Origin: Streptomonospora nanhaiensis
GTDB taxonomy: Bacteria > Actinomycetota > Actinomycetes > Streptosporangiales > Streptosporangiaceae
DNA: 64,000 nt
Direction of reading: 5' to 3'
Assembly (NCBI RefSeq): GCF_026642255.1
Contig: NZ_CP113264.1
Span: 1,922,001 to 1,986,000, forward strand
In this document: positions 1-64,000 of the stretch, one piece after another
Position numbering within the stretch: the stretch's first letter is position 1
Layout of the letters: each line of letters opens with the position of its first letter
Made by a program: the position numbers and the translations under genes
Notes under the pieces: model-generated
What the model saw: the letters and a program-made list of their open reading frames with translations, nothing else
Databases searched by the model: none
Told to the model about the DNA's origin: nothing

Positions 1-361
1 TCCGCATAGGGGTGCTGGAGGACAGTGTCCGCGCGGAGGCGGGGCGGGTGAGTGTGCGGGTCCCGACCGGAGGGCGCAGATCCTGCCTTCGCTCCGATGG
101 AGCACTCACGTTCGGGAAGAACCTAGCGGACCGCTCTGCTCGTCTCAACCACATCTGTGGGCACAACCCCCGAATCATGGGGGAACCCACCGTTCCCGCG
201 GGGACGTTACGCCTGGAAGGAGCGGTCGGGGGCGGTGTGGCCCGGAACGTGCGGGCTTCTGTCCGCTGTGCGCCTCGCCACGCCCCGGCGGCGGCAGGAG
301 GGGAGGTGCCGCTCCCCCCCGGCCGGACCCTCGGAGGACCCGGCCGGGGGAGGAGGGCGGC
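1..361. other. Non-coding left edge with a possible terminator
   Basis: I see no convincing gene in this stretch. A GC-rich inverted repeat around 312-353 (arms rich in CCCCC-GGCCGG and CCGGCC-GGGGG) lies just after the stop codon of the minus-strand NYN gene and is its likely terminator. The gene to the left lies outside the window. Confidence 0.4.
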
Positions 362-1753
362 TCAGCCGTGCGCCTCCAGGCGGCGCAGGAAGATCGCCGA
401 GGGCACCGCGCGCGCACCCGCGCGCCGGACCGCGGACACGATCTCCTTGTCGGAGGTCACCACGGCGATCGGGCGTCCGGGCGGCTCCGCGCGCACCAGC
501 CGCACGATCAGCTCGTCGGCGGTCTCCCCGGGGGCGCTGAAGAGCAGGCGCACCCGCCGGGTGGGGGCCGCCACGGGGGGAGCGTCGATGTCGGCGCCGT
601 CGAACACGCACGTGATCTCGGCCTTGGTCCGGCTGGCCAACCCCTCCAGCGAGGCCATCAGCCGTGTGCGCTGGTCGGCCAGGGGGAGGGTCCCGTACCC
701 GGTCTTGGTCACGTTGTAGCCGTCCACCAGGAGGTGGACCCGGGGCACCGTCAACAGGTGCTCCAGCAGGCCCGGGTCGTCGTCGGGCAGGCCGCCCAGC
801 GACACCCGCCGCTGCTGCTCGGCCTCGGCGACCAGGTCCGCGGGGCTGTCCAGGGCCGCGGGCAGCGCCAGCTCCCTGCGCAGCCCGTGCGCGGATTCGA
901 CCAGCACGTCCAGCAGCACCCGGAGCCGGGCCTCGTCCGCGTTGCGTCCGGCGCGCACCGCGCGGCGGGCGTTCTCCACCTGCGCCTCGGCCGAGGCCAG
1001 CCGCGACCGCAGCCGCCGGTTCTCCGACTCCAGGGCGTTCATCTGCGTGGCCGACTCCGACTCGCGGTCGGAGGTCTCGGCCAGGACCCGTGCGGCCTCC
1101 GCCGCGGCGCCCTTGGCACGCTGCCGCTCCGTGTGCACCTTGCGGCGCAGCTCGGCGATCTCCGTGCGCTGCTCCCTGAGCTGGGAGCGCAGCCGCTCCG
1201 TCTCCGACTGGTGCTCGCTCCTGGCCTCGTCCAGCTGGCGGCGCACGGAGTCCAGCGCCTCGGCCGCCTCGTCCACCTCCCTGGCGCCGGCCAGGCGCTC
1301 CAGCTCCAGGTGGACGTCCTCGATGATCTCCGGCCAGCCCTTGGGCCGCAGCAGGTACGCGCAGGCCGCCACCGCCACGGGGTCCGCGGCAGGGGGCACC
1401 ACGCCCGAGTGCAGGCCCTCGGCCAGCTCCGGCCACACCTGCCGCACCCGGGCCGCGACCATGTCGCGGAAGCCGCCGTCGGTCTCCAGCTGGGCGGCGA
1501 TCTGCGGGCCGGCGAGCCTGGCACGGCGGCGCGGCTCGAACTTGGCGACCCTGCGCAGCAGCGGGGGGAGTTCGCTCGCGCGCATGCCGCCCAGCACGTC
1601 GGAACCGTACTCGACGACCCGGGCGCGCACCGGCTCGGGCAGGGGGCGGCGCAGCCGCTCCCCGTCGCTGTCGGCGCCGGGCGTCACGTCGACACTCTCG
1701 TCGCGCGGGCCGGTGCCGTCGGAGTCGCCGCCCGCCTCGGGGCGGGCGCTCAT
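362..1753 (-). CDS. NYN-domain RNA-binding/ribonuclease-like protein with coiled coil
   Basis: 463 aa. The C-terminal third, about residues 300-463, reads as a YacP/NYN (PIN-like) domain: VDGYNV near its start, an internal CVFDGAD, then SAPGETADELI and VVTSDKEI, which supply the acidic residues of the fold. The NYN family is known for metal-dependent RNA binding or cleavage. The middle (about 150-260) is a long charged helix rich in E, R, Q and A, probably a coiled coil. The N-terminus is acidic and low-complexity. The start is the ATG that overlaps the TGA of the upstream zinc-ribbon gene by four bases (ATGA), so the two are translationally coupled. An open frame extends upstream, but only by shadowing that neighbour. 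The RNA target is unknown. Confidence 0.85.
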   Translation of the reverse strand: MSARPEAGGDSDGTGPRDESVDVTPGADSDGERLRRPLPEPVRARVVEYGSDVLGGMRASELPPLLRRVAKFEPRRRARLAGPQIAAQLETDGGFRDMVAARVRQVWPELAEGLHSGVVPPAADPVAVAACAYLLRPKGWPEIIEDVHLELERLAGAREVDEAAEALDSVRRQLDEARSEHQSETERLRSQLREQRTEIAELRRKVHTERQRAKGAAAEAARVLAETSDRESESATQMNALESENRRLRSRLASAEAQVENARRAVRAGRNADEARLRVLLDVLVESAHGLRRELALPAALDSPADLVAEAEQQRRVSLGGLPDDDPGLLEHLLTVPRVHLLVDGYNVTKTGYGTLPLADQRTRLMASLEGLASRTKAEITCVFDGADIDAPPVAAPTRRVRLLFSAPGETADELIVRLVRAEPPGRPIAVVTSDKEIVSAVRRAGARAVPSAIFLRRLEAHG

Positions 1754-2019
1754 GCCTGACCCGTCGGGCTCTCCGCCGAGGAACCGGTGGCCGACCGGTC
1801 GGCGTCGGGGCGGGCGATGACCTCGACGCTGTCGGTGGCGCCGCACCAGCGGCACTTCACGCGCTCGACCGTCTCCGAGAGCACGGTCCGCTCCTCGACG
1901 CGGCCCTCACCGGCCAGGTCCAGGTGGAGGTAGTCCTGCGAACGGGTCGTCCTGGTCACGTCGAACCGCGTGAGGTTCCCGCATCCGGTGCACCGCCACC
2001 GCTCCTTGTCACCCGGCAT
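1750..2019 (-). CDS. Small zinc-ribbon protein
   Basis: 89 aa. Two CxxC pairs, CTGC near residues 10-13 and CRWC near 57-60, form a probable four-cysteine zinc ribbon; an acidic, Ser-rich tail follows. I chose the ATG giving MPGDKERW because the first CxxC follows shortly after it and the longer upstream extension is Arg/Gly-rich shadow. It is the first gene of a two-gene minus-strand unit with the NYN protein, joined by an ATGA overlap, which suggests the two act together in RNA metabolism (inference). Its promoter faces away from the exonuclease gene across about 140 bases. No named family is recognised. Confidence 0.7.
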   Translation of the reverse strand: MPGDKERWRCTGCGNLTRFDVTRTTRSQDYLHLDLAGEGRVEERTVLSETVERVKCRWCGATDSVEVIARPDADRSATGSSAESPTGQA

Positions 2020-2150
2020 AGCGATCCCCACGGTTCCTCCTCGTGTCGTGCTCGTCACGGGGCCGCGGACCTTCCGGCCCCGTCCCCCACATCTTTCCAT
2101 GTCGGGCAGGTCAGACCGTATCCCGACCGTTTTCGGTCGTCACCGCCGAC

Positions 2151-2165
2151 TAGCCTGACCGCGTG
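2151..2165 (+). promoter_or_regulatory. Leaderless promoter -10 of the exonuclease gene
   Basis: TAGCCT at 2151-2156 ends six bases before the GTG start at 2163, so transcription should begin at or within a base of the start codon. No ribosome binding site precedes the GTG, which fits a leaderless mRNA. Confidence 0.5.
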
Positions 2166-3887
2166 GTTCGACAGTCCGCGGCGCCCGCCGGCGTCCAAAC
2201 GAGCATCAGCGACCTCGGCACGCCCCTGGCCGCGGCGACGTTCGTCGTGCTGGACCTGGAGACCACCGGGACCAGCGCGTCCGCCGCCCGTGTCACGGAG
2301 GTCGGCGCGGTCAGGGTGCGCGGGGGAGAGGTCCTCGGCGAGTTCTCCACCCTGGTCGACCCCGGCGTGCCCGTCCCGGCCGCCATCACCCTGCTGACCG
2401 GGATCACCCAGTCCATGGTGGCGACCGCGCCCCCCATGGAGGAGGTCCTGCCCCGCGTCCTCGCGTTCCTCGACGAGGAGCCGGACACCGTCCTGGTCGC
2501 CCACAACGCCGCCTTCGACACCGGTTTCCTGAAGGCCGCGTGCGAGCGCCACGGGTCGGCCTGGCCCGGATACCCGGTGGTGGACACCCTGCGCCTGGCC
2601 CGGGCGATCCTCCCGCGGAGCGAGACCCGCAACCACAGGCTCGCCACCCTCGCCGCGTTCTTCGGGGTTCCGGTCACCCCCAACCACCGAGCCCTGGACG
2701 ACGCGCGTGCCACGGTCGGGGTCCTGCACGGGCTGATCGAGCGCCTCGGGCCGATGGGCGTGACCAGCGTGGAGGAGCTGCGCGCCGTCAGCAAGCCCGC
2801 CAGCCGGGCGCAGAAGGCCAGGCGGCACCTGGCGGAGGGCCTGCCGGAGGGCCCGGGGGTGTACGTGTTCACCGACGCGCGCGGGGCCGGCCTCTACGTG
2901 GGCAAGAGCAACAACCTGCGGCGGCGGGTCCGCTCCTACTTCACCGCGGCGGAGAGCCGCAGGCACATCCGCGAGATGGCCGCGCTGGTCGAGGGCGTCA
3001 CCCCCATCGAGTGCGCCACCGAACTGGAGGCGTCCGTCCGCGAGCTGCGGATCATCGCCGAGCGCAAGCCCCCCTACAACCGGCGCTCCCGCAACCCCGA
3101 GCGCGCCTCGTGGGTCAAGCTCACCACCGACGCCTACCCGCGCCTGTCCGTGGTGCGGGCGGTCAAGGACGACGGGGCCCCCTACATCGGTCCCTACGCC
3201 TCGGCCAGGGACGCCGAGCAGGCCAAGGAGGCCCTGCTCCACACGTTCCCGCTGCGGCAGTGCACGCACGCCTTCTCCGAGAGCAGGAGGATCGACCCGT
3301 GCGTCCTGGCCCAGCTGGGACGCTGCGGCGCCCCCTGCGACGGCACCGAGGCGCTCGAGGCCTACACCGTCCACGCCGACGCCGCGCGCGAGGCCATGAC
3401 CGGGGACCCCGCCGCCGTCGTCTCGGCGCACACCTCGCGCATCGCCGAACTCGCCGGAGCCCTGCGCTACGAGGAGGCCGCCGCCCTCCGCGACCGCCTC
3501 GCCGCCTTCCTGCGCGGCGCCCGGCGGGCCCAGCGGCTGTCGGCCCTGGCCTCGGTGGCCCAGGTGGTCGCCTCCCGGCGCTCCGCCACGGGCTGGGAGA
3601 CCTGCGTGGTCCGCCACGGGCGCCTCGCGGCCAGCGCGGTCCTGCGGCCGGGCACCGATCCGACCGCGTTCCTGGCCTCGCTCCTGGCGACCGCCGAGTA
3701 CGTCCCTCCGGGGTACGGGCCGAGCCCCAGGGCCCTGCCCGCGGAGACCGAGCTCGTCCTGGACTGGCTCACCGACCCCGCGACGAGGCTCGTCGACATC
3801 GACGGGGTCTGGACATGCCCGTTGCGGAGCGCGGAGGCGCACACGGAGATGACACACTGGGCGCATGGCCGCGCTTCCGCTCAATGA
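2163..3887 (+). CDS. DEDDh 3'-5' exonuclease fused to UvrC-type GIY-YIG nuclease
   Basis: 574 aa. Residues about 25-190 form a DEDDh exonuclease of the DNA polymerase III epsilon type: VVLDLETTG (Asp and Glu of Exo I), HNAAFDTGFL (Exo II) and NHRALDDARAT (Exo III His and Asp). Residues about 225-310 form a GIY-YIG endonuclease as in UvrC/Cho, with GPGVYVF and YVGKSNNLRRRVRSYF. A UVR-like helical segment lies near 425-445 (LRYEEAAALRDRLAAF). The RNase-H-like second nuclease and HhH domains of full UvrC are absent, so at most one incision is expected. This fusion is a recognised actinobacterial architecture, presumably for DNA repair, but its exact role is unclear. The GTG start follows a leaderless -10. 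The 3' end overlaps the rhomboid gene by 23 bases. Confidence 0.9.
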   Translation: MVRQSAAPAGVQTSISDLGTPLAAATFVVLDLETTGTSASAARVTEVGAVRVRGGEVLGEFSTLVDPGVPVPAAITLLTGITQSMVATAPPMEEVLPRVLAFLDEEPDTVLVAHNAAFDTGFLKAACERHGSAWPGYPVVDTLRLARAILPRSETRNHRLATLAAFFGVPVTPNHRALDDARATVGVLHGLIERLGPMGVTSVEELRAVSKPASRAQKARRHLAEGLPEGPGVYVFTDARGAGLYVGKSNNLRRRVRSYFTAAESRRHIREMAALVEGVTPIECATELEASVRELRIIAERKPPYNRRSRNPERASWVKLTTDAYPRLSVVRAVKDDGAPYIGPYASARDAEQAKEALLHTFPLRQCTHAFSESRRIDPCVLAQLGRCGAPCDGTEALEAYTVHADAAREAMTGDPAAVVSAHTSRIAELAGALRYEEAAALRDRLAAFLRGARRAQRLSALASVAQVVASRRSATGWETCVVRHGRLAASAVLRPGTDPTAFLASLLATAEYVPPGYGPSPRALPAETELVLDWLTDPATRLVDIDGVWTCPLRSAEAHTEMTHWAHGRASAQ

Positions 3888-4629
3888 CGACTACCCCGTC
3901 CGCCGCGCCCCCGTCGTCGCGTACACGCTGATCGCGGTCAACGTCCTCGTCTACCTGCTGTCCCCCCAGGCCGCCACGGCCGTCTGGTACCCGGTCGACA
4001 TGGTGGGCCGCTTCTGCGCCATCCAGGACTACTTCATGCGCTGGGGCGCGGTGCCCGCCGAGATCCTCGGACAGGTGGACCGGGTCCCGCACGCGGTGCC
4101 CGAGTGCGGGTCGGTGGACGGCAAGTCCGTGTGGTTCTCGGTGCTCAGCTCGATGTTCGTGCACGCCGGCGCCATGCACCTGCTGGGCAACATGGTCTAC
4201 CTGTTCGTCTTCGGCCCCGTCGTGGAGGACCGCATCGGCCGCGTCCGCTTCCTGCTGCTGTACGCGGTCACCGGGGTGGCGGCGGCCTACGGCTTCTCCC
4301 TGGTGGAACCCGGGGGGGAGATGCCCATGGTGGGAGCCTCGGGCGCCATCTCCGGCGTGCTCGGCGCCTACCTCGTCGTGCAGTTCCGCAGCCGGGTCAC
4401 CACACTGGTGTTCGTGGTGATCCCGATGCGCCTGCCGGGGTGGGCCCTGGTCGGAAGCTACTTCGTGCTTCAGTATCTTCTCTACGTCACCACATCGAAC
4501 TCCCCCGGCGCCGGGAGCGGAGTCGCCTACGCGGCGCACGTGTACGGGTTCATCGCCGGGGTGATCGCGGGACTGGTGGTCTACCGGCTGCGATGGCGCT
4601 CCGGGACGCGGCTCTCCGACGTCTACTAG
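3865..4629 (+). CDS. Rhomboid-family intramembrane serine protease
   Basis: 254 aa polytopic membrane protein, predicted to sit in the cytoplasmic membrane and cleave transmembrane substrates. The catalytic Ser lies in GASG (Ser159) and the catalytic His in AYAAHVYGF (His225), the spacing expected for rhomboids. Helices begin at residues 13-32, and a longer extracytoplasmic loop (about 40-95) precedes the HxxxN-like segment HAGAMHLLGNMVYLF. The ATG start lies inside the exonuclease gene, a 23-base overlap that suggests co-transcription. No substrate can be inferred from the neighbours. Confidence 0.92.
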   Translation: MAALPLNDDYPVRRAPVVAYTLIAVNVLVYLLSPQAATAVWYPVDMVGRFCAIQDYFMRWGAVPAEILGQVDRVPHAVPECGSVDGKSVWFSVLSSMFVHAGAMHLLGNMVYLFVFGPVVEDRIGRVRFLLLYAVTGVAAAYGFSLVEPGGEMPMVGASGAISGVLGAYLVVQFRSRVTTLVFVVIPMRLPGWALVGSYFVLQYLLYVTTSNSPGAGSGVAYAAHVYGFIAGVIAGLVVYRLRWRSGTRLSDVY

Positions 4630-4684
4630 GGGCGCCCCGCGCGGCCGGGGCCGCCTTCCCGCGGCCAACCGCCCTGGAGGCACA

Positions 4685-4960
4685 GTGATCACCGCGATCG
4701 TCATGATCAAGGCCGACGTCAACCGCATCCCCGAGGTCGCCGAGGCGATCGCGGAGATCGACGGGGTGAGCGAGGTCTACTCGGTCACCGGGGGCGTCGA
4801 CCTCATCGCCATGGTGCGCGTGCGCCGGCACGAGGACCTGGCGGAGGTGATCCCGGGGCGGGTCAACAAGGTTCCCGGGGTGCTGTCCTCCGACACCCAC
4901 ATCTCCTTCCGCGCCTACTCCAAGCACGACCTGGAGTCCGCCTTCGCGATCGGCTGGTAG
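4685..4960 (+). CDS. Stand-alone Lrp/AsnC ligand-binding (RAM) domain protein
   Basis: 91 aa. The whole protein corresponds to the effector-binding alpha-beta sandwich of Lrp/AsnC regulators: a first strand ITAIVMIKAD, then VYSVTGGVDLIAMVRV, which contains the conserved Gly-Asp ligand segment. There is no helix-turn-helix. Such single-domain proteins bind amino acids and often oligomerise, but their targets are mostly unknown. GTG start preceded by a GGAGGC ribosome binding site. The phosphatase gene follows after six bases, so the two probably share a transcript. In related actinobacteria a gene of this kind lies next to trpD, as here. Confidence 0.85.
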   Translation: MITAIVMIKADVNRIPEVAEAIAEIDGVSEVYSVTGGVDLIAMVRVRRHEDLAEVIPGRVNKVPGVLSSDTHISFRAYSKHDLESAFAIGW

Positions 4961-4966
4961 GGGCCG

Positions 4967-5395
4967 GTGGCATCTTCCTGGGACCCCTCGGCGCCCGGTG
5001 TGCTCCGGCTCCCCTCGGGGGCGCTGGTCCGCGGCCGGGGCCTGCGCCGCCCGCTCCCGGAGGGCCCCGCGCCCTCCTTCGCCGTGTACCTGCTCGGGCA
5101 GGAGCCGCCCCCCGTGCCCTGGGAGGCGCGCTGGGTGAGGTGGAGGGACTTCGGTCTGCCGTCCGACCCGGCCGGCCTGCGCGGCGCCCTGCGGGAGGCG
5201 CTGGAGCGGGCCGGGGCCGACAGGGTCGAGGTCGCCTGCTCGGGCGGACGGGGGCGGACCGGCACCGCGCTGGCCTGCCTCGCCGTCATGGACGGGGTGC
5301 CCGCCGGGGAGGCGGTCGCCTACGTTCGGGAGCACTACTCGCCGCGCGCGGTGGAGACCCCGTGGCAGCGGCGCTTCGCGCGCCGCTTCGGGTGA
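4967..5395 (+). CDS. Small protein-tyrosine-phosphatase-like enzyme
   Basis: 142 aa. The P-loop CSGGRGRTG (Cys91, Arg97) matches the CX5R signature of cysteine-dependent phosphatases; the second Arg and Thr-Gly are typical of the dual-specificity/PTP class. The general-acid Asp is probably in RWRDFGLPSD (about residue 60). The domain is short and soluble with no signal peptide. GTG start six bases after the Lrp-like gene. Substrate unknown; a phosphotyrosine protein or an inositol-type phosphate is possible. It converges on trpD across a hairpin terminator. Confidence 0.8.
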   Translation: MASSWDPSAPGVLRLPSGALVRGRGLRRPLPEGPAPSFAVYLLGQEPPPVPWEARWVRWRDFGLPSDPAGLRGALREALERAGADRVEVACSGGRGRTGTALACLAVMDGVPAGEAVAYVREHYSPRAVETPWQRRFARRFG

Positions 5396-5415
5396 GCGGC
5401 GGGCCCGCGGCCGGA

Positions 5416-5457
5416 CGCGGGGGCGGGCGCCGGGGATCCCGGCCACCCGCCCCCGCG
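5416..5457. terminator. Bidirectional hairpin between convergent genes
   Basis: CGCGGGGGCGGG at 5416-5427 pairs with CCCGCCCCCGCG at 5446-5457, and an inner GCCGGG/CCCGGC continues the stem. It sits between the phosphatase gene and trpD, whose 3' ends face each other. There is no T tract, as is usual for GC-rich actinobacterial terminators. Confidence 0.6.
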
Positions 5458-5491
5458 GCAGGGCGGGGCACGGGGCCCGGCCGCCGCGTCC

Positions 5492-6583
5492 TCAGGCCGC
5501 CTTGGCGTGGCTCTGGCTGATCTCCACCCAGTTCTCCAGGGTGCGCTCGGCCGCTCCGGAGTCGACGGCGGCGGCCGCCCGCGCGTACCCGGCGCCCACG
5601 GCGTCCAGCAGCGGCCCCTCCACGCCGTCCACGGCGGCCAGCGCGGCGCCCGCGTTGAGCAGGACCGCGTCGCGCACCGGCCCGGGGCGCCCGGCGACGA
5701 GGTCGCGCACCGCCTGGGCGTTGAACTCCACGTCCCCGCCGCGCAGGTCCTCGGCCCCGGACCGGGCGATGCCCAGGTCGGCCGGGTCCAGGGTCTCCCT
5801 GCGGGCCGAGCCGTCGCGCACCACCCACACCGTGGACGTGGTCGTCGTGGTCAGCTCGTCCAGGCCGTCGTCGCCCCGGAACACCAGCGCGGAGGAGCCG
5901 CGGCGCGCGAACACGCCGGCGATGACCTCGCACATGCGCTCGTCGAAGACGCCGATCGCCGAGGCCGTCGGCTGCGCGGGGTTGGTCAGCGGCCCCAGGA
6001 AGTTGAACACCGTCGGCACGGCCAGCTCGCGGCGCGGCTTGGCGGCGAAGCGCAGGGACGGGTGGAACAGGGGCGCGAAGCAGAAGGTGATGCCCGCCTC
6101 CTCGGCCACCCGCGCGGTCAGCGCCGGGGGCAGGTCCAGGACCACCCCGAGCCGCTCCAGCACGTCGGCGGTGCCGCAGGAGGAGGACGCGGCCCGGTTG
6201 CCGTGCTTGACCACGCGCGCGCCCGCCGCGGAGGCCACGATCGCCGCCATCGTGGAGACGTTCACGGTGTGCGCCCGGTCGCCGCCGGTGCCGACGATGT
6301 CCAGGGTCGGCCCGGGCACGCTCACGCGCACGGCGTTGTCGAGCATGCCCTGGGCCAGGCCGGTCACCTCGGACACGCTCTCGCCCTTGGCGCGCAGCGC
6401 GATGGCGAACCCGGCGATCTGGGCGTCGGTCGCCGACCCCGACATGATCTCGTTCATCGCCCAGACGGTGTCGGCGCTGCTGAGGGTGACACCGCCGAGC
6501 AGGGCGGTGATGAGGTTCGACCAGGTCCGCTCGGTGACGGCGGACGGTTCGGAGGCGGGGGCGGGCGAGGCAGGGGCGTTCAT
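5492..6583 (-). CDS. trpD: Anthranilate phosphoribosyltransferase
   Basis: 363 aa. Transfers the phosphoribosyl group of PRPP to anthranilate in tryptophan biosynthesis. Signatures: [14 protein letters not shown], the PRPP/Mg binding motif (about residues 100-113), and [21 protein letters not shown] (about 130-150), diagnostic of the family; FLGPLTNPA follows later. Start ATG with GGAG on the minus strand ten bases upstream. It is not in a trp operon here but stands alone, as in Streptomyces, between the Lrp-like cluster and the cytochrome genes. About 290 bases upstream are non-coding. Confidence 0.96.
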
Positions 6584-6873
6584 TCTGGTGACTCCACGGT
6601 GAGGAACGGGCGTAGGGACCCGGGGAGGCGGCGCACGGCGGAGGGGTTCCGCGTGCGCGGCGCCGGGGCGGCGGCCCGCCTCCGCGCGGCGGCCCTCACG
6701 GGCGCCGGCGGACGAGCGGGCGGGCCGCCCTCAGGCCCCCGGGGACGGGGACGGGGCGCGGCCGCGCCATCGCCCGATGTCGGCGCCGTGGTTGAGGGAC
6801 CCGCCCACCACGAGGCGGCGGCGCATGTCCCGCTCGCCGCTGTCGTCCACCACGCGTCCGCCTCCCACCCGGA

Positions 6874-7278
6874 TCACCCGCTGAGGGCCGCGACCCGCCG
6901 GCGCATCAGCTCGGCCAGCGACTCGGCGAGCGCGACGGGGTCGATCGGGTGGCTGACGACCTGCTCGGCCTGCGACCAGGTCGCGAGCCAGCCGTCGTCG
7001 CGGCGGCCCACCAGGAGCAGGACCGGCGGGCAGCGGTAGATCTCGTCCTTGATCTGGCGGCACAGGCCCATCCCGCCGACGGGGGAGGCCTCGCCGTCGA
7101 GGACGGCCACGTCGATCGCCGCGGCCGGGTCGGTGTCCTCCAGTTTGCGCAGGACGACGGGCGCGGTCGCGCACTCGACGAACTCCACCCGGGGGACGTC
7201 CGCCGCGGGGCGGCGGCCGATCGCCAGCCGGACCTGCTCACGGGTGTCGGCGTTGTCGCTGTAGACCAGCACGCGCAT
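6874..7278 (-). CDS. Receiver-like (response-regulator) protein without output domain
   Basis: 134 aa. Fold and motifs of a CheY-like receiver: the first strand RVLVYSDNADTREQVRLAI carries an acidic residue after the strand, AVLDGE carries the phospho-accepting Asp position, and VLLLVGRRDD and VVSHPIDP follow. There is no DNA-binding domain. A homologous gene lies divergently upstream of ctaE in Streptomyces. I chose ATG 7278, where the first strand begins; an in-frame ATG at 7311 would add eleven residues and is nearly as likely. The position opposite the cytochrome bc1/oxidase genes suggests a link to respiration, but that is only context. Confidence 0.7.
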   Translation of the reverse strand: MRVLVYSDNADTREQVRLAIGRRPAADVPRVEFVECATAPVVLRKLEDTDPAAAIDVAVLDGEASPVGGMGLCRQIKDEIYRCPPVLLLVGRRDDGWLATWSQAEQVVSHPIDPVALAESLAELMRRRVAALSG

Positions 7279-7792
7279 CCTGGCACCCGTGTCCGTACCG
7301 CTGACCACCATCGCGCAACCGTCCCATCGCGTCTGTCCGCGGCCGCCGCCGTGGGGGGTGCGGCCGAGGCGTTCGTTGGCTGTATGCCTATGACTGTATT
7401 GCCTCGTGGCCCCGCTGCCCAGGAGAACCGGCGGGTCCTTCGGGCAGCTGAGACCTTCGACACCACAGGATGCCAGTACCTCGGAGGGGTTCGCCCACCC
7501 GCCCCGGGCGCGGCGTTGTCCAACAGTGATCGTTTCGATACCTGGGCGTTGGCCGTGGTGGGTTGGAGTGGTGGGAGGAGGGGTACGAATCGCCTCAGCC
7601 GCCCAGGATCGCGCTTTTCGGCCCCCGAGGGCGCGGCGGATGCGGACCCGCGGTGCCCGAGCCGCTACAGTAACGCCCGAGTCACGGCGTGAGGGCCGTG
7701 GCGGCGGTCCGAGGCAGGCCATATCGGGACTGAACCGCCTCCTTACGGGGGGTCGAGTACGGACCTCCGCGAGATGCCGTAATAATGCTCCC
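7279..7792. other. Divergent promoter region upstream of ctaE
   Basis: No convincing gene. It separates the receiver-like gene (minus) from ctaE (plus). An imperfect direct repeat (CTGTATGCCT / CTGTATTGCCT near 7379-7403) lies about 100 bases upstream of the minus-strand gene. No Rex-type TTGTGA-N6-TCACAA site was found. Confidence 0.5.
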
Positions 7793-7795
7793 GTG
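7780..7795 (+). promoter_or_regulatory. Leaderless promoter -10 of ctaE
   Basis: TAATAAT at 7780-7786 lies six bases before the GTG start at 7793. No ribosome binding site is present between them. Confidence 0.5.
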
Positions 7796-8419
7796 GCGAC
7801 AGCAACCGCGAACCCAAAAACAGCACCGACACCAGCACATGGTGCGGCAAAGCGTCCTGACCTGGTGAGCGTTGGCACCATCGTGTGGTTGGCCAACGAG
7901 CTCATGTTCTTCGCTGCGCTGTTCGCGATGTACTTCACCATCCGATCGGTGACCAATGGAAACCCCGACCTCGGGGCATGGCCGGCGACCCACCTGAACG
8001 TTCCGTGGGCGACGACCATCACCGTGGTCCTCGTGGCTTCGAGCTTCACCGCGCAGGCCGGCGTCTGGGCCGCAGAGCGCGGCGACGTCAAGAAGCTGCG
8101 CATGTGGTTCTTCGTGACGTTCTTCATGGGACTGTTCTTCATCCTGGGACAGGCCTACGAGTACTACGAGCTCATCGTCCACGAGGGCCTGACTCTTCAG
8201 TCGAACGCCTACGGGTCGATGTTCTACCTGACCACGGGCTTCCACGGACTCCATGTCATCGGTGGGCTGGTCGCGTTCCTCATCATGCTGGGACGCACGT
8301 ACGCCGCGAAGCGCTTCACCCACCAGCAGGCAACCAGCGCGATCGTCGTGTCCTACTACTGGCACTTCGTCGACGTCGTCTGGGTCGCTTTGTTCTTCAC
8401 CATCTACTTCATCCAGTAA
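7793..8419 (+). CDS. ctaE: Cytochrome c oxidase subunit III
   Basis: 208 aa, five predicted membrane helices. Part of the aa3 oxidase of the respiratory chain. Characteristic segments: [21 protein letters not shown] near the N-terminus, [20 protein letters not shown] with the conserved FHG-H, and [15 protein letters not shown] at the C-terminus. The Ala/Thr/Pro-rich first 20 residues are typical of actinobacteria. GTG start chosen because TAATAAT sits six bases upstream and the frame before it is not protein-like. It leads the conserved run ctaE-qcrC-qcrA-qcrB encoding parts of the bc1-aa3 supercomplex; the catalytic oxidase subunits lie elsewhere. Confidence 0.96.
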
Positions 8420-8436
8420 CCCGAAACGGGGAAACC

Positions 8437-9375
8437 GTGAAATGGATTACCGCGCGGCGACGGCATCCCCTTGCGGGGTATGTCGTCGTCATCCTCGCGC
8501 TAGCCCTGTTCGGGGTGGGGTATGCCGCCCTGGCACCCACCGCGGACCAGGCCCAGGCGCAGACTCTCGCCGCTGACGTCCCGTCACCGGATGACGTGGA
8601 CATCGCCGAGGGCAAGACCGTCTTCGACCAGACGTGCGCGAGCTGCCACAACTACGACGGGAGCGGCAGCTACGACGCCGAGGGGAACGTGACCAACGGT
8701 CCCGACCTCCGCGACGTCGGCCCCGCGGCCATCGACTTCCAGGTCAGCACCGGGCGCATGCCGTCCATGGACCCGAGCAGCCAGATGCCGCGCAAGCCCA
8801 TGGCCATGTCCGAACAGGACCTGGCCAACCTGATCGCGTACTACAACGCGGAGATCAGGAACGGCGAGAGCGGCGCCGAGGTGCCCTACGAGGTCCCGGA
8901 CTCCGAGCCCAACCGCGCGGACTTCGAGGACGAGACGGCGTACGAGGCGGCCGTCGAGGAGTGGGAGTCCGAGTACGACTCCTACATCGAGGGCGCCGAG
9001 GACACCGACATGGGCATGAAGCTCTACCTGACCAACTGTGCGCACTGCCACAGCTGGTCCGGTGGCGGCGGCGCCCTCACGGACGGCCGCTGGGCCCCCG
9101 AGATCCACGACGCCTCCCCGCGCGAGATCTACGAGGCCATGGTCAGCGGCCCCGGCGCCATGCCGATGTTCAGCGACGGCGCCATCACCCCCGAGGAGAA
9201 GCACGAGCTCATCTCCTACGTGAAGACCCTCCAGGCGGAGCCGAACGCCGGCGGCGTCTTCGACCTCCAACGGATCGGCCAGGTCGCCGAGGGCTTCATC
9301 GGGTGGGTCGTCGGCCTGGCCCTGATCGTCGCCTGCGCGATCTGGATCACCGCGAAGCAGCGTGCACATGACTGA
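8437..9375 (+). CDS. qcrC: Dihaem cytochrome c subunit of the bc1 complex, with an acidic insert
   Basis: 312 aa. An N-terminal membrane anchor (about 12-32) and a C-terminal helix (about 287-306) flank two extracytoplasmic cytochrome c domains. Haem motifs are CASCH at 67-71 and CAHCH at 201-205; the axial Met of the first is probably in GRMPSM. This fused dihaem protein replaces soluble cytochrome c in actinobacterial bc1-aa3 supercomplexes. Residues about 148-192, between the two haem domains, form a strongly acidic segment (about 18 Asp/Glu in 45) that makes the protein longer than the roughly 270 residues I expect. GTG start 17 bases after ctaE; the stop overlaps qcrA. Confidence 0.95.
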   Translation: MKWITARRRHPLAGYVVVILALALFGVGYAALAPTADQAQAQTLAADVPSPDDVDIAEGKTVFDQTCASCHNYDGSGSYDAEGNVTNGPDLRDVGPAAIDFQVSTGRMPSMDPSSQMPRKPMAMSEQDLANLIAYYNAEIRNGESGAEVPYEVPDSEPNRADFEDETAYEAAVEEWESEYDSYIEGAEDTDMGMKLYLTNCAHCHSWSGGGGALTDGRWAPEIHDASPREIYEAMVSGPGAMPMFSDGAITPEEKHELISYVKTLQAEPNAGGVFDLQRIGQVAEGFIGWVVGLALIVACAIWITAKQRAHD

Positions 9376-10510
9376 GAACGACAACAACGACAACAACGAG
9401 GCCGGGGCCCACACGCCTGAGCGCGTGGTGGGGACCCCGACGGCCGCCGCGGAGGAACGCGTGGTGACCGAGTCCTCCGCCGGGGCGCCCGAGGAGCACG
9501 CCGGCCCCTACCGGGCGTCGGAGACCCACGCGCGCCCGGAGGAGGTCCAGCGCCGCGGCGAGAAGGCCGCGTCCGCCTGGTTCATCATCGCCTTCCTCGG
9601 CGGTATCGGCTTCCTCGTCTCCTACTTCCTGTTCCCGCCCAACGCGGCGGGCGAGCCCGCGATCGCCGACCCGCAGATCGGCCAGTACTCGAACATGCTG
9701 CTCGGTGGCACGCTCACCGTCGCCATGTTCGGTATCGGCGCGGGCATGACGGTCTGGGCGCGCCAGGTGATGCCCCACTACGAGGTGCACTCGCCCTACG
9801 ACGACCTGGCGTCCGACGAGAAGGAGAAGGGCTCCTTCAGCGACTTCTTCATGAAGAGCGCCGACGAGAGCGGCTTCACCAAGCGCCCGCTCATGCGGCG
9901 CACGCTCATCCTCGCGATGGTCCCCCTGGGCCTGGCCCCGATCGTGCTGCTGCGCGACACCGGCCCGCTGCCCGGGGACAAGCTGAAGCACACCCCGTGG
10001 GAACCCGGGATGCGCATGTTCGTCGAGGGGACCCACCGCGAGATCCGCGCGGAGGACCTGGAGAACGACCCGTACGGGATGATCTCCGCCCTTCCCGCGA
10101 TCGACGACGGGCACCACCCGCACGGCATGAGCCTCACCGACCAGGCGAAATCCGTGATCCTGTTGATCAAGATCCCGGAGAACGACTGGAAGGAGGGCAT
10201 GACCGAGCCGATCGAGGGGACCGATGAGACGCGTCTGAACTGGACGCACAACGGGATCATCGCCTACTCCAAGATCTGCACCCACGTGGGCTGCCCCGCA
10301 GCCCTGTACGAGCGCACGACGCACCGCATCCTGTGCCCGTGCCACCAGTCAACGTTCGACGCTGCGGACGCCGCCAAGGTCGTCTTCGGACCGGCGCACC
10401 GCGCTCTGCCGCAGCTTCCCATCAGCGTCGACGATGAGGGCTACCTCATCGCGACCGGCGACTTCACGGAGCCGACCGGTCCGACGTTCTGGGATTATGC
10501 GAAGGACTAG
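9368..10510 (+). CDS. qcrA: Rieske iron-sulfur subunit of the bc1 complex
   Basis: 380 aa. The [2Fe-2S] ligands are in CTHVGCP (about 303-309) and CPCHQS (about 322-327), the classic Rieske pair. A hydrophilic Glu-rich N-terminus of about 60 residues precedes three predicted membrane helices (about 64-85, 100-122 and 180-200), the actinobacterial form with three anchors instead of one. ATG 9368 is chosen; a GTG two codons upstream is possible. The start overlaps the qcrC stop by eight bases, so the genes are translationally coupled. Confidence 0.96.
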   Translation: MTENDNNDNNEAGAHTPERVVGTPTAAAEERVVTESSAGAPEEHAGPYRASETHARPEEVQRRGEKAASAWFIIAFLGGIGFLVSYFLFPPNAAGEPAIADPQIGQYSNMLLGGTLTVAMFGIGAGMTVWARQVMPHYEVHSPYDDLASDEKEKGSFSDFFMKSADESGFTKRPLMRRTLILAMVPLGLAPIVLLRDTGPLPGDKLKHTPWEPGMRMFVEGTHREIRAEDLENDPYGMISALPAIDDGHHPHGMSLTDQAKSVILLIKIPENDWKEGMTEPIEGTDETRLNWTHNGIIAYSKICTHVGCPAALYERTTHRILCPCHQSTFDAADAAKVVFGPAHRALPQLPISVDDEGYLIATGDFTEPTGPTFWDYAKD

Positions 10511-10513
10511 TCG

Positions 10514-12166
10514 ATGAGTAAGACCACGCAAGCACCCAAGGCGCTGCGCGGCGTCGGAAACTTCATCGACGACCGCTTCCACCTGGCCAAGACCGGTGAG
10601 AAGAACCTCCGCAAGGTCTTCCCTAACCACTGGTCCTTCATGCTGGGCGAGATCGCGCTGTACTCGTTCATCATCCTGCTCGTCACCGGCGTCTTCCTCA
10701 CGCTCTGGTTCAAGCCGAGCATGCTGGAGGTCGTCTACGACGGCTCCTACGAGCGCCTCCAGGGCGTTCCCATGTCGGAGGCGTACGCCTCCACGCTGTT
10801 CATCGACTTCGATGTGCGTGGCGGCTTCCTCGTCCGGCAGATCCACCACTGGGCCGCCCTGATCTTCCTGGCGGCGATCGTGGTGCACATGCTCCGCGTG
10901 TTCTTCACCGGTGCGTTCCGCAAGCCGCGCGAGATCAACTGGCTGATCGGCATCGCGATCTTCGCGCTGTCGATCATCGAGGGCCTCTTCGGCTACTCCC
11001 TGCCGGACGACCTGCCCTCGGGCATGGGCGTGCGGATCCTCCAGGGCGTGATCCTGGCGCTGCCGCTGGTGGGCACGTACGTGTCGATGTTCCTCTTCGG
11101 CGGGGAGTTCCCCGGCGAGGACATCATCACCCGGCTGTACATGCTGCACGTGCTGGCGATCCCGGCGGTGCTCCTGGCCCTGATCGTGGCGCACTTCATG
11201 ATCCTGTGGCACCAGAAGCACACGCAGTACCCGGGAATCGGGCGCACGGAGAAGACAGTGGTGGGAACGCCCATGTTCCCCGCGTTCGCGGTCAAGGCCG
11301 GCGGGTTCTTCTTCTTCACGTTCGCCGTGATCGCGGGTCTGAGCGCGTTCGTGCAGATCAACCCGATCCACCTGTTCGGGCCCTTCACGCCGACGTCCAT
11401 CACCTCCGGGCTCCAGCCCGACTGGTACATGGGCTTCCTGGAGGGGTCGCTGCGCATCTTCCCGAACACCTTCGACTTCAGCGTCTTCGGTTACGCGGTG
11501 CCGATCGCGGTGCTCGTCCCGGGGCTCGGGGTCATGGGCATGCTCTTCGTCCTGCCGGGCGCCTGGCCGTTCGTCGAGCAGTGGATCACCGGGGACAAGC
11601 GCGTCCACAACGTGGCCGACCGTCCGCGCAACGCGCCGGTCCGCACCGGGCTGGGCGTCGCGGGCATGACCGCCTACGGCGTGCTCTGGCTCGCCGGGTC
11701 CAACGACATCCTGTCGGAGACCTTCTCGATCGACCTGTACCTGACCACGTACATCTTCCGTGTGCTGGTCTTCGTGGGGCCGGTCGTGGCGTTCATCGTC
11801 ACCAAGCGGATCTGCCTGGGCCTCCAGCGCAGGGACCGCGACACCCTGGAGCACGGCTACGAGAGCGGCACCATCCGGCAGCTCCCCAGCGGTGAGTTCA
11901 TCGAGGTCCACAAGCGCAACTCCGAGGAGACCACCGAGGTGCTGGAGAGCAAGCCGCTCATCGGCTCCACGGCCCTCGCGGACGACGCGGACGTCGACGA
12001 CAAGGGGGTGGAGAACCCCGAGTCCCGCAAGGGCATGGGCAAGCTCCGCCGCGCCCTGGCCCACTGGTACACCAAGGACAACGTGTCCATCGACGGTGTC
12101 GAGGCGCACAGCGGCCACCACCTCCACCACTCCGCACCGGAGGGTGAGAAGGAGTCCGCGCACTAG
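10514..12166 (+). CDS. qcrB: Cytochrome b subunit of the bc1 complex
   Basis: 550 aa integral membrane protein carrying both b haems and the quinol sites. RQIHHWAALIFLAAIVVHMLRVFFTG and LYMLHVLAIPAVLLALIVAHFMILWHQKH hold the haem His pairs. The C-terminus, about 120 residues past the last helix (from about 430), is a charged, His-rich cytoplasmic extension typical of actinobacteria. It starts three bases after qcrA and is the last gene of the cluster. A strong hairpin follows 14 bases after the stop. Confidence 0.97.
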   Translation: MSKTTQAPKALRGVGNFIDDRFHLAKTGEKNLRKVFPNHWSFMLGEIALYSFIILLVTGVFLTLWFKPSMLEVVYDGSYERLQGVPMSEAYASTLFIDFDVRGGFLVRQIHHWAALIFLAAIVVHMLRVFFTGAFRKPREINWLIGIAIFALSIIEGLFGYSLPDDLPSGMGVRILQGVILALPLVGTYVSMFLFGGEFPGEDIITRLYMLHVLAIPAVLLALIVAHFMILWHQKHTQYPGIGRTEKTVVGTPMFPAFAVKAGGFFFFTFAVIAGLSAFVQINPIHLFGPFTPTSITSGLQPDWYMGFLEGSLRIFPNTFDFSVFGYAVPIAVLVPGLGVMGMLFVLPGAWPFVEQWITGDKRVHNVADRPRNAPVRTGLGVAGMTAYGVLWLAGSNDILSETFSIDLYLTTYIFRVLVFVGPVVAFIVTKRICLGLQRRDRDTLEHGYESGTIRQLPSGEFIEVHKRNSEETTEVLESKPLIGSTALADDADVDDKGVENPESRKGMGKLRRALAHWYTKDNVSIDGVEAHSGHHLHHSAPEGEKESAH

Positions 12167-12179
12167 GACGCCTCCTGTT

Positions 12180-12216
12180 CGACGGACCCGGCCGCACCGC
12201 GCGGCCGGGTCCGTCG
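12180..12216 (+). terminator. Terminator of the ctaE-qcrCAB cluster
   Basis: Perfect 16-bp inverted repeat: CGACGGACCCGGCCGC at 12180-12195 and GCGGCCGGGTCCGTCG at 12201-12216, with a five-base loop. It begins 14 bases after the qcrB stop. Confidence 0.8.
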
Positions 12217-12494
12217 CGTTCTCGCCCTCCCACCGGCGGGGCGCGGCCGGGGCGGGGCGGCCCCCAGCGGCCCCGTGAGCCCCCGGGAGACGTCCGGGCG
12301 GCCCTCCCCTCCGGAAGGGGGGCCGGTGGTGCACAGCCGCGGACAGGGCGGCGGCCCCGTCCGTGCGGGACGCACCGCCGCCGACCCCCGCGGGTGCGGG
12401 ACGGAGAACCCCGGTCCCACCAGGGTTTCGGCGGCGGCTCCGCCGTCCCGCACGGGTGCGGACGGCGCTCCGGGCCCGGGGAGGCGCACACGGA

Positions 12495-12532
12495 GAAGGG
12501 GGCCGACCGCCTCCCGGCGGCCGGCCCCCTTC
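12495..12532 (-). terminator. Terminator of the acyl-CoA synthetase gene
   Basis: An inverted repeat of about 17 bp with one mismatch (GAAGGGGGCCG..., 12495-12511, against 12516-12532). It ends 15 bases beyond the minus-strand stop at 12547. The 280 bases between this and the qcrB terminator hold only GC-rich repeats and no gene. Confidence 0.7.
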
Positions 12533-12546
12533 CGGAGCCCTGGGGA

Positions 12547-14346
12547 TCAGGCGCCGTAGATGTCGTCGATCTCCTTGCTCCACTGCTTGCTGACCACGTG
12601 CCGCTTGACCTTCAGGGAGGCGGTCATCTGGCCGCTCTCCTCGGTGAAGTCGCTGGGCAGGATCTTGAACTTCTTGATGCCCTCGGCCTTGGACACCGCG
12701 TTGTTGGCGTTGTCCACGGCCTCCTGGACGGCGGCGTTGAGGTCCGGGTCCCCGGTCAGGTCCGCGATCTCGCCGGTCTTGCCGTTCGCCTCCTTCCACT
12801 GCGCGAACGACTCCGGGTCGATCGTGATCAGCGCGGCGATGAACTTGCGGTTGTCGCCGACCACCATGCACTGGCTGACCAGGGCGTTGGCGCGGATGCG
12901 GTCCTCCAGGACGGCAGGGGCGACGTTCTTGCCGCCCGCCGTCACGATGATCTCCTTCTTGCGCCCGGTGACGCTCAGGAAGCCGTCGTCGTCGAGGGTG
13001 CCGAGGTCGCCCGTGCGGTAGAAGCCGTCCTCGGTGAAGGCCTCCTTCGTGGCCTTCTCGTTCTGCCAGTAGCCGACCATGATGTGGTCGCCCTTGAGGA
13101 GGATCTCGCCGTCGTCGGCGATCTTCACGGTGGTGCCGGGCAGGGGCTGGCCCACGGTGCCGATCTTGTTGAACTCGGGGCTGTTGACCGAGGTCGGCGC
13201 GGTCGTCTCGGTGAGGCCGTAGCCCTCGATGATGGTGAAGCCGATGCCGCGGAAGAAGTGGCCGAGGCGGGCGCCCAGGGCCGAGCCGCCGGAGACGGCG
13301 TAGTCGGCGTTGCCGCCGAGCGCGGCGAGCAGCTTGCCGTAGACCAGCTTGCCGAACAGCTTGTGCTTGAGCTTCAGCCCGAGCGGGATCTGCCCGGTGG
13401 GGAGCGCCTTGCTGTAGGCGATGGCGGTCTCGGCGGCGGCGTTGAAGATCTTGCCCTTGCCCTCGGCCGTCGCCTTCTGCTCGGCCTTGGTGTAGACCTT
13501 CTCGAACACGCGGGGGACCGCGAGGAGGAAGGTCGGCCGGAAGACGGAGAACTGCTCGATCAGCTCCGGACCGGTGGACGGGAAGTGGCCGAGGGTCGCC
13601 TTGCCCTCGACGACCATCACCTGGACGAAGCGGGCGAAGACGTGGGCCAGGGGCAGGAAGAGGAGGGTGGAGGGGTTCTCCTTCCCGCGCAGCACCTGCT
13701 TGGCGGGGCCCGCGAGGGCGTTGTGGGCGATGAAGAGGAAGTTGCGGTGCGTGAGCTCGCAGCCCTTCGGGCGGCCGGTGGTGCCCGAGGTGTAGATGAG
13801 GGTGGCGATGTCGTCGACCTTGACGGCGGTGCGTCGCTTCTCCAGCGCCTCGTCCGCGACCTCGGTCCCGCTGGAGCGCAGCTCCGCGAACTCGGGGCCG
13901 TCGAAGCGCCAGACGGGGCCGAGGGCGGGAGCCTTGGCGCGGATCGACTCGACGCGCTCCGCGTGGTCCCCGGTCTCCACGAAGGCGGCCTTGGCGGCGG
14001 AGTCGGAGAGGATCCACTCGATCTGCTCGGCGGAGGAGGTCTCGTAGATCGGGACGGTCACACCGCCGACGGACCAGATCGCGTAGTCGACGACGGTCCA
14101 CTCGTAACGGGTACGCGACATCAGGGCGACGCGGTCCCCGTGCTCGACGCCCGCGGCGATCAAGGCCTTGGCGTACGCGGCGATGTCGCCGTGCAGCTCC
14201 GCGACGGTGACGTCGCGCCACTGGCCGGACTCCTGCCGGCGGGCGGCGACGGCAGAGGGCTCGCCGACCGCGCGCGCGTAGAGCGTGTCGGTCAGGCGCG
14301 CGTCGTCGGAGATCTCAGCCTTCGCGGGAGAGCTGTATTCGCGCAC
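12547..14346 (-). CDS. Long-chain fatty-acid-CoA ligase (AMP-forming)
   Basis: 599 aa. Activates fatty acids to acyl-CoA through an acyl-adenylate. Adenylate-forming motifs: YTSGTTGRPKG at 185-195 (P-loop), EGYGLTET about 360-370, and TGDLGTLDDDGFLSVTGRKKEIIVTAGGKN about 435-470, which carries the hinge. Length matches the FadD15-like class of actinobacteria. GTG start with AGGAG seven bases upstream. Single-gene unit ending at its own terminator. A 14-bp palindrome lies 65 bases upstream and may bind an acyl-CoA-responsive regulator (inference). Confidence 0.93.
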   Translation of the reverse strand: MREYSSPAKAEISDDARLTDTLYARAVGEPSAVAARRQESGQWRDVTVAELHGDIAAYAKALIAAGVEHGDRVALMSRTRYEWTVVDYAIWSVGGVTVPIYETSSAEQIEWILSDSAAKAAFVETGDHAERVESIRAKAPALGPVWRFDGPEFAELRSSGTEVADEALEKRRTAVKVDDIATLIYTSGTTGRPKGCELTHRNFLFIAHNALAGPAKQVLRGKENPSTLLFLPLAHVFARFVQVMVVEGKATLGHFPSTGPELIEQFSVFRPTFLLAVPRVFEKVYTKAEQKATAEGKGKIFNAAAETAIAYSKALPTGQIPLGLKLKHKLFGKLVYGKLLAALGGNADYAVSGGSALGARLGHFFRGIGFTIIEGYGLTETTAPTSVNSPEFNKIGTVGQPLPGTTVKIADDGEILLKGDHIMVGYWQNEKATKEAFTEDGFYRTGDLGTLDDDGFLSVTGRKKEIIVTAGGKNVAPAVLEDRIRANALVSQCMVVGDNRKFIAALITIDPESFAQWKEANGKTGEIADLTGDPDLNAAVQEAVDNANNAVSKAEGIKKFKILPSDFTEESGQMTASLKVKRHVVSKQWSKEIDDIYGA

Positions 14347-14885
14347 GTGGTGCTCCTGGACGTGTACGGGTTCTGGATAAGTGGGGACGTGACGACCGTA
14401 ACAACAGAATGCTACTCATGAGTAGAACGTGTTGCCGTTCGGTATCCAACGGTGATCCGGAGCCGAGGCGTGGCAGGGAGTGAACGCGCTGTTCAGCGTG
14501 GTGTCCCCCTGTCGCCAGGCGTGTCGGGTCCGAGTCCCTGAAGTGTCGTGCGGTACGCGGGCCCGTCCGGTCCGACGGCGTGCGGCGCCCTCGGGGAAAT
14601 CGGAAGTGCGCAGGTCAGGAGGGTGATTTCGCTGACTTCGCGTACGCACGCGAGACTATACGCCTGCCATGGTCTTTGTGCACATCACGTTAACTCTGTG
14701 TCATATGACTTGTATGAGGCGGTTTGTCGCGCTCGGAAGGCGGAAACCCCACCGTCCGCGACAACGCCGGGGGAGCCCCGGCTCATCCCTGGCCCGTCCC
14801 TGAACCCGCCCTGAGAAAGCCCGCCGGGCGCACCGGGGCCGGTTACCGTGAAGCCAGGAACACGGCGCGAGGAGAGGAAGCGGAC
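14347..14885. other. Intergenic region between divergent genes
   Basis: No convincing gene. On the left it holds the acyl-CoA synthetase promoter and its palindrome. On the right are an AT-richer patch (14680-14720) and TACCGT near 14842, a possible -10 for the small acidic protein gene. Confidence 0.5.
14412..14425. promoter_or_regulatory. 14-bp palindromic operator upstream of the acyl-CoA synthetase
   Basis: CTACTCATGAGTAG is a perfect palindrome in an otherwise GC-rich region, 66-79 bases upstream of the GTG start. Size and symmetry fit a TetR-family operator. No regulator gene lies beside it. Confidence 0.45.
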
Positions 14886-15380
14886 ATGGCGGAGAACACC
14901 GGTCGCGACGGCGGTTCGGGTGCGGGAAGGGGGGACGCCCCGGACCTCATCGACGACGCGCTGAGGCTGGTCGACACCCTCCAGCGCAGACTCCTGGTGG
15001 CCGGGGTGAAGCGCGGGGTCGGCGCCGTCACCTCTGCGCCCCCGGCCAAGGGGGACGTGTGGGAGGAGGCGATCCGGCTGGAGAGCGAGGAGGAGCGGCC
15101 CCCGCTGGAGGAGGTCCTCGACATCGTGCGCAGGTCCGCCCCCGAGGTCGCCGGTCACCTGGGGCGCGCCGGACTGGCCGCCTTCGACGCCCTCGGTCGC
15201 ACCTGGGGCGTGGTCGAGCGCTCCCTGGAGCAGGGGCGCGCGGACGACGCGGGGCGTCGTGAGGCCGGGAAGGACCCCGCCGCCGAGCCGCCGGCCCCCT
15301 CCTCGTCCTCCCCGGCCCCGGTGCAGGACGGCGTCCCGGAGACCGCGGACGGGCAGGCCGGGGCGGGGGAGCGGGGTTAG
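14886..15380 (+). CDS. Small acidic protein upstream of glucokinase
   Basis: 164 aa, no recognised domain. The N-terminus (MAENTGRDGG) and the C-terminal 45 residues are low-complexity, rich in Gly, Pro, Ser, Ala and acidic residues. The middle (about 20-120) is predicted helical, with leucine-spaced segments (LIDDALRLVDTLQRRLLVAGVKRGV and VAGHLGRAGLAAFDALGRTWGVVERSL). There is no signal peptide or membrane segment. ATG chosen because GAGGAGAGG lies seven bases upstream. It is encoded directly before glkA on the same strand; comparable small hypothetical proteins flank glkA in Streptomyces, but I cannot assign homology without alignment. Confidence 0.65.
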   Translation: MAENTGRDGGSGAGRGDAPDLIDDALRLVDTLQRRLLVAGVKRGVGAVTSAPPAKGDVWEEAIRLESEEERPPLEEVLDIVRRSAPEVAGHLGRAGLAAFDALGRTWGVVERSLEQGRADDAGRREAGKDPAAEPPAPSSSSPAPVQDGVPETADGQAGAGERG

Positions 15381-15435
15381 CCCGGCGGCTTTCGCTCCCG
15401 GGGTGTCGGGGGTCGCGTCCGGCCTGGTTTAATCG

Positions 15436-15451
15436 AATGGTTTACACCATT
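15436..15451. promoter_or_regulatory. dre-like (DasR/GntR-type) inverted repeat upstream of glkA
   Basis: AATGGTTTACACCATT has six-base arms (AATGGT/ACCATT) around TTAC, 71 bases before the glkA ATG. It shares TGGT-N4-ACCA with the DasR-responsive element core TGGTCTAGACCA. The centre differs, so this is a weak match. A much better copy lies at pfk. Confidence 0.35.
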
Positions 15452-15521
15452 TGAAAACCCTCTGCCATGAACCTTGAGACTTATGTCAGAGTTCGGGCGT
15501 AAGTGCGAAGGAGCAGCCCCC

Positions 15522-16469
15522 ATGCTGACCATCGGCGTAGACATCGGCGGAACCAAGGTCGCCGCCGGGGTCGTCGACCGCGACGGGCAGATCCTCGACA
15601 AGGTCAAGTACCCCACCCCCGCCGCAGACCCGGAGGGCCTGGCCGACGTCGTCGCCAAGGCCGTCGCCGAGCTGTGCGGCAGGCAGGAGCCGGAGTCCGT
15701 CCGGGCCGTCGGCGTGGGCGTGGCCGGGTTCGTCGACGAGGACCGCGCGACCATCCAGGTGGCGGTCAACCTGGGGCTGCACGACGAACCCCTCAAGGAG
15801 CGCGTCCAGGAGCGCGTCGGCCTGCCGGTGGTCATCGAGAACGACGCCAACGCCGCGGCCTGGGCGGAGGCCCGGTTCGGCGCCGGTCGCGGCAGCGACC
15901 ACATCGTCTGCGTCACCCTGGGCACCGGCATCGGCGGGGGCCTGGTCATGGGCGGGGCCCTGCACCGCGGCCGCTTCGGCGTGGCCGCCGAGGTCGGCCA
16001 CTACCGGATGGTCCCGCACGGGCGCCGCTGCGCCTGCGGCAACCACGGGTGCTGGGAGCAGTACGCCAGCGGCCGGGCCCTGGTGGCGGAGGGGCAGGAC
16101 CGCGCCCGCACCGACCCCCGGGCCGCCGAGCGCATGCTCAAGCTGGCCGACGGGGTCGTCGAGCAGGTGGAGGGGCACGTCATCACCCAGGCGGCCCTGG
16201 AGGGCGACCAGGCCGCGCTGGAGTGCTTCGGGATCGTCGGGGAGTGGGTCGGGCTGGGACTCGCGGACCTGGCCGCCATCCTGGACCCGGAGTGCTTCGT
16301 CCTGGGCGGCGGGGTCTCCGACGCCGGGTCGATCCTGCTGGACCCGGTCCGCGCCTCCTTCGCCCGGCACGTGTCGGGCCGGCCCGGCCGGCGCCTGGCC
16401 GAGGTGCGCCTGGCCGAACTGGGCGGGGAGGCCGGCATCGTCGGAGCCGGGGACCTCGCCCGCCACTGA
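15522..16469 (+). CDS. glkA: ROK-family glucokinase
   Basis: 315 aa. Phosphorylates glucose with ATP; in streptomycetes GlkA also takes part in carbon catabolite repression. DIGGTK at 7-12 binds ATP phosphate. VTLGTGIGGG lies at 131-140. The ROK zinc motif, with H160 followed by CACGNHGCWE (170-179), provides the metal ligands. ENDANAAAWAE at 106-116 contains the catalytic Asp. ATG chosen because GAAGGA sits 9-14 bases upstream. Convergent with the acyltransferase gene, separated by an 18-bp hairpin. A dre-like inverted repeat upstream suggests sugar-responsive control (inference). Confidence 0.95.
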   Translation: MLTIGVDIGGTKVAAGVVDRDGQILDKVKYPTPAADPEGLADVVAKAVAELCGRQEPESVRAVGVGVAGFVDEDRATIQVAVNLGLHDEPLKERVQERVGLPVVIENDANAAAWAEARFGAGRGSDHIVCVTLGTGIGGGLVMGGALHRGRFGVAAEVGHYRMVPHGRRCACGNHGCWEQYASGRALVAEGQDRARTDPRAAERMLKLADGVVEQVEGHVITQAALEGDQAALECFGIVGEWVGLGLADLAAILDPECFVLGGGVSDAGSILLDPVRASFARHVSGRPGRRLAEVRLAELGGEAGIVGAGDLARH

Positions 16470-16507
16470 CCCGCCACGCCCCGGCCCCGGGCCGCCGAGG
16501 CCGACGC

Positions 16508-16554
16508 ACGTACGGAGCGGGTCCCGTGTCGCCACGGGGACCCGCTCCGTACGT
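16508..16554. terminator. Bidirectional terminator between glkA and the acyltransferase
   Basis: Perfect 18-bp inverted repeat (ACGTACGGAGCGGGTCCC at 16508-16525; complement at 16537-16554) with an 11-base loop, between convergent stops at 16469 and 16567. Confidence 0.8.
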
Positions 16555-16566
16555 CGTGGGGAAGGA

Positions 16567-17394
16567 CTACTCCTTCGCGTCGTCGTCGCCGCCGCTGCCC
16601 CGCGCGGCCCGCTTCTCCTCCTTGCGGGCCCGGCGCTCCTCCTTGCGGCGCTCGCGCTCGGCGCGCCTGCGGTCCTTGTCGCCGGCGTGCTGCTCGCGCC
16701 GCGCCTCCTTGGCCTCGGCCTCCAGCTCCGCCTTGATCGACTGCGCGTAGCGGTCCACGTACTCCTGGCCGGACAGCTCCATCAGCGCGTACATGATCTC
16801 GTCGGTGACGGCCCGCAGTACGCGCGGATCCGTCTCCATGCCCTCGTAGCGGGAGAAGTCCAGCGGCTTGCCGAACTTGACCTTGGGGCGCACGCCCAGC
16901 TTGGGGACGGTGCGGCCGGGAGGCATGATCTTCTCCAGGTTGATCATCGCCATCGGCACCACGGGGGCCTTGGACTCCAGGGCCAGCCGCGCCACGCCGG
17001 TACGGCCGCGGTACAGCTTGCCGTCCGGGGAGCGGGTGCCCTCCGGGTAGATGCCCAGCAGGTCGCCGCGCTTGAGCACCCGCAGGCCGGTGCGCAGCGC
17101 CGCCTCGCTCGCCTTGCCGCCGGACCGGTCGATCGGGATCTGGCCCACGCCGGTGAAGAACGCCCGGCTCAGCAGCCCCTTCACGCCCGTGCCGGTGAAG
17201 TACTCGGACTTGGCCAGGAAGGTGATCTTGCGCGGCAGCGGCAGCGGACCGAAGAAGTGGTCCGAGAAGGACAGGTGGTTGCTGACCATGATCGCCGGAC
17301 CGCGCCGCGGCACGTTCTCCACGCCCTCCGCGCGCGGCTGCCACAGCACGGCCAGGATCGGCCCCAGGAACGCCTTGACCACCCAGTAGAACAT
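16567..17394 (-). CDS. PlsC-like 1-acylglycerol-3-phosphate acyltransferase
   Basis: 275 aa, membrane-associated. Acyltransferase motif I is NHLSFSD (His40, Asp45; HX4D), followed by KITFLAKSEYF and the substrate-binding EGTR at 118-121 within IYPEGTRSPDG. The first 20 residues are a hydrophobic anchor. The last 45 residues are extremely basic and acidic (runs such as RRRAERERRKEERR), a likely coiled coil or peripheral membrane tail. The family makes phosphatidic acid, or in actinobacteria may acylate other lipids. The neighbouring esterase gene is divergent across about 400 bases. Confidence 0.85.
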   Translation of the reverse strand: MFYWVVKAFLGPILAVLWQPRAEGVENVPRRGPAIMVSNHLSFSDHFFGPLPLPRKITFLAKSEYFTGTGVKGLLSRAFFTGVGQIPIDRSGGKASEAALRTGLRVLKRGDLLGIYPEGTRSPDGKLYRGRTGVARLALESKAPVVPMAMINLEKIMPPGRTVPKLGVRPKVKFGKPLDFSRYEGMETDPRVLRAVTDEIMYALMELSGQEYVDRYAQSIKAELEAEAKEARREQHAGDKDRRRAERERRKEERRARKEEKRAARGSGGDDDAKE

Positions 17395-17798
17395 CGCTCA
17401 GATCACCCCTGCACACGCGGGGAGGACTGGGCAGGGCCTGCCACGATTCACTGTCCCGCTCGACCGACATTGCCAGAAGGGCTCGCGCCCCGGGAGGACG
17501 TCGGAGCCGCCGCCTGACGTGCGCCATCCTCCCACCGTGCGGGGGCAACTGCCAAAGCGCCCCCAAACGGGCTCTCGGCCCGACCCAGTCGAGGATACTC
17601 AGTCGGCCCCCGCGGTGCGCTGTGCCCCTCTCGTCCCCGGAGGCCGGGGCGTTAGTGTGCACCCATGACAAACACTCCGCCGAGCGGCTAGCCTCACGGC
17701 TGGAGTCGGGGGCCGGGCCGCCCGGCGGCGCCCGGTCCACGGCCGACGCCGGCACCGCCGACACCGACGCGTACCGCACGATCCCCTGGAGCCGCTCC

Positions 17799-18596
17799 GT
17801 GAGACCGACCGACACCGTACCCCTCATCCCCGGGGCGGAGCCCTTCAGCCACCGCGGGTCGGAGGTCGGCGTACTGCTCTGTCACGGATTCACCGGGTCC
17901 CCGTACTCGATGCGCCCCTGGGGGGAGCACCTCGCCGCCGCGGGGTACAGCGTGGAGATCCCCCTCCTGCCCGGGCACGGCACGGTCTGGCAGGACATGA
18001 ACCTCACCACCAGCGACGACTGGTTCGCCGAGGCCGAACGGGCCCTGCTGGACCTGGCCTCGCGCTGCGGGGAGGTGTACGTCATGGGGCTGTCCATGGG
18101 CGGGGCCCTCACCCTGCGCCTGGCCCAGGAGCACCCGGACCTCGTGCGCGGGGCGGTGCTGGTCAACCCGTCCCTGGCCCTGGAGGACGCGAGGCTGCCG
18201 TTCATCGCGCCGGTCCGCCGCCTCGCCTCGCGGATCATGCCCTCCACGCCGGGGCTCTCCAGCGACGTCTCCAAGGACGACACGACCGAGGGCGGGTACG
18301 ACAGGGTCCCCACCGCGGCCGCCGCGACACTCCCGAAGCTGTGGCGCGCAGTTCAGGAGGGCATGTCCGGTTTGCGAGCGCCGATTCTGGCCTATCGCAG
18401 TACCCAGGACCACGTCGTCGGACCGCGGAGTCTGCGTATCCTCGCTAGGAGAGCGGTCAACACCCGGCTGACGATCCACCTGCTGCACGACAGCTACCAC
18501 GTGGCGACCCTCGACCATGACGCCGCCGCCATCTTCGACGGAAGCCTCGCCTTCGTGCGGGAGCACCGTAGAAGCGGGGAAGGAGCCGACCGATGA
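17799..18596 (+). CDS. Alpha/beta hydrolase, Est30-like carboxylesterase or monoacylglycerol lipase
   Basis: 265 aa. The nucleophile elbow is GLSMG (Ser99); the oxyanion HGFTGSP lies near 29-35; the acidic residue is probably Asp in YRSTQDHVV, and the catalytic His is in SYHVATLDHD near the C-terminus. This pattern matches the Est30/YvaK carboxylesterase group acting on small lipid esters. GTG 17799 is chosen because GGAG lies 9-12 bases upstream and the pre-GTG frame is Arg/Ala-rich without hydrolase features. It overlaps the following membrane-protein gene by four bases (ATGA). Confidence 0.9.
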   Translation: MRPTDTVPLIPGAEPFSHRGSEVGVLLCHGFTGSPYSMRPWGEHLAAAGYSVEIPLLPGHGTVWQDMNLTTSDDWFAEAERALLDLASRCGEVYVMGLSMGGALTLRLAQEHPDLVRGAVLVNPSLALEDARLPFIAPVRRLASRIMPSTPGLSSDVSKDDTTEGGYDRVPTAAAATLPKLWRAVQEGMSGLRAPILAYRSTQDHVVGPRSLRILARRAVNTRLTIHLLHDSYHVATLDHDAAAIFDGSLAFVREHRRSGEGADR

Positions 18597-19510
18597 CGCA
18601 ACGTCGGGGTAACGGCCTGCTCGCCGACGCCTACGTGCCCCTCATCCTGCTCGCGCCCTCGCACGCCGACACGATGCTGGAGGCGCTGCGACGCAGCGGG
18701 ATCGCCGCCTACGCGGTGCCCCTGAACGAGGACGTCCTGGATCCGTCCGGGGGCGGGGCCGACGACCCGCCCACCGACCACCTCTACGTGGACGCCGAGG
18801 AGCGGGCCGCGGCGGAACGGGTCCTGGGCGCCGAGCTGCCCGACCTGGGCCACTCCGACCCGGACCTGCTCGCACCGCACGGGGACTCCAGGCCCGAGGC
18901 CGACGGCGCGGAGGGCGGGGCCGCCCCCGACGCCCAGGCCGACGGCCCCGCGGGCGGCGACCTGCTCGACGGGCCGCTCGGCGACCCCGACGCCGCGCAG
19001 GCCAGGTCCTCCGACGAGGACCACGTCTGGAACGACCTGGTGGCGCGCTTCTACGACGAGGACGCCTCCGACCGGCCCACCCGCACGGCCTGGCCGGACG
19101 CCGAGAACCTCGGGGCCTCCGACCGGCGCGAGGACGCCGGGCCCGGGGGAGGCGGCGCCCCCGACGGCGACCTGCTCGCCGGAGGCCCTCCCGACGCAGC
19201 CGGGGAGGACGACGAGGACGAGGACGAGGACGCGCGGCGCCGGGCCGAGGCGGAGCTGGAGGGCCACTACGAGCCCCCGCCCCCGCCTCCCCTGCTCAAG
19301 GGCGACCGGGTCGGCATCGCCGCCTGGTTCGGGCTGCTGGGCGGACCCGTGCTGGTGTTCGGCGCGGCGTTCGCCGGCATCTCCCTGCCGAACTGGATGA
19401 TGTTCCTCGCCGTGGTGGCGTTCCTCGCCAGCTTCGTCGTGCTCATCCTGCGCATGACCGACTCGCGGCCGCCCGGGGACAACGGGCCGGACAACGGGGC
19501 GGTGGTCTGA
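18593..19510 (+). CDS. Membrane protein with acidic cytoplasmic domain
   Basis: 305 aa. The N-terminal 85 residues look like a small alpha-beta domain (AYVPLILLAPSHADTMLEALRRSGIAAYAVPL, then DHLYVDAEERAAAERVL), reminiscent of DUF2007-type putative signal-transducing domains. Residues 85-230 are a very acidic, Asp/Gly/Pro-rich linker with a run of about ten Asp/Glu near 205. The C-terminus holds two membrane helices (about 240-262 and 268-287). Start overlaps the esterase stop. Its stop lies one codon before the coding sequence of the MacS-like kinase in the same frame, which is unusual. Confidence 0.8.
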   Translation: MTQRRGNGLLADAYVPLILLAPSHADTMLEALRRSGIAAYAVPLNEDVLDPSGGGADDPPTDHLYVDAEERAAAERVLGAELPDLGHSDPDLLAPHGDSRPEADGAEGGAAPDAQADGPAGGDLLDGPLGDPDAAQARSSDEDHVWNDLVARFYDEDASDRPTRTAWPDAENLGASDRREDAGPGGGGAPDGDLLAGGPPDAAGEDDEDEDEDARRRAEAELEGHYEPPPPPPLLKGDRVGIAAWFGLLGGPVLVFGAAFAGISLPNWMMFLAVVAFLASFVVLILRMTDSRPPGDNGPDNGAVV

Positions 19511-19513
19511 CCG

Positions 19514-20842
19514 CTGGGCTTCGACGTCCCCCTCTGGCGCGCGTTCGCCGTCTTCCGCGCCGCGACCCTGGTCTACTCCCTCGTCCTCCTGGTCCAGAAC
19601 CACGGAGCCCTGACCAGGCCCTGGGTCGCGTGGACGGTCCTGGCGGCCATGGCCGTGTGGACCGTGGCCGCCACCTACGGCTACGCGCGCCCCGAGCTCC
19701 GCACCTGGCGCCTGCTCACCGCCGACCTGGCCGTCGCGTTCGCCTGCATGTTCGCGACGGCCGCCGCCGCCACGCCCTTCTACCTCACCCAGGCCCCGCC
19801 CCTGAGCGGCTACTGGTTCGCGGGGGCGGCGCTCTCCGCCGCCGTCATCTGGGGACGGCGCGGAGCCGGTGTCGTCGCCCTCCTCTACGGCTTCGCCGAC
19901 CTCACGCTGCGCGTCGTCATGGACGCGAACATCACCGCCGCCACCGCACGGGGGGTCGTGCTCCTGCTGCTGGCGTCCCTGGTCGTCGGGTACATGGCCA
20001 AGGTCGCCGAACAGGCGGAGCGGCGCTTCGCCCAGGCGGTCTCCCTGGAGGCCCGCCTCCGTGAGCGGGAGCAGCTCGCCCGCTCGATCCACGACTCCGT
20101 GCTCCAGGTGCTCGCCCTCGTCAGCCGGCGCGGGGCCGAGGCCGGCGGCGAGGCCGCCGAGCTCGGCCGGATGGCGGGCGAGCAGGAGGTGCGGCTGCGC
20201 GCCCTTTTCGCGGACGGGCTCCCGGGCGGGGATCCGCCCGGCGGGTCGTCCGGGGACGGCGCCGCGCGGGCGGGGGCGCCGGGGGCCCGCGGAGCGCCGC
20301 GGTGGGCCGGCGCCCGGGACGGCGCCTCCGGCCGCGCCGCGGCCGTGCACGCCGACCCGCGGTCCGGGGGAGGGCCCCGGGGCGGCGGTCCGGGGGCGGG
20401 GTTCGACGGCGCCCCCGTGGACCTGCGCGAACAGGTCCGCAGGGCGGAGTCGTCCCGCGTCTCGGTGTCCGCGCCGGCCTCCCCCGTCCTGCTCCCCGCG
20501 CGCACGGCAGAGGAGCTGGCCGCCGCGGTCCTCGCGGCCCTGGACAACGTGGAGCGGCACTGCCCCGGCGGCACCCGTGCCTGGGTGCTGCTGGAGGACG
20601 AGCCCGGCGGGGTGACCGTGTCCGTGCGCGACGAGGGGCCGGGGATCGCGCCGGGCCGGCTGGAGGAAGCGCACGCGGACGGCCGCCTCGGCGTGGCCCA
20701 GTCCATCCGGGGGCGTGTGCGGGACCTGGGGGGAACCGTCGAGTACGTCTCGGTCCCGGGGCAGGGAACGGAGGTGGAGATGCGCGTCCCCCGGGGGAAC
20801 CCGCCTCAGAGGGGAGGCCCGTGGCCCGGTTCCTCCTGGTAG
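19514..20842 (+). CDS. macS: MacS-family sensor histidine kinase with non-standard start
   Basis: 442 aa from CTG 19514. Several N-terminal membrane helices sense a membrane signal. The H-box is LARSIHDSVLQVLALVSRR, and GEAAELGRMAGEQEVRLRALF is characteristic of MacS. An Ala/Gly/Pro-rich linker about 75 residues long follows. The HATPase has LDNVERHC (N box), VRDEGPGI (G1) and RLGVAQSIRGRVRDLGG (G2). The first helix (LWRAFAVFRAATLVYSLVLLV) lies upstream of the first ATG (19649), and no ATG, GTG or TTG occurs in that stretch after the preceding TGA, so CTG initiation or TGA read-through is implied. The 3' end overlaps the opposing gene by 37 bases. The MacR-like partner is 5 kb away. Confidence 0.75.
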   Translation: MGFDVPLWRAFAVFRAATLVYSLVLLVQNHGALTRPWVAWTVLAAMAVWTVAATYGYARPELRTWRLLTADLAVAFACMFATAAAATPFYLTQAPPLSGYWFAGAALSAAVIWGRRGAGVVALLYGFADLTLRVVMDANITAATARGVVLLLLASLVVGYMAKVAEQAERRFAQAVSLEARLREREQLARSIHDSVLQVLALVSRRGAEAGGEAAELGRMAGEQEVRLRALFADGLPGGDPPGGSSGDGAARAGAPGARGAPRWAGARDGASGRAAAVHADPRSGGGPRGGGPGAGFDGAPVDLREQVRRAESSRVSVSAPASPVLLPARTAEELAAAVLAALDNVERHCPGGTRAWVLLEDEPGGVTVSVRDEGPGIAPGRLEEAHADGRLGVAQSIRGRVRDLGGTVEYVSVPGQGTEVEMRVPRGNPPQRGGPWPGSSW

Positions 20843-21462
20843 GAGAACCGCTGCTCGCTCCACGGGTCGGCGCGGTTGTGGTAGCCGCGCTCCTCCCAGA
20901 ACCCCCGCCGGTCGGCGGTCATGTACTCCACCGCGCGCAGCCACTTCACGCTCTTCCACCCGTAGAGGTGGGGGACCACGAGCCGCAGCGGGAAACCGTG
21001 CTCGGGGGCGAGGGGCTCCCCGTCGCGGTGGGTGGCCAGGAGGACCTGCTCGGACAGGAAGTCGTCCAGGCGCAGGTTGGCGCTGTACCCGTACTCCCCC
21101 CAGGCCATCACGTGCGTCACCTCCGGGGCCGGGGGCGCGGCGGAGACCAGGTCGAGGGCGCGGACCCCGCCCCAGGGGACGCCGGGGACGCTGAACCGCA
21201 TCACGCAGTGGAAGTCGCTCACCGAGTCGGTGCGGGGCAGCGTGCCGAACTCCTCCCACGTCCACCGGTAGGAGCCCAGGGTCTCCGTCGCGCCCATGAC
21301 CCGGAAGTCCCACCTGTGCGGCCGGAAGACGGGGACGGGCCCGTAGTGCAGCGGTCTGTGCTCGTACCGTACGGCCTGGCCCGGCGGGATCCCGGGCCCC
21401 CCGGCGCGCCCGGCGCGATCCTCCCCCGCACCGCCGTCCCCGTCCGCTCTCTCGGACAACAC
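20806..21462 (-). CDS. Sulfite-oxidase-like molybdopterin oxidoreductase
   Basis: 218 aa. Matches the single-domain molybdopterin fold of the sulfite oxidase family: WDFRVMGATETLGSYRWTWEEF, then DFHCVMRFSVPGVPWGGV, whose Cys is the likely Mo ligand, then HGFPLRLVVPHLYGWKSVKWLRAVE and GFWEERGYHNRADPW. The haem and dimerisation domains of eukaryotic enzymes are absent and no Tat signal is visible, so it is probably cytoplasmic. GTG 21462 is chosen because AGGGGG lies 3-8 bases upstream; longer frames run into the aroF leader region. The stop lies within macS. Substrate unknown. Confidence 0.85.
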   Translation of the reverse strand: MLSERADGDGGAGEDRAGRAGGPGIPPGQAVRYEHRPLHYGPVPVFRPHRWDFRVMGATETLGSYRWTWEEFGTLPRTDSVSDFHCVMRFSVPGVPWGGVRALDLVSAAPPAPEVTHVMAWGEYGYSANLRLDDFLSEQVLLATHRDGEPLAPEHGFPLRLVVPHLYGWKSVKWLRAVEYMTADRRGFWEERGYHNRADPWSEQRFSYQEEPGHGPPL

Positions 21463-21653
21463 GTCCCCCTGCTCGTCCCGCTCCGGCCGCCCGGCCCTTG
21501 CACTACGCCCCTGCCGACGGGTCGGGCGTGTCCCCCGCCGGGACCTCCCCGTCCCGTCCGCCGCGGGGGAACGCGGCGCCCGGCCATCCTGCCAGGCGCC
21601 GACGAGAGCCAGGTCACTCGCCCCGTGCGTGCGGGCACGCCGCAACCGTGCGC

Positions 21654-21667
21654 TATAGTCACAGCCA
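21654..21667 (+). promoter_or_regulatory. Promoter -10 of the aroF leader, leaderless
   Basis: TATAGT at 21654-21659 is a near-consensus -10, ending seven bases before the leader-peptide ATG at 21667. Transcription should start at or next to the A of that ATG. No clear -35 hexamer. Confidence 0.6.
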
Positions 21668-21738
21668 TGCAGCGAAACTTCTGGCGCTTTTATGGCTACC
21701 GGCCCGATACCCCGGTCGCCTGTAAAGCGCTGCGCTGA
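21667..21738 (+). CDS. Aromatic leader peptide of the aroF attenuator
   Basis: 23-codon open frame beginning MQRN and containing FWRFYGY at codons 5-11: five aromatic residues covering Phe, Trp and Tyr in seven positions. It ends with TGA at 21738, 12 bases before a hairpin followed by six T. DAHP synthase, encoded next, starts the pathway to exactly these amino acids. Ribosome stalling on these codons when charged aromatic tRNAs are scarce would influence folding of the following RNA. The ATG appears leaderless (TATAGT seven bases upstream). Classic attenuation logic supports this; expression is not proven. Confidence 0.75.
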   Translation: MQRNFWRFYGYRPDTPVACKALR

Positions 21739-21782
21739 CACAGACGACTTGAGCCCCGGGCCGGTAGAGCCCGGGGTTTTTT
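21694..21782 (+). terminator. Attenuator: alternative hairpins and T6 terminator before aroF
   Basis: The terminator stem is CCCCGGGC (21754-21761) with GCCCGGGG (21769-21776), a seven-base loop, and TTTTTT at 21777-21782, a rare T tract at this GC content. A competing 10-bp perfect pairing joins CTACCGGCCC in the leader codons (21696-21705) to GGGCCGGTAG (21758-21767), which includes part of the terminator 5' arm. A local hairpin (21694-21702 with 21712-21720) could sequester that leader segment. Confidence 0.75.
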
Positions 21783-21843
21783 CGTGTCCCGGGCGCGAAC
21801 CGGTCCCGCCACTCCCACCGACAAGCAGCTAGGGACGAACCAC

Positions 21844-22890
21844 ATGGTCATCGTGATGGCGCCGGACGCCACCCCCGACAACATCGACTCGCTCGTCGAA
21901 CTGGTCACCTCCTCCGGAGGCGAGGCCTACGTGACCCGAGGGGTCAGCCGTACGATCATCGGCCTGGTCGGGGACGTCGAGCGGTTCCAGAACCTGGGCC
22001 TGGCCGCGAAGCCCGGTGTCAGCGACGTCCTGCGCATCTCCGCGCCGTACAAGCTGGTGAGCCGCGAGAACCACGACAGCCGCAGCGTCGTCAGCGTCCG
22101 GGGGGTGCCGATCGGCGGGGACAACGTCACCGTCATCGCCGGCCCGTGCGCCGTCGAGACCCCGGAGCAGACCCTCGAGGCCGCCAGGATGGCCCTCACC
22201 GCGGGCGCCTCCCTGCTGCGCGGCGGCGCGTACAAGCCGCGGACCTCGCCGTACGCCTTCCAGGGGCTGGGCGAGGCGGGGCTGAAGATCCTCGCCGACG
22301 TCCGCGAGGAGACCGGTCTGCCCGTCGTCACCGAGGTGGTGGACGCCGCCGACGTCGAGCTCGTCGCCTCCTACGCCGACATGCTCCAGATCGGCACCCG
22401 CAACATGCAGAACTTCGCCCTGCTCCAGGCGGCGGGCGACGCGGGCAAGCCCGTCATGCTCAAGCGGGGGATGAGCGCCACCATCGAGGAGTGGCTGATG
22501 GCGGCCGAGTACATCGCCCAGCGGGGCAACCTCGACATCGTCCTGTGCGAGCGCGGCATCCGCACCTTCGAGAAGGCCACCCGGAACACGCTCGACATCA
22601 GCGCGGTCCCGGTCGCCCAGAACCTGTCCCACCTGCCGGTCATCGTCGACCCGTCCCACTCGGGCGGCAAGCGCGAACTGGTGCTCCCGCTGTCCCGCGC
22701 GGCGGTCGCGGTCGGCGCCGACGGCGTCATCGTGGACGTGCACCCGCACCCGGAGACCGCCCTGTGCGACGGCCCGCAGGCCCTGCTGGAGGAGGACCTG
22801 GCACAGCTGCGCGACCTGGCCGGCACCCTCGCCGCCCTGAGCGGGCGCACCCTCACCCCGGCGCCCGGCCGCGAGCTGGCCGGTCTCTGA
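21844..22890 (+). CDS. aroF: 3-deoxy-7-phosphoheptulonate (DAHP) synthase, type I beta
   Basis: 348 aa. Condenses phosphoenolpyruvate and erythrose 4-phosphate, the first step of the shikimate pathway. Residues 1-70 form an N-terminal ferredoxin-like regulatory domain (MVIVMAPDATPDNI...). The catalytic barrel follows with VIAGPCAVE, LRGGAYKPRTSPYAFQG, QIGTRNMQNF, VMLKRGM and DPSHSGGKRE, all conserved in the AroF/AroH class. ATG 21844 is chosen for the AGGGA eight bases upstream; an in-frame GTG at 21784 lies in the attenuator terminator. It ends eight bases before a 23-bp hairpin. Expression is probably controlled by the aromatic leader attenuator. Confidence 0.96.
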   Translation: MVIVMAPDATPDNIDSLVELVTSSGGEAYVTRGVSRTIIGLVGDVERFQNLGLAAKPGVSDVLRISAPYKLVSRENHDSRSVVSVRGVPIGGDNVTVIAGPCAVETPEQTLEAARMALTAGASLLRGGAYKPRTSPYAFQGLGEAGLKILADVREETGLPVVTEVVDAADVELVASYADMLQIGTRNMQNFALLQAAGDAGKPVMLKRGMSATIEEWLMAAEYIAQRGNLDIVLCERGIRTFEKATRNTLDISAVPVAQNLSHLPVIVDPSHSGGKRELVLPLSRAAVAVGADGVIVDVHPHPETALCDGPQALLEEDLAQLRDLAGTLAALSGRTLTPAPGRELAGL

Positions 22891-22897
22891 GGCCGTG

Positions 22898-22946
22898 GCG
22901 ACGGAGCCGCCCCGCCACGTCCGACGTGGCGGGGCGGCTCCGTCGC
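22898..22946. terminator. Bidirectional terminator between aroF and thiI
   Basis: Perfect 23-bp inverted repeat (22898-22920 and 22924-22946, outer bases GCGACGGAGCC) with a three-base CCG loop, between converging stops. Confidence 0.85.
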
Positions 22947-22956
22947 GGGGCCCGCG

Positions 22957-24246
22957 TCAGAGGCGGGCGGCGGCGGGCTTGCTCGCGCCGTCGAGGCGCT
23001 TGGGCGCGGCGTCGCCGAGGAAGCTCGGCTTGTGCACCTGGGCCGTGGTGACCAGGTGCTCGACGAGCTCCTCGGCGTCCAGGCGCTTCTCGATCTGGCG
23101 CAGGTCGGGGATCTTGGCGGCGGTCTCGACCTGGCGCGGGGTCAGCATGGTGCAGCAGTCCTCGTCGGGCAGCTCCGAGATGGCCAGGGTGCCGATCCTG
23201 CGGGCCTGGTCCATGATCTCGGTCTTGTCCATCCCGACGAGGGGGCGCAGGATCGGCAGGTCGACGGCGTCGTCCAGCGCGGTGAGGTTGGTCATGGTCT
23301 GGCTGGAGACCTGGCCGAGGGCGTCCCCGGTGACCAGGCACTCGGCGCCGAGGTCGTCGGCGAGGGCCTCCGCGGTCTTGAGCATCAGGCGCCGCTGGGC
23401 GACGATCTGGAGCCGTTCGATGCCGGAGCTCTTCAGCTGCTGCTGGGCCTTGCCGAAGGGGATCACGAACAGGCGCGAGCCCACCTGGTAGCGGTCCAGC
23501 TGGCGGACCAGGCTGTAGGCCTTGTAGATGGACTCCGGGCCGGTGAACGGCATCCCGGAGAAGTGCAGGAAGTCGACCTTCAGCCCGCGCCGGATCATCC
23601 GGTGCGCGGCCACGGGGGAGTCGATCCCGCCGGACATCAGCACCAGTCCGCGACCGCTCATCCCCGCGGGCAGGCCGCCCTGGCCCGGGATGCCGTCGGT
23701 GAACACGAACGCCTCGTCCTTGTCCACCTCGACGTACAGGGTGTTGTCGGGCCGCTTCAGGTTCACGGGGTAGCCGTGCGCCTCGATGACCTTGGAGCCC
23801 AGGTACCCGGCCAGCTCGGAGGAGGTCATCCCGAAGCGCTTGTCGCGGCGGCGCGCGCGCACCGCGAAGGAGCCCTGGCGGCCGGCCAGGGAGCGCACGC
23901 CGATGTCGGTGATGGCGTCCAGGTCCTTGGCCACTCGGCGGACCAGGTGCACCCACACCACGCCCATGACGTTGGCCATGCGGTCGGCGATCTCCGCGAC
24001 CTCCAGGTCGGAGGCGCCGGGCTTGCGGACGATGATGACGCCCGCGCCGCGCTGCGAGAGGCGGACCTCGCCCAGGTCGCGCACGGACGCGCGGATGTTG
24101 TTGTGGAGCCGCCGTTCGAACAGCTTGCGGTTGGAGCCCTTGAGGACGATCTCGCCGAGCTTCATGAGCACGCAGAGCTCGCCCAGCCCGGCCTCGGCTC
24201 CTACCTCGGTGACGGGGAGCGGCGCGGACTCGAGCGACGCGGACAT
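22957..24246 (-). CDS. thiI: tRNA 4-thiouridine sulfurtransferase ThiI
   Basis: 429 aa. Transfers sulfur to U8 of tRNA and, in many bacteria, to ThiS for thiamine synthesis. A ferredoxin-like/THUMP region spans about residues 25-190, including GEIVLKGSNRKLFERRL. The PP-loop ATP pyrophosphatase motif is SGGIDSP at 205-211. DALGQVSSQTMTNL and DEDCCTMLTPRQVETAAK near the C-terminus are typical. The C-terminal rhodanese domain of the E. coli enzyme is missing, as is normal for Gram-positive forms. ATG preceded by GGAGGT. Single gene; thiOSG lie 5 kb away. Confidence 0.93.
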   Translation of the reverse strand: MSASLESAPLPVTEVGAEAGLGELCVLMKLGEIVLKGSNRKLFERRLHNNIRASVRDLGEVRLSQRGAGVIIVRKPGASDLEVAEIADRMANVMGVVWVHLVRRVAKDLDAITDIGVRSLAGRQGSFAVRARRRDKRFGMTSSELAGYLGSKVIEAHGYPVNLKRPDNTLYVEVDKDEAFVFTDGIPGQGGLPAGMSGRGLVLMSGGIDSPVAAHRMIRRGLKVDFLHFSGMPFTGPESIYKAYSLVRQLDRYQVGSRLFVIPFGKAQQQLKSSGIERLQIVAQRRLMLKTAEALADDLGAECLVTGDALGQVSSQTMTNLTALDDAVDLPILRPLVGMDKTEIMDQARRIGTLAISELPDEDCCTMLTPRQVETAAKIPDLRQIEKRLDAEELVEHLVTTAQVHKPSFLGDAAPKRLDGASKPAAARL

Positions 24247-24586
24247 GGTGCTACCTCCGGTGAATGCCTACGGCCCGGTACGAGGTGGGAGCGTCGGCGG
24301 TGGAACCGGGTGTCCAGCGCCGCCCTCCAGTATCGAACATCCCCCCGACCGCTCGAACCGTTTTCCGACGGGGTGGGAGGGCATGCGGCGGTAAACACAG
24401 TGTTGCGGCGGTCCCGGACGCGGACGCGCCCCCTCCCCTGGGAGCTGGGAAGAGGGCGCTCACCGGCCCGGGGCCGGCGCACGTGGCCGGCGGCCGACGG
24501 GGCCGGTGGTGTCCGGGAGGCACCGGAGGTCCGTGTTCCGACGGTTCCGGCCCGTGTCGTGGGCGCTCCCGGAGCTCGCGGCGGGC
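24247..24586. other. Intergenic region between thiI and pfk
   Basis: No gene found. It contains the thiI upstream region and the downstream region of pfk, both on the minus strand. TCGAACCG at 24353 is not an SOS box because the second half-site is missing. No strong terminator stands out. Confidence 0.4.
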
Positions 24587-25612
24587 CTAGCCGAAGAAGA
24601 CCTCGGCCTCCTCGTAGCGCTCGGCCGGGACCGTCTTGAGGGTGTCGGTGGCCTCGGCCAGGTCGACGCGGACGATGGCGGTGCCCTGGAGGCCGACCAT
24701 CTTGCCGAACGACTTGTCGTGCACGGCCTCGATGGCGTTCACACCCAGGCGGGTCGCCAGCACGCGGTCGAACGCGGTGGGGGTGCCGCCGCGCTGCACG
24801 TGCCCCAGGACCACCGAGCGCGCCTCCTTGCCGGTGCGCTTCTCGATCTCCTCGGCGAGGCGCTGGCCGATGCCGCCCAGGCGCACGTGCCCGAAGGAGT
24901 CGGTCTCGCCGGTGGCCAGCTCCATCTGGCCCTCCTTGGGGTGCGCGCCCTCCGCGACGACGATGATCGGCGCGTACTGGGTCTGGAAGCGGCTCTCGAC
25001 GTGCTTGACGACGTCGTCGATGTCGAAGGGGCGCTCCGGGATGAGGATGACGTTGGCGCCGGCGGCCATGCCCGAGTGCAGGGCGATCCATCCGGCGTGG
25101 CGTCCCATGACCTCCACGACGAGGGCGCGGTGGTGCGACTCGGCCGTGGTGTGCAGGCGGTCGATCGCCTCCATGGCGATGTTCACGGCCGTGTCGAAAC
25201 CGAAGGTGTAGTCGGTCGCGTTGAGGTCGTTGTCGATGGTCTTGGGCACGCCCACGACGTTGACGCCGCGGTCGTGCAGCTGGCGGGCCACGCCCAGGGT
25301 GTCCTCGCCGCCGATGGCGACCAGCGCGTCGACGCCGAGCGCGGCCATGTTGTCCTTGACGCGCTCCACACCGCCCTCGATCTTCATGAGGTTGGTGCGG
25401 GACGAGCCCAGGATGGTGCCGCCCCGGGGGAGGATGCCGCGCACGGACTCGACGTTCAGCGGAACGGTGTCGCCCTCCAGCGGTCCGCGCCAGCCGTCCC
25501 GGAAGCCGATGAACTCGTACCCGTAGTCCTTGATGCCCTTGCGGACCACGGCGCGGATGACCGCGTTCAGACCAGGGCAGTCTCCGCCACCGGTCAGCAC
25601 CCCGACTCGCAT
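24587..25612 (-). CDS. pfp: 6-phosphofructokinase, probably pyrophosphate-dependent
   Basis: 341 aa. Phosphorylates fructose 6-phosphate in glycolysis. GGGDCPGLNAVIR (8-20) opens the phosphoryl-donor site; GGEDT at 101-105 and VPKTIDND at 122-129 form the active site. In E. coli numbering residues 104 and 124 decide the donor: Gly104 in ATP enzymes, Asp104 with Lys124 in pyrophosphate enzymes. Here they are Asp104 and Lys124, so PPi is the expected donor and the reaction should be reversible. Other landmarks are EVMGRHAGW and VLGHVQRGGTP. GAGGAG precedes the ATG. The promoter overlaps a DasR-type palindrome. Confidence 0.9.
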   Translation of the reverse strand: MRVGVLTGGGDCPGLNAVIRAVVRKGIKDYGYEFIGFRDGWRGPLEGDTVPLNVESVRGILPRGGTILGSSRTNLMKIEGGVERVKDNMAALGVDALVAIGGEDTLGVARQLHDRGVNVVGVPKTIDNDLNATDYTFGFDTAVNIAMEAIDRLHTTAESHHRALVVEVMGRHAGWIALHSGMAAGANVILIPERPFDIDDVVKHVESRFQTQYAPIIVVAEGAHPKEGQMELATGETDSFGHVRLGGIGQRLAEEIEKRTGKEARSVVLGHVQRGGTPTAFDRVLATRLGVNAIEAVHDKSFGKMVGLQGTAIVRVDLAEATDTLKTVPAERYEEAEVFFG

Positions 25613-25657
25613 ACGAATTCTCCTCGACGTTGTGTGTTCCCACGGCGCGAGACGCCA

Positions 25658-25673
25658 TATGGTCTAGACCATA
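25658..25673. promoter_or_regulatory. DasR-responsive-element (dre)-type operator at pfk
   Basis: TATGGTCTAGACCATA is a perfect 16-bp palindrome containing TGGTCTAGACCA, the core of the dre site of DasR (GntR/HutC family, responsive to amino-sugar phosphates). Its centre is 53 bases upstream of the pfk ATG and it overlaps the predicted -10. Confidence 0.7.
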
Positions 25674-25697
25674 GTGGGCCCGGCTCCCCGTGGCCAA
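25668..25697 (-). promoter_or_regulatory. Predicted pfk promoter
   Basis: Read on the minus strand: TTGGCC (plus coordinates 25692-25697), an 18-base spacer and TATGGT (25668-25673). The -10 is one arm of the dre palindrome, so a bound repressor would block it. Confidence 0.5.
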
Positions 25698-25776
25698 CCC
25701 GGGGAGGTGAACAGCCCCGGAACGCCGTCGCCGTACGCGTGGGAGCGCGACCGGAACCGGGCGGGGGCGCTGTCCG

Positions 25777-26433
25777 CTACTCGTCCAGGCCCTGGTCGAT
25801 CGCGTACCGCACGAGCTCGACCCGGTTGTGCAGGTGCAGCTTGGTGAGGGTGTTCTGCACGTGGTTCTGCACGGTGCGGTGGGAGATGGTCAGGCGCTGG
25901 GCGATCTGCTTGTACGCCAGCCCCTTGGCCACCAGGCGCAGCACCTCGGTCTCACGCGGGGTCAGCGCGGGCGCCCGGGGCTCCCGGACGCGGTCGGACG
26001 ACGACAGCCTGCGGTACTCGCCCAGCACGAGCCCGGCCAGTCCCGGGGTGTACACGGCCTCGCCGGTGTTCACGCGGCGCACCGCGTCGAGCAGCTCGTC
26101 CCGCCCCGCCGACTTGACCAGGTAGCCGGTGGCCCCGGCCTTCACGGCCGCCAGCACGTCGTCGCCGGCCCCGCTCGCGGACAGGACCAGTACCTGCGGG
26201 GGCTCGGGCATCGCGACGAGGCCCGCCGTCAGCTCGACCCCGGTCATGTCCGGCAGGTGCAGGTCCACCACCGCCAGGGTGGGACGCGCGGCCGGGGCGA
26301 TGCGCAGCGCCTTGGCGCCGTCGCCCGCCGTCCCCACCACCTCGATCCCGGCCTCGCCCAGGTCGCGCGCGACCGCCTCGCGCCACATCGGGTGGTCGTC
26401 CACCACCAGTACCCGGATCTCCTCGGTCGCCAT
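25777..26433 (-). CDS. macR: NarL/LuxR-family response regulator, MacR-like
   Basis: 218 aa. Receiver domain 1-120 with the acidic pair DD near 12-13 and phospho-acceptor Asp57 in AVVDLHLPD. The LuxR helix-turn-helix lies at about 150-210: LTPRETEVLRLVAKGLAYKQIAQRL, then SHRTVQNHVQNTLTKL. In streptomycetes macR lies immediately beside macS near pfkA; here the MacS-like kinase is 5 kb away with aroF, thiI and pfk in between. It is the best candidate partner for that kinase (inference from family and position). The ATG begins a single-gene minus-strand unit. Confidence 0.8.
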   Translation of the reverse strand: MATEEIRVLVVDDHPMWREAVARDLGEAGIEVVGTAGDGAKALRIAPAARPTLAVVDLHLPDMTGVELTAGLVAMPEPPQVLVLSASGAGDDVLAAVKAGATGYLVKSAGRDELLDAVRRVNTGEAVYTPGLAGLVLGEYRRLSSSDRVREPRAPALTPRETEVLRLVAKGLAYKQIAQRLTISHRTVQNHVQNTLTKLHLHNRVELVRYAIDQGLDE

Positions 26434-26609
26434 GCAGGGACCCTATCCCGACCGGGGCGGCCCCGTGCGGGCGGTTCGCGAACCCGTGCGGGACGTGTCG
26501 GCGCGGGGGCCGCACGGGTTCGCCGTCCGGGGTGCGCAACGGCGCAGGGGCGCGCGGGCCGGTCCGGCCCGCACGCCCCTGCCCACACGCCCGGTCCCGG
26601 GCATGCGCG

Positions 26610-28571
26610 TCAGTCGTCCTCTTCGAAGTCCCCGAAGTCGATGCCGCCCGGGGTCGCGGTGATCGTGATCTCCGTGCCCTCCGGCGCCTCGCCCGTGTGC
26701 GACTGGTGGGAGACCACCCTGCCGCCGAGGACGCGCTCGACGTTCACGTCGAAGCCCGCGTCCTCCAGCTCCTCCTCGGCGTCCCGCACCGGCATGCCGA
26801 CCACGTCGGGGATCGTGACGCCCGGGGGGCCGGTGGAGACGGTCAGGGTGACCTCGCCGTTGGCCCCCACGCTGGCGCCGTTGTCCGGGCTCTGCCGGAT
26901 CACGAGGCCCTCGTCGACGTCCTCGCTCTCCTCCTCGACCACCCTGACGGAGAGGCCGAGTTCCTCCAGGGCCGTCCGGGCGGCGCCCTGCTCCTGGCCG
27001 ACCACGGCCGGAACGGAGATGCTGCGGCTGACGGTGACCGTGACCGTGCCCTCCCGGTCGGCCTCGGCGCCCGCCTCCGGGTCGGTGGAGATCACCTCGC
27101 CGGGCGGGACGTCCTCGTCGTCCACGTCCACCTGTTCGAGGTTGTCCGGGGAGAACCCGAGGTCCTCCAGCGCCGCGAGGGCGTTCGCGGCGTCCTCGCC
27201 CGCCAGGTCGGGCATGGTCACGTTCTGCGGGCCCTGGGAGACGTACACGGTCACCTCGTCCCCGGGCGACAGGCGCTCGCCCTGTCCGGGATCGGTCCGA
27301 CCGACGCTGCCCGGCTCGGCGTCGCTGTAGACGGGCTCCTCCGCGAGCGTGTAGACCAGCCCCTCGTCGAGGATGGCCTCGCGCGCGGCCTCGGGGCTCT
27401 GCCCCACCACGTCCGGCACGGACTCGAACCGCCCGACGAGGAACCACCAGCCGGTGAGGAGCAGCACCAGTGCCAGGGCGGCGGCGCCGATCCCGATCAG
27501 CAGACCGCGGCGCCTCGGGGCGTCGCGGTCGTCCGGGTAGTCGTCGTAGTCGTCCCCGTCGTAGCCGTCGTCGCGCAGCCCCGCGCTGTTCATGTCCACG
27601 ACCATGGTGGCGTTCTCGGTACCCGGCCCCGCCCCGCCCGCGATGAGCTGGGGGGCGGTGACGGACGCCGTCGCGGCGGTCGGGGCGACGGGTGCGAGCG
27701 GCGCCTCGCCGCCGGGGGCCCGGGCCGGCAGGCGGTGCAGGACCTCCAGCACCTTGGCCAGGTACTGGCCCGCGTTGCTCGGACGGTAGCGGGGGTCGCG
27801 CTCGGTGGCCTTGGTGACCAGCGCGTCCACCTCGGGCGGGAGGCCCGGCAGGAAGTGCGAGGGGCGGGGCACGTCCTCGTTGACGTGCTGGTAGGCGATC
27901 GCGATGGGCGTCTCGCCGGTGTGCGGCTGGCCGCCGGTCAGCAGCTCGTAGAACATGATGCCCGCGGCGTACACGTCGCTGCGGGCGTCGGCGACGCCCT
28001 TCTCGATCTGCTCCGGCGCCAGGTAGGCGGCGGTGCCCATGAGGGTGCCGGTCCGGGTGAGGCCCTGGTTGGACTGCTCCACGGCGCGCGCCAGGCCGAA
28101 GTCGGCCACCTTGACCCGGCCGTCCTCGGTGAGGAGGACGTTCTCGGGCTTGACGTCGCGGTGGACCATGCCCGCCTGGTGGGCGGCGCCGAGCGCGGCC
28201 AGGACCGACGCCATGACGTTCAGGGCCTCGTGCGGGGACAGGCGTCCGCGGGCCTTGAGCAGGTCGCGCAGGGTGCGGCCGGGCACGTACTCCATCGCCA
28301 GGAACACGTGTCCCTGGTCCTCACCCTGGTCGAAGACCTGGACGACGTTGGGGTGGGAGAGCTTGGCGACGGAGTGCGCCTCGTTGATGAAGCGCTGGAC
28401 GAAGGTGGGGTCCTGTGCCAGCGACGGGTGCATCACCTTCAGCGCCAGGCGGCGGTCCAGCCTCAGGTCGTGGGCGACGTAGACGGTCGCCATCCCGCCT
28501 CCGGCGATCCTGGACTCGACGAAGTAGCGTCGGTCGAGGGTCGCGCCTACGAGCGGGTCGGAAGTCGTCAT
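26610..28571 (-). CDS. PASTA-domain serine/threonine protein kinase (PknB-like)
   Basis: 653 aa membrane kinase. Residues about 14-275 form the kinase domain: glycine loop GGGMATVY, Lys45 in LALKVM, HRDVKPEN at 137-144, DFG in VADFGLAR, and APEQ. A Pro/Ala-rich and Asp-rich juxtamembrane stretch follows. One membrane helix lies near 378-397 (GLLIGIGAAALALVLLL). Four extracellular PASTA repeats follow, opening with VPDVVGQ, MPDLAG, VPAVVGQ and IPDVVGM; they bind peptidoglycan fragments or beta-lactams. ATG 28571 is chosen because kinase homology starts right after it; upstream frame is shadow. The usual FtsZ-ring neighbours of pknB are absent; it precedes the thiamine operon. Confidence 0.93.
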   Translation of the reverse strand: MTTSDPLVGATLDRRYFVESRIAGGGMATVYVAHDLRLDRRLALKVMHPSLAQDPTFVQRFINEAHSVAKLSHPNVVQVFDQGEDQGHVFLAMEYVPGRTLRDLLKARGRLSPHEALNVMASVLAALGAAHQAGMVHRDVKPENVLLTEDGRVKVADFGLARAVEQSNQGLTRTGTLMGTAAYLAPEQIEKGVADARSDVYAAGIMFYELLTGGQPHTGETPIAIAYQHVNEDVPRPSHFLPGLPPEVDALVTKATERDPRYRPSNAGQYLAKVLEVLHRLPARAPGGEAPLAPVAPTAATASVTAPQLIAGGAGPGTENATMVVDMNSAGLRDDGYDGDDYDDYPDDRDAPRRRGLLIGIGAAALALVLLLTGWWFLVGRFESVPDVVGQSPEAAREAILDEGLVYTLAEEPVYSDAEPGSVGRTDPGQGERLSPGDEVTVYVSQGPQNVTMPDLAGEDAANALAALEDLGFSPDNLEQVDVDDEDVPPGEVISTDPEAGAEADREGTVTVTVSRSISVPAVVGQEQGAARTALEELGLSVRVVEEESEDVDEGLVIRQSPDNGASVGANGEVTLTVSTGPPGVTIPDVVGMPVRDAEEELEDAGFDVNVERVLGGRVVSHQSHTGEAPEGTEITITATPGGIDFGDFEEDD

Positions 28572-29071
28572 GTCCACGGCGGAGTAGTGTCCTTGCTGCG
28601 GGGAGCGCGGGCTGTCGCGGTTGGTGGCGCGTACCCGACACCGGGTGTCGAACCGACACGATAGCGGAAGCCCACGCCAGGTCTGCCCCGCGGTTCGCGG
28701 TCGCGTCGCGCCTCTCCACCCTCGGTGGCGGGCGTTCGCGCCTGGTTCATCGGCGAGCGTGCGGTGCCCTCCGTCGGGCCGCACACCCATCCCACGTTAG
28801 GGGACGGTTCCAAACGTTCCGGGAACGGCGCTCCGGACCTCGCGGGACCGGTGCGCGCCGGGCCCCCGGTCCGGGGACCGGGAGGCCCGGTCCCCGCGGC
28901 GTCGCGGCCCCGGGGGCCGTCCCGGCGGGCCGGCCAGGGTGGGACCGGTCACGCCCGGACGGAACACGCGCCCCGTGCGCCCCGGCCCCGGGCGCGTCAC
29001 GCCCCGGAGGGACGGGACACGCGGTCGGCGGCCCTCCCCGGGCGTGCGCGGCGGCAGGCCGCGCCGGGGCG
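28572..29071. other. Intergenic region between the PASTA kinase and thiG
   Basis: About 500 bases without a supported gene. GTGTCG-AAC-CGACAC (28646-28660) is an inverted repeat in the kinase promoter region, with TATCGT as a possible minus-strand -10 just upstream. GC-rich repeats fill the rest. Confidence 0.45.
28872..28896 (-). terminator. Probable terminator of the thiOSG operon
   Basis: Perfect 11-bp stem CGGGGACCGGG (28872-28882) with CCCGGTCCCCG (28886-28896) and a three-base loop, about 175 bases beyond the thiG stop. Confidence 0.5.
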
Positions 29072-31322
<2,251 letters not shown>

Positions 31323-31333
31323 GGCGCTGTTCC

Positions 31334-31428
31334 CACTCCCTTCGCCGGCATGACCCGGATCAGGTTCGTGCGGTCGGAGGCTCACAGCCTCCCTCTCAGC
31401 CGGGTCCCACCCGGCTCCCGCGGGATGT
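31334..31428 (-). promoter_or_regulatory. TPP riboswitch (THI element) upstream of thiO
   Basis: Read on the minus strand it contains GGCTGAGAGGG and GAACCTGATCCGGGT, followed by CATGCCGGCGAAGGGA, the conserved helices of the thiamine pyrophosphate aptamer. Its last bases include the likely ribosome binding site of thiO, so ligand binding should block translation. It is the only TPP element I see; thiE lacks one. Confidence 0.93.
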
Positions 31429-31556
31429 GCAGAGGTCTGTCCCCATCCTAGAACCTCCTCCCGGAATGCGTGGCAGTGGTGGGGATCTCCACGGCGCCCG
31501 GCCCCCGCGGCGCCGGAAGGTGTCCGGGCCCCGTGCGGATGTGGCAGATTGGGAGG

Positions 31557-31916
31557 GTGACACGAAGCGACATCGACATAGACACGCTGGTCGGCGAGTG
31601 GCTGACCCTGAAGGAGGCGGCCGCGCCGCTCGGCGTGAGCCCCAACCGGATCAAGACCCTGATCCGCGAGAACCGCATGATGGGTGTGGTCCGCGGAGGG
31701 CAGCTGTCCGTCCCCGCCGCCTTCATCGACGGCGACGACCTCGTCAAGGGGCTGCCCGGGACCCTGGTGCTGCTGACCGACGCGGGCTTCTCCACGGAGG
31801 AGGCCCTGCGCTGGCTCTTCACCCCCGACGACACCCTGCCGGGCACGCCCATCCAGGCGATGCGGGAGAACCGGGGCACCGAGGTGCGCCGCCGCGCCCA
31901 GAGCATGGCCTTCTAG
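31557..31916 (+). CDS. Rv2175c-family DNA-binding protein
   Basis: 119 aa. The N-terminal half is a winged helix-turn-helix: WLTLKEAAAPLGVSPNRIKTLIRENRMMGVVRGGQLSVPAAFI. The C-terminal half (VKGLPGTLVLLTDAGFSTEEALRWLFTPDDTLPGTPIQAMRENRGTEVRRRAQ, quoted in part) matches Rv2175c of Mycobacterium, a DNA-binding substrate of the kinase PknL. GTG start; CAGATT at 31545-31550 could be a leaderless -10, and GGGAG is too close to be a good ribosome binding site. Encoded divergently from the riboswitch-controlled thiO gene, as in related genomes. DNA target unknown. Confidence 0.85.
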   Translation: MTRSDIDIDTLVGEWLTLKEAAAPLGVSPNRIKTLIRENRMMGVVRGGQLSVPAAFIDGDDLVKGLPGTLVLLTDAGFSTEEALRWLFTPDDTLPGTPIQAMRENRGTEVRRRAQSMAF

Positions 31917-32041
31917 CGCGTGGTCCGCGGACGCTCTCGGCGGGCGTCGGCGGACGCGGGCCCGGAACGATCCGCGGAACACGGCCCGGGGCGCGGCGCG
32001 CCGTCGGGCGGCCTCCCCTCGGGGGCCGGCCGGCGAGGGCC

Positions 32042-32057
32042 TAGGGTGGGCGGGGTG
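32042..32057 (+). promoter_or_regulatory. Leaderless promoter -10 of thiE
   Basis: TAGGGT at 32042-32047 lies seven bases before the GTG start at 32055. No TPP aptamer lies between the preceding gene and thiE. Confidence 0.45.
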
Positions 32058-32723
32058 AGGACCAGCCACGGAACCAGCCTGCGCAAGCGCCTGGACGCAT
32101 CCCTTCTGTACCTGTGCACCGACGCCCGGACCGGGCGCGGTGATCTCGCCGAGTTCACCGACGCGGCCCTGGCCGGAGGGGTGGACATCATCCAGCTCCG
32201 GGACAAGGGGCTGGAGGCCCGCGAGGAGATCGCGGCCCTGGAGGTCATGCGGGAGGCCTGTGAGCGGCACGGGGCCCTGCTCGCGGTGAACGACCGCGCG
32301 GACATCGCCCGCGCGGTGCGCGCCGACGTCCTGCACCTGGGCCAGCGCGACCTGCCGGTGCCCATGGCCCGCGACATCATCGGGGCGGACCCCGTGATCG
32401 GCCGCTCCAACAACGACATCGCGGCCGCCTCCTCCTCCGCCGAGGAGGCCGGGAGCGACTACTTCTGCGTCGGCCCCACCTGGGCCACCCCCACCAAGCC
32501 GGGCCGCCCCGCGGCGGGCCTGTCCCTGGTCGAACGCGCCGCGGCGCTGGGCACGGACCGCCCGTGGTTCGCCATCGGCGGGATCGACGCGACCAACGTC
32601 GACGCGGTGGTGGAGGCGGGCGCCCGCCGGGTCGTGGTCGTGCGCGCGATCACCGAGGCCGAGGACCCCCGGGCCGCCGCGGCCGGGCTGCGCGAGCGCC
32701 TGACCGCCCGCACCGGGGGCTGA
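32055..32723 (+). CDS. thiE: Thiamine-phosphate synthase
   Basis: 222 aa. Joins HMP pyrophosphate and thiazole phosphate to thiamine phosphate. TIM-barrel signatures: [80 protein letters not shown] and [31 protein letters not shown] start chosen because the barrel begins about 20 residues later and TAGGGT sits at leaderless spacing. It is transcribed away from thiOSG on its own promoter and appears uncoupled from the TPP riboswitch. It converges on the MDR oxidoreductase gene. Confidence 0.95.
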
Positions 32724-32764
32724 GCGGCGCCCCCGGCCCCGCCGGACCCCGGGAGGGCGAGGAC

Positions 32765-32793
32765 GCCGCCCCGCCCCCGGGGGAGGGGGCGGC
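32765..32793. terminator. Hairpin between thiE and the MDR gene
   Basis: Near-palindromic GC block (GCCGCCCCGCCCCC against GGGGG-A-GGGGGCGGC) with a bulge, between converging stops at 32723 and 32861. No T tract. Confidence 0.5.
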
Positions 32794-32860
32794 CCCGCGG
32801 TCGGCCCCGTCCCCGACGGCGCGGCCGTCCGCGCCCGACCGGTGGTCCGCCCCACCGGCC

Positions 32861-33865
32861 TCACGGCACGAGGAGCACCTTGCCCAGGACCCGGCGCTCC
32901 TCCAGCGCCCGGTGGGCCTCCTCCGCCCGCTCCAGGGGCAGCGTCAGCCCCACATGCGGTCTCACGCGCCCGGAGCGGGCCATCTCCAGGATCCGGCGCA
33001 CGGCGCCGCTCCGACCCTCCTTCCCGTCCTCCAGGTCGAAGAGGCCGAACACCTCGATCCCGCGGCGCTCCGCCTCCCCGGCGTCCACCTCGGAGAAGCG
33101 GCCCCCCGCGGAGCCGTAGGAGAGGAAGCGTCCGCCGTCGGCCACGGCGCCGAACGCCGCCTCGCCGAGGTCGCCGCCGCTCCCGTCCAGGACCACGTCG
33201 GCGCCCGCGCCGCCGGTGGCCTCGCGGACCCGCTCCACCCATCCGGGCTCGGAGTAGTCCACGACCGCCTCCGCCCCCATCTCACGGGCGAGGGCCAGTT
33301 TCTCCGGGCCCCGGGCGGCGCCCACGACGCGCGCCCCGGCCGCGGCGGCGAGCTGGACCGCCAGGCTGCCGGCCCCGCCCGTCGCCGCCAGCACGAGCAC
33401 CCACGTGCCCGGGCCGAACCCGCCGCTGCGCTCCAGCGAGAGGGCGGTGGGCCCGTCGTGCAGGAGTGCCAGCGCCTGCTCCGGGGCCAGGCCCTCCGGG
33501 ACGTCGACCAGTCCCGACGCCGGGACGGCGACCCGCTGGGCGTACCCGCCGAAGGGGGGCACGGGCTCGCCCCCCTCCGGGGCGGCACGGCCGGTGTCGG
33601 TGACGACCAGCGCGCCGACCCTCTCCGGGGCCACCCCCTCGCCGACCCGGACCACGGTCCCGGCCACCCCCGCGCCCGGCACGTACGGGGGCTCCACCGG
33701 GAAGTGGTCCAGCCCCCATCCGCTGCGGACCAGCGTGTCCAGGTACATCACGTTGGACGCCGCCACCTCCACCACGACCTGCCCGGGCCCCGGCTCCGGT
33801 TCGGGCACCTCCCGGGCCACCAGGACCTCGGGGCCGCCGAACCCGTCCACCCGTACCGCTCGCAT
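32861..33865 (-). CDS. Zinc-independent MDR oxidoreductase (NADPH:quinone-reductase-like)
   Basis: 334 aa. N-terminal GroES-like substrate domain (1-120) beginning MRAVRVDGFGGPEVL. The Rossmann NAD(P) domain contains VLVLAATGGAGSLAVQLAAAAGARVVG (about 155-180). The catalytic-zinc Cys/His set of alcohol dehydrogenases is absent, as in quinone oxidoreductases (crotonase/QOR subgroup). Its promoter overlaps a SoxR-type palindrome; SoxR in streptomycetes controls a gene of this type in answer to redox-active pigments, so a role in quinone or electrophile reduction is likely. Start is the ATG beginning the conserved MRA motif. Confidence 0.87.
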   Translation of the reverse strand: MRAVRVDGFGGPEVLVAREVPEPEPGPGQVVVEVAASNVMYLDTLVRSGWGLDHFPVEPPYVPGAGVAGTVVRVGEGVAPERVGALVVTDTGRAAPEGGEPVPPFGGYAQRVAVPASGLVDVPEGLAPEQALALLHDGPTALSLERSGGFGPGTWVLVLAATGGAGSLAVQLAAAAGARVVGAARGPEKLALAREMGAEAVVDYSEPGWVERVREATGGAGADVVLDGSGGDLGEAAFGAVADGGRFLSYGSAGGRFSEVDAGEAERRGIEVFGLFDLEDGKEGRSGAVRRILEMARSGRVRPHVGLTLPLERAEEAHRALEERRVLGKVLLVP

Positions 33866-33911
33866 ACCGGATCTCCTCGCTGTCGCGCCGTGCTCTCCGC
33901 CGGCGGTGCCC

Positions 33912-33942
33912 AGCCTGGTACCTCAACTAATATTGAGGTCAA
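33912..33942 (-). promoter_or_regulatory. 19-bp-spacer promoter of the MDR gene
   Basis: On the minus strand TTGACC (33937-33942), a 19-base spacer and CAGGCT (33912-33917). The overlong spacer is the hallmark of MerR-family activated promoters, and the palindrome fills it. Confidence 0.6.
33921..33938. promoter_or_regulatory. SoxR-type operator
   Basis: CCTCAACTAATATTGAGG: an 18-bp inverted repeat with arms CCTCAA/TTGAGG identical to the SoxR box arms (E. coli soxS has CCTCAAGTTAACTTGAGG). It lies 56-73 bases upstream of the MDR start. No soxR gene is in the window. Confidence 0.75.
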
Positions 33943-34017
33943 GTCCCGGTGCGGGAGAAGTCCCCGGGACGACGAAACCGCCGCGCACGGGGCGCGGCGG
34001 TGGCGGGCGGGCGGTGG

Positions 34018-34911
34018 TCAGACCCCGACGTGCGACAGGGCGCTCGGATGGCGCCGGAGGAACCCCTCGATGGACTGGGCCGGGTGGCCGGTCAGCTTGG
34101 GCACCGTCGGGGCGACCTCGTCGAGCTCACCCGCGGCGATCGCGGCGTACGACGAGGCCCACCCCTCGACGGCCCACTCCGGGGCGCCGGTGGCGCGGCG
34201 CGACTCCAGCGCCTCCTCCCAGGTCTCCGGCACGTAGCGGACGGAGCGGCCGGTGAGCGTGCCCAGCTTGTCGACCGTGGCTCCGAGGGTCAGGGCCTCC
34301 GGGCCGGTGACGTCGTGGGTCGTGTCCTCCGAGGCGAGCGCGGTCGCCGGGTCGGTCAGCACCGCCGTCGCCACGTCCGCCACGTCGTCCCGGGACACCC
34401 ACGCGACCCGGCCGTCGCCGGCCGGGCCGCGCACCACGCCGTCGTCCCCCACCCAGCCGGGCAGCAGGTCCAGGTACAGGCTGGGTCTCAGGAACGTGTA
34501 CCGCACCCCCGTCGACCTGATGTGGGCCTCGGTGTAGAAGTGCGTGCGCGCGAACGTGAACGTGGCGGCCGGACCAGCCCCCAGGAAGGACAGGTAGACG
34601 ATCCGGGACACCCCCGCGCGGACCGCCCCGTCCACCGCGCTCAGGTGGACGTCCATCCGGTCCTCGGACTCGGTCGCCGAGACCAGGAACAGTGTGTCCA
34701 CACCCCGGCAGGCCCGCTCGAAGCCCGCCGTGTCCTCGTAGGCCGCCATCGCCGCGGTGCTGCCCGGGTACTCCGGCGCCCGGTTGATGTCGCGCACGAC
34801 GAGGCGCTGCGCCAATCCGAGCCGTGCGATCCGGGCTGCCACCCGCCCGCCCAGCGCCCCGGTCGCCCCGGTCACACCTATGGTGTGGTTTGTCATGTGA
34901 TCGTCGCCCAT
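34018..34911 (-). CDS. NmrA-like NAD(P)-binding protein
   Basis: 297 aa. Atypical short-chain dehydrogenase of the NmrA/HSCARG group: GVTGATGALGGRVA near residues 12-25 binds NAD(P); YLSFLGAGPAATFTFARTHFYTE replaces the usual YxxxK; WVSRDDVADVA and YTFLRPSLYLDLL follow. Such proteins act as redox sensors or as NAD(P)H:quinone oxidoreductases. ATG 34911 is preferred because AGGA lies nine bases upstream; ATG 34896 is possible. It lies upstream of, and on the same strand as, the SoxR-box MDR gene, but the SoxR box follows its stop, so it has a separate promoter. Confidence 0.83.
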   Translation of the reverse strand: MGDDHMTNHTIGVTGATGALGGRVAARIARLGLAQRLVVRDINRAPEYPGSTAAMAAYEDTAGFERACRGVDTLFLVSATESEDRMDVHLSAVDGAVRAGVSRIVYLSFLGAGPAATFTFARTHFYTEAHIRSTGVRYTFLRPSLYLDLLPGWVGDDGVVRGPAGDGRVAWVSRDDVADVATAVLTDPATALASEDTTHDVTGPEALTLGATVDKLGTLTGRSVRYVPETWEEALESRRATGAPEWAVEGWASSYAAIAAGELDEVAPTVPKLTGHPAQSIEGFLRRHPSALSHVGV

Positions 34912-34979
34912 GACACCCCATCCTGAGGTACGAGGGCCTGCCGGGCACTCACCGGCACGCGGCTTTTTGCGCCTCCGGG

Positions 34980-36293
34980 TCAGGGGGTGGTGCGCTCTTG
35001 GCCCTTCCCCTCGCCGGGCCCCGCGGGAGGGCCTGCGCCGTCGCCTCCGGGGGCGCCCTCCGACGAGCCCCGTCCGGTCCCCCGGTAGGCCAGCCGGCGC
35101 AGCAGCACCTCGGCCGGGCCCCGCCTGCCCGCGCGCTCCAGCGCGTACGCGCCGGCCACCGTCACCAGCCAGACCCCCACCGCGAACAGGAACATCGACC
35201 ACGGCGACAGGTGGGCCGCGACCCCCAGCCCCCAGGCGGTCAGGACCGGCGCGCACAGGACCGACTGGGCGAGGTACGCCGACAGCGACCGCTTGCCGGT
35301 CGCGCTCAGGGCGGTCACCACCGGGCCGGGCCCGCGGCCCCCCGCCTGGATCCGGTGGGCGACCAGGGCGATCAGCGCCACGTAGCCGACGCCGCAGGCC
35401 AGGCCGGTCACCATGTGGGGCAGGGCCAGCATGCCGCCCTGGGAGACGGTCAGGTCCCACGCCCCGACCTGGACGAGCGCGGAGGGGAGGCCGCCCAGCC
35501 ACCCGAGGGAGATGCCGGCGGCGGCCGTCAGCCGCAGAAGGACCAGGTGGCGGCCCGGTTCCTCCAGGATCCGGCGGCGCGCCGCCCAGAAGCCGAGCAG
35601 GATCGCCGTGGGCACGGTCAGGCCGAGCAGGCCCTGGCCGAGCACGATGAGCGGCCACACCGACAGCCGCCCGATCGCGGCGCCCAGGATCGAGGGGTTG
35701 CCGATGTTGAAGGCCATGTCGTCCATGCCCGGACCCGCCATCGCGGGCTGGTCCGCGGGCATGAGCGCCAGGCCGACCAGGCTGGCGGCCGACAGCAGCA
35801 GCATGAGGCCGGTCAGGAGCCCGGCCCACACCAGCAGGGTGGTGTCCCTGCGGCGCAGGAACAGCCAGCCCAGGAGCAGGCCGGCCAGTCCGTAGGCGCC
35901 CAGGACGTCGCCCATCCACAGCAGCAGCGCGTGCACGAGGCCGAACGCGAGCAGCCACAGGTTGCGGCGGCGCAGCAGCGCGTCGACGGCCCCCGCGTCC
36001 GCTCCCGCGGCCTCCTGGCGCCGCGCGAGCTGCACCATGCCGTAGCCGAACAGGAACGCGAACATCGGGTAGCTGCGCCCGTCGACCGCGACGACGGTGA
36101 AGAACTGCGCCGCCGCGTCCAGCACGCCCCCGGGCTCCGGGTGGGCGCTCAGGCCGCCCATGGGGACGGCCCACAGGTACCAGACGGTGTTGGCGATCGC
36201 GATGAACAGGAGCATGAACCCGCGTGCCAGGTCGGGGGCGAGCGCCCGTTCACCCGCGTCCGTCGGGCCTCGTGAGACGGTGTGCCCAGACAT
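34980..36293 (-). CDS. DUF418-family polytopic membrane protein
   Basis: 437 aa with about ten predicted membrane helices. DUF418 features: an N-terminal ALAPDLARGFMLLFIAIAN helix, RSYPMFAFLFGYGMVQL, RRRNLWLLAFGLVHALLLWMGDVLGAYGLAGL, and in the C-terminal half the conserved TGKRSLSAYLAQS. Function is unknown; the fold resembles acyltransferase-3-type membrane proteins. The last 50 residues are a Gly/Pro/Glu-rich tail. ATG start; transcribed toward the NmrA-like gene with a 68-base gap. Confidence 0.87.
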   Translation of the reverse strand: MSGHTVSRGPTDAGERALAPDLARGFMLLFIAIANTVWYLWAVPMGGLSAHPEPGGVLDAAAQFFTVVAVDGRSYPMFAFLFGYGMVQLARRQEAAGADAGAVDALLRRRNLWLLAFGLVHALLLWMGDVLGAYGLAGLLLGWLFLRRRDTTLLVWAGLLTGLMLLLSAASLVGLALMPADQPAMAGPGMDDMAFNIGNPSILGAAIGRLSVWPLIVLGQGLLGLTVPTAILLGFWAARRRILEEPGRHLVLLRLTAAAGISLGWLGGLPSALVQVGAWDLTVSQGGMLALPHMVTGLACGVGYVALIALVAHRIQAGGRGPGPVVTALSATGKRSLSAYLAQSVLCAPVLTAWGLGVAAHLSPWSMFLFAVGVWLVTVAGAYALERAGRRGPAEVLLRRLAYRGTGRGSSEGAPGGDGAGPPAGPGEGKGQERTTP

Positions 36294-36403
36294 GGGGTGT
36301 CCTCCGGTCGCGCTAGGTCTTTCGACGATTCAACCGGAGGACGAAGTCGGGCACAACGTACTTTTGCGCTGGGAAACCCCTGAATATCCCCTAAGGGCCG
36401 GGT

Positions 36404-37495
36404 TCAGTGGGTGCGCGCGGTCGCCGCCACCACCAGGGCGCGCAGCGGCTCGCGGGCGTCCGCGTCCAGCTCGGGGCTGTCCAGGGCGGCCACGGCCTGT
36501 CCGGCGTACTCCTCGACGAGGTCCTCGCAGGCGCGCAGCGCGCCCGAGCCCTCGATCAGCCCGCACATCCACTCGACCGCGTCCACCGACAGGTCGGGGT
36601 CGCCCAGCAGGGAGGCGAAGCGCTCGCCGTCGGCGGCCCCGGTGCGGGCCAGCGTCTCGGCGACGATGAGTGTCCGCTTGCCCTCGCGCAGGTCGTCGCC
36701 GGCGGGCTTGCCCGTGGTGGACGGGTCGCCGAACACGCCGAGGACGTCGTCGCGCAGCTGGAAGGCCACGCCCAGCGGGAGGCCGTAGTCCGTGTAGACC
36801 CCCGCCAGCTCCTCGTACCGGCCCGCCAGGGCCGCACCCAGGTGCAGGGGGCGCTCCACCGTGTACTTGGCCGACTTGTACCGCATCACGCGCAGGGCGG
36901 CCTCGCGGGTGCCCGTGCTGCGCACCTGCTCCAGGGTGTCCAGGTACTGCCCGGCCATCACCTCCGTGCGCATCGCGTCGAAGGGGCGCCGACCGTCCCG
37001 CAGCACCTCCGGCGGGAACCCGCTGGCCTGGTACATCTCGTCCGACCAGACCAGGCACAGGTCGCCGATGAGGATCGCCGCCCCCCGGCCGAACCCGTCG
37101 CCGTCGCCGCCCCACCCCTGGTCGGCGTGCAGCCCGGCCAGCCGCTTGTGGGTGGCGGGCAGCCCGCGGCGGGTGTCGCTGTTGTCGATCACGTCGTCGT
37201 GGATGAGCGCGCACGCCTGGAGGTACTCCAGGGACGCGGCGGCACGGATCAGCCGCTCGTCGTCGGCGGCGCCCCCGGCGCCCCTCCACCCCCAGTAGCA
37301 GAAGGTCGGGCGCAGGCGCTTGCCGCCGGAGAGCATCGCCTCCAGGGCGTCCATGGCGGGTGCCAGCTCCTCGCCGATCCCCAGGACCAGCTCGCGGTGC
37401 GCGGCGCCGAACCCGGCCAGCTCGCGGTCCACCGCGGGGCGGGCCGCGAAGACGGACGGGGAGAGTGCGGAAGTGGAAGAAGAGGAAGGGGCCAT
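36404..37495 (-). CDS. Polyprenyl (geranylgeranyl-type) diphosphate synthase
   Basis: 363 aa. Trans-prenyl chain elongation from IPP. First aspartate-rich motif DDVID at 100-104 (within [14 protein letters not shown]), second in [13 protein letters not shown] (about 243-255), plus GGKRLRP (57-63). Long Ser-rich N-terminus. It has no crt or other isoprenoid neighbours, so it may serve menaquinone or general isoprenoids; chain length cannot be read with confidence. ATG 37495 with TAACGT seven bases upstream suggests a leaderless transcript. Divergent from metF across 178 bases. Confidence 0.92.
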
Positions 37496-37502
37496 GTCCT
37501 GC

Positions 37503-37508
37503 ACGTTA
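37503..37508 (-). promoter_or_regulatory. Leaderless promoter -10 of the polyprenyl synthase
   Basis: On the minus strand TAACGT lies seven bases before the ATG at 37495. Confidence 0.45.
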
Positions 37509-37660
37509 TCGGCTGTTCGGGGCGTCCTCACCCCGGTTCGGCCGACCCGCTCCGCCGGGGCGGGCGGGTCCGCGCCCCACCGGGCGCGCCCCGCGCCGGA
37601 CGGCCCGGACACGGTCTCGCACTGTGGGACGCCGGTCCCTGTCCGTGAGTGCGCTTCGCC

Positions 37661-37676
37661 TAAGCTGGTGCACATG
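37661..37676 (+). promoter_or_regulatory. Leaderless promoter -10 of metF
   Basis: TAAGCT at 37661-37666 ends seven bases before the metF ATG at 37674. An in-frame GTG two codons earlier is closer than usual to the -10. Confidence 0.5.
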
Positions 37677-38627
37677 CTGGCAGCACCGACACGCCCCGTG
37701 GCGCCCCGAAGCCCGGCCCCCAGGCCGCGTCATATCCGCGAACTCCTCAACGCGGGCGAGCCGATGTTCTCCTTCGAGTTCTTCCCACCGCGCACGCCCC
37801 AGTCGCAGGAGCGGCTGTGGCGCGCGATCCGGGAGATCGAGGCACTCGGCCCGTCCTTCGTCTCGGTCACCTACGGCGCGGGCGGCAGCACGCGCGGGCT
37901 GACCGTGGAGACGACCGAGCGCATCGCCACCGACACCACCCTGCTGCCGGTGGCGCACATGACGCTCGTCGACCACTCCGTCGCCGAGCTGCGCCACCTC
38001 ATCGGGCGCTTCGCGGACGCCGGCGTCTCCAACATGCTCGCCGTGCGCGGCGACCCCCCCGGCGACCCCGACGGCGAGTGGGTCAGCCACCCCGAGGGGC
38101 TGACCTACACCGAGGAGCTCGTCCGCCTCCTCAAGGACAGCGGCGACTTCTGCGTGGGCGTGGCCGCGTTCCCGTACAAGCACCCGCGCTCGGCCGACGT
38201 GGAGACCGACACCGACCACTTCGTGCGCAAGTGCGAGGCGGGCGCCGACTACGCCATCACCCAGATGTTCTTCGACCCGGAGGACTACCTGCGGCTGCGC
38301 GACCGCGTGGCGGCCCGGGGGTGCGAGGTGCCGATCATCCCCGAGGTGTTCCCCGTGGTCCGCTCGTCCTTCATCCCGCGCTCGGAGAAGCTCTCCGGGG
38401 CCCCCTTCCCGCGCGCCCTGGCGGAGCGGTTCGAGTCCTTCGGCGACGACGCCGAGGCGGTGCGGGCCTTCGGCATCGAGCACGCCCAGCGCATGTGCGA
38501 GCGCCTGCTCGACGAGGGCGCGCCGGGCATCCACTTCATCACCTCGAACCAGTCCAAGGCCACCAGGCAGATCTTCCGTGAGGTCTCCGGTCGCCGGAGC
38601 CCGTCAGGGGCAGACGCGCGGCCATGA
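37674..38627 (+). CDS. metF: 5,10-methylenetetrahydrofolate reductase
   Basis: 317 aa. Reduces methylene-THF to methyl-THF for methionine synthesis; FAD enzyme. Signatures: [95 protein letters not shown], and [17 protein letters not shown] at the end. ATG 37674 at leaderless spacing. The 3' end overlaps the convergent GNAT gene by 89 bases. metK lies 16 kb downstream. Confidence 0.96.
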
Positions 38628-39153
38628 TCGAGAAGGGCTGGTCGGGGCTGCCCGGGAAGGCGAAGTCCTCCAGCACCTCGGTGAACCCGCACGAGCGGTA
38701 GAGGTGGCGCGCCGCCGACGGCCCCGTCCGCGTGGACAGGACGGCGGTGCGCTCACCGCGCCCCTCGCACAGGGCGTGGAGCACGGCCCGTCCCACGCCC
38801 TGGTTCTGCGCCTCGGGGTGGACGTGCACCTCGGCGATCTCCAGGGGGTCGGCGAGGTAGCGGCGCGCCTGGCGCGCCCGCCCGCCGGCGTGCAGCCCCT
38901 CGGCGACCATGTCGTGCCACCACTGGCCGCGCACGCCGTGGAAGCCGTAGGCGAAGCCGACGGGGCGCCCGTCGCGGAGCGCGACCACTGCGCGGAAGCC
39001 CGGGTAGTAGGCGTGGCCGTTCATGACGGCCGCGCGGCCGGGCAGCTGCTCGGGCGGCGGGCGCATGGCGGCCTCGTACACCCGGAGCAGCGCGGGGACG
39101 GCGTGCGTGAAGGCGGGCGGCGCCAGTTCGCGCAACTCGGTATCGGCTACCAC
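38539..39153 (-). CDS. GNAT-family N-acetyltransferase
   Basis: 204 aa. Acetyl-CoA motif A is [21 protein letters not shown] (about 110-130, Q/RxxGxG/A form); motif B is [13 protein letters not shown]. The N-terminal half carries [15 protein letters not shown]. The C-terminal 28 residues, past [11 protein letters not shown], are Arg/Trp-rich and encoded entirely within the 3' end of metF, so the true functional domain ends near the overlap. GTG 39153 with TAAAAT (plus 39160-39165) six bases upstream points to a leaderless mRNA. Substrate unknown. Confidence 0.85.
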
Positions 39154-39203
39154 AGCCCGATTTTAGGGCACGGGCCGCCGACGCGCCCTCGGCGCGGGGG
39201 ACC

Positions 39204-39232
39204 TTGACGGGTCGGACGGGCTGGGGTTAACT
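39204..39232 (+). promoter_or_regulatory. Strong sigma-70-type promoter reading into no known gene
   Basis: TTGACG at 39204-39209, a 17-base spacer and TTAACT at 39227-39232: the best vegetative-type promoter in the window. Expected start near 39239, directly before an SOS box. Confidence 0.65.
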
Positions 39233-39240
39233 GGTTTCTA

Positions 39241-39256
39241 TCGAACAGGAGTTCGA
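39241..39256. promoter_or_regulatory. LexA (SOS) box
   Basis: TCGAACAGGAGTTCGA matches the actinobacterial SOS box TCGAAC-N4-GTTCGA perfectly, flanked by A and T to extend the palindrome. It covers the predicted start of the plus-strand promoter at 39204-39232. Confidence 0.75.
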
Positions 39257-39352
39257 TTTGCTTCCGCCGGGTCCGCCCGGCGGAGTGCGGCGCGGCCGGG
39301 TTGGGGAGGGGAAGCCCCACGCCCGGCCGCGCCGTTGCGCCGGCCCCGGACA

Positions 39353-39392
39353 CGACGAGAACCGGCGCCCCGCGGGGTGCCGGTTCTCGTCG
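39353..39392 (-). terminator. Terminator of bldD
   Basis: 19-bp inverted repeat with one G-U pair and a two-base loop (CGACGAGAACCGGCG..., 39353-39371 with 39374-39392), 32 bases beyond the bldD stop. It could also terminate the plus-strand transcript from 39240. Confidence 0.8.
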
Positions 39393-39424
39393 AGCGGGTG
39401 CGACCTTCGTGTGTTCCCCGGTCC

Positions 39425-39919
39425 CTAGAAGGCGTCGACCGCGCGGCGCGCCTCGGGGTCGAGGACCCCCCAGTTGATCAGCTCCTCGGTCAGGTCGCCG
39501 GGCGACTTGTCGTAGATGACCGCGAGTGAACGCAGGTCCTCCTGGCGGATGGACAGCACGCGCCCGTTGTAGTCGCCGCGCTGGCTCTGGATGGTGGCGA
39601 CGTAGCGGGAGAGCGGTCCTGCCTTCTCCTGCGGCAGCTGCTGCATGCGCTCCAGGTCGATCACCAGCTTGGGTGTCGGGCCCAGAGGCGTCGGCGCGGC
39701 GCCGCCCGGCAGCAGCTCCGACATGGGGACCCCGTAGAAGTCGGCCAGCTCGGCCAGCTTCTGGACGGTGACGGCGCGGTCGCCGCGCTCGTAGGAGCCG
39801 ACCACGACGGCCTTCCAGCGTCCGTGGGACTTCTCTTCCACCCCGTGCAGGGACAGGCCCTGCTGGGTGCGGATGGCGCGCAGTCGCGCACCGAGGGACT
39901 TGGCGTATTCGGATGGCAT
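39425..39919 (-). CDS. bldD: BldD, c-di-GMP-binding developmental regulator
   Basis: 164 aa. Represses sporulation genes in streptomycetes when bound to cyclic di-GMP. HTH_3 domain in residues 1-75 (SLGARLRAIRTQQGLSLHGVEE, then GSYERGDRAVTVQKLAELADFYGV). The C-terminal domain has Arg114-Gly-Asp116 and Arg125-Gln-Glu-Asp128, the RXD-X8-RXXD signature that binds the c-di-GMP tetramer; numbering coincides with the S. coelicolor protein. Its promoter carries a BldD box, consistent with the known autoregulation. GGGAG lies nine bases before the ATG. Confidence 0.96.
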   Translation of the reverse strand: MPSEYAKSLGARLRAIRTQQGLSLHGVEEKSHGRWKAVVVGSYERGDRAVTVQKLAELADFYGVPMSELLPGGAAPTPLGPTPKLVIDLERMQQLPQEKAGPLSRYVATIQSQRGDYNGRVLSIRQEDLRSLAVIYDKSPGDLTEELINWGVLDPEARRAVDAF

Positions 39920-40039
39920 GTTCTTGTCGCTCCCGGCCGTGACGGTGGCTGGCGTGGTGGGGGGACGTCCGCTCGTACTCGGCGAACCGCCTGTGCGGCT
40001 CAGCGGATGGTCACGGGGTGCAACCCCACCCGGTAGTGG

Positions 40040-40052
40040 TTACAGACAGTGA
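40040..40052. promoter_or_regulatory. BldD box in the bldD promoter
   Basis: TTACAGACAGTGA fits the outer arms of the BldD consensus TNAC-N5-GTNA. It covers the region from the -10 to just past the predicted start of bldD, an ideal place for autorepression. Confidence 0.55.
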
Positions 40053-40080
40053 CGGTAGGGGGGTCTGCCCCCCAGGTCAA
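40052..40080 (-). promoter_or_regulatory. bldD promoter
   Basis: Minus strand: TTGACC (40075-40080), 17-base spacer, TACCGT (40052-40057). The spacer itself is a GGGGGG/CCCCCC inverted repeat. Confidence 0.6.
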
Positions 40081-40286
40081 GCCGTTGGTGTGAAACGCGA
40101 CTAATCGGTGGCCAAACCGTGCGTAAGTGAGACTCCTCTCATGTCCGGACGGTTCGGGACGAGAGGGGCGTCGCGCTGGTCCACAAAGCCCGTTTCTACA
40201 GGGAATTTCACCTTTCAACTATTCTGTGGTCGTATCCACTGCGTGGCGATATGGCCACTCCTGGGCGATGAGAGTCCCCTCAATAG

Positions 40287-40302
40287 TGTGACCAGAGTCA
40301 CA
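40287..40302. promoter_or_regulatory. CRP-type operator upstream of the pyr operon
   Basis: TGTGACCAGAGTCACA has both TGTGA and TCACA half-sites at N6 spacing, the CRP consensus used by actinobacterial Crp. Its centre is about 70 bases before the start predicted from TAGCGT at 40354-40359, an activator position. Confidence 0.65.
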
Positions 40303-40353
40303 TTGGTCGTTTTCGACCTCGGACCGCCCCTCGGGTGACCCGATCGCCGCTGG

Positions 40354-40359
40354 TAGCGT
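40354..40359 (+). promoter_or_regulatory. Predicted -10 of the pyr operon
   Basis: TAGCGT with no recognisable -35, so activator dependence is plausible. It would give a leader of about 50 bases containing the PyrR loop. Confidence 0.4.
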
Positions 40360-40382
40360 GGGGCCGATCGACATCCTTTAAC

Positions 40383-41100
<718 letters not shown>

Positions 41101-41101
<1 letters not shown>

Positions 41102-42009
41102 TGCGCCACCTGCTCTCCACCGGAGACCTCAGCAGGGACGAGGCCACCCTCGTCCTGGACACCGCGGCCGAACTCGCCCAGGTCGGCGACCGCTCCGTCA
41201 AGAAGCTCCCGACCCTGCGCGGCCGCACCGTCGTCAACCTCTTCTACGAGGACTCCACGCGCACCCGCACCTCCTTCGAGCTCGCCGCCAAGCGCCTGTC
41301 CGCCGACGTCATCAACTTCTCGGCCAAGGGCTCCAGCGTCTCCAAGGGCGAGAGCCTCAAGGACACCGCGCTGACCCTCCAGGCCATGGGGGCCGACGCC
41401 GTCGTCATCCGGCACAGCGCCTCGGGGGCCGCCCACCGCCTCGCCACCTGGGTGGACGGCTCCGTCCTCAACGCGGGCGACGGCACCCACGAGCACCCCA
41501 CCCAGGCACTGCTCGACGCGTACACGATGCGCGAGCGGCTGGGGCGCCTGGACGGCCTCAGGGTGGCCGTCGTCGGCGACATCCTGCACAGCCGCGTCGC
41601 GCGCTCCAACGTCCTGCTGCTCACCACCCTGGGGGCCCACGTCACCCTGGTCGCGCCGCCCACCCTGCTGCCGGTCTCGGTGGACACCTGGACGTGCGAG
41701 GTCTCCTACGACCTCGACGACGTGCTGCCCAAGTCCGACGTCGTGATGATGCTCCGCGTGCAGGCCGAGCGCATGCGCGACTCGTTCTTCCCGTCCGTGC
41801 GCGAGTACAGCCGCAACTACGGCCTCGACGGCGCGCGCCTGGCCCGGATGCCCGAGCACGCCATCGTCATGCACCCCGGACCGATGGTCCGCGGCATGGA
41901 GATCGCCGCCGAGGTCGCCGACTCGCCCCGGTGCACCGTCACCGCGCAGGTCGCCAACGGCGTCAGCCTGCGCATGGCCGTGCTCTACCTGCTGCTCGGC
42001 GGCTCCTAG
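41101..42009 (+). CDS. pyrB: Aspartate carbamoyltransferase catalytic subunit
   Basis: 302 aa. Forms carbamoyl-aspartate. Carbamoyl-phosphate motif [13 protein letters not shown] (about 52-64), then [41 protein letters not shown] and MHPGPMVRG. No regulatory pyrI is present, which is usual for Gram-positive bacteria. ATG shares its first base with the pyrR stop. 159 bases of GC-rich non-coding DNA follow before pyrC. Confidence 0.97.
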
Positions 42010-42168
42010 CCCGCGCCCTCCCCGGGAGACGCCGCCCCGTCCCGCGACCGGCGCCCCGGGGGCCGGCGCCCGCCGGCGCCCGAGCCGGCCCCGCGCGGTG
42101 AGCGCCCTCCCGCCGGCGCCCGCGCGAACCACGCCTCCACCCGAGAACACGAGGAAGTCACCACCGCC

Positions 42169-43470
42169 ATGCCCGACACCAACGGACCGCACCTGATCCG
42201 CGGCGCCCGCCCGCTCGGCGGGGACCCCGTCGACATCCTCATGGCCGACGGCCTGATCACCGCGATCGGCCCCGACCTGGAGGCCCCCGAGGGGGCCGAG
42301 ACCGTCGACGCGACCGGACTGGTCGCCCTGCCCGGACTGGTGGACCTGCACACCCACCTGCGCGAGCCCGGGCGCGAGGACGCCGAGACCGTCGCGTCCG
42401 GCTCCCGCTCCGCCGCGGCCGGCGGCTACACCGCCGTCCACGCCATGGCCAACACCGACCCCGTCGCCGACACCGCGGGGGTCGTCGAGCAGGTCTGGCG
42501 CCTGGGCCGCGAGGCCGGCTACTGCGACGTGCGCCCGGTCGGCGCCGTCACCGTGGGCCTGGCGGGGGAGCGGCTCGCCGAGATCGGCGCGATGGCCGAG
42601 TCCGCCGCCCGGGTGCGCGTCTTCTCCGACGACGGCATCTGCGTCTCCGACGCCCTGCTCATGCGCAGGGCCCTGGAGTACGTCAAGGCCTTCGACGGCG
42701 TCGTCGCCCAGCACGCCCAGGAGCCCCGCCTCACCCAGGGCGCGCAGATGAACGAGGGCCGCGTCTCCGACCGGCTCGGCCTGCCCGGCTGGCCCGCCGT
42801 CGCGGAGGAGGCGATCATCGCCCGCGACTGCCTGCTCGCCCAGCACGTCGGCTCGCGCCTGCACGTGTGCCACGTCTCCACCAAGGGCTCGGTCGACATC
42901 ATCCGCTGGGCCAAGGCCCGCGGCTGCGACGTGACCGCGGAGGTCACCCCCCACCACCTGCTCCTCACCGACGAGCTGGTGGAGAGCTACGATCCGATCT
43001 ACAAGGTCAACCCGCCCCTGCGCACGGCCGAGGACGTGGAGGCACTGCGCGAGGGCCTGGCCGACGGGACCATCGACATCGTCGCCACCGACCACGCCCC
43101 GCACCCGAGGGAGGCGAAGGAGACCGAGTGGTCCACCGCCGCGATGGGCATGGTCGGTCTGGAGACCGCCCTGGCGGTCGTGCAGAGGACGATGGTCGAC
43201 ACCGGCCTGCTCACCTGGGCCGGGGTCGCCGACCGCATGTCCGCGGCGCCGGCCCGCATCGGCCGCGTCGGGGGGCACGGCCGCGAGCTCGCGGAGGGCG
43301 AGCCCGCCAACGTCGTCCTGTACGACCCGGCCGACCCGGTCGCGGTGGACGGTGCGGCCATGGCGACCAAGAGCAGCAACACCCCCTTCCGGGGCATGAC
43401 CCTGCCGGGCCGGGTCCGCGCCACGTTCCTGCGCGGCACCCCCACCGTCCTGGAAGGCAAGATCAAGTGA
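42169..43470 (+). CDS. pyrC: Dihydroorotase
   Basis: 433 aa amidohydrolase (class I). Metal-binding HxH within [18 protein letters not shown] (about 53-70), [37 protein letters not shown] and the last metal ligand in [15 protein letters not shown] lies about 15 bases before the ATG. Its stop GTGA overlaps a possible GTG start of carA at 43467. Confidence 0.97.
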
Positions 43471-43529
43471 ACACGGCAGCGACAGCAGCGAACGCCCAGG
43501 CCGGTCCTGGTGCGGCAGAGGGGGGAAAC

Positions 43530-44675
43530 GTGTCCGAGGAAACCGGCGGACCGGCGATTCTGGTGCTCGAGGACGGCCGGGTCTTCCGCGGCCGATCCTT
43601 CGGCGCCACCGGCGAGACCTTCGGCGAGATCGTCTTCAACACCGGCATGACCGGGTACCAGGAGACGCTCACCGACCCCTCGTACCACCGCCAGATCGTC
43701 ACGATGACCGCGCCGCACATCGGCAACACCGGCGTCAACGACGACGACCCCGAGTCCGGCCGCATCTGGGTCGCCGGGTACGTCGTCCGCGAGCCCGCGC
43801 GCATCACCTCCAACTGGAGGGCCCGCCGGACCCTGGACGAGGAGCTGCGCCGCCAGGGCGTGGTCGGCATCGCCCTCACCGGCACCCGCGCCCTCACCCG
43901 CCACCTGCGCGACCGGGGCGCCATGCGCGCGGCCGTCAGCACCGTCGAGACCGACCCGGAGAAGCTGCTCGCCCGCGTCCTGGAGGCGCCCCGCATGGCC
44001 GGCGCCGACCTGGCCGCCGAGGTCAGCACGGACGCCGCCTACGAGGTCCTGCCCCCCGAGGGCGTCCCGACCCGGTTCCACGTCGCCGCCGTCGACCTCG
44101 GCATCAAGGCCATGACCCCCCAGCGCCTCGCCGAGCGCGGCTGCCGGGTCACCGTCCTGCCCTCCGCGGCCACCGCGGAGGACATCCTCGCCCTGGACCC
44201 GGACGGCGTGTTCTTCAGCAACGGCCCCGGCGACCCCGCCACCGCGGACGGCCCCGTCGACGCCATGCGCGGCGTCCTGGACGCGGGCAAGCCGCTCTTC
44301 GGCATCTGCTTCGGCAACCAGATCCTGGGGCGCTCCCTGGGCCTGGGCACCTACAAGCTGCCCTTCGGCCACCGCGGCGTCAACCAGCCGGTGATCGACA
44401 CCCGCACCCGCAAGGTCGCCATCACCAGCCAGAACCACGGCTTCGCCGTGGACGCCCCGCTCGACACCCCCTTCGACACCCCCTACGGCCGGGCCGAGGT
44501 CAGCCACATCGGCCTCAACGACCAGGTCGTCGAGGGCCTGCGGCTGCTGGACCGGCCCGTGTTCAGCGTCCAGTTCCACCCGGAGGCCGCCGCGGGCCCC
44601 CACGACGCCGCCGAGCTCTTCGACGAGTTCGTCACCCTGATGTCCGACGCCCAGCCCGCTCCGGCTGCCAAGTAG
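43530..44675 (+). CDS. carA: Carbamoyl-phosphate synthase small (glutaminase) subunit
   Basis: 381 aa. The class I glutamine amidotransferase triad includes Cys in [11 protein letters not shown] and His/Glu in VQFHPEA. The N-terminal domain begins [17 protein letters not shown] and includes [22 protein letters not shown] chose GTG 43530 because AGGGGGGA lies just upstream and the domain starts eight codons later; GTG 43467, overlapping the pyrC stop, would add 21 low-complexity residues. Supplies ammonia to CarB. Confidence 0.94.
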
Positions 44676-44691
44676 TTAGAGGAACAAGAGC

Positions 44692-47994
<3,303 letters not shown>

Positions 47995-48004
47995 CCGGGG
48001 CCTC

Positions 48005-48036
48005 CCCGTCCGGGGCCCGGGCGGGCCCCGGACGGG
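48005..48036 (+). terminator. Terminator after carB
   Basis: Perfect 14-bp stem CCCGTCCGGGGCCC (48005-48018) with its complement (48023-48036) and a four-base loop. It divides pyrRBC-carAB from pyrKDF. Confidence 0.75.
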
Positions 48037-48239
48037 ACAGGGTGTGAGGAGCGCCACGGGGCGGTCCGGACACCGGCGGCGCGTGCCCCCCCGATCCGCC
48101 GGGCACGGGGCGGGGGAGGCGGCCGCGGCGCCGTCCCCCCGGGGCGGCGCCGGTGCGCTGAGCGGGGCACGCCCACCGAACGGCCTAGGCTGTAGGGACA
48201 GGGCTGCCCCGCCTCCGGGCGGGGCCCCGGCAGTAGAGT

Positions 48240-48270
48240 GCGGGCGCCGCGGGGACTCCGCGGCGCCCGC
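48240..48270 (+). promoter_or_regulatory. Hairpin in the pyrK leader
   Basis: Perfect 13-bp stem GCGGGCGCCGCGG (48240-48252) with CCGCGGCGCCCGC (48258-48270) and loop GGACT. TAGAGT at 48233-48238 could be a -10, placing the hairpin at the very 5' end of the pyrK transcript; TAGGCT at 48185-48190 is another. It may be an attenuator, a stabilising 5' cap-like hairpin, or a second terminator. It lacks the PyrR loop core. Confidence 0.45.
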
Positions 48271-48302
48271 GCGCCCGAGGCGAGAGAGGCTTCTCCGAGA
48301 CC

Positions 48303-49202
48303 ATGAGCGACAACGGACCGGTGCAGGTCAGGTGCCCCGTGCTGAACGTGCGCAGGGTGGACGCCTACTACGCCATCACCGTCGTCGCCCCGGGGATCGC
48401 CGAGCGGTTCCGTTCGGGCCAGTTCGTCTCGGTGGCGGTCGGCGGCGACCACTCCAGCACCCTGCTGCGCCGTCCCTTCGCCATCCACGACGTCAAGCCC
48501 GACTACGGCGGCACCGTCGAGTTCCTGTTCTCCGTGCGCGGCACCGGCACCGCCTGGCTGTCCGAGCGGAGGTCGCGCGACCTGCTGGACGTGGTCGGCC
48601 CCCTGGGCCGGCCGTTCCCGCTGCCGCGCGAACCCGTCAACTGCGTGCTCGTGGGCGGCGGTTCCGGCAGCGCGCCGCTGTTCCCGCTCGCCCAGTCGCT
48701 GCGCAGGCGCGGGTGCCGGGTCGACTTCGTGCTCGGCGGGGCCTCCGCCGACCGGGTGTTCAGCGCGATCACCGCCCGCCGCATCGCCGAGACCGCCGCC
48801 TTCACCACCGACGACGGCTCGTTCGGCACCAGGGGCCGGGTCACCGACGTCCTGGGCCGCGTGATCGAGGAGTGCCGGTCCGACGCGGTGTACGCCTGCG
48901 GCCCGATGCCCATGCTCCGCGCCGTCACCGCGGTGGCGGGCAGCCACGGGGTCCCCGTCCAGGTGGCGGTGGAGGAGACCATGGCCTGCGGCACGGGGAT
49001 CTGCATGACCTGCGTGATCCCCGTGGTGGGGGAGGACGGCATCACCCGCATGGTGCGCTCCTGCGTGGACGGACCGGTGTTCCGCGGCGAACAGGTGCGC
49101 TTCGACGACGTGGGGACCATCCCCTTCGACGCCCTGGGCGCCCCGGGGTGGAAGGGCTCCAGCGCCGCCCGCGCCGCCGAATCGGCGCGCGACATCGCCT
49201 GA
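48303..49202 (+). CDS. pyrK: Dihydroorotate dehydrogenase electron-transfer subunit
   Basis: 299 aa. Flavin and [2Fe-2S] reductase subunit passing electrons from the class 1B dihydroorotate dehydrogenase to NAD. FAD domain with LLRRPFAIHD (RxxS/T-like FAD site), NAD domain VLVGGGSGSAPLFPLAQSL, cluster Cys in ACGTGICMTCVIPV and VRSCVDGPVF. ATG preceded by AGAGAGG at relatively long spacing. Followed after 37 bases by pyrD. Confidence 0.94.
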   Translation: MSDNGPVQVRCPVLNVRRVDAYYAITVVAPGIAERFRSGQFVSVAVGGDHSSTLLRRPFAIHDVKPDYGGTVEFLFSVRGTGTAWLSERRSRDLLDVVGPLGRPFPLPREPVNCVLVGGGSGSAPLFPLAQSLRRRGCRVDFVLGGASADRVFSAITARRIAETAAFTTDDGSFGTRGRVTDVLGRVIEECRSDAVYACGPMPMLRAVTAVAGSHGVPVQVAVEETMACGTGICMTCVIPVVGEDGITRMVRSCVDGPVFRGEQVRFDDVGTIPFDALGAPGWKGSSAARAAESARDIA

Positions 49203-49239
49203 CCCGGGCGGCGACACACACACGACCGAGTGAAGGCAC

Positions 49240-50181
49240 GTGAACGCAGACCTCAGGACCCGGGTGGGCGGCATGGACCTGCCCAACCCCGTGGTGACCG
49301 CCGCCGGATGCGCCGGCTCCGGCCGTGAACTGTCCCAGTTCTTCGACATCGCGTCGATCGGCGCCGTGACGACCAAGTCGGTGATGCTGGAGCCCCACGC
49401 GGGGCGTCCGGCGCCGCGCATGGCCGAGACGCCCAGCGGCATGCTGAGCACGACGGGCATGCAGGGCCCCGGGGTGGACGTGTTCCTCCAGCGGGACCTG
49501 CCCTGGCTGCTGGCCCGCGGCGGCCGGGCCATCGTCTCCATCGCCGGGGCGGGGGTGGGCGAGTTCGGCGAGCTGGCCAGGCGGATCTCGGCGGCCGACG
49601 GCGTCAGCGCCATCGAGGTGAACCTGTCCTGCCCCGACCCGGCCGCCCCGTCGGGGCGCCACTTCGCCGACGACGCCTCCCACGCGGCGGCGGTGGTGCA
49701 GACGGTGCGCTCCCACGCCCGCTCGGACCTGCCGGTGCTGGCCAAGCTGGCCGCCGACGTCCCCGACGTGGTGGAGCTGGCCTCGGCGTGCGTGGAGGCG
49801 CGCGCGGACGGCCTGTCCATGATCAACACAGTGCGCGGCATGGCGGTGGACACCCGCACCCTGCGGCCCGCGGTGGCCGGGGGGATGGGCGGGCTGTCCG
49901 GCCCGGCGATCCGGCCGCTCGCCGTGGGGTGTGTCTACCGCGTGCACGAGGCGCTTCCCGGGGTGCCCATCATCGGGATGGGCGGCGTCCGCACGGGCGC
50001 CGACGTCCTGGAGTTCATGGCGGCCGGGGCGAGCGCCGTGGCGGTCGGCACGACCAACTTCTCCGACCCGTCCGCGTGCAGCCGCGTGCTCCGGGAGTTC
50101 ACCGAGGCGCTGGAGGCGCGGGGCTTCGCCAGGGCCTCGGACGTGGTGGGAGCGGCCCACCGGCAGGGGGCCGGGGCGTGA
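49240..50181 (+). CDS. pyrD: Dihydroorotate dehydrogenase, class 1B catalytic subunit
   Basis: 313 aa FMN barrel. NPVVTAAGCAGSGRELSQF, VTTKSVMLEPHAGRPAPRM, IEVNLSCPDPA with the FMN contacts, and the catalytic Cys position in NLSCP (class 1). LAKLAADVPDVVELA and IIGMGGVRTGADVLEFMAAGASAVAVGTTNF follow. Pairing with pyrK marks class 1B (NAD-linked). GTG start with GAAGG upstream. Confidence 0.95.
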   Translation: MNADLRTRVGGMDLPNPVVTAAGCAGSGRELSQFFDIASIGAVTTKSVMLEPHAGRPAPRMAETPSGMLSTTGMQGPGVDVFLQRDLPWLLARGGRAIVSIAGAGVGEFGELARRISAADGVSAIEVNLSCPDPAAPSGRHFADDASHAAAVVQTVRSHARSDLPVLAKLAADVPDVVELASACVEARADGLSMINTVRGMAVDTRTLRPAVAGGMGGLSGPAIRPLAVGCVYRVHEALPGVPIIGMGGVRTGADVLEFMAAGASAVAVGTTNFSDPSACSRVLREFTEALEARGFARASDVVGAAHRQGAGA

Positions 50182-50500
50182 CAGGTCGGGCACACGGCGC
50201 ACAAGGGCCCTGACCGGCCTGAACGGCGTTGAGATGGCTCTGTGCGACCAAACAGGCGCATCCTGGCGCAAGGGGGCGGACTCGGGGGAGCGTCGGGCTA
50301 CGTCCGTCTGGGCGGCCGTTACGGGGAAGTGATACGGAATGGGCGCATGAAGCGACTCATCCGGGGAATCGCACACCTTGATGGTGTGCACAGGACAGTG
50401 GACGTGCATCGGCCGATGCTTCGGTAAGCACATCGGTAAGCACGTGCAGATGTTGCACGCACCGGCACGGAGCCGGTGGCACACGATTGGAGAGACCGAC
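50182..50500 (+). other. Non-coding spacer between pyrD and pyrF
   Basis: No supported gene. It holds a hairpin GCACACC-TTGAT-GGTGTGC (50371-50389) and two tandem copies of TCGGTAAGCAC (50421-50431 and 50433-50443). It is less GC-rich than the flanking genes. These may be leader elements for pyrF. Confidence 0.45.
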
Positions 50501-51208
50501 ATGACCGCGCCTTCCGCGCCCATCGCCGTCGCGATCGACGCCGGGGACATCGAGACGGCGGCCACCTGGGCCTCGGCCGTCGCACCCCACGTGAGTACGG
50601 TCAAGGTGGGACTGGAGCTGTACCTGCGCTACGGGCCGGAGGTGGTCAGCGCGGTGCGCGGGGCCAGCCGGCTCGGGGTCTTCCTCGACCTCAAGCTCCA
50701 CGACATCCCGGCCACGGTCGAGGGCGCCGCGCGCAGTGTCGCGTGGCTGCGCCCCTCCTTCCTCACGGTGCACGCCTCCGGAGGGGCGGACATGGTCCGC
50801 GCGGCCGCGGAGGCGGCCCCGGACACCAGGATCGCCGCCGTGACCGTGCTCACCTCCATGGACGAGGCGGACCTGGAGCAGGTGGGGCTGCTCGGCCCGG
50901 CCCGGGACGCGGTGCGGCGCCTGTCCGCGCTGGCGGTGGGCGCCGGGGCGCGCGCCCTGGTGTGCTCCCCCCGGGAGGTGGCGCTGGTGCGCTCGGAGGT
51001 GGGGCCGGACGTCACCCTCATCACACCGGGAGTGCGCCCGGCGGGGGCTGACAGGGGGGACCAGTCGCGCGTCGCCACCCCGGAGGAGGCCATCGGGGCG
51101 GGGGCCGACCTGTTGGTCATCGGCCGCCCCATCACGCGGGCGCCGGACCCCGGCGCGGCGGCGGCCTCCCTCGCGGCCGCCGTGCGGCGGGCCGGGGCCA
51201 GGGTCTAG
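50501..51208 (+). CDS. pyrF: Orotidine-5'-phosphate decarboxylase
   Basis: 235 aa. Last step to UMP. The active-site Lys/Asp array appears in [15 protein letters not shown] (about 64-78); VAIDAGD supplies the first Asp and [13 protein letters not shown] the first Lys; TPGVRPAG and [12 protein letters not shown] close the barrel. The order and length fit the short OMP decarboxylase group. ATG 50501 with GGAGAG 7-12 bases upstream. Confidence 0.95.
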
Positions 51209-51388
51209 GGGAGGCGGACGGACGGGAGAACGGCGCCGGGAGCACCCTTCGACGGTGTCCCGGGGGAAGGGGCGAGGGGATCGAAGGATCCCGGGGACGA
51301 ACCAACGAAGCGAGCTCATCACGCGCGGTTATGGATCACTGACGGTCACCAATTAGGTGTGTCCGAAACTCGGAACGGGCTGCCCGGA

Positions 51389-51402
51389 GTGACCCGGGTC
51401 AC
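51389..51402. promoter_or_regulatory. CRP-like palindrome upstream of mihF
   Basis: GTGACCCGGGTCAC is a perfect 14-bp palindrome keeping GTGA-N6-TCAC, the core of the CRP site, but lacking the outer T and A. It lies next to further GTGAC repeats. Confidence 0.4.
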
Positions 51403-51542
51403 CCCTCTGTGACCTGCGCTGGTGACGCGCTTTATGCTCGGCCCAATCGGGACCAAGGTCCTGTATTTCGTCTCCGACCGCAATTGAATGGTAACTCTAC
51501 GTAGTTAGTTCGATGAAATAGCCGCTGAAAGGGCACTTTACG

Positions 51543-51571
51543 TTGCCTAACAGGGGTCAGACCTACTAACT
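51543..51571 (+). promoter_or_regulatory. Predicted mihF promoter
   Basis: TTGCCT (51543-51548), 17-base spacer, CTAACT (51566-51571), giving a leader of about 45 bases before the GTG. Confidence 0.45.
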
Positions 51572-51622
51572 TGCGCAGGCGTCCGCCCTCTACAAACGAG
51601 TAGAAATCCGAGGTGACCCGGC

Positions 51623-51946
51623 GTGGCCCTTCCTCCCCTCACACCTGAACAGCGCACCGCGGCTCTGGAGAAGGCCGCTAAGGCCAGAAAAGAGCGCGCG
51701 GAGGTCAAGAACAAGCTGAAGAACGGCGGCATCTCGTTGTCCGAGGTGCTCGCCAACGGCCTCAAGGACGACGTCATCGGCAAGATGAAGGTTTCGGCTC
51801 TGCTGGAATCCCTCCCCGGTGTCGGCAAGGTCCGTGCGAAGCAGATCATGGAGCGTCTCAACATCGCCGAGTCGCGCCGTGTCCGCGGTCTGGGGACCAA
51901 CCAGCGCGCGGCCCTGGAAGCCGAGTTCGGTGACCTCACCAAGTAA
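51623..51946 (+). CDS. mihF: Actinobacterial integration host factor
   Basis: 107 aa. Nucleoid-associated protein of the mIHF/sIHF type, unrelated to HU-like IHF. A long N-terminal helix rich in Ala, Lys and Glu (PPLTPEQRTAALEKAAKARKERAEVKNKLK) is followed by a helix-two-turn-helix DNA-binding segment, LLESLPGVGKVRAKQIMERLNI (shown in part), and RRVRGLGTNQRAALEAEF. The GTG start gives MALPPLTPEQR, identical in form to relatives. First of the conserved run mihF-gmk-rpoZ-coaBC-metK. Confidence 0.97.
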   Translation: MALPPLTPEQRTAALEKAAKARKERAEVKNKLKNGGISLSEVLANGLKDDVIGKMKVSALLESLPGVGKVRAKQIMERLNIAESRRVRGLGTNQRAALEAEFGDLTK

Positions 51947-51996
51947 CACCCGGTAGGAGCAGTACGCAGTACGCCGGCCCGTCCGCGTCCCCCACA

Positions 51997-52021
51997 GTCG
52001 CGGCGGAGAGCGCGCCGCGAC
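51997..52021 (+). terminator. Hairpin after mihF
   Basis: Nine-bp stem GTCGCGGCG (51997-52005) with CGCCGCGAC (52013-52021), loop of seven, 51 bases after the mihF stop. Confidence 0.5.
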
Positions 52022-52050
52022 AGCGGCGGGCTCACGGTGAAGCCACAGCG

Positions 52051-52110
52051 CGAGCCGCGGTCGGCGGACGGATGGCCCCAGGTCACAACCGTCCGCCGCA
52101 CCGCGGCTCG
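52051..52110 (+). repeat. Long inverted repeat upstream of gmk
   Basis: CGAGCCGCGGTCGGCGGACGG, arm 52051-52071, pairs with 52089-52110 through 21 bp with a single one-base bulge; loop of 17. TATAAA at 52115-52120 follows immediately and could be a -10 for gmk. The repeat may be a second terminator for mihF or an operator. Confidence 0.5.
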
Positions 52111-52265
52111 GTGGTATAAATGGAGCTTCCCGCGACCGTTCGCGGACACCCCCGCACAGCAGCCGCCCGCACGGCGACGCGCCCGGTCCCGCCAGGTCCC
52201 CGGAGCGCGGCCGATGGCCTCCGGCCCCGCGGCGGACAGGCCCCGAAGGGAAGCCCCGAACACAC

Positions 52266-52853
52266 ATGCCTGAACTCGCATCCGAGTCCCGTCCGGCCGA
52301 GAAGCGGTTGATCGTCCTGTCCGGCCCCTCGGGTGTGGGGAAGAGCACCGTGGTCGCCAACCTGCGGCGCGAGCACCCCGACGTGTGGCTCTCGGTCTCG
52401 GCCACCACCCGCGCGCCCCGGCCCGGCGAACAGGACGGCGTCCAGTACCACTTCGTCACCGACGAGGAGTTCGACCGCCTCGTCGCCGAGGACGAGCTCC
52501 TGGAGTGGGCCAGGTTCGCGGGCAACCGCTACGGCACCCCGCGCGGCCCCGTCCAGGCCCGCCTGACCGCCGGCGCCCCCGTGCTGCTGGAGATCGAGCT
52601 CCAGGGCGCCCGCCAGATCCGCGAGACCATGCCCGAGGCCTACCACGTCTTCCTCGCGCCGCCCTCCTGGGAGGAGCTGGTCCGCCGCCTCACCGGGCGC
52701 GGCACCGAGTCCGACGAGGTCATCCGTCGCCGGCTGGAGGTCGCCAAGGTCGAGCTCGCCGCCGAGAAGGAGTTCGACACCACGCTCGTCAACACGTCCG
52801 TGCAGGAAGTGTGCGCCGAGCTGCTAGCGTTGATCGACGCGCCCAAGGTGTGA
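52266..52853 (+). CDS. gmk: Guanylate kinase
   Basis: 195 aa. Phosphorylates GMP to GDP. P-loop GPSGVGKST (20-28), [30 protein letters not shown] (GMP-binding Arg and Tyr), [16 protein letters not shown] and [26 protein letters not shown] lies about a dozen bases before the ATG. Part of the conserved gmk-rpoZ-coaBC-metK order. Confidence 0.97.
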
Positions 52854-52996
52854 TAGCGGCGGGGCCCACGGCCACCGCCGCCCGCGTCCGCCCGCGCCGG
52901 GTTCGCCCCCGGAGGCGCCGCGTATCCTCGAACACGTCCCGAACGATCACGTCACGGCTTCCGACGAGCCGGAGACCTTCCCTGGGGGTAAACGAA

Positions 52997-53263
52997 GTGG
53001 CTGGTACCGAGCCCGTCGCCGAAGGCATCACCAATCCGCCCATCGACGACCTGCTGCAGCTCGTCGACAGCAAGTACAGCCTGGTCACCATGGCCTCCAA
53101 GCGGGCCCGCCAGATCAACGCCTACTACGCCCAGCTCGGCGAGGGCCTCCTGGAGTACGTCGGCCCGCTGGTCGAGACCCAGGTGCAGGAGAAGTCCCTG
53201 TCCATCGCCCTGCGCGAGGTCAAGTCCGGCCTGCTCACCGCCGAGCCCTACGAGGGCACCTGA
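52997..53263 (+). CDS. rpoZ: RNA polymerase omega subunit
   Basis: 88 aa. [36 protein letters not shown] is the conserved omega core (two segments shown joined in the protein), including the KR-AR-I motif; [16 protein letters not shown] completes it. GTG 52997 gives the usual actinobacterial N-terminus. TATCCT at 52923-52928 may be a -10 of a local promoter. Confidence 0.95.
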
Positions 53264-53447
53264 TCCGCCCCTCCGCCGCGGCCGTCCCGTGCCACGGGCC
53301 GGCAGGCGCGGCGGAGCCCGGCGCTGCCGCGGCGTGCCGCCGGAGCCCGCACACCGCCCTCCACCGCCCCGTCGGGCGCGCGGGGGGCGCGGCCGTCCGC
53401 GGGGTCGGCGCGTGCCCGCCCGGCCGGGCCTGGTAGAACTCCTTCCT

Positions 53448-54665
53448 GTGAGTGAGACACAGAGCGTTCCCCGGGTGGTCCTCGGCGTCGGCGGCGGCAT
53501 CGCCGCCTACAAGGCGTGCGAGCTGCTCCGCCGTCTGACCGAGTCCGGCCACCGCGTCCGGGTCGTGCCCACCGCCGAGGCCCTCCGCTTCGTCGGCGAG
53601 CCCACCTGGGCGGCCCTGTCCGGACAGCCCGTCACCACCGGGGTGTGGGACGGGGTCGACGAGGTCCCGCACGTGCGCATCGGGCAGGAGGCCGACCTCG
53701 TGTTCGTGGCCCCGGCCACCGCCAACCTCATGGCGAGGGCCGCCGCCGGCCTGGCGGACGACCTCCTCACCAACACCCTGCTCACCGCGCGGTGCCCCGT
53801 GGTGTTCGCACCCGCGATGCACACGGAGATGTGGGAGCACCCCGCCACCCGGGCGAACGTGGCCACCCTGCGCGCGCGGGGCGCCGTCGTCCTCGACCCG
53901 GCCGTGGGACGCCTCACCGGCGCCGACAGCGGACGCGGCCGCCTCCCCGAGCCCTCCGAGCTGTTCGAGGCCGCACGGCTGGTCCTGCGCCGCGGAACCG
54001 CCGCCCCCGACCTGGCCGGCCGCCGCGTCGTCGTCTCCGCCGGGGGCACCAGGGAGGCCATCGACCCGGTCCGGTTCCTCGGCAACCACTCCTCCGGCAA
54101 GCAGGGGTACGCCCTGGCCCGCACCGCCGCGGCGCGCGGGGCCGACGTCACCCTCGTCGCCGCCAACGTCTCCCTGCCGGACCCGGCCGGGGCCCGTGTC
54201 GTGCGGGTGGGCTCGGCCGCCGAGCTCGCCGAGGCGATGGAGGCCGAGAGGCGCGGCGCCGACGCGGTCGTGATGAGCGCGGCCGTCGCCGACTTCCGGC
54301 CGGTCAGGAGCGTCGCCTCCAAGATCAAGAAGTCCGGTGCGGCCCCCGGGCCCATCGAGCTGGTCGAGAACCCGGACGTCCTGGCGGGCCTGGTGGCCTC
54401 CCGGGCGTCGGAGGCGCCCGGGCAGACCATCGTCGGGTTCGCCGCCGAGACCGACGACGTCGTCGCCAACGGCCGCGCGAAGCTGGAGAGGAAGGGCTGC
54501 GACCTCCTCGTGGTCAACCAGGTCGGGGGAGGGCGCGCGTTCGGCACAGAGGACAACCAGGCGGTCGTCCTGGGCGCCGACGGTTCCGTCACGGACATCC
54601 CGACCGGGCCCAAGGACGACCTCGCCGACCGTGTGTGGGACCTGGTCGTCGAACGCCTCCCCTGA
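53448..54665 (+). CDS. coaBC: Bifunctional phosphopantothenoylcysteine decarboxylase/synthetase
   Basis: 405 aa, coenzyme A synthesis. The N-terminal flavin CoaC domain (1-185) has [17 protein letters not shown], catalytic His in [24 protein letters not shown] and [13 protein letters not shown]. The C-terminal CoaB domain (about 190-405) has [48 protein letters not shown] and [13 protein letters not shown] 53448 chosen at the start of CoaC homology; TAGAAC at 53434-53439 lies eight bases upstream, a possible leaderless start. Confidence 0.96.
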
Positions 54666-54964
54666 CGGCTTCCGCGGCCCCGGGTCCGCCTGTGTGGGCG
54701 TTCGCACAGGCAGACGGGGTGCCCGCGGACGAACAGCCTGGACACCAGGACTGGATTCCTACCGCCGAGTACGCCACACTGCGAACGGGTGTCCTTGCCG
54801 ACATGCGACGCGGTCGGCAGCCGGACGCCCGTCCCCACCAGTCCGGTTACAGTGGACCGATAACCAACCGCGTCGGTCGGCATTGGCCGCCCCCGGCAGG
54901 CCGCCGGAGCGCTGTGCCGCACCGACACATGTCAGCCAGCAGCCGCTGCAAGGAGTCACGCAAC
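54666..54964 (+). other. metK upstream region
   Basis: 299 bases without a supported gene. TACAGT at 54848-54853 is a possible -10, flanked by GGTTA/TAACC (54846-54865). I looked for a SAM riboswitch and do not recognise one. Confidence 0.45.
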
Positions 54965-56158
54965 GTGTCCCGCCGCCTTTTCACCTCCGAGTCGGTCACC
55001 GAAGGCCATCCCGACAAGATGGCCGACCAGATCAGTGACGCGATCCTCGACGCGATGCTCACCCACGACCCGCGCAGCCGGGTCGCCGTCGAGACGCTGA
55101 TCACCACCGGTCAGGTCCACATCGCGGGTGAGGTCACCACCCAGACCTACGTCGACATCCCCGCCATCGTGCGCGAGAAGATCCTCCGGATCGGATACGA
55201 CTCCTCCGCCAAGGGGTTCGACGGTGACTCCTGCGGGGTCAACGTCTCCATCGACGCCCAGTCCCCGGACATCGCCCAGGGCGTCGACACCGCCTACGAG
55301 GCGCGCGTCGAGAACGAGGACGACGCACTCAACCGGCAGGGCGCCGGCGACCAGGGCCTGATGTTCGGCTACGCCAACCGGGAGACCCCCGAGCTGATGC
55401 CGCTGCCGATCAAGCTGGCGCACTCGCTCTCCGAGCGGCTGGCGGCGGTCCGCCGCAACGGCACGGTGCCCTACCTGCGCCCGGACGGCAAGACCCAGGT
55501 CACGGTCGAGTACGAGGGCCAGGTCCCCGTGCGCCTCGACACCGTCGTCGTCTCCAGCCAGCACTCCGCGGACATCAACCTGGAGGAGATGCTCGCCCCG
55601 GACATCCGCGAGCACGTCATCGAGCCGGTCGTGGCCGCCTTCGGCCTGGAGTCCGACAACTACCGGCTGCTCGTCAACCCGACCGGCCGCTTCGAGATCG
55701 GCGGCCCGATGGGCGACGCCGGACTGACCGGGCGCAAGATCATCGTGGACACCTACGGGGGCTACGCCCGCCACGGCGGCGGCGCCTTCTCCGGCAAGGA
55801 CCCGTCGAAGGTGGACCGCTCGGCGGCCTACGCCACCCGTTGGGTCGCCAAGAACATCGTCGCCGCCGAGCTCGCCGAGCGCGCCGAGGTCCAGGTGGCC
55901 TACGCCATCGGCAAGGCCCACCCGGTCGGTGTGTTCATCGAGACCTTCGGCACCGAGACGGTCGCACCGGAGCTGATCGAGAAGGCCGTCAAGGAGGTCT
56001 TCGACCTCCGTCCGGCCGCGATCGTGCGCGATCTGGACCTGCTGCGCCCGATCTACTCCGCGACGGCCGCCTACGGCCACTTCGGCCGGGAGCTGCCCGA
56101 GTTCACGTGGGAGAGCACCGAGCGGGCCGCCGCGCTGCGGTCGTTCGTGGGCGTCTGA
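54965..56158 (+). CDS. metK: S-adenosylmethionine synthetase
   Basis: 397 aa. Makes AdoMet from ATP and methionine. [24 protein letters not shown] at the N-terminus, [50 protein letters not shown] and [19 protein letters not shown] cover the substrate and metal sites (quoted in pieces). GTG with AAGGAG upstream. Followed by a 16-bp terminator. Confidence 0.98.
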
Positions 56159-56197
56159 GCCCGACCTCTCCCGCTCCGTCCCCGGACGGAGCCCGCC

Positions 56198-56234
56198 CCG
56201 GGGGCGGGCGGCCCGAGCGGCCGCCCGCCCCCGG
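56198..56234 (+). terminator. Terminator of metK
   Basis: Perfect 16-bp stem CCGGGGGCGGGCGGCC (56198-56213) with 56219-56234, five-base loop. A smaller hairpin GCTCCGTC/GACGGAGC precedes it at 56173-56192. Confidence 0.75.
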
Positions 56235-56340
56235 TGTGTCCGCGCCCGCCTCCCGCATGGCGTACGGCCAAAACAACTACTCCGTGTTATGACATATGCA
56301 CGAAAGGTAATTTTCTGTGCTCGCACGCGGAGGAAGCACC

Positions 56341-57030
56341 ATGGCCGTGACCACGGCGATGTCGGCACTGGGCCTGGCGGCCATGATCGCCCTGCCCGGC
56401 GCCCACCACGCACCCGGCCCGGGCCCGTCGGCGGACGACGCGGCCGTACCGGGGGCGGACACCCTGCACGTGTCCCTGGGGACGCGCTCCGACGAGGAGC
56501 GGCTGAGCCCCGGGGACCACGTCGAGTACACCATCCGGGTGCGCAACTCCGGCGCCGGGGACCTCCCGGACGCCGAGATCGTCCAGTTCCTGCCGTCCAC
56601 GATGCGCTACGTCTCGGGCTCGGCCGGGACCAGGGCCGGGGTCGAGGAGGGGCAGGTGACGTGGACCCACGACCTGGCGTCGGGCGAACGGGCGGACTTC
56701 CGGGTCACCGGGGAGATCACCGGGGTCCGGGAGGGCGGCGAGCACCCCGTCACCACCGTGTGCCTGCGGCCCGAGCCGGGGGCGGCACTGGCCGCGTGCT
56801 CCTCCGCCGTGCACAGGGTCTACGGCTCGGTGCCCCTCGTCTGGGTGGTCGCGGGGCTGCTCCTCCTGGTCGCCTCCGCGGCCTGCGTCGGCGGCTACGC
56901 GCGCCACCGGGGCGACCGGCGGTCCGACCCGCTCCCGCACCTGCCCGGCGGCCCCGCACCGGAGCCCGCCGCGAACGTCAGGACGCTCACGGACGGCGCC
57001 GACGTCTACGAGCTGGACGCGCACCGCTAG
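56341..57030 (+). CDS. Secreted or membrane-anchored DUF11-domain protein
   Basis: 229 aa. A signal-like N-terminus (MAVTTAMSALGLAAMIALPGA) is followed by one DUF11 beta-sandwich (about 45-140: DHVEYTIRVRNSGAGDLPDAEIVQFLPSTMRYV). Two Cys (CLRPEPGAALAAC) flank its end, then a single membrane helix (about 160-182, VWVVAGLLLLVASAACVGGY), and a Pro-rich cytoplasmic tail. GGAGGAAG seven bases before the ATG decides the start. DUF11 domains occur in cell-surface and sortase-type proteins; no LPXTG is present. Function unknown. Confidence 0.8.
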   Translation: MAVTTAMSALGLAAMIALPGAHHAPGPGPSADDAAVPGADTLHVSLGTRSDEERLSPGDHVEYTIRVRNSGAGDLPDAEIVQFLPSTMRYVSGSAGTRAGVEEGQVTWTHDLASGERADFRVTGEITGVREGGEHPVTTVCLRPEPGAALAACSSAVHRVYGSVPLVWVVAGLLLLVASAACVGGYARHRGDRRSDPLPHLPGGPAPEPAANVRTLTDGADVYELDAHR

Positions 57031-57065
57031 CGGTCCGGACGGGACGCGCCGTACCGGGCGCACAC

Positions 57066-57103
57066 GCGCAAGGGCCGCGCCCCGCGGGGCGCGGCCCTTG
57101 CGC
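57066..57103. terminator. Bidirectional terminator between DUF11 and DUF349 genes
   Basis: Almost continuous 38-base palindrome (GCGCAAGGGCCGCGCCCC and its complement, GC between), between converging stops at 57030 and 57123. Confidence 0.8.
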
Positions 57104-57122
57104 ACGCTGTGGCCCGGCCTGC

Positions 57123-58355
57123 TCAGCTCAGCTCGCCGAGGGCCTTCTCCGCCTCGGCCAGCCACGAGCGGCGCGCCTCCAGGGCGTCCTCGTGCTCCTT
57201 GACGCGGCGGTCGTCGCCCCGCTCCCTGGCCTTCTCCAGCTTGGCCTCCAGGTCGGTGATCGCCGCCGCCAGCTGGGACACCGTGTCCCTGGCGCGGGCG
57301 ATCGCCTCCGGGTTGCTCCGCTCCCACTCGGCGTCCTCGGCCCGGCGCACACCGTCCTCGATCCGGCGGAAGGCGCCCTCGAGCTGGTCGCGCACGTCGC
57401 GGGGCAGCTCACCGGCCTCCTCCCACGCCTCCTGGAAGTCGCGCAGGCGGGCACGGGCCCGGCGCGGGTCGGAGATCCCCGGGATCTCCGCCTCGGCCTC
57501 GGCCAGGATCCGCTCCTTGGCCTCGGCGTTGACCCGCAGCTCCGCGTCGCGCTCGGCGAAGGTCGCGTTGCGCGCGTCGAAGAAGCGGTCCTGGGCCGCC
57601 TTGAAGCGCGTCCACAGTTTGTCCTCGCTCGCTCTGTCCGCGCGCCCGGTCCTCTTCCACTGCTGCATGAGGTCGCGGTAGGCGCGGGCCGTGGGCCCCC
57701 AGTCGTCGGAGCCCGACAGCGCCTCGGCCTCGGCGACGATGCGCTCCTTCTCCACGCGCACGGAGTCGCGCTCCTGGTCCAGGTTCGCGAAGTACGTCTT
57801 GCGGCGCTTGGAGAAGGAGTTGCGCGCGGCGGACATCCGCTTCCACAGCGCCTGCTCGGTGGGACGGTCGGCCCGGGGGGCCTTCTTCCACTCCTCGATG
57901 AGCTGCAGCATCCGCTCGCCGCCGGACTTCCAGTGCGTCGTCTCGGCCGCGACCCGCTCGGCCTCGGCGACGATGCGCTCCTTGGTCTCCCGGGCCTGCC
58001 CGCGGGCCTGCTCCTGCGCCTGCTTCTGCTCGACCTTGCGCTCCTCGGCGCGGCCGGAGAGGGCGTCCAGCCGCCTGCCCAGCGACTCCAGGTCGCCGAC
58101 GGCGTTCGCATCGGTGACGGCGGAGCGCAGCTTGTCGATGTTCGACATCGCGGCGGCGGCGGACAGGTCCGTGCTGCGGAGCCGCTTCTCCAACAGCTCC
58201 ACCTCGGTGACCAGGGCGTCGTACTTGCGTCGGAAGAACGCCAGAGCCTCCTCCGGCGCCCCCGCCTGCCACGATCCGACGACCCGCTCACCTTCGCTCG
58301 TGCGGACGTAGACCGTGCCGTCGTCGTCTACGCGGCCCCAAGGGTCCGTGGTCAC
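57123..58355 (-). CDS. DUF349 coiled-coil protein
   Basis: 410 aa. Begins with MTTDPWGRVDDDGTVYVRT, a short beta motif typical of the actinobacterial members, followed by three DUF349 repeats (about 125-340) marked by WKKAPRADRPTEQALWKRM, WKRTGRADRASEDKLWTRF and the third QEAWEEAGELPRDVRDQL. Almost entirely helical and charged; probably cytoplasmic. DUF349 proteins have been tied to genome stability and stress in proteobacteria, but the molecular role is not established. Start ATG at the conserved MTTDPWG. Confidence 0.88.
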   Translation of the reverse strand: MTTDPWGRVDDDGTVYVRTSEGERVVGSWQAGAPEEALAFFRRKYDALVTEVELLEKRLRSTDLSAAAAMSNIDKLRSAVTDANAVGDLESLGRRLDALSGRAEERKVEQKQAQEQARGQARETKERIVAEAERVAAETTHWKSGGERMLQLIEEWKKAPRADRPTEQALWKRMSAARNSFSKRRKTYFANLDQERDSVRVEKERIVAEAEALSGSDDWGPTARAYRDLMQQWKRTGRADRASEDKLWTRFKAAQDRFFDARNATFAERDAELRVNAEAKERILAEAEAEIPGISDPRRARARLRDFQEAWEEAGELPRDVRDQLEGAFRRIEDGVRRAEDAEWERSNPEAIARARDTVSQLAAAITDLEAKLEKARERGDDRRVKEHEDALEARRSWLAEAEKALGELS

Positions 58356-58806
58356 CGTGTCCTCCTGCTGTCATGAGCCCCGCCGTGGGGCGGGCTCGGG
58401 TCGTCGCGCCGCTCGCGCGCCGCGTCGTGATGGGAACCACCGTGCTCAGCACGATATCCATACGATTCGACGGGCGGCGACGCGCCGTGATTCACATCGG
58501 CGCAGATCATGCGTGTCCGCGCGTCCCCGTGTGTCCCTCCGGGCCGCGCACCCGCCCGGAAGAGGCGCAGGTCGGGGCCTCGGCGCACACGACGACGGTG
58601 ACCAATATGGCATTACCACGCGGTTTGGCAAAGAGGCGAGCCGCGCGCGGTGATCGAATGGTGATCAAACGCTTTCGCCGAGGTGCCCGACGGGTCGCCC
58701 CTCCTCCCGTGCCTCGGTAGGCTCTGCACCTGAGGGTTCGCGCGTTCCGAACCGCGGGCCCGCCCCTCCGACCGCGCACCCGACCGAGGACAGGACGACA
58801 TCCGCC
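58356..58806. other. Intergenic region between DUF349 and MBL genes
   Basis: 451 bases, divergent promoters. A 115-codon frame on the plus strand at 58373-58720 has basic low-complexity composition and no recognised similarity; I do not call it. TAGGCT at 58718-58723 is a possible -10 for the MBL gene. Confidence 0.4.
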
Positions 58807-59484
58807 GTGCTCATCGCCGCACTTCCCACCGGGCCCCTCGCCGCGAACTGCTACGTGCTGGCACCGGCCCCCGGCGGCGACTGCATCGTCGTCGACCCCG
58901 GGCAGGAGGCGGCCGAACAGGTCGAGAAGGTGCTGTCGGAGCACGGCCTGACGCCCGTCGCGGTCCTGCTCACGCACGGGCACTTCGACCACGTGTGGTC
59001 GGCCGCCGAACTCGGCGGGCGCCACGGCGTGCCGGTCCACGTGCACGCCCGGGACCGCCACCTGCTCACCGACCCCGCCGCCGGGGTCGACCCCGGCTTC
59101 GCCGCCCGGCTGTCCTCCCTGCTGGGGGAGGGCCCCCACGCCGAGCCCTCGGACCTGGTCGAGGTGGCCGGGGGCGACACCCTGTCCCTCGCCGGCCTGG
59201 AGGTCGGGGTGGAGCACACCCCCGGGCACACCCCCGGGTCGGTCGTCTACACGGTCACCACGGAGGACGGGGTCCCCGTCATGTTCGCCGGCGACCTCGT
59301 CTTCGCCGGGTCCATCGGACGCACCGACTTCCCCGGCGGGGACCACGAGGCCATGCTGCGCAGCCTCGCCGACGCGGTCCTGGCCCGGCCCGACGGCACC
59401 CAGGTCCTGCCCGGTCACGGCCCCGCCACCACGGTCGAGCGGGAGCGCGCCACCAATCCGTACCTGCGCGACATCGCCGGCTGA
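58807..59484 (+). CDS. MBL-fold metallohydrolase, glyoxalase II-like
   Basis: 225 aa. Zinc-binding THGHFDH at 56-62, GHTPGS (about 140-145), FAGDLVFAGSIGRTDFPGG and LPGHGP near the C-terminus give the full set of beta-lactamase-fold metal ligands. Such enzymes hydrolyse thioesters like S-lactoyl or bacillithiol/mycothiol conjugates. In related genomes a gene of this type stands upstream of hisS and aspS; here hisS is missing and aspS follows. GTG start. Confidence 0.88.
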   Translation: MLIAALPTGPLAANCYVLAPAPGGDCIVVDPGQEAAEQVEKVLSEHGLTPVAVLLTHGHFDHVWSAAELGGRHGVPVHVHARDRHLLTDPAAGVDPGFAARLSSLLGEGPHAEPSDLVEVAGGDTLSLAGLEVGVEHTPGHTPGSVVYTVTTEDGVPVMFAGDLVFAGSIGRTDFPGGDHEAMLRSLADAVLARPDGTQVLPGHGPATTVERERATNPYLRDIAG

Positions 59485-59750
59485 GCCCGCCCGGACGACC
59501 CACCCCGCAGGAACGACGTGATGACCACCGAACACCGCAGAGGCGTCGACGCCCCGAGCGCGCCCCCCCGGCCCCGCGACGGACGAGATACCCGCACCGG
59601 CCCCGCCTGAGGCGGGTTCCGGTGGTTTCCACACCGCCGTCCCCGGCCCCGGGGCCCGGGTGCGCGCGGGCGGTGTGCACAGGATCGGCCCGTACCAAAG
59701 CGCAGGTCGGGCACACTGGACACGAACCAAGACGCTGAAGGAGAAGTTCG

Positions 59751-61511
<1,761 letters not shown>

Positions 61512-61539
61512 GTCCGGAGGGGGCCTGAGAACCCTGTGA

Positions 61540-61574
61540 CGGGGGCGGTGCGCGGTGGACGCGCACCGCCCCCG
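61540..61574. terminator. Terminator between aspS and the zinc-finger gene
   Basis: Perfect 14-bp stem CGGGGGCGGTGCGC (61540-61553) with 61561-61574, seven-base loop. Bidirectional position between converging stops at 61511 and 61615. Confidence 0.75.
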
Positions 61575-61614
61575 GCGCGGTTCCGGGAGTGTGTCGGCCC
61601 CGGGGACGGAGCGG

Positions 61615-61791
61615 CTACGGCTTCCTGCCCCCGCAGCTCCAGCAGGAGTGGTCGCCGTCGGAGTTGCTGCTGCCGCACAGTCGGCAGTCCCAGTCCCAGA
61701 CGGTGCCGCTGATCCTGAACGTCGCCACGGCACGCTTGAGCACCAGGTACATGGGCATGTCCTCAGGGGGTCGGAGAATTTCACACTTCAT
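61615..61791 (-). CDS. RanBP2-type zinc-finger microprotein
   Basis: 58 aa. The C-terminal 25 residues read W-D-CRLC-GSS-N-SDGDHS-CWSC-GGRK-P, fitting the RanBP2 finger consensus WxCxxCxxxNxxxxxxCxxC with a following Pro. The N-terminal half (EILRPPEDMPMYLVLKRAVATF) looks like a small beta-rich segment. In eukaryotes this finger binds single-stranded RNA or ubiquitin. ATG 61791 is chosen because upstream frame is Arg/Pro-rich and meets no ribosome binding site. Stands alone, convergent with aspS. Confidence 0.7.
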   Translation of the reverse strand: MKCEILRPPEDMPMYLVLKRAVATFRISGTVWDWDCRLCGSSNSDGDHSCWSCGGRKP

Positions 61792-62340
61792 GTTCGGTGC
61801 CCGGATTAGGCCTACTTTGAACCTTCCTAAACGGTCACACGGAGATATTCGTCGACTATCGGGCGTAGCCGTTCGGTCCGAAGGCGGCCGAACCCGGCCC
61901 CTCCGCCCGGGCGCGGATGCGCCGGGGGCCGCCATCCCCTACCGTTGGGGGCGAATCACCCTTCCCGTACCGCGATCCACACGTGTCCTGGAGTGAACAC
62001 GATGTGTCAGTGGGGATGTCCCCTTTCGCGTACGGAGTGGTGGCGGAGTGCATTCTGCGCCATTGAGTCACACGAGCGTAACGATTCACGCCCCGTGTCC
62101 GGACGAATGCGGCCACGGGCGTGGAACCCTGCGCCCTCCCCCCTCCGCTGGTGGACCATGGTGGTCCGTGCCCGACCGGGTCCCGTCGGTGCCCTGCGGC
62201 GCGGGCCGTGCCGCCCGCCCAGCTCCACCACCGGAACAGACCCCGGCGCGGCCACTAGAATGAGCCGATCGGAACGTTCCCGGGGTGACCGCGCCTGAAC
62301 GCGGGTGTGACGTCCGAGACGACATGAGGATGAGTCATAC
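61792..62340. other. Intergenic region before the SpoIIE-type phosphatase
   Basis: 549 bases with no supported gene. AT-rich near 61800-61860, the promoter side of the zinc-finger gene. TAGAAT at 62256-62261 is a good -10 for the phosphatase, and the 10-bp palindrome GGAACGTTCC (62271-62280) lies at or just after the expected start. Confidence 0.45.
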
Positions 62341-64000
62341 GTGAACGGAAAACGCGCTTCAGGCGACGGCTCCGAGAGCGCGCTCGCGGGGGCGTTCTCC
62401 CACGCCCCGGAGCCCATGGTGCTGGCCACGGCCGACGGCGCGATCCTGCACGCCAACCACGCCTTCACCGAGCTCTTCGGACGCGGGGAGTCCGACCTCG
62501 CCGGACTGGTGTGGCACGACCTCCTCGACGGTGACGACGTCCGGCGCGGCGCCCGTGCCCACGCCGAGGCGGCCGCCGGGAACCGGGGCCGCCGCTCCCG
62601 CCTGCACCTGGGCGTCACGGACAAGGGGTCCCGCCTGGTCGAGGTCGAACTGCGCCCCCTCCCCGGGCCGGGCGGGGAGGGTTCCGCGGGGGAGGACCGC
62701 CGCGTCGTCGTCCTGATGCACGTGCTCTCCACCGAGGAGGCCGACCTGCGGGTCGTGGGCGAACTCCGCACCGACAACTCCGACTCCGTGCTGTGGAGCC
62801 TGGAACTGGGCAGCGGCCGCCTGCGCGAGCTCTTCGGCCCCACCCCGCTCGGCGCCCTCCTGGCCGGGAACGACCGGGAGCTCGAGCGCATCCTCGAACG
62901 GGTCCACCCCGACGACATCGCCCGCGTCCGCGACGCCATGTCCGCCTCCTTCACCGGACGCGACTACGAGCAGCGCTTCCGCGTCTTCGACCGGCTCGGG
63001 GACGAGCGCTCGCTGCACGTGCGCGCCCGCTACGTCCCCGGAGACCCCGACCGGCTCGTCGGCATCGTCGACGACGTCACCGAGCACGTCCAGCTGGTCC
63101 GCCGCCTCGCCGACCGCCGCCGCACCGAGGCCGAGCACGGCCGCCTCGTCACCGAGCTGTCCTCCAAGCTCGTCTCGGCCACCACGGTCGACAAGGTCAT
63201 GGACCTGCTCAGCGAGGAGTTCCTGCCGATCTTCGGCGGGGTCCAGGCCATCGCCCTGTACGTCGAGGGCGGCGTGCTGCGCGGGTCGCCCGGCGCGCGC
63301 ACCCGGGGCGGCAACATCGACCAGATAGACGGCCGCCGCGCCGACGACACCGACTTCCCCATGGGAGCGGTCATCCAGGACCGCCAGCCCCGCTTCTTCG
63401 AGAGCCGCGCGGAGATCATCAGCCGCTTCCCCGCGGCCGTCGAGCTCATGCGCCAGGTGCGCGGCCAGGCCTGGGCGACCGTGCCCATCTTCGGGGACGG
63501 CAAGGTCGCCCTCGGCGTCTGGCAGATGGTCTGGGACCGCCCCCACCACGCCAGCCGCGACGAGCGCGCGCTCATGCTCACCTTCGCCGGGCTCGCCGGC
63601 CAGGCACTCCAGCGCATCAAGGCCCAGCAGGCCGAACTGGAACTGGCCGACGCCGTCCAGCGCCGCATGCTGCCCCGCCAGGTGGCGAGCTTCCCCGACA
63701 TGGACATCGCCACCAAGTACCTGCCCTCCCGGGCGGACTGGCGGATCTGCGGCGACTTCTACGACGTCATCGAACTCCCCGACAACAAGGTCGGGCTGCT
63801 CGTGGGCGACGTGCAGGGACACGGGGTCGAGGCCGCCGCGGCCATGGGCCAGATCCGCGTGGCCTTCCGTGCCTACGCCACCAACCAGTCCGACCCCGGG
63901 GTCGTCCTCGGGGAGACCAACCGGCTCCTCACCGAGACCGGCGAGATCGTCTTCGCCACCTGCGGCTACCTGGTGGTCGACCGCGAGAGCGGCGTCATGC
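62341..64000 (+). CDS. PAS-GAF-SpoIIE protein phosphatase (partial, cut by window end)
   Basis: At least 553 codons; no stop before the right edge. Order: PAS domain about 10-125 (FSHAPEPMVLATADGAILHANHAFTELF, in part), a second PAS-like region about 130-250 (WSLELGSGRLRELFG, VHPDDIARVRDAM, VGIVDDVTEHV), GAF about 270-430 (LVSATTVDKVMDLLSEEFLPIF), then the SpoIIE/PP2C domain with ADAVQRRMLP, ICGDFYDV (Gly-Asp metal site; the first residue is Cys where many have Gly) and VGDVQGHGVEAAAAMGQIR. Such proteins dephosphorylate anti-anti-sigma factors. GTG start with GAGGA upstream. Confidence 0.9.
   Translation, partial: MNGKRASGDGSESALAGAFSHAPEPMVLATADGAILHANHAFTELFGRGESDLAGLVWHDLLDGDDVRRGARAHAEAAAGNRGRRSRLHLGVTDKGSRLVEVELRPLPGPGGEGSAGEDRRVVVLMHVLSTEEADLRVVGELRTDNSDSVLWSLELGSGRLRELFGPTPLGALLAGNDRELERILERVHPDDIARVRDAMSASFTGRDYEQRFRVFDRLGDERSLHVRARYVPGDPDRLVGIVDDVTEHVQLVRRLADRRRTEAEHGRLVTELSSKLVSATTVDKVMDLLSEEFLPIFGGVQAIALYVEGGVLRGSPGARTRGGNIDQIDGRRADDTDFPMGAVIQDRQPRFFESRAEIISRFPAAVELMRQVRGQAWATVPIFGDGKVALGVWQMVWDRPHHASRDERALMLTFAGLAGQALQRIKAQQAELELADAVQRRMLPRQVASFPDMDIATKYLPSRADWRICGDFYDVIELPDNKVGLLVGDVQGHGVEAAAAMGQIRVAFRAYATNQSDPGVVLGETNRLLTETGEIVFATCGYLVVDRESGVM

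Follow-up and report, generated by a model that had tools for sequence, protein, structure and literature searches.

In the window, i.e., the whole 64,000-nucleotide stretch of Streptomonospora nanhaiensis DNA that was analysed, a promoter joined to a LexA (SOS) box lies between a GNAT acetyltransferase gene and bldD and faces no recognisable coding sequence, which raises the question of what it transcribes. The original prediction proposed a damage-induced small RNA or short peptide linked to BldD, and the elements on which it was built, i.e., TTGACG-N17-TTAACT, a perfect LexA site, and hairpins ending at 39392, were all found where it had placed them (Table 1). According to the reading that we favour and regard as quite probable, positions 39204 to 39392 constitute a LexA-repressed, SOS-induced structured RNA gene of about 155 nt, formerly the leader of a HEPN_SAV_6107 gene and now a free small RNA (sRNA).

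Table 1. Positions of the RNA element and its neighbours in the window
Feature	Positions	Strand	Remarks
Promoter	39204..39232	+	-35 TTGACG 39204-39209, 17-nt spacer, -10 TTAACT 39227-39232; predicted transcription start site (TSS) ~39239
LexA/SOS box TCGAACAGGAGTTCGA	39241..39256	.	Just 3' of the predicted TSS
Hairpin 1	39260..39286	+	Predicted fold; weakly conserved in the genus
Hairpin 2	39287..39335	+	Conserved RNA core; arms covary (compensatory changes)
Apical loop AGGGGAAG of hairpin 2	39307..39314	+	Closed by GGGG/CCCC
Hairpin 3	39353..39392	.	Terminator-like, GC-rich palindrome lacking a U tract; separates the RNA from the 3' end of convergent bldD
bldD	39425..39919	-	ORF; convergent neighbour, outside the element
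GNAT acetyltransferase (Pfam Acetyltransf_7)	38539..39153	-	Divergent neighbour; own -10 TAAAAT 39160-39165

The LexA box is a perfect palindrome at the predicted start, as would be expected of a member of the SOS regulon, and it agrees with the LexA motif of S. venezuelae (tCGAAC-N4-GNNCGa; PMC9380542). The perfect pattern TCGAAC-N4-GTTCGA occurs at two sites in the 7.27-Mb genome, the reversed-pattern control at none. Since the promoter was not listed by a promoter scan, the consensus of which is that of E. coli (TTGACA/TATAAT), we rely on conservation as evidence that it is real. The region downstream of bldD was compared over 37 genomes of the genus, the window genome included, and the palindrome was present with all 12 bases at the same place in 36 of them (39 of 40 when loci L099 to L101 are counted), nearly always beside CTTGACG-N17-GTTAACTG or a close variant. 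Expressed as mean pairwise identity over 36 genomes of the genus, conservation amounts to 100% for the 12 box bases, 96% for the -35 region, 93% for the -10 region, and 98% for the apical 16 nt of hairpin 2. The corresponding values are 53% for the promoter spacer, 50% for the N4 of the box, 46% for the stretch from the -10 region to the box, and 55% for the segment between box and hairpin 2, which holds hairpin 1; for comparison, the four-fold sites of bldD reach 71%, and the BldD protein is 95 to 100% identical across the genus. The conservation of box and hairpins that had been anticipated for relatives is seen in the box, in the apical loop region, and, as covariation, in the arms of hairpin 2. 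A single genome of the genus (G011, locus L035) was seen without promoter, box, and conserved hairpin in its GNAT-bldD gap; this is a natural loss, and the element is dispensable there. At locus L023, box and hairpin are kept and the -35 and -10 regions are gone, and the sequence beside the lost promoter gives the impression of the 3' end of a TnpB-type transposon gene.

The 156-nt plus-strand RNA is predicted to fold with -116 kcal/mol (z = -7.8). Hairpin 2 was scored with 17 pairs. Specifically, two-sided changes that keep the pair were observed within the genus at 6 pairs (18 cells; shuffles, 0 to 1 of 500), and across orders compensatory changes were found at 14 of the 17 pairs (83 cells), with a covariation score above that of all 500 shuffles. 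G.U pairs prevail over A.C pairs in this hairpin, with counts of 42 versus 1 in the genus and 81 versus 13 across orders, which identifies the plus strand as the folded RNA. The loop AGGGGAAG is invariant in the genus, and GGGGAAGC is retained in relatives from other orders. At the position of hairpin 3, a hairpin of -30 to -51 kcal/mol is present in 35 of 36 genomes of the genus. The locus combines a conserved promoter bearing a LexA box, a hairpin whose arms covary, a G.U bias on the plus strand, and a terminator-like hairpin, and thereby gives good support, at the level of sequence comparison, to the proposed damage-induced small RNA; in keeping with what would be expected of a stand-alone sRNA, having its own promoter and being noncoding, the promoter is conserved and no ORF is.

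The short peptide offered as the other possible product would start at TTG 39258 behind an AGGAG inside the box, and in the window genome a 56-codon open frame with this Shine-Dalgarno (SD)-like sequence does exist; however, most relatives lack the TTG start codon, neither a start codon nor a reading frame is conserved, the distance from box to loop shows an even spread modulo 3, and the loop is invariant at all codon positions. We give the peptide practically no credence. Hardly more credible is control of the divergent GNAT gene by the LexA box, which precedes the GNAT start, on the other strand, by 88 nt: where the start could be recognised, this gene mostly carries TANNNT about 7 bases before a leaderless GTG, the promoter on the side of the box points the opposite way, and other upstream genes are found at other loci with box and hairpin. 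The GNAT gene, which the original prediction named as the only rival target and as having its own -10 region closer to its start, was rejected as the LexA target.

Homologs of the favoured RNA gene were collected with two covariance models, R1, built on hairpin 2, and R2, a broader model with 44 diverse seeds; both were seeded with the window sequence among others, so that its model scores are not independent, and the E values of these home-made models are rough. In the window genome R1 has a single strong match; within the order it hits 128 of 347 genomes, including a few false positives, and R2 hits 299 of the 347. The R1 matches L092, L097, and L110 were rejected as false positives, having no box and a different loop; L109 has a typical hairpin (AGAGGGGAAGCTCC) and no recognisable box upstream. 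At 148 of 154 loci the hairpin is preceded within 260 nt by a LexA box with no more than 1 mismatch, compared with 0 of 154 downstream control windows, these loci being mutually related and mostly collected through homology or synteny and hence not independent tests. A class-wide R2 search with strict filters returned few genomes outside the order; the relatives in other orders (Pseudonocardiales, Micromonosporales, and Sporichthyaceae records) came from a HEPN scan. The window RNA shares the features of the family, i.e., a hairpin with the GGGGAAGC loop and covarying arms. In Rfam 15, nothing exceeded the gathering threshold for the window and 18 divergent loci. Judged from the sequences, these RNAs would form a structured, SOS-controlled family without an Rfam entry, serving as mRNA leaders in most relatives and standing alone as an sRNA in the window genome.

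Downstream of the hairpin, most relatives have an SD sequence and then a HEPN_SAV_6107 gene (PF18726; three proteins were tested, with E = 1e-33 to 1e-35), no strong terminator-like hairpin lying in between, and none of the HEPN-bearing leaders tested has a hairpin as strong as hairpin 3. The unit of promoter, box, hairpin, and HEPN gene was found in Microbispora, Streptosporangium, Nonomuraea, Planotetraspora, and others in a scan of named genomes, and also in Pseudonocardia, Umezawaea, Amycolatopsis, Allokutzneria, Pilimelia, Dactylosporangium, and a Sporichthyaceae record; at the Streptomyces and Kitasatospora HEPN loci that were fetched, box and hairpin were absent within 650 nt. PF18726 was detected in 270 of the 347 genomes of the order and in no genome of the window's genus, the window genome included, where the bldD end directly follows the RNA. 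The statement that the promoter reads into no known gene is correct for the window, but not for the homologous element, which reads into a PF18726 gene that this clade has lost. Compared with the leader mRNAs of Streptosporangiaceae and other actinomycetes, the window locus has a homologous promoter-box-hairpin unit with the same loop; unlike them, in which a 5' untranslated region (UTR) leads to SD and HEPN, it has lost the ORF and carries a terminator-like hairpin instead.

The RNA is also found without a PF18726 match in other genomes, among them G084, G107, G120, G121, G123, G149 to G157, G319 to G324, G342, and G344. When 30 genomes were placed on a CarB tree, parsimony needed, to account for the HEPN-less state, 5 changes, at least 3 of which are forced by strongly supported branches; the clade of the window represents one such forced change (12/12 rows, support 91/91), and G316, a fragmented draft, carries little weight. 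The leader arrangement is presumably ancestral, and the window's clade would have lost the HEPN reading frame while keeping promoter, box, and hairpin 2, by which the leader would have become a free sRNA. One may object that the hairpin could act solely in cis, as a leader for stability or translation of the HEPN mRNA, and be a decaying relic in genomes without HEPN. In most relatives it indeed sits in the HEPN 5' UTR, roughly 20 to 110 nt before the SD sequence and start codon, but in the 36 HEPN-less genomes of the genus the box and the apical part are held nearly or fully constant next to neighbouring bases at about 50% identity, the arms stay complementary through compensatory changes, and almost every genome on the tree that lacks HEPN still carries the RNA, which makes a relic unlikely. 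An independent role of the RNA is indicated because box, promoter, and loop are under strong selection in lineages without the HEPN gene; judged from these patterns, the RNA has probably outlived its gene and works on its own during DNA damage.

The position of the RNA immediately 5' of the HEPN gene, under one promoter, could also mean that it is a partner of the HEPN protein (an inhibitor, sponge, or guide in the style of an RNA antitoxin) that persisted when the protein was lost. HEPN domains frequently act as RNases or bind RNA (PMC3710099), and R-x4-H is invariant in an alignment of 16 HEPN proteins; however, according to the 2013 HEPN survey the SAV_6107 family lacks the Rx4-6H motif (PMC3710099), and RNase activity of HEPN_SAV_6107 is doubtful for this reason. 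Moreover, the RNA survives without HEPN, and a single promoter would induce RNA and protein together, so that we consider a partnership of this kind rather improbable.

Very unlikely is an SOS-induced antisense regulator of bldD, even though RNA and bldD are convergent across the genus and in some relatives. Where the two are adjacent, a bidirectional terminator-like hairpin separates them, the conserved sequence is hairpin 2, which is not near bldD, and in many relatives bldD is not adjacent to the RNA or the HEPN gene intervenes. The suggested link to BldD consequently found no support, as many relatives have the LexA promoter and the RNA away from bldD, before HEPN_SAV_6107. Hairpin 3, a strong GC stem common to RNA and bldD, may serve bldD alone.

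LexA repression and its RecA-driven release are established biology. For the free sRNA that we propose, LexA bound to the box would block the start site, and upon DNA damage RecA would trigger self-cleavage of LexA, allowing RNA polymerase to transcribe hairpins 1 and 2; the transcript would probably end at hairpin 3, shared with bldD. The RNA may act in trans through its exposed AGGGGAAG loop, by pairing or by protein binding. The 10-mer GAGGGGAAGC occurs 27 times in the genome (31 times for the reversed control), i.e., it is not enriched, and there is accordingly no hint of base-paired targets. The idea that the loop sequence or its complement is a repeated element was likewise dropped, as neither is enriched in the genome. 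In its widest form, the proposal is an undescribed, actinomycete-wide class of SOS-induced RNAs with an invariant GGGGAAGC loop that act in trans during DNA damage, are cotranscribed with an RNA-handling HEPN protein in most lineages, and have repeatedly outlived it, to which we give about an even chance.

Among known systems, IstR-2 of E. coli is comparable in that its promoter is LexA-repressed and opened by DNA damage, as is predicted for the window RNA; it belongs to an unrelated phylum, and neither homology nor an Rfam relation to the window RNA was found. To our knowledge, IstR-2 is not known to derive from an mRNA leader. A 2008 prediction survey (PMC2527527) names IstR-2 as a LexA-regulated sRNA and gives, for many bacteria, 113 candidates that have LexA boxes. 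Like the window RNA, 6C RNA (RF01066) is an actinobacterial hairpin sRNA, but its loops are C-rich, whereas the loop of the window RNA reads GGGGAAG; the RF01066 model matches neither the locus nor any other part of the window genome. 6C RNA reportedly has a role in the SOS response of Corynebacterium. The idea of a 6C sponge was abandoned, as no 6C RNA was detected in the genome. In the open-licence literature we found neither a description of the HEPN_SAV_6107 leader, closed descriptions being possible, nor a LexA-controlled sRNA in actinomycetes; a survey of Streptomyces noncoding RNAs does not mention LexA, and the main text of the S. venezuelae LexA regulon paper mentions neither HEPN nor an sRNA (PMC9380542). 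If our reading is true, it adds a noncoding RNA arm to the actinomycete SOS response, ties an unstudied HEPN family to DNA damage, and provides a natural experiment in which an mRNA leader became an independent regulator, the invariant loop making searches for targets and partners directly testable.

Several further arrangements were observed. Loci of the Streptosporangium/Nonomuraea type (L095, L098, L104, L106, L107, L117, and similar ones) have a TTGACA flanked by two LexA boxes, with the -10 TATGTT (N17) inside the second box, TCGAATTTATGTTCGA. The HEPN leaders L106, L122, L130, and L141 have in common a first hairpin with a GGGACTCGCGGCCC-like motif, which the window's genus does not have. 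In Pseudonocardia (L187, L189, and L194), the hairpin follows the LexA box by about 20 to 25 nt and precedes the HEPN domain by about 550 to 600 nt; the interval before HEPN may contain a small ORF or reflect a longer leader. Finally, the second perfect LexA box of the window genome (C1:483786-483801, equal to L031:5787-5802) is located 12 nt before the GTG of an 86-aa DUF6504 protein, the gene of which is likely an SOS gene.
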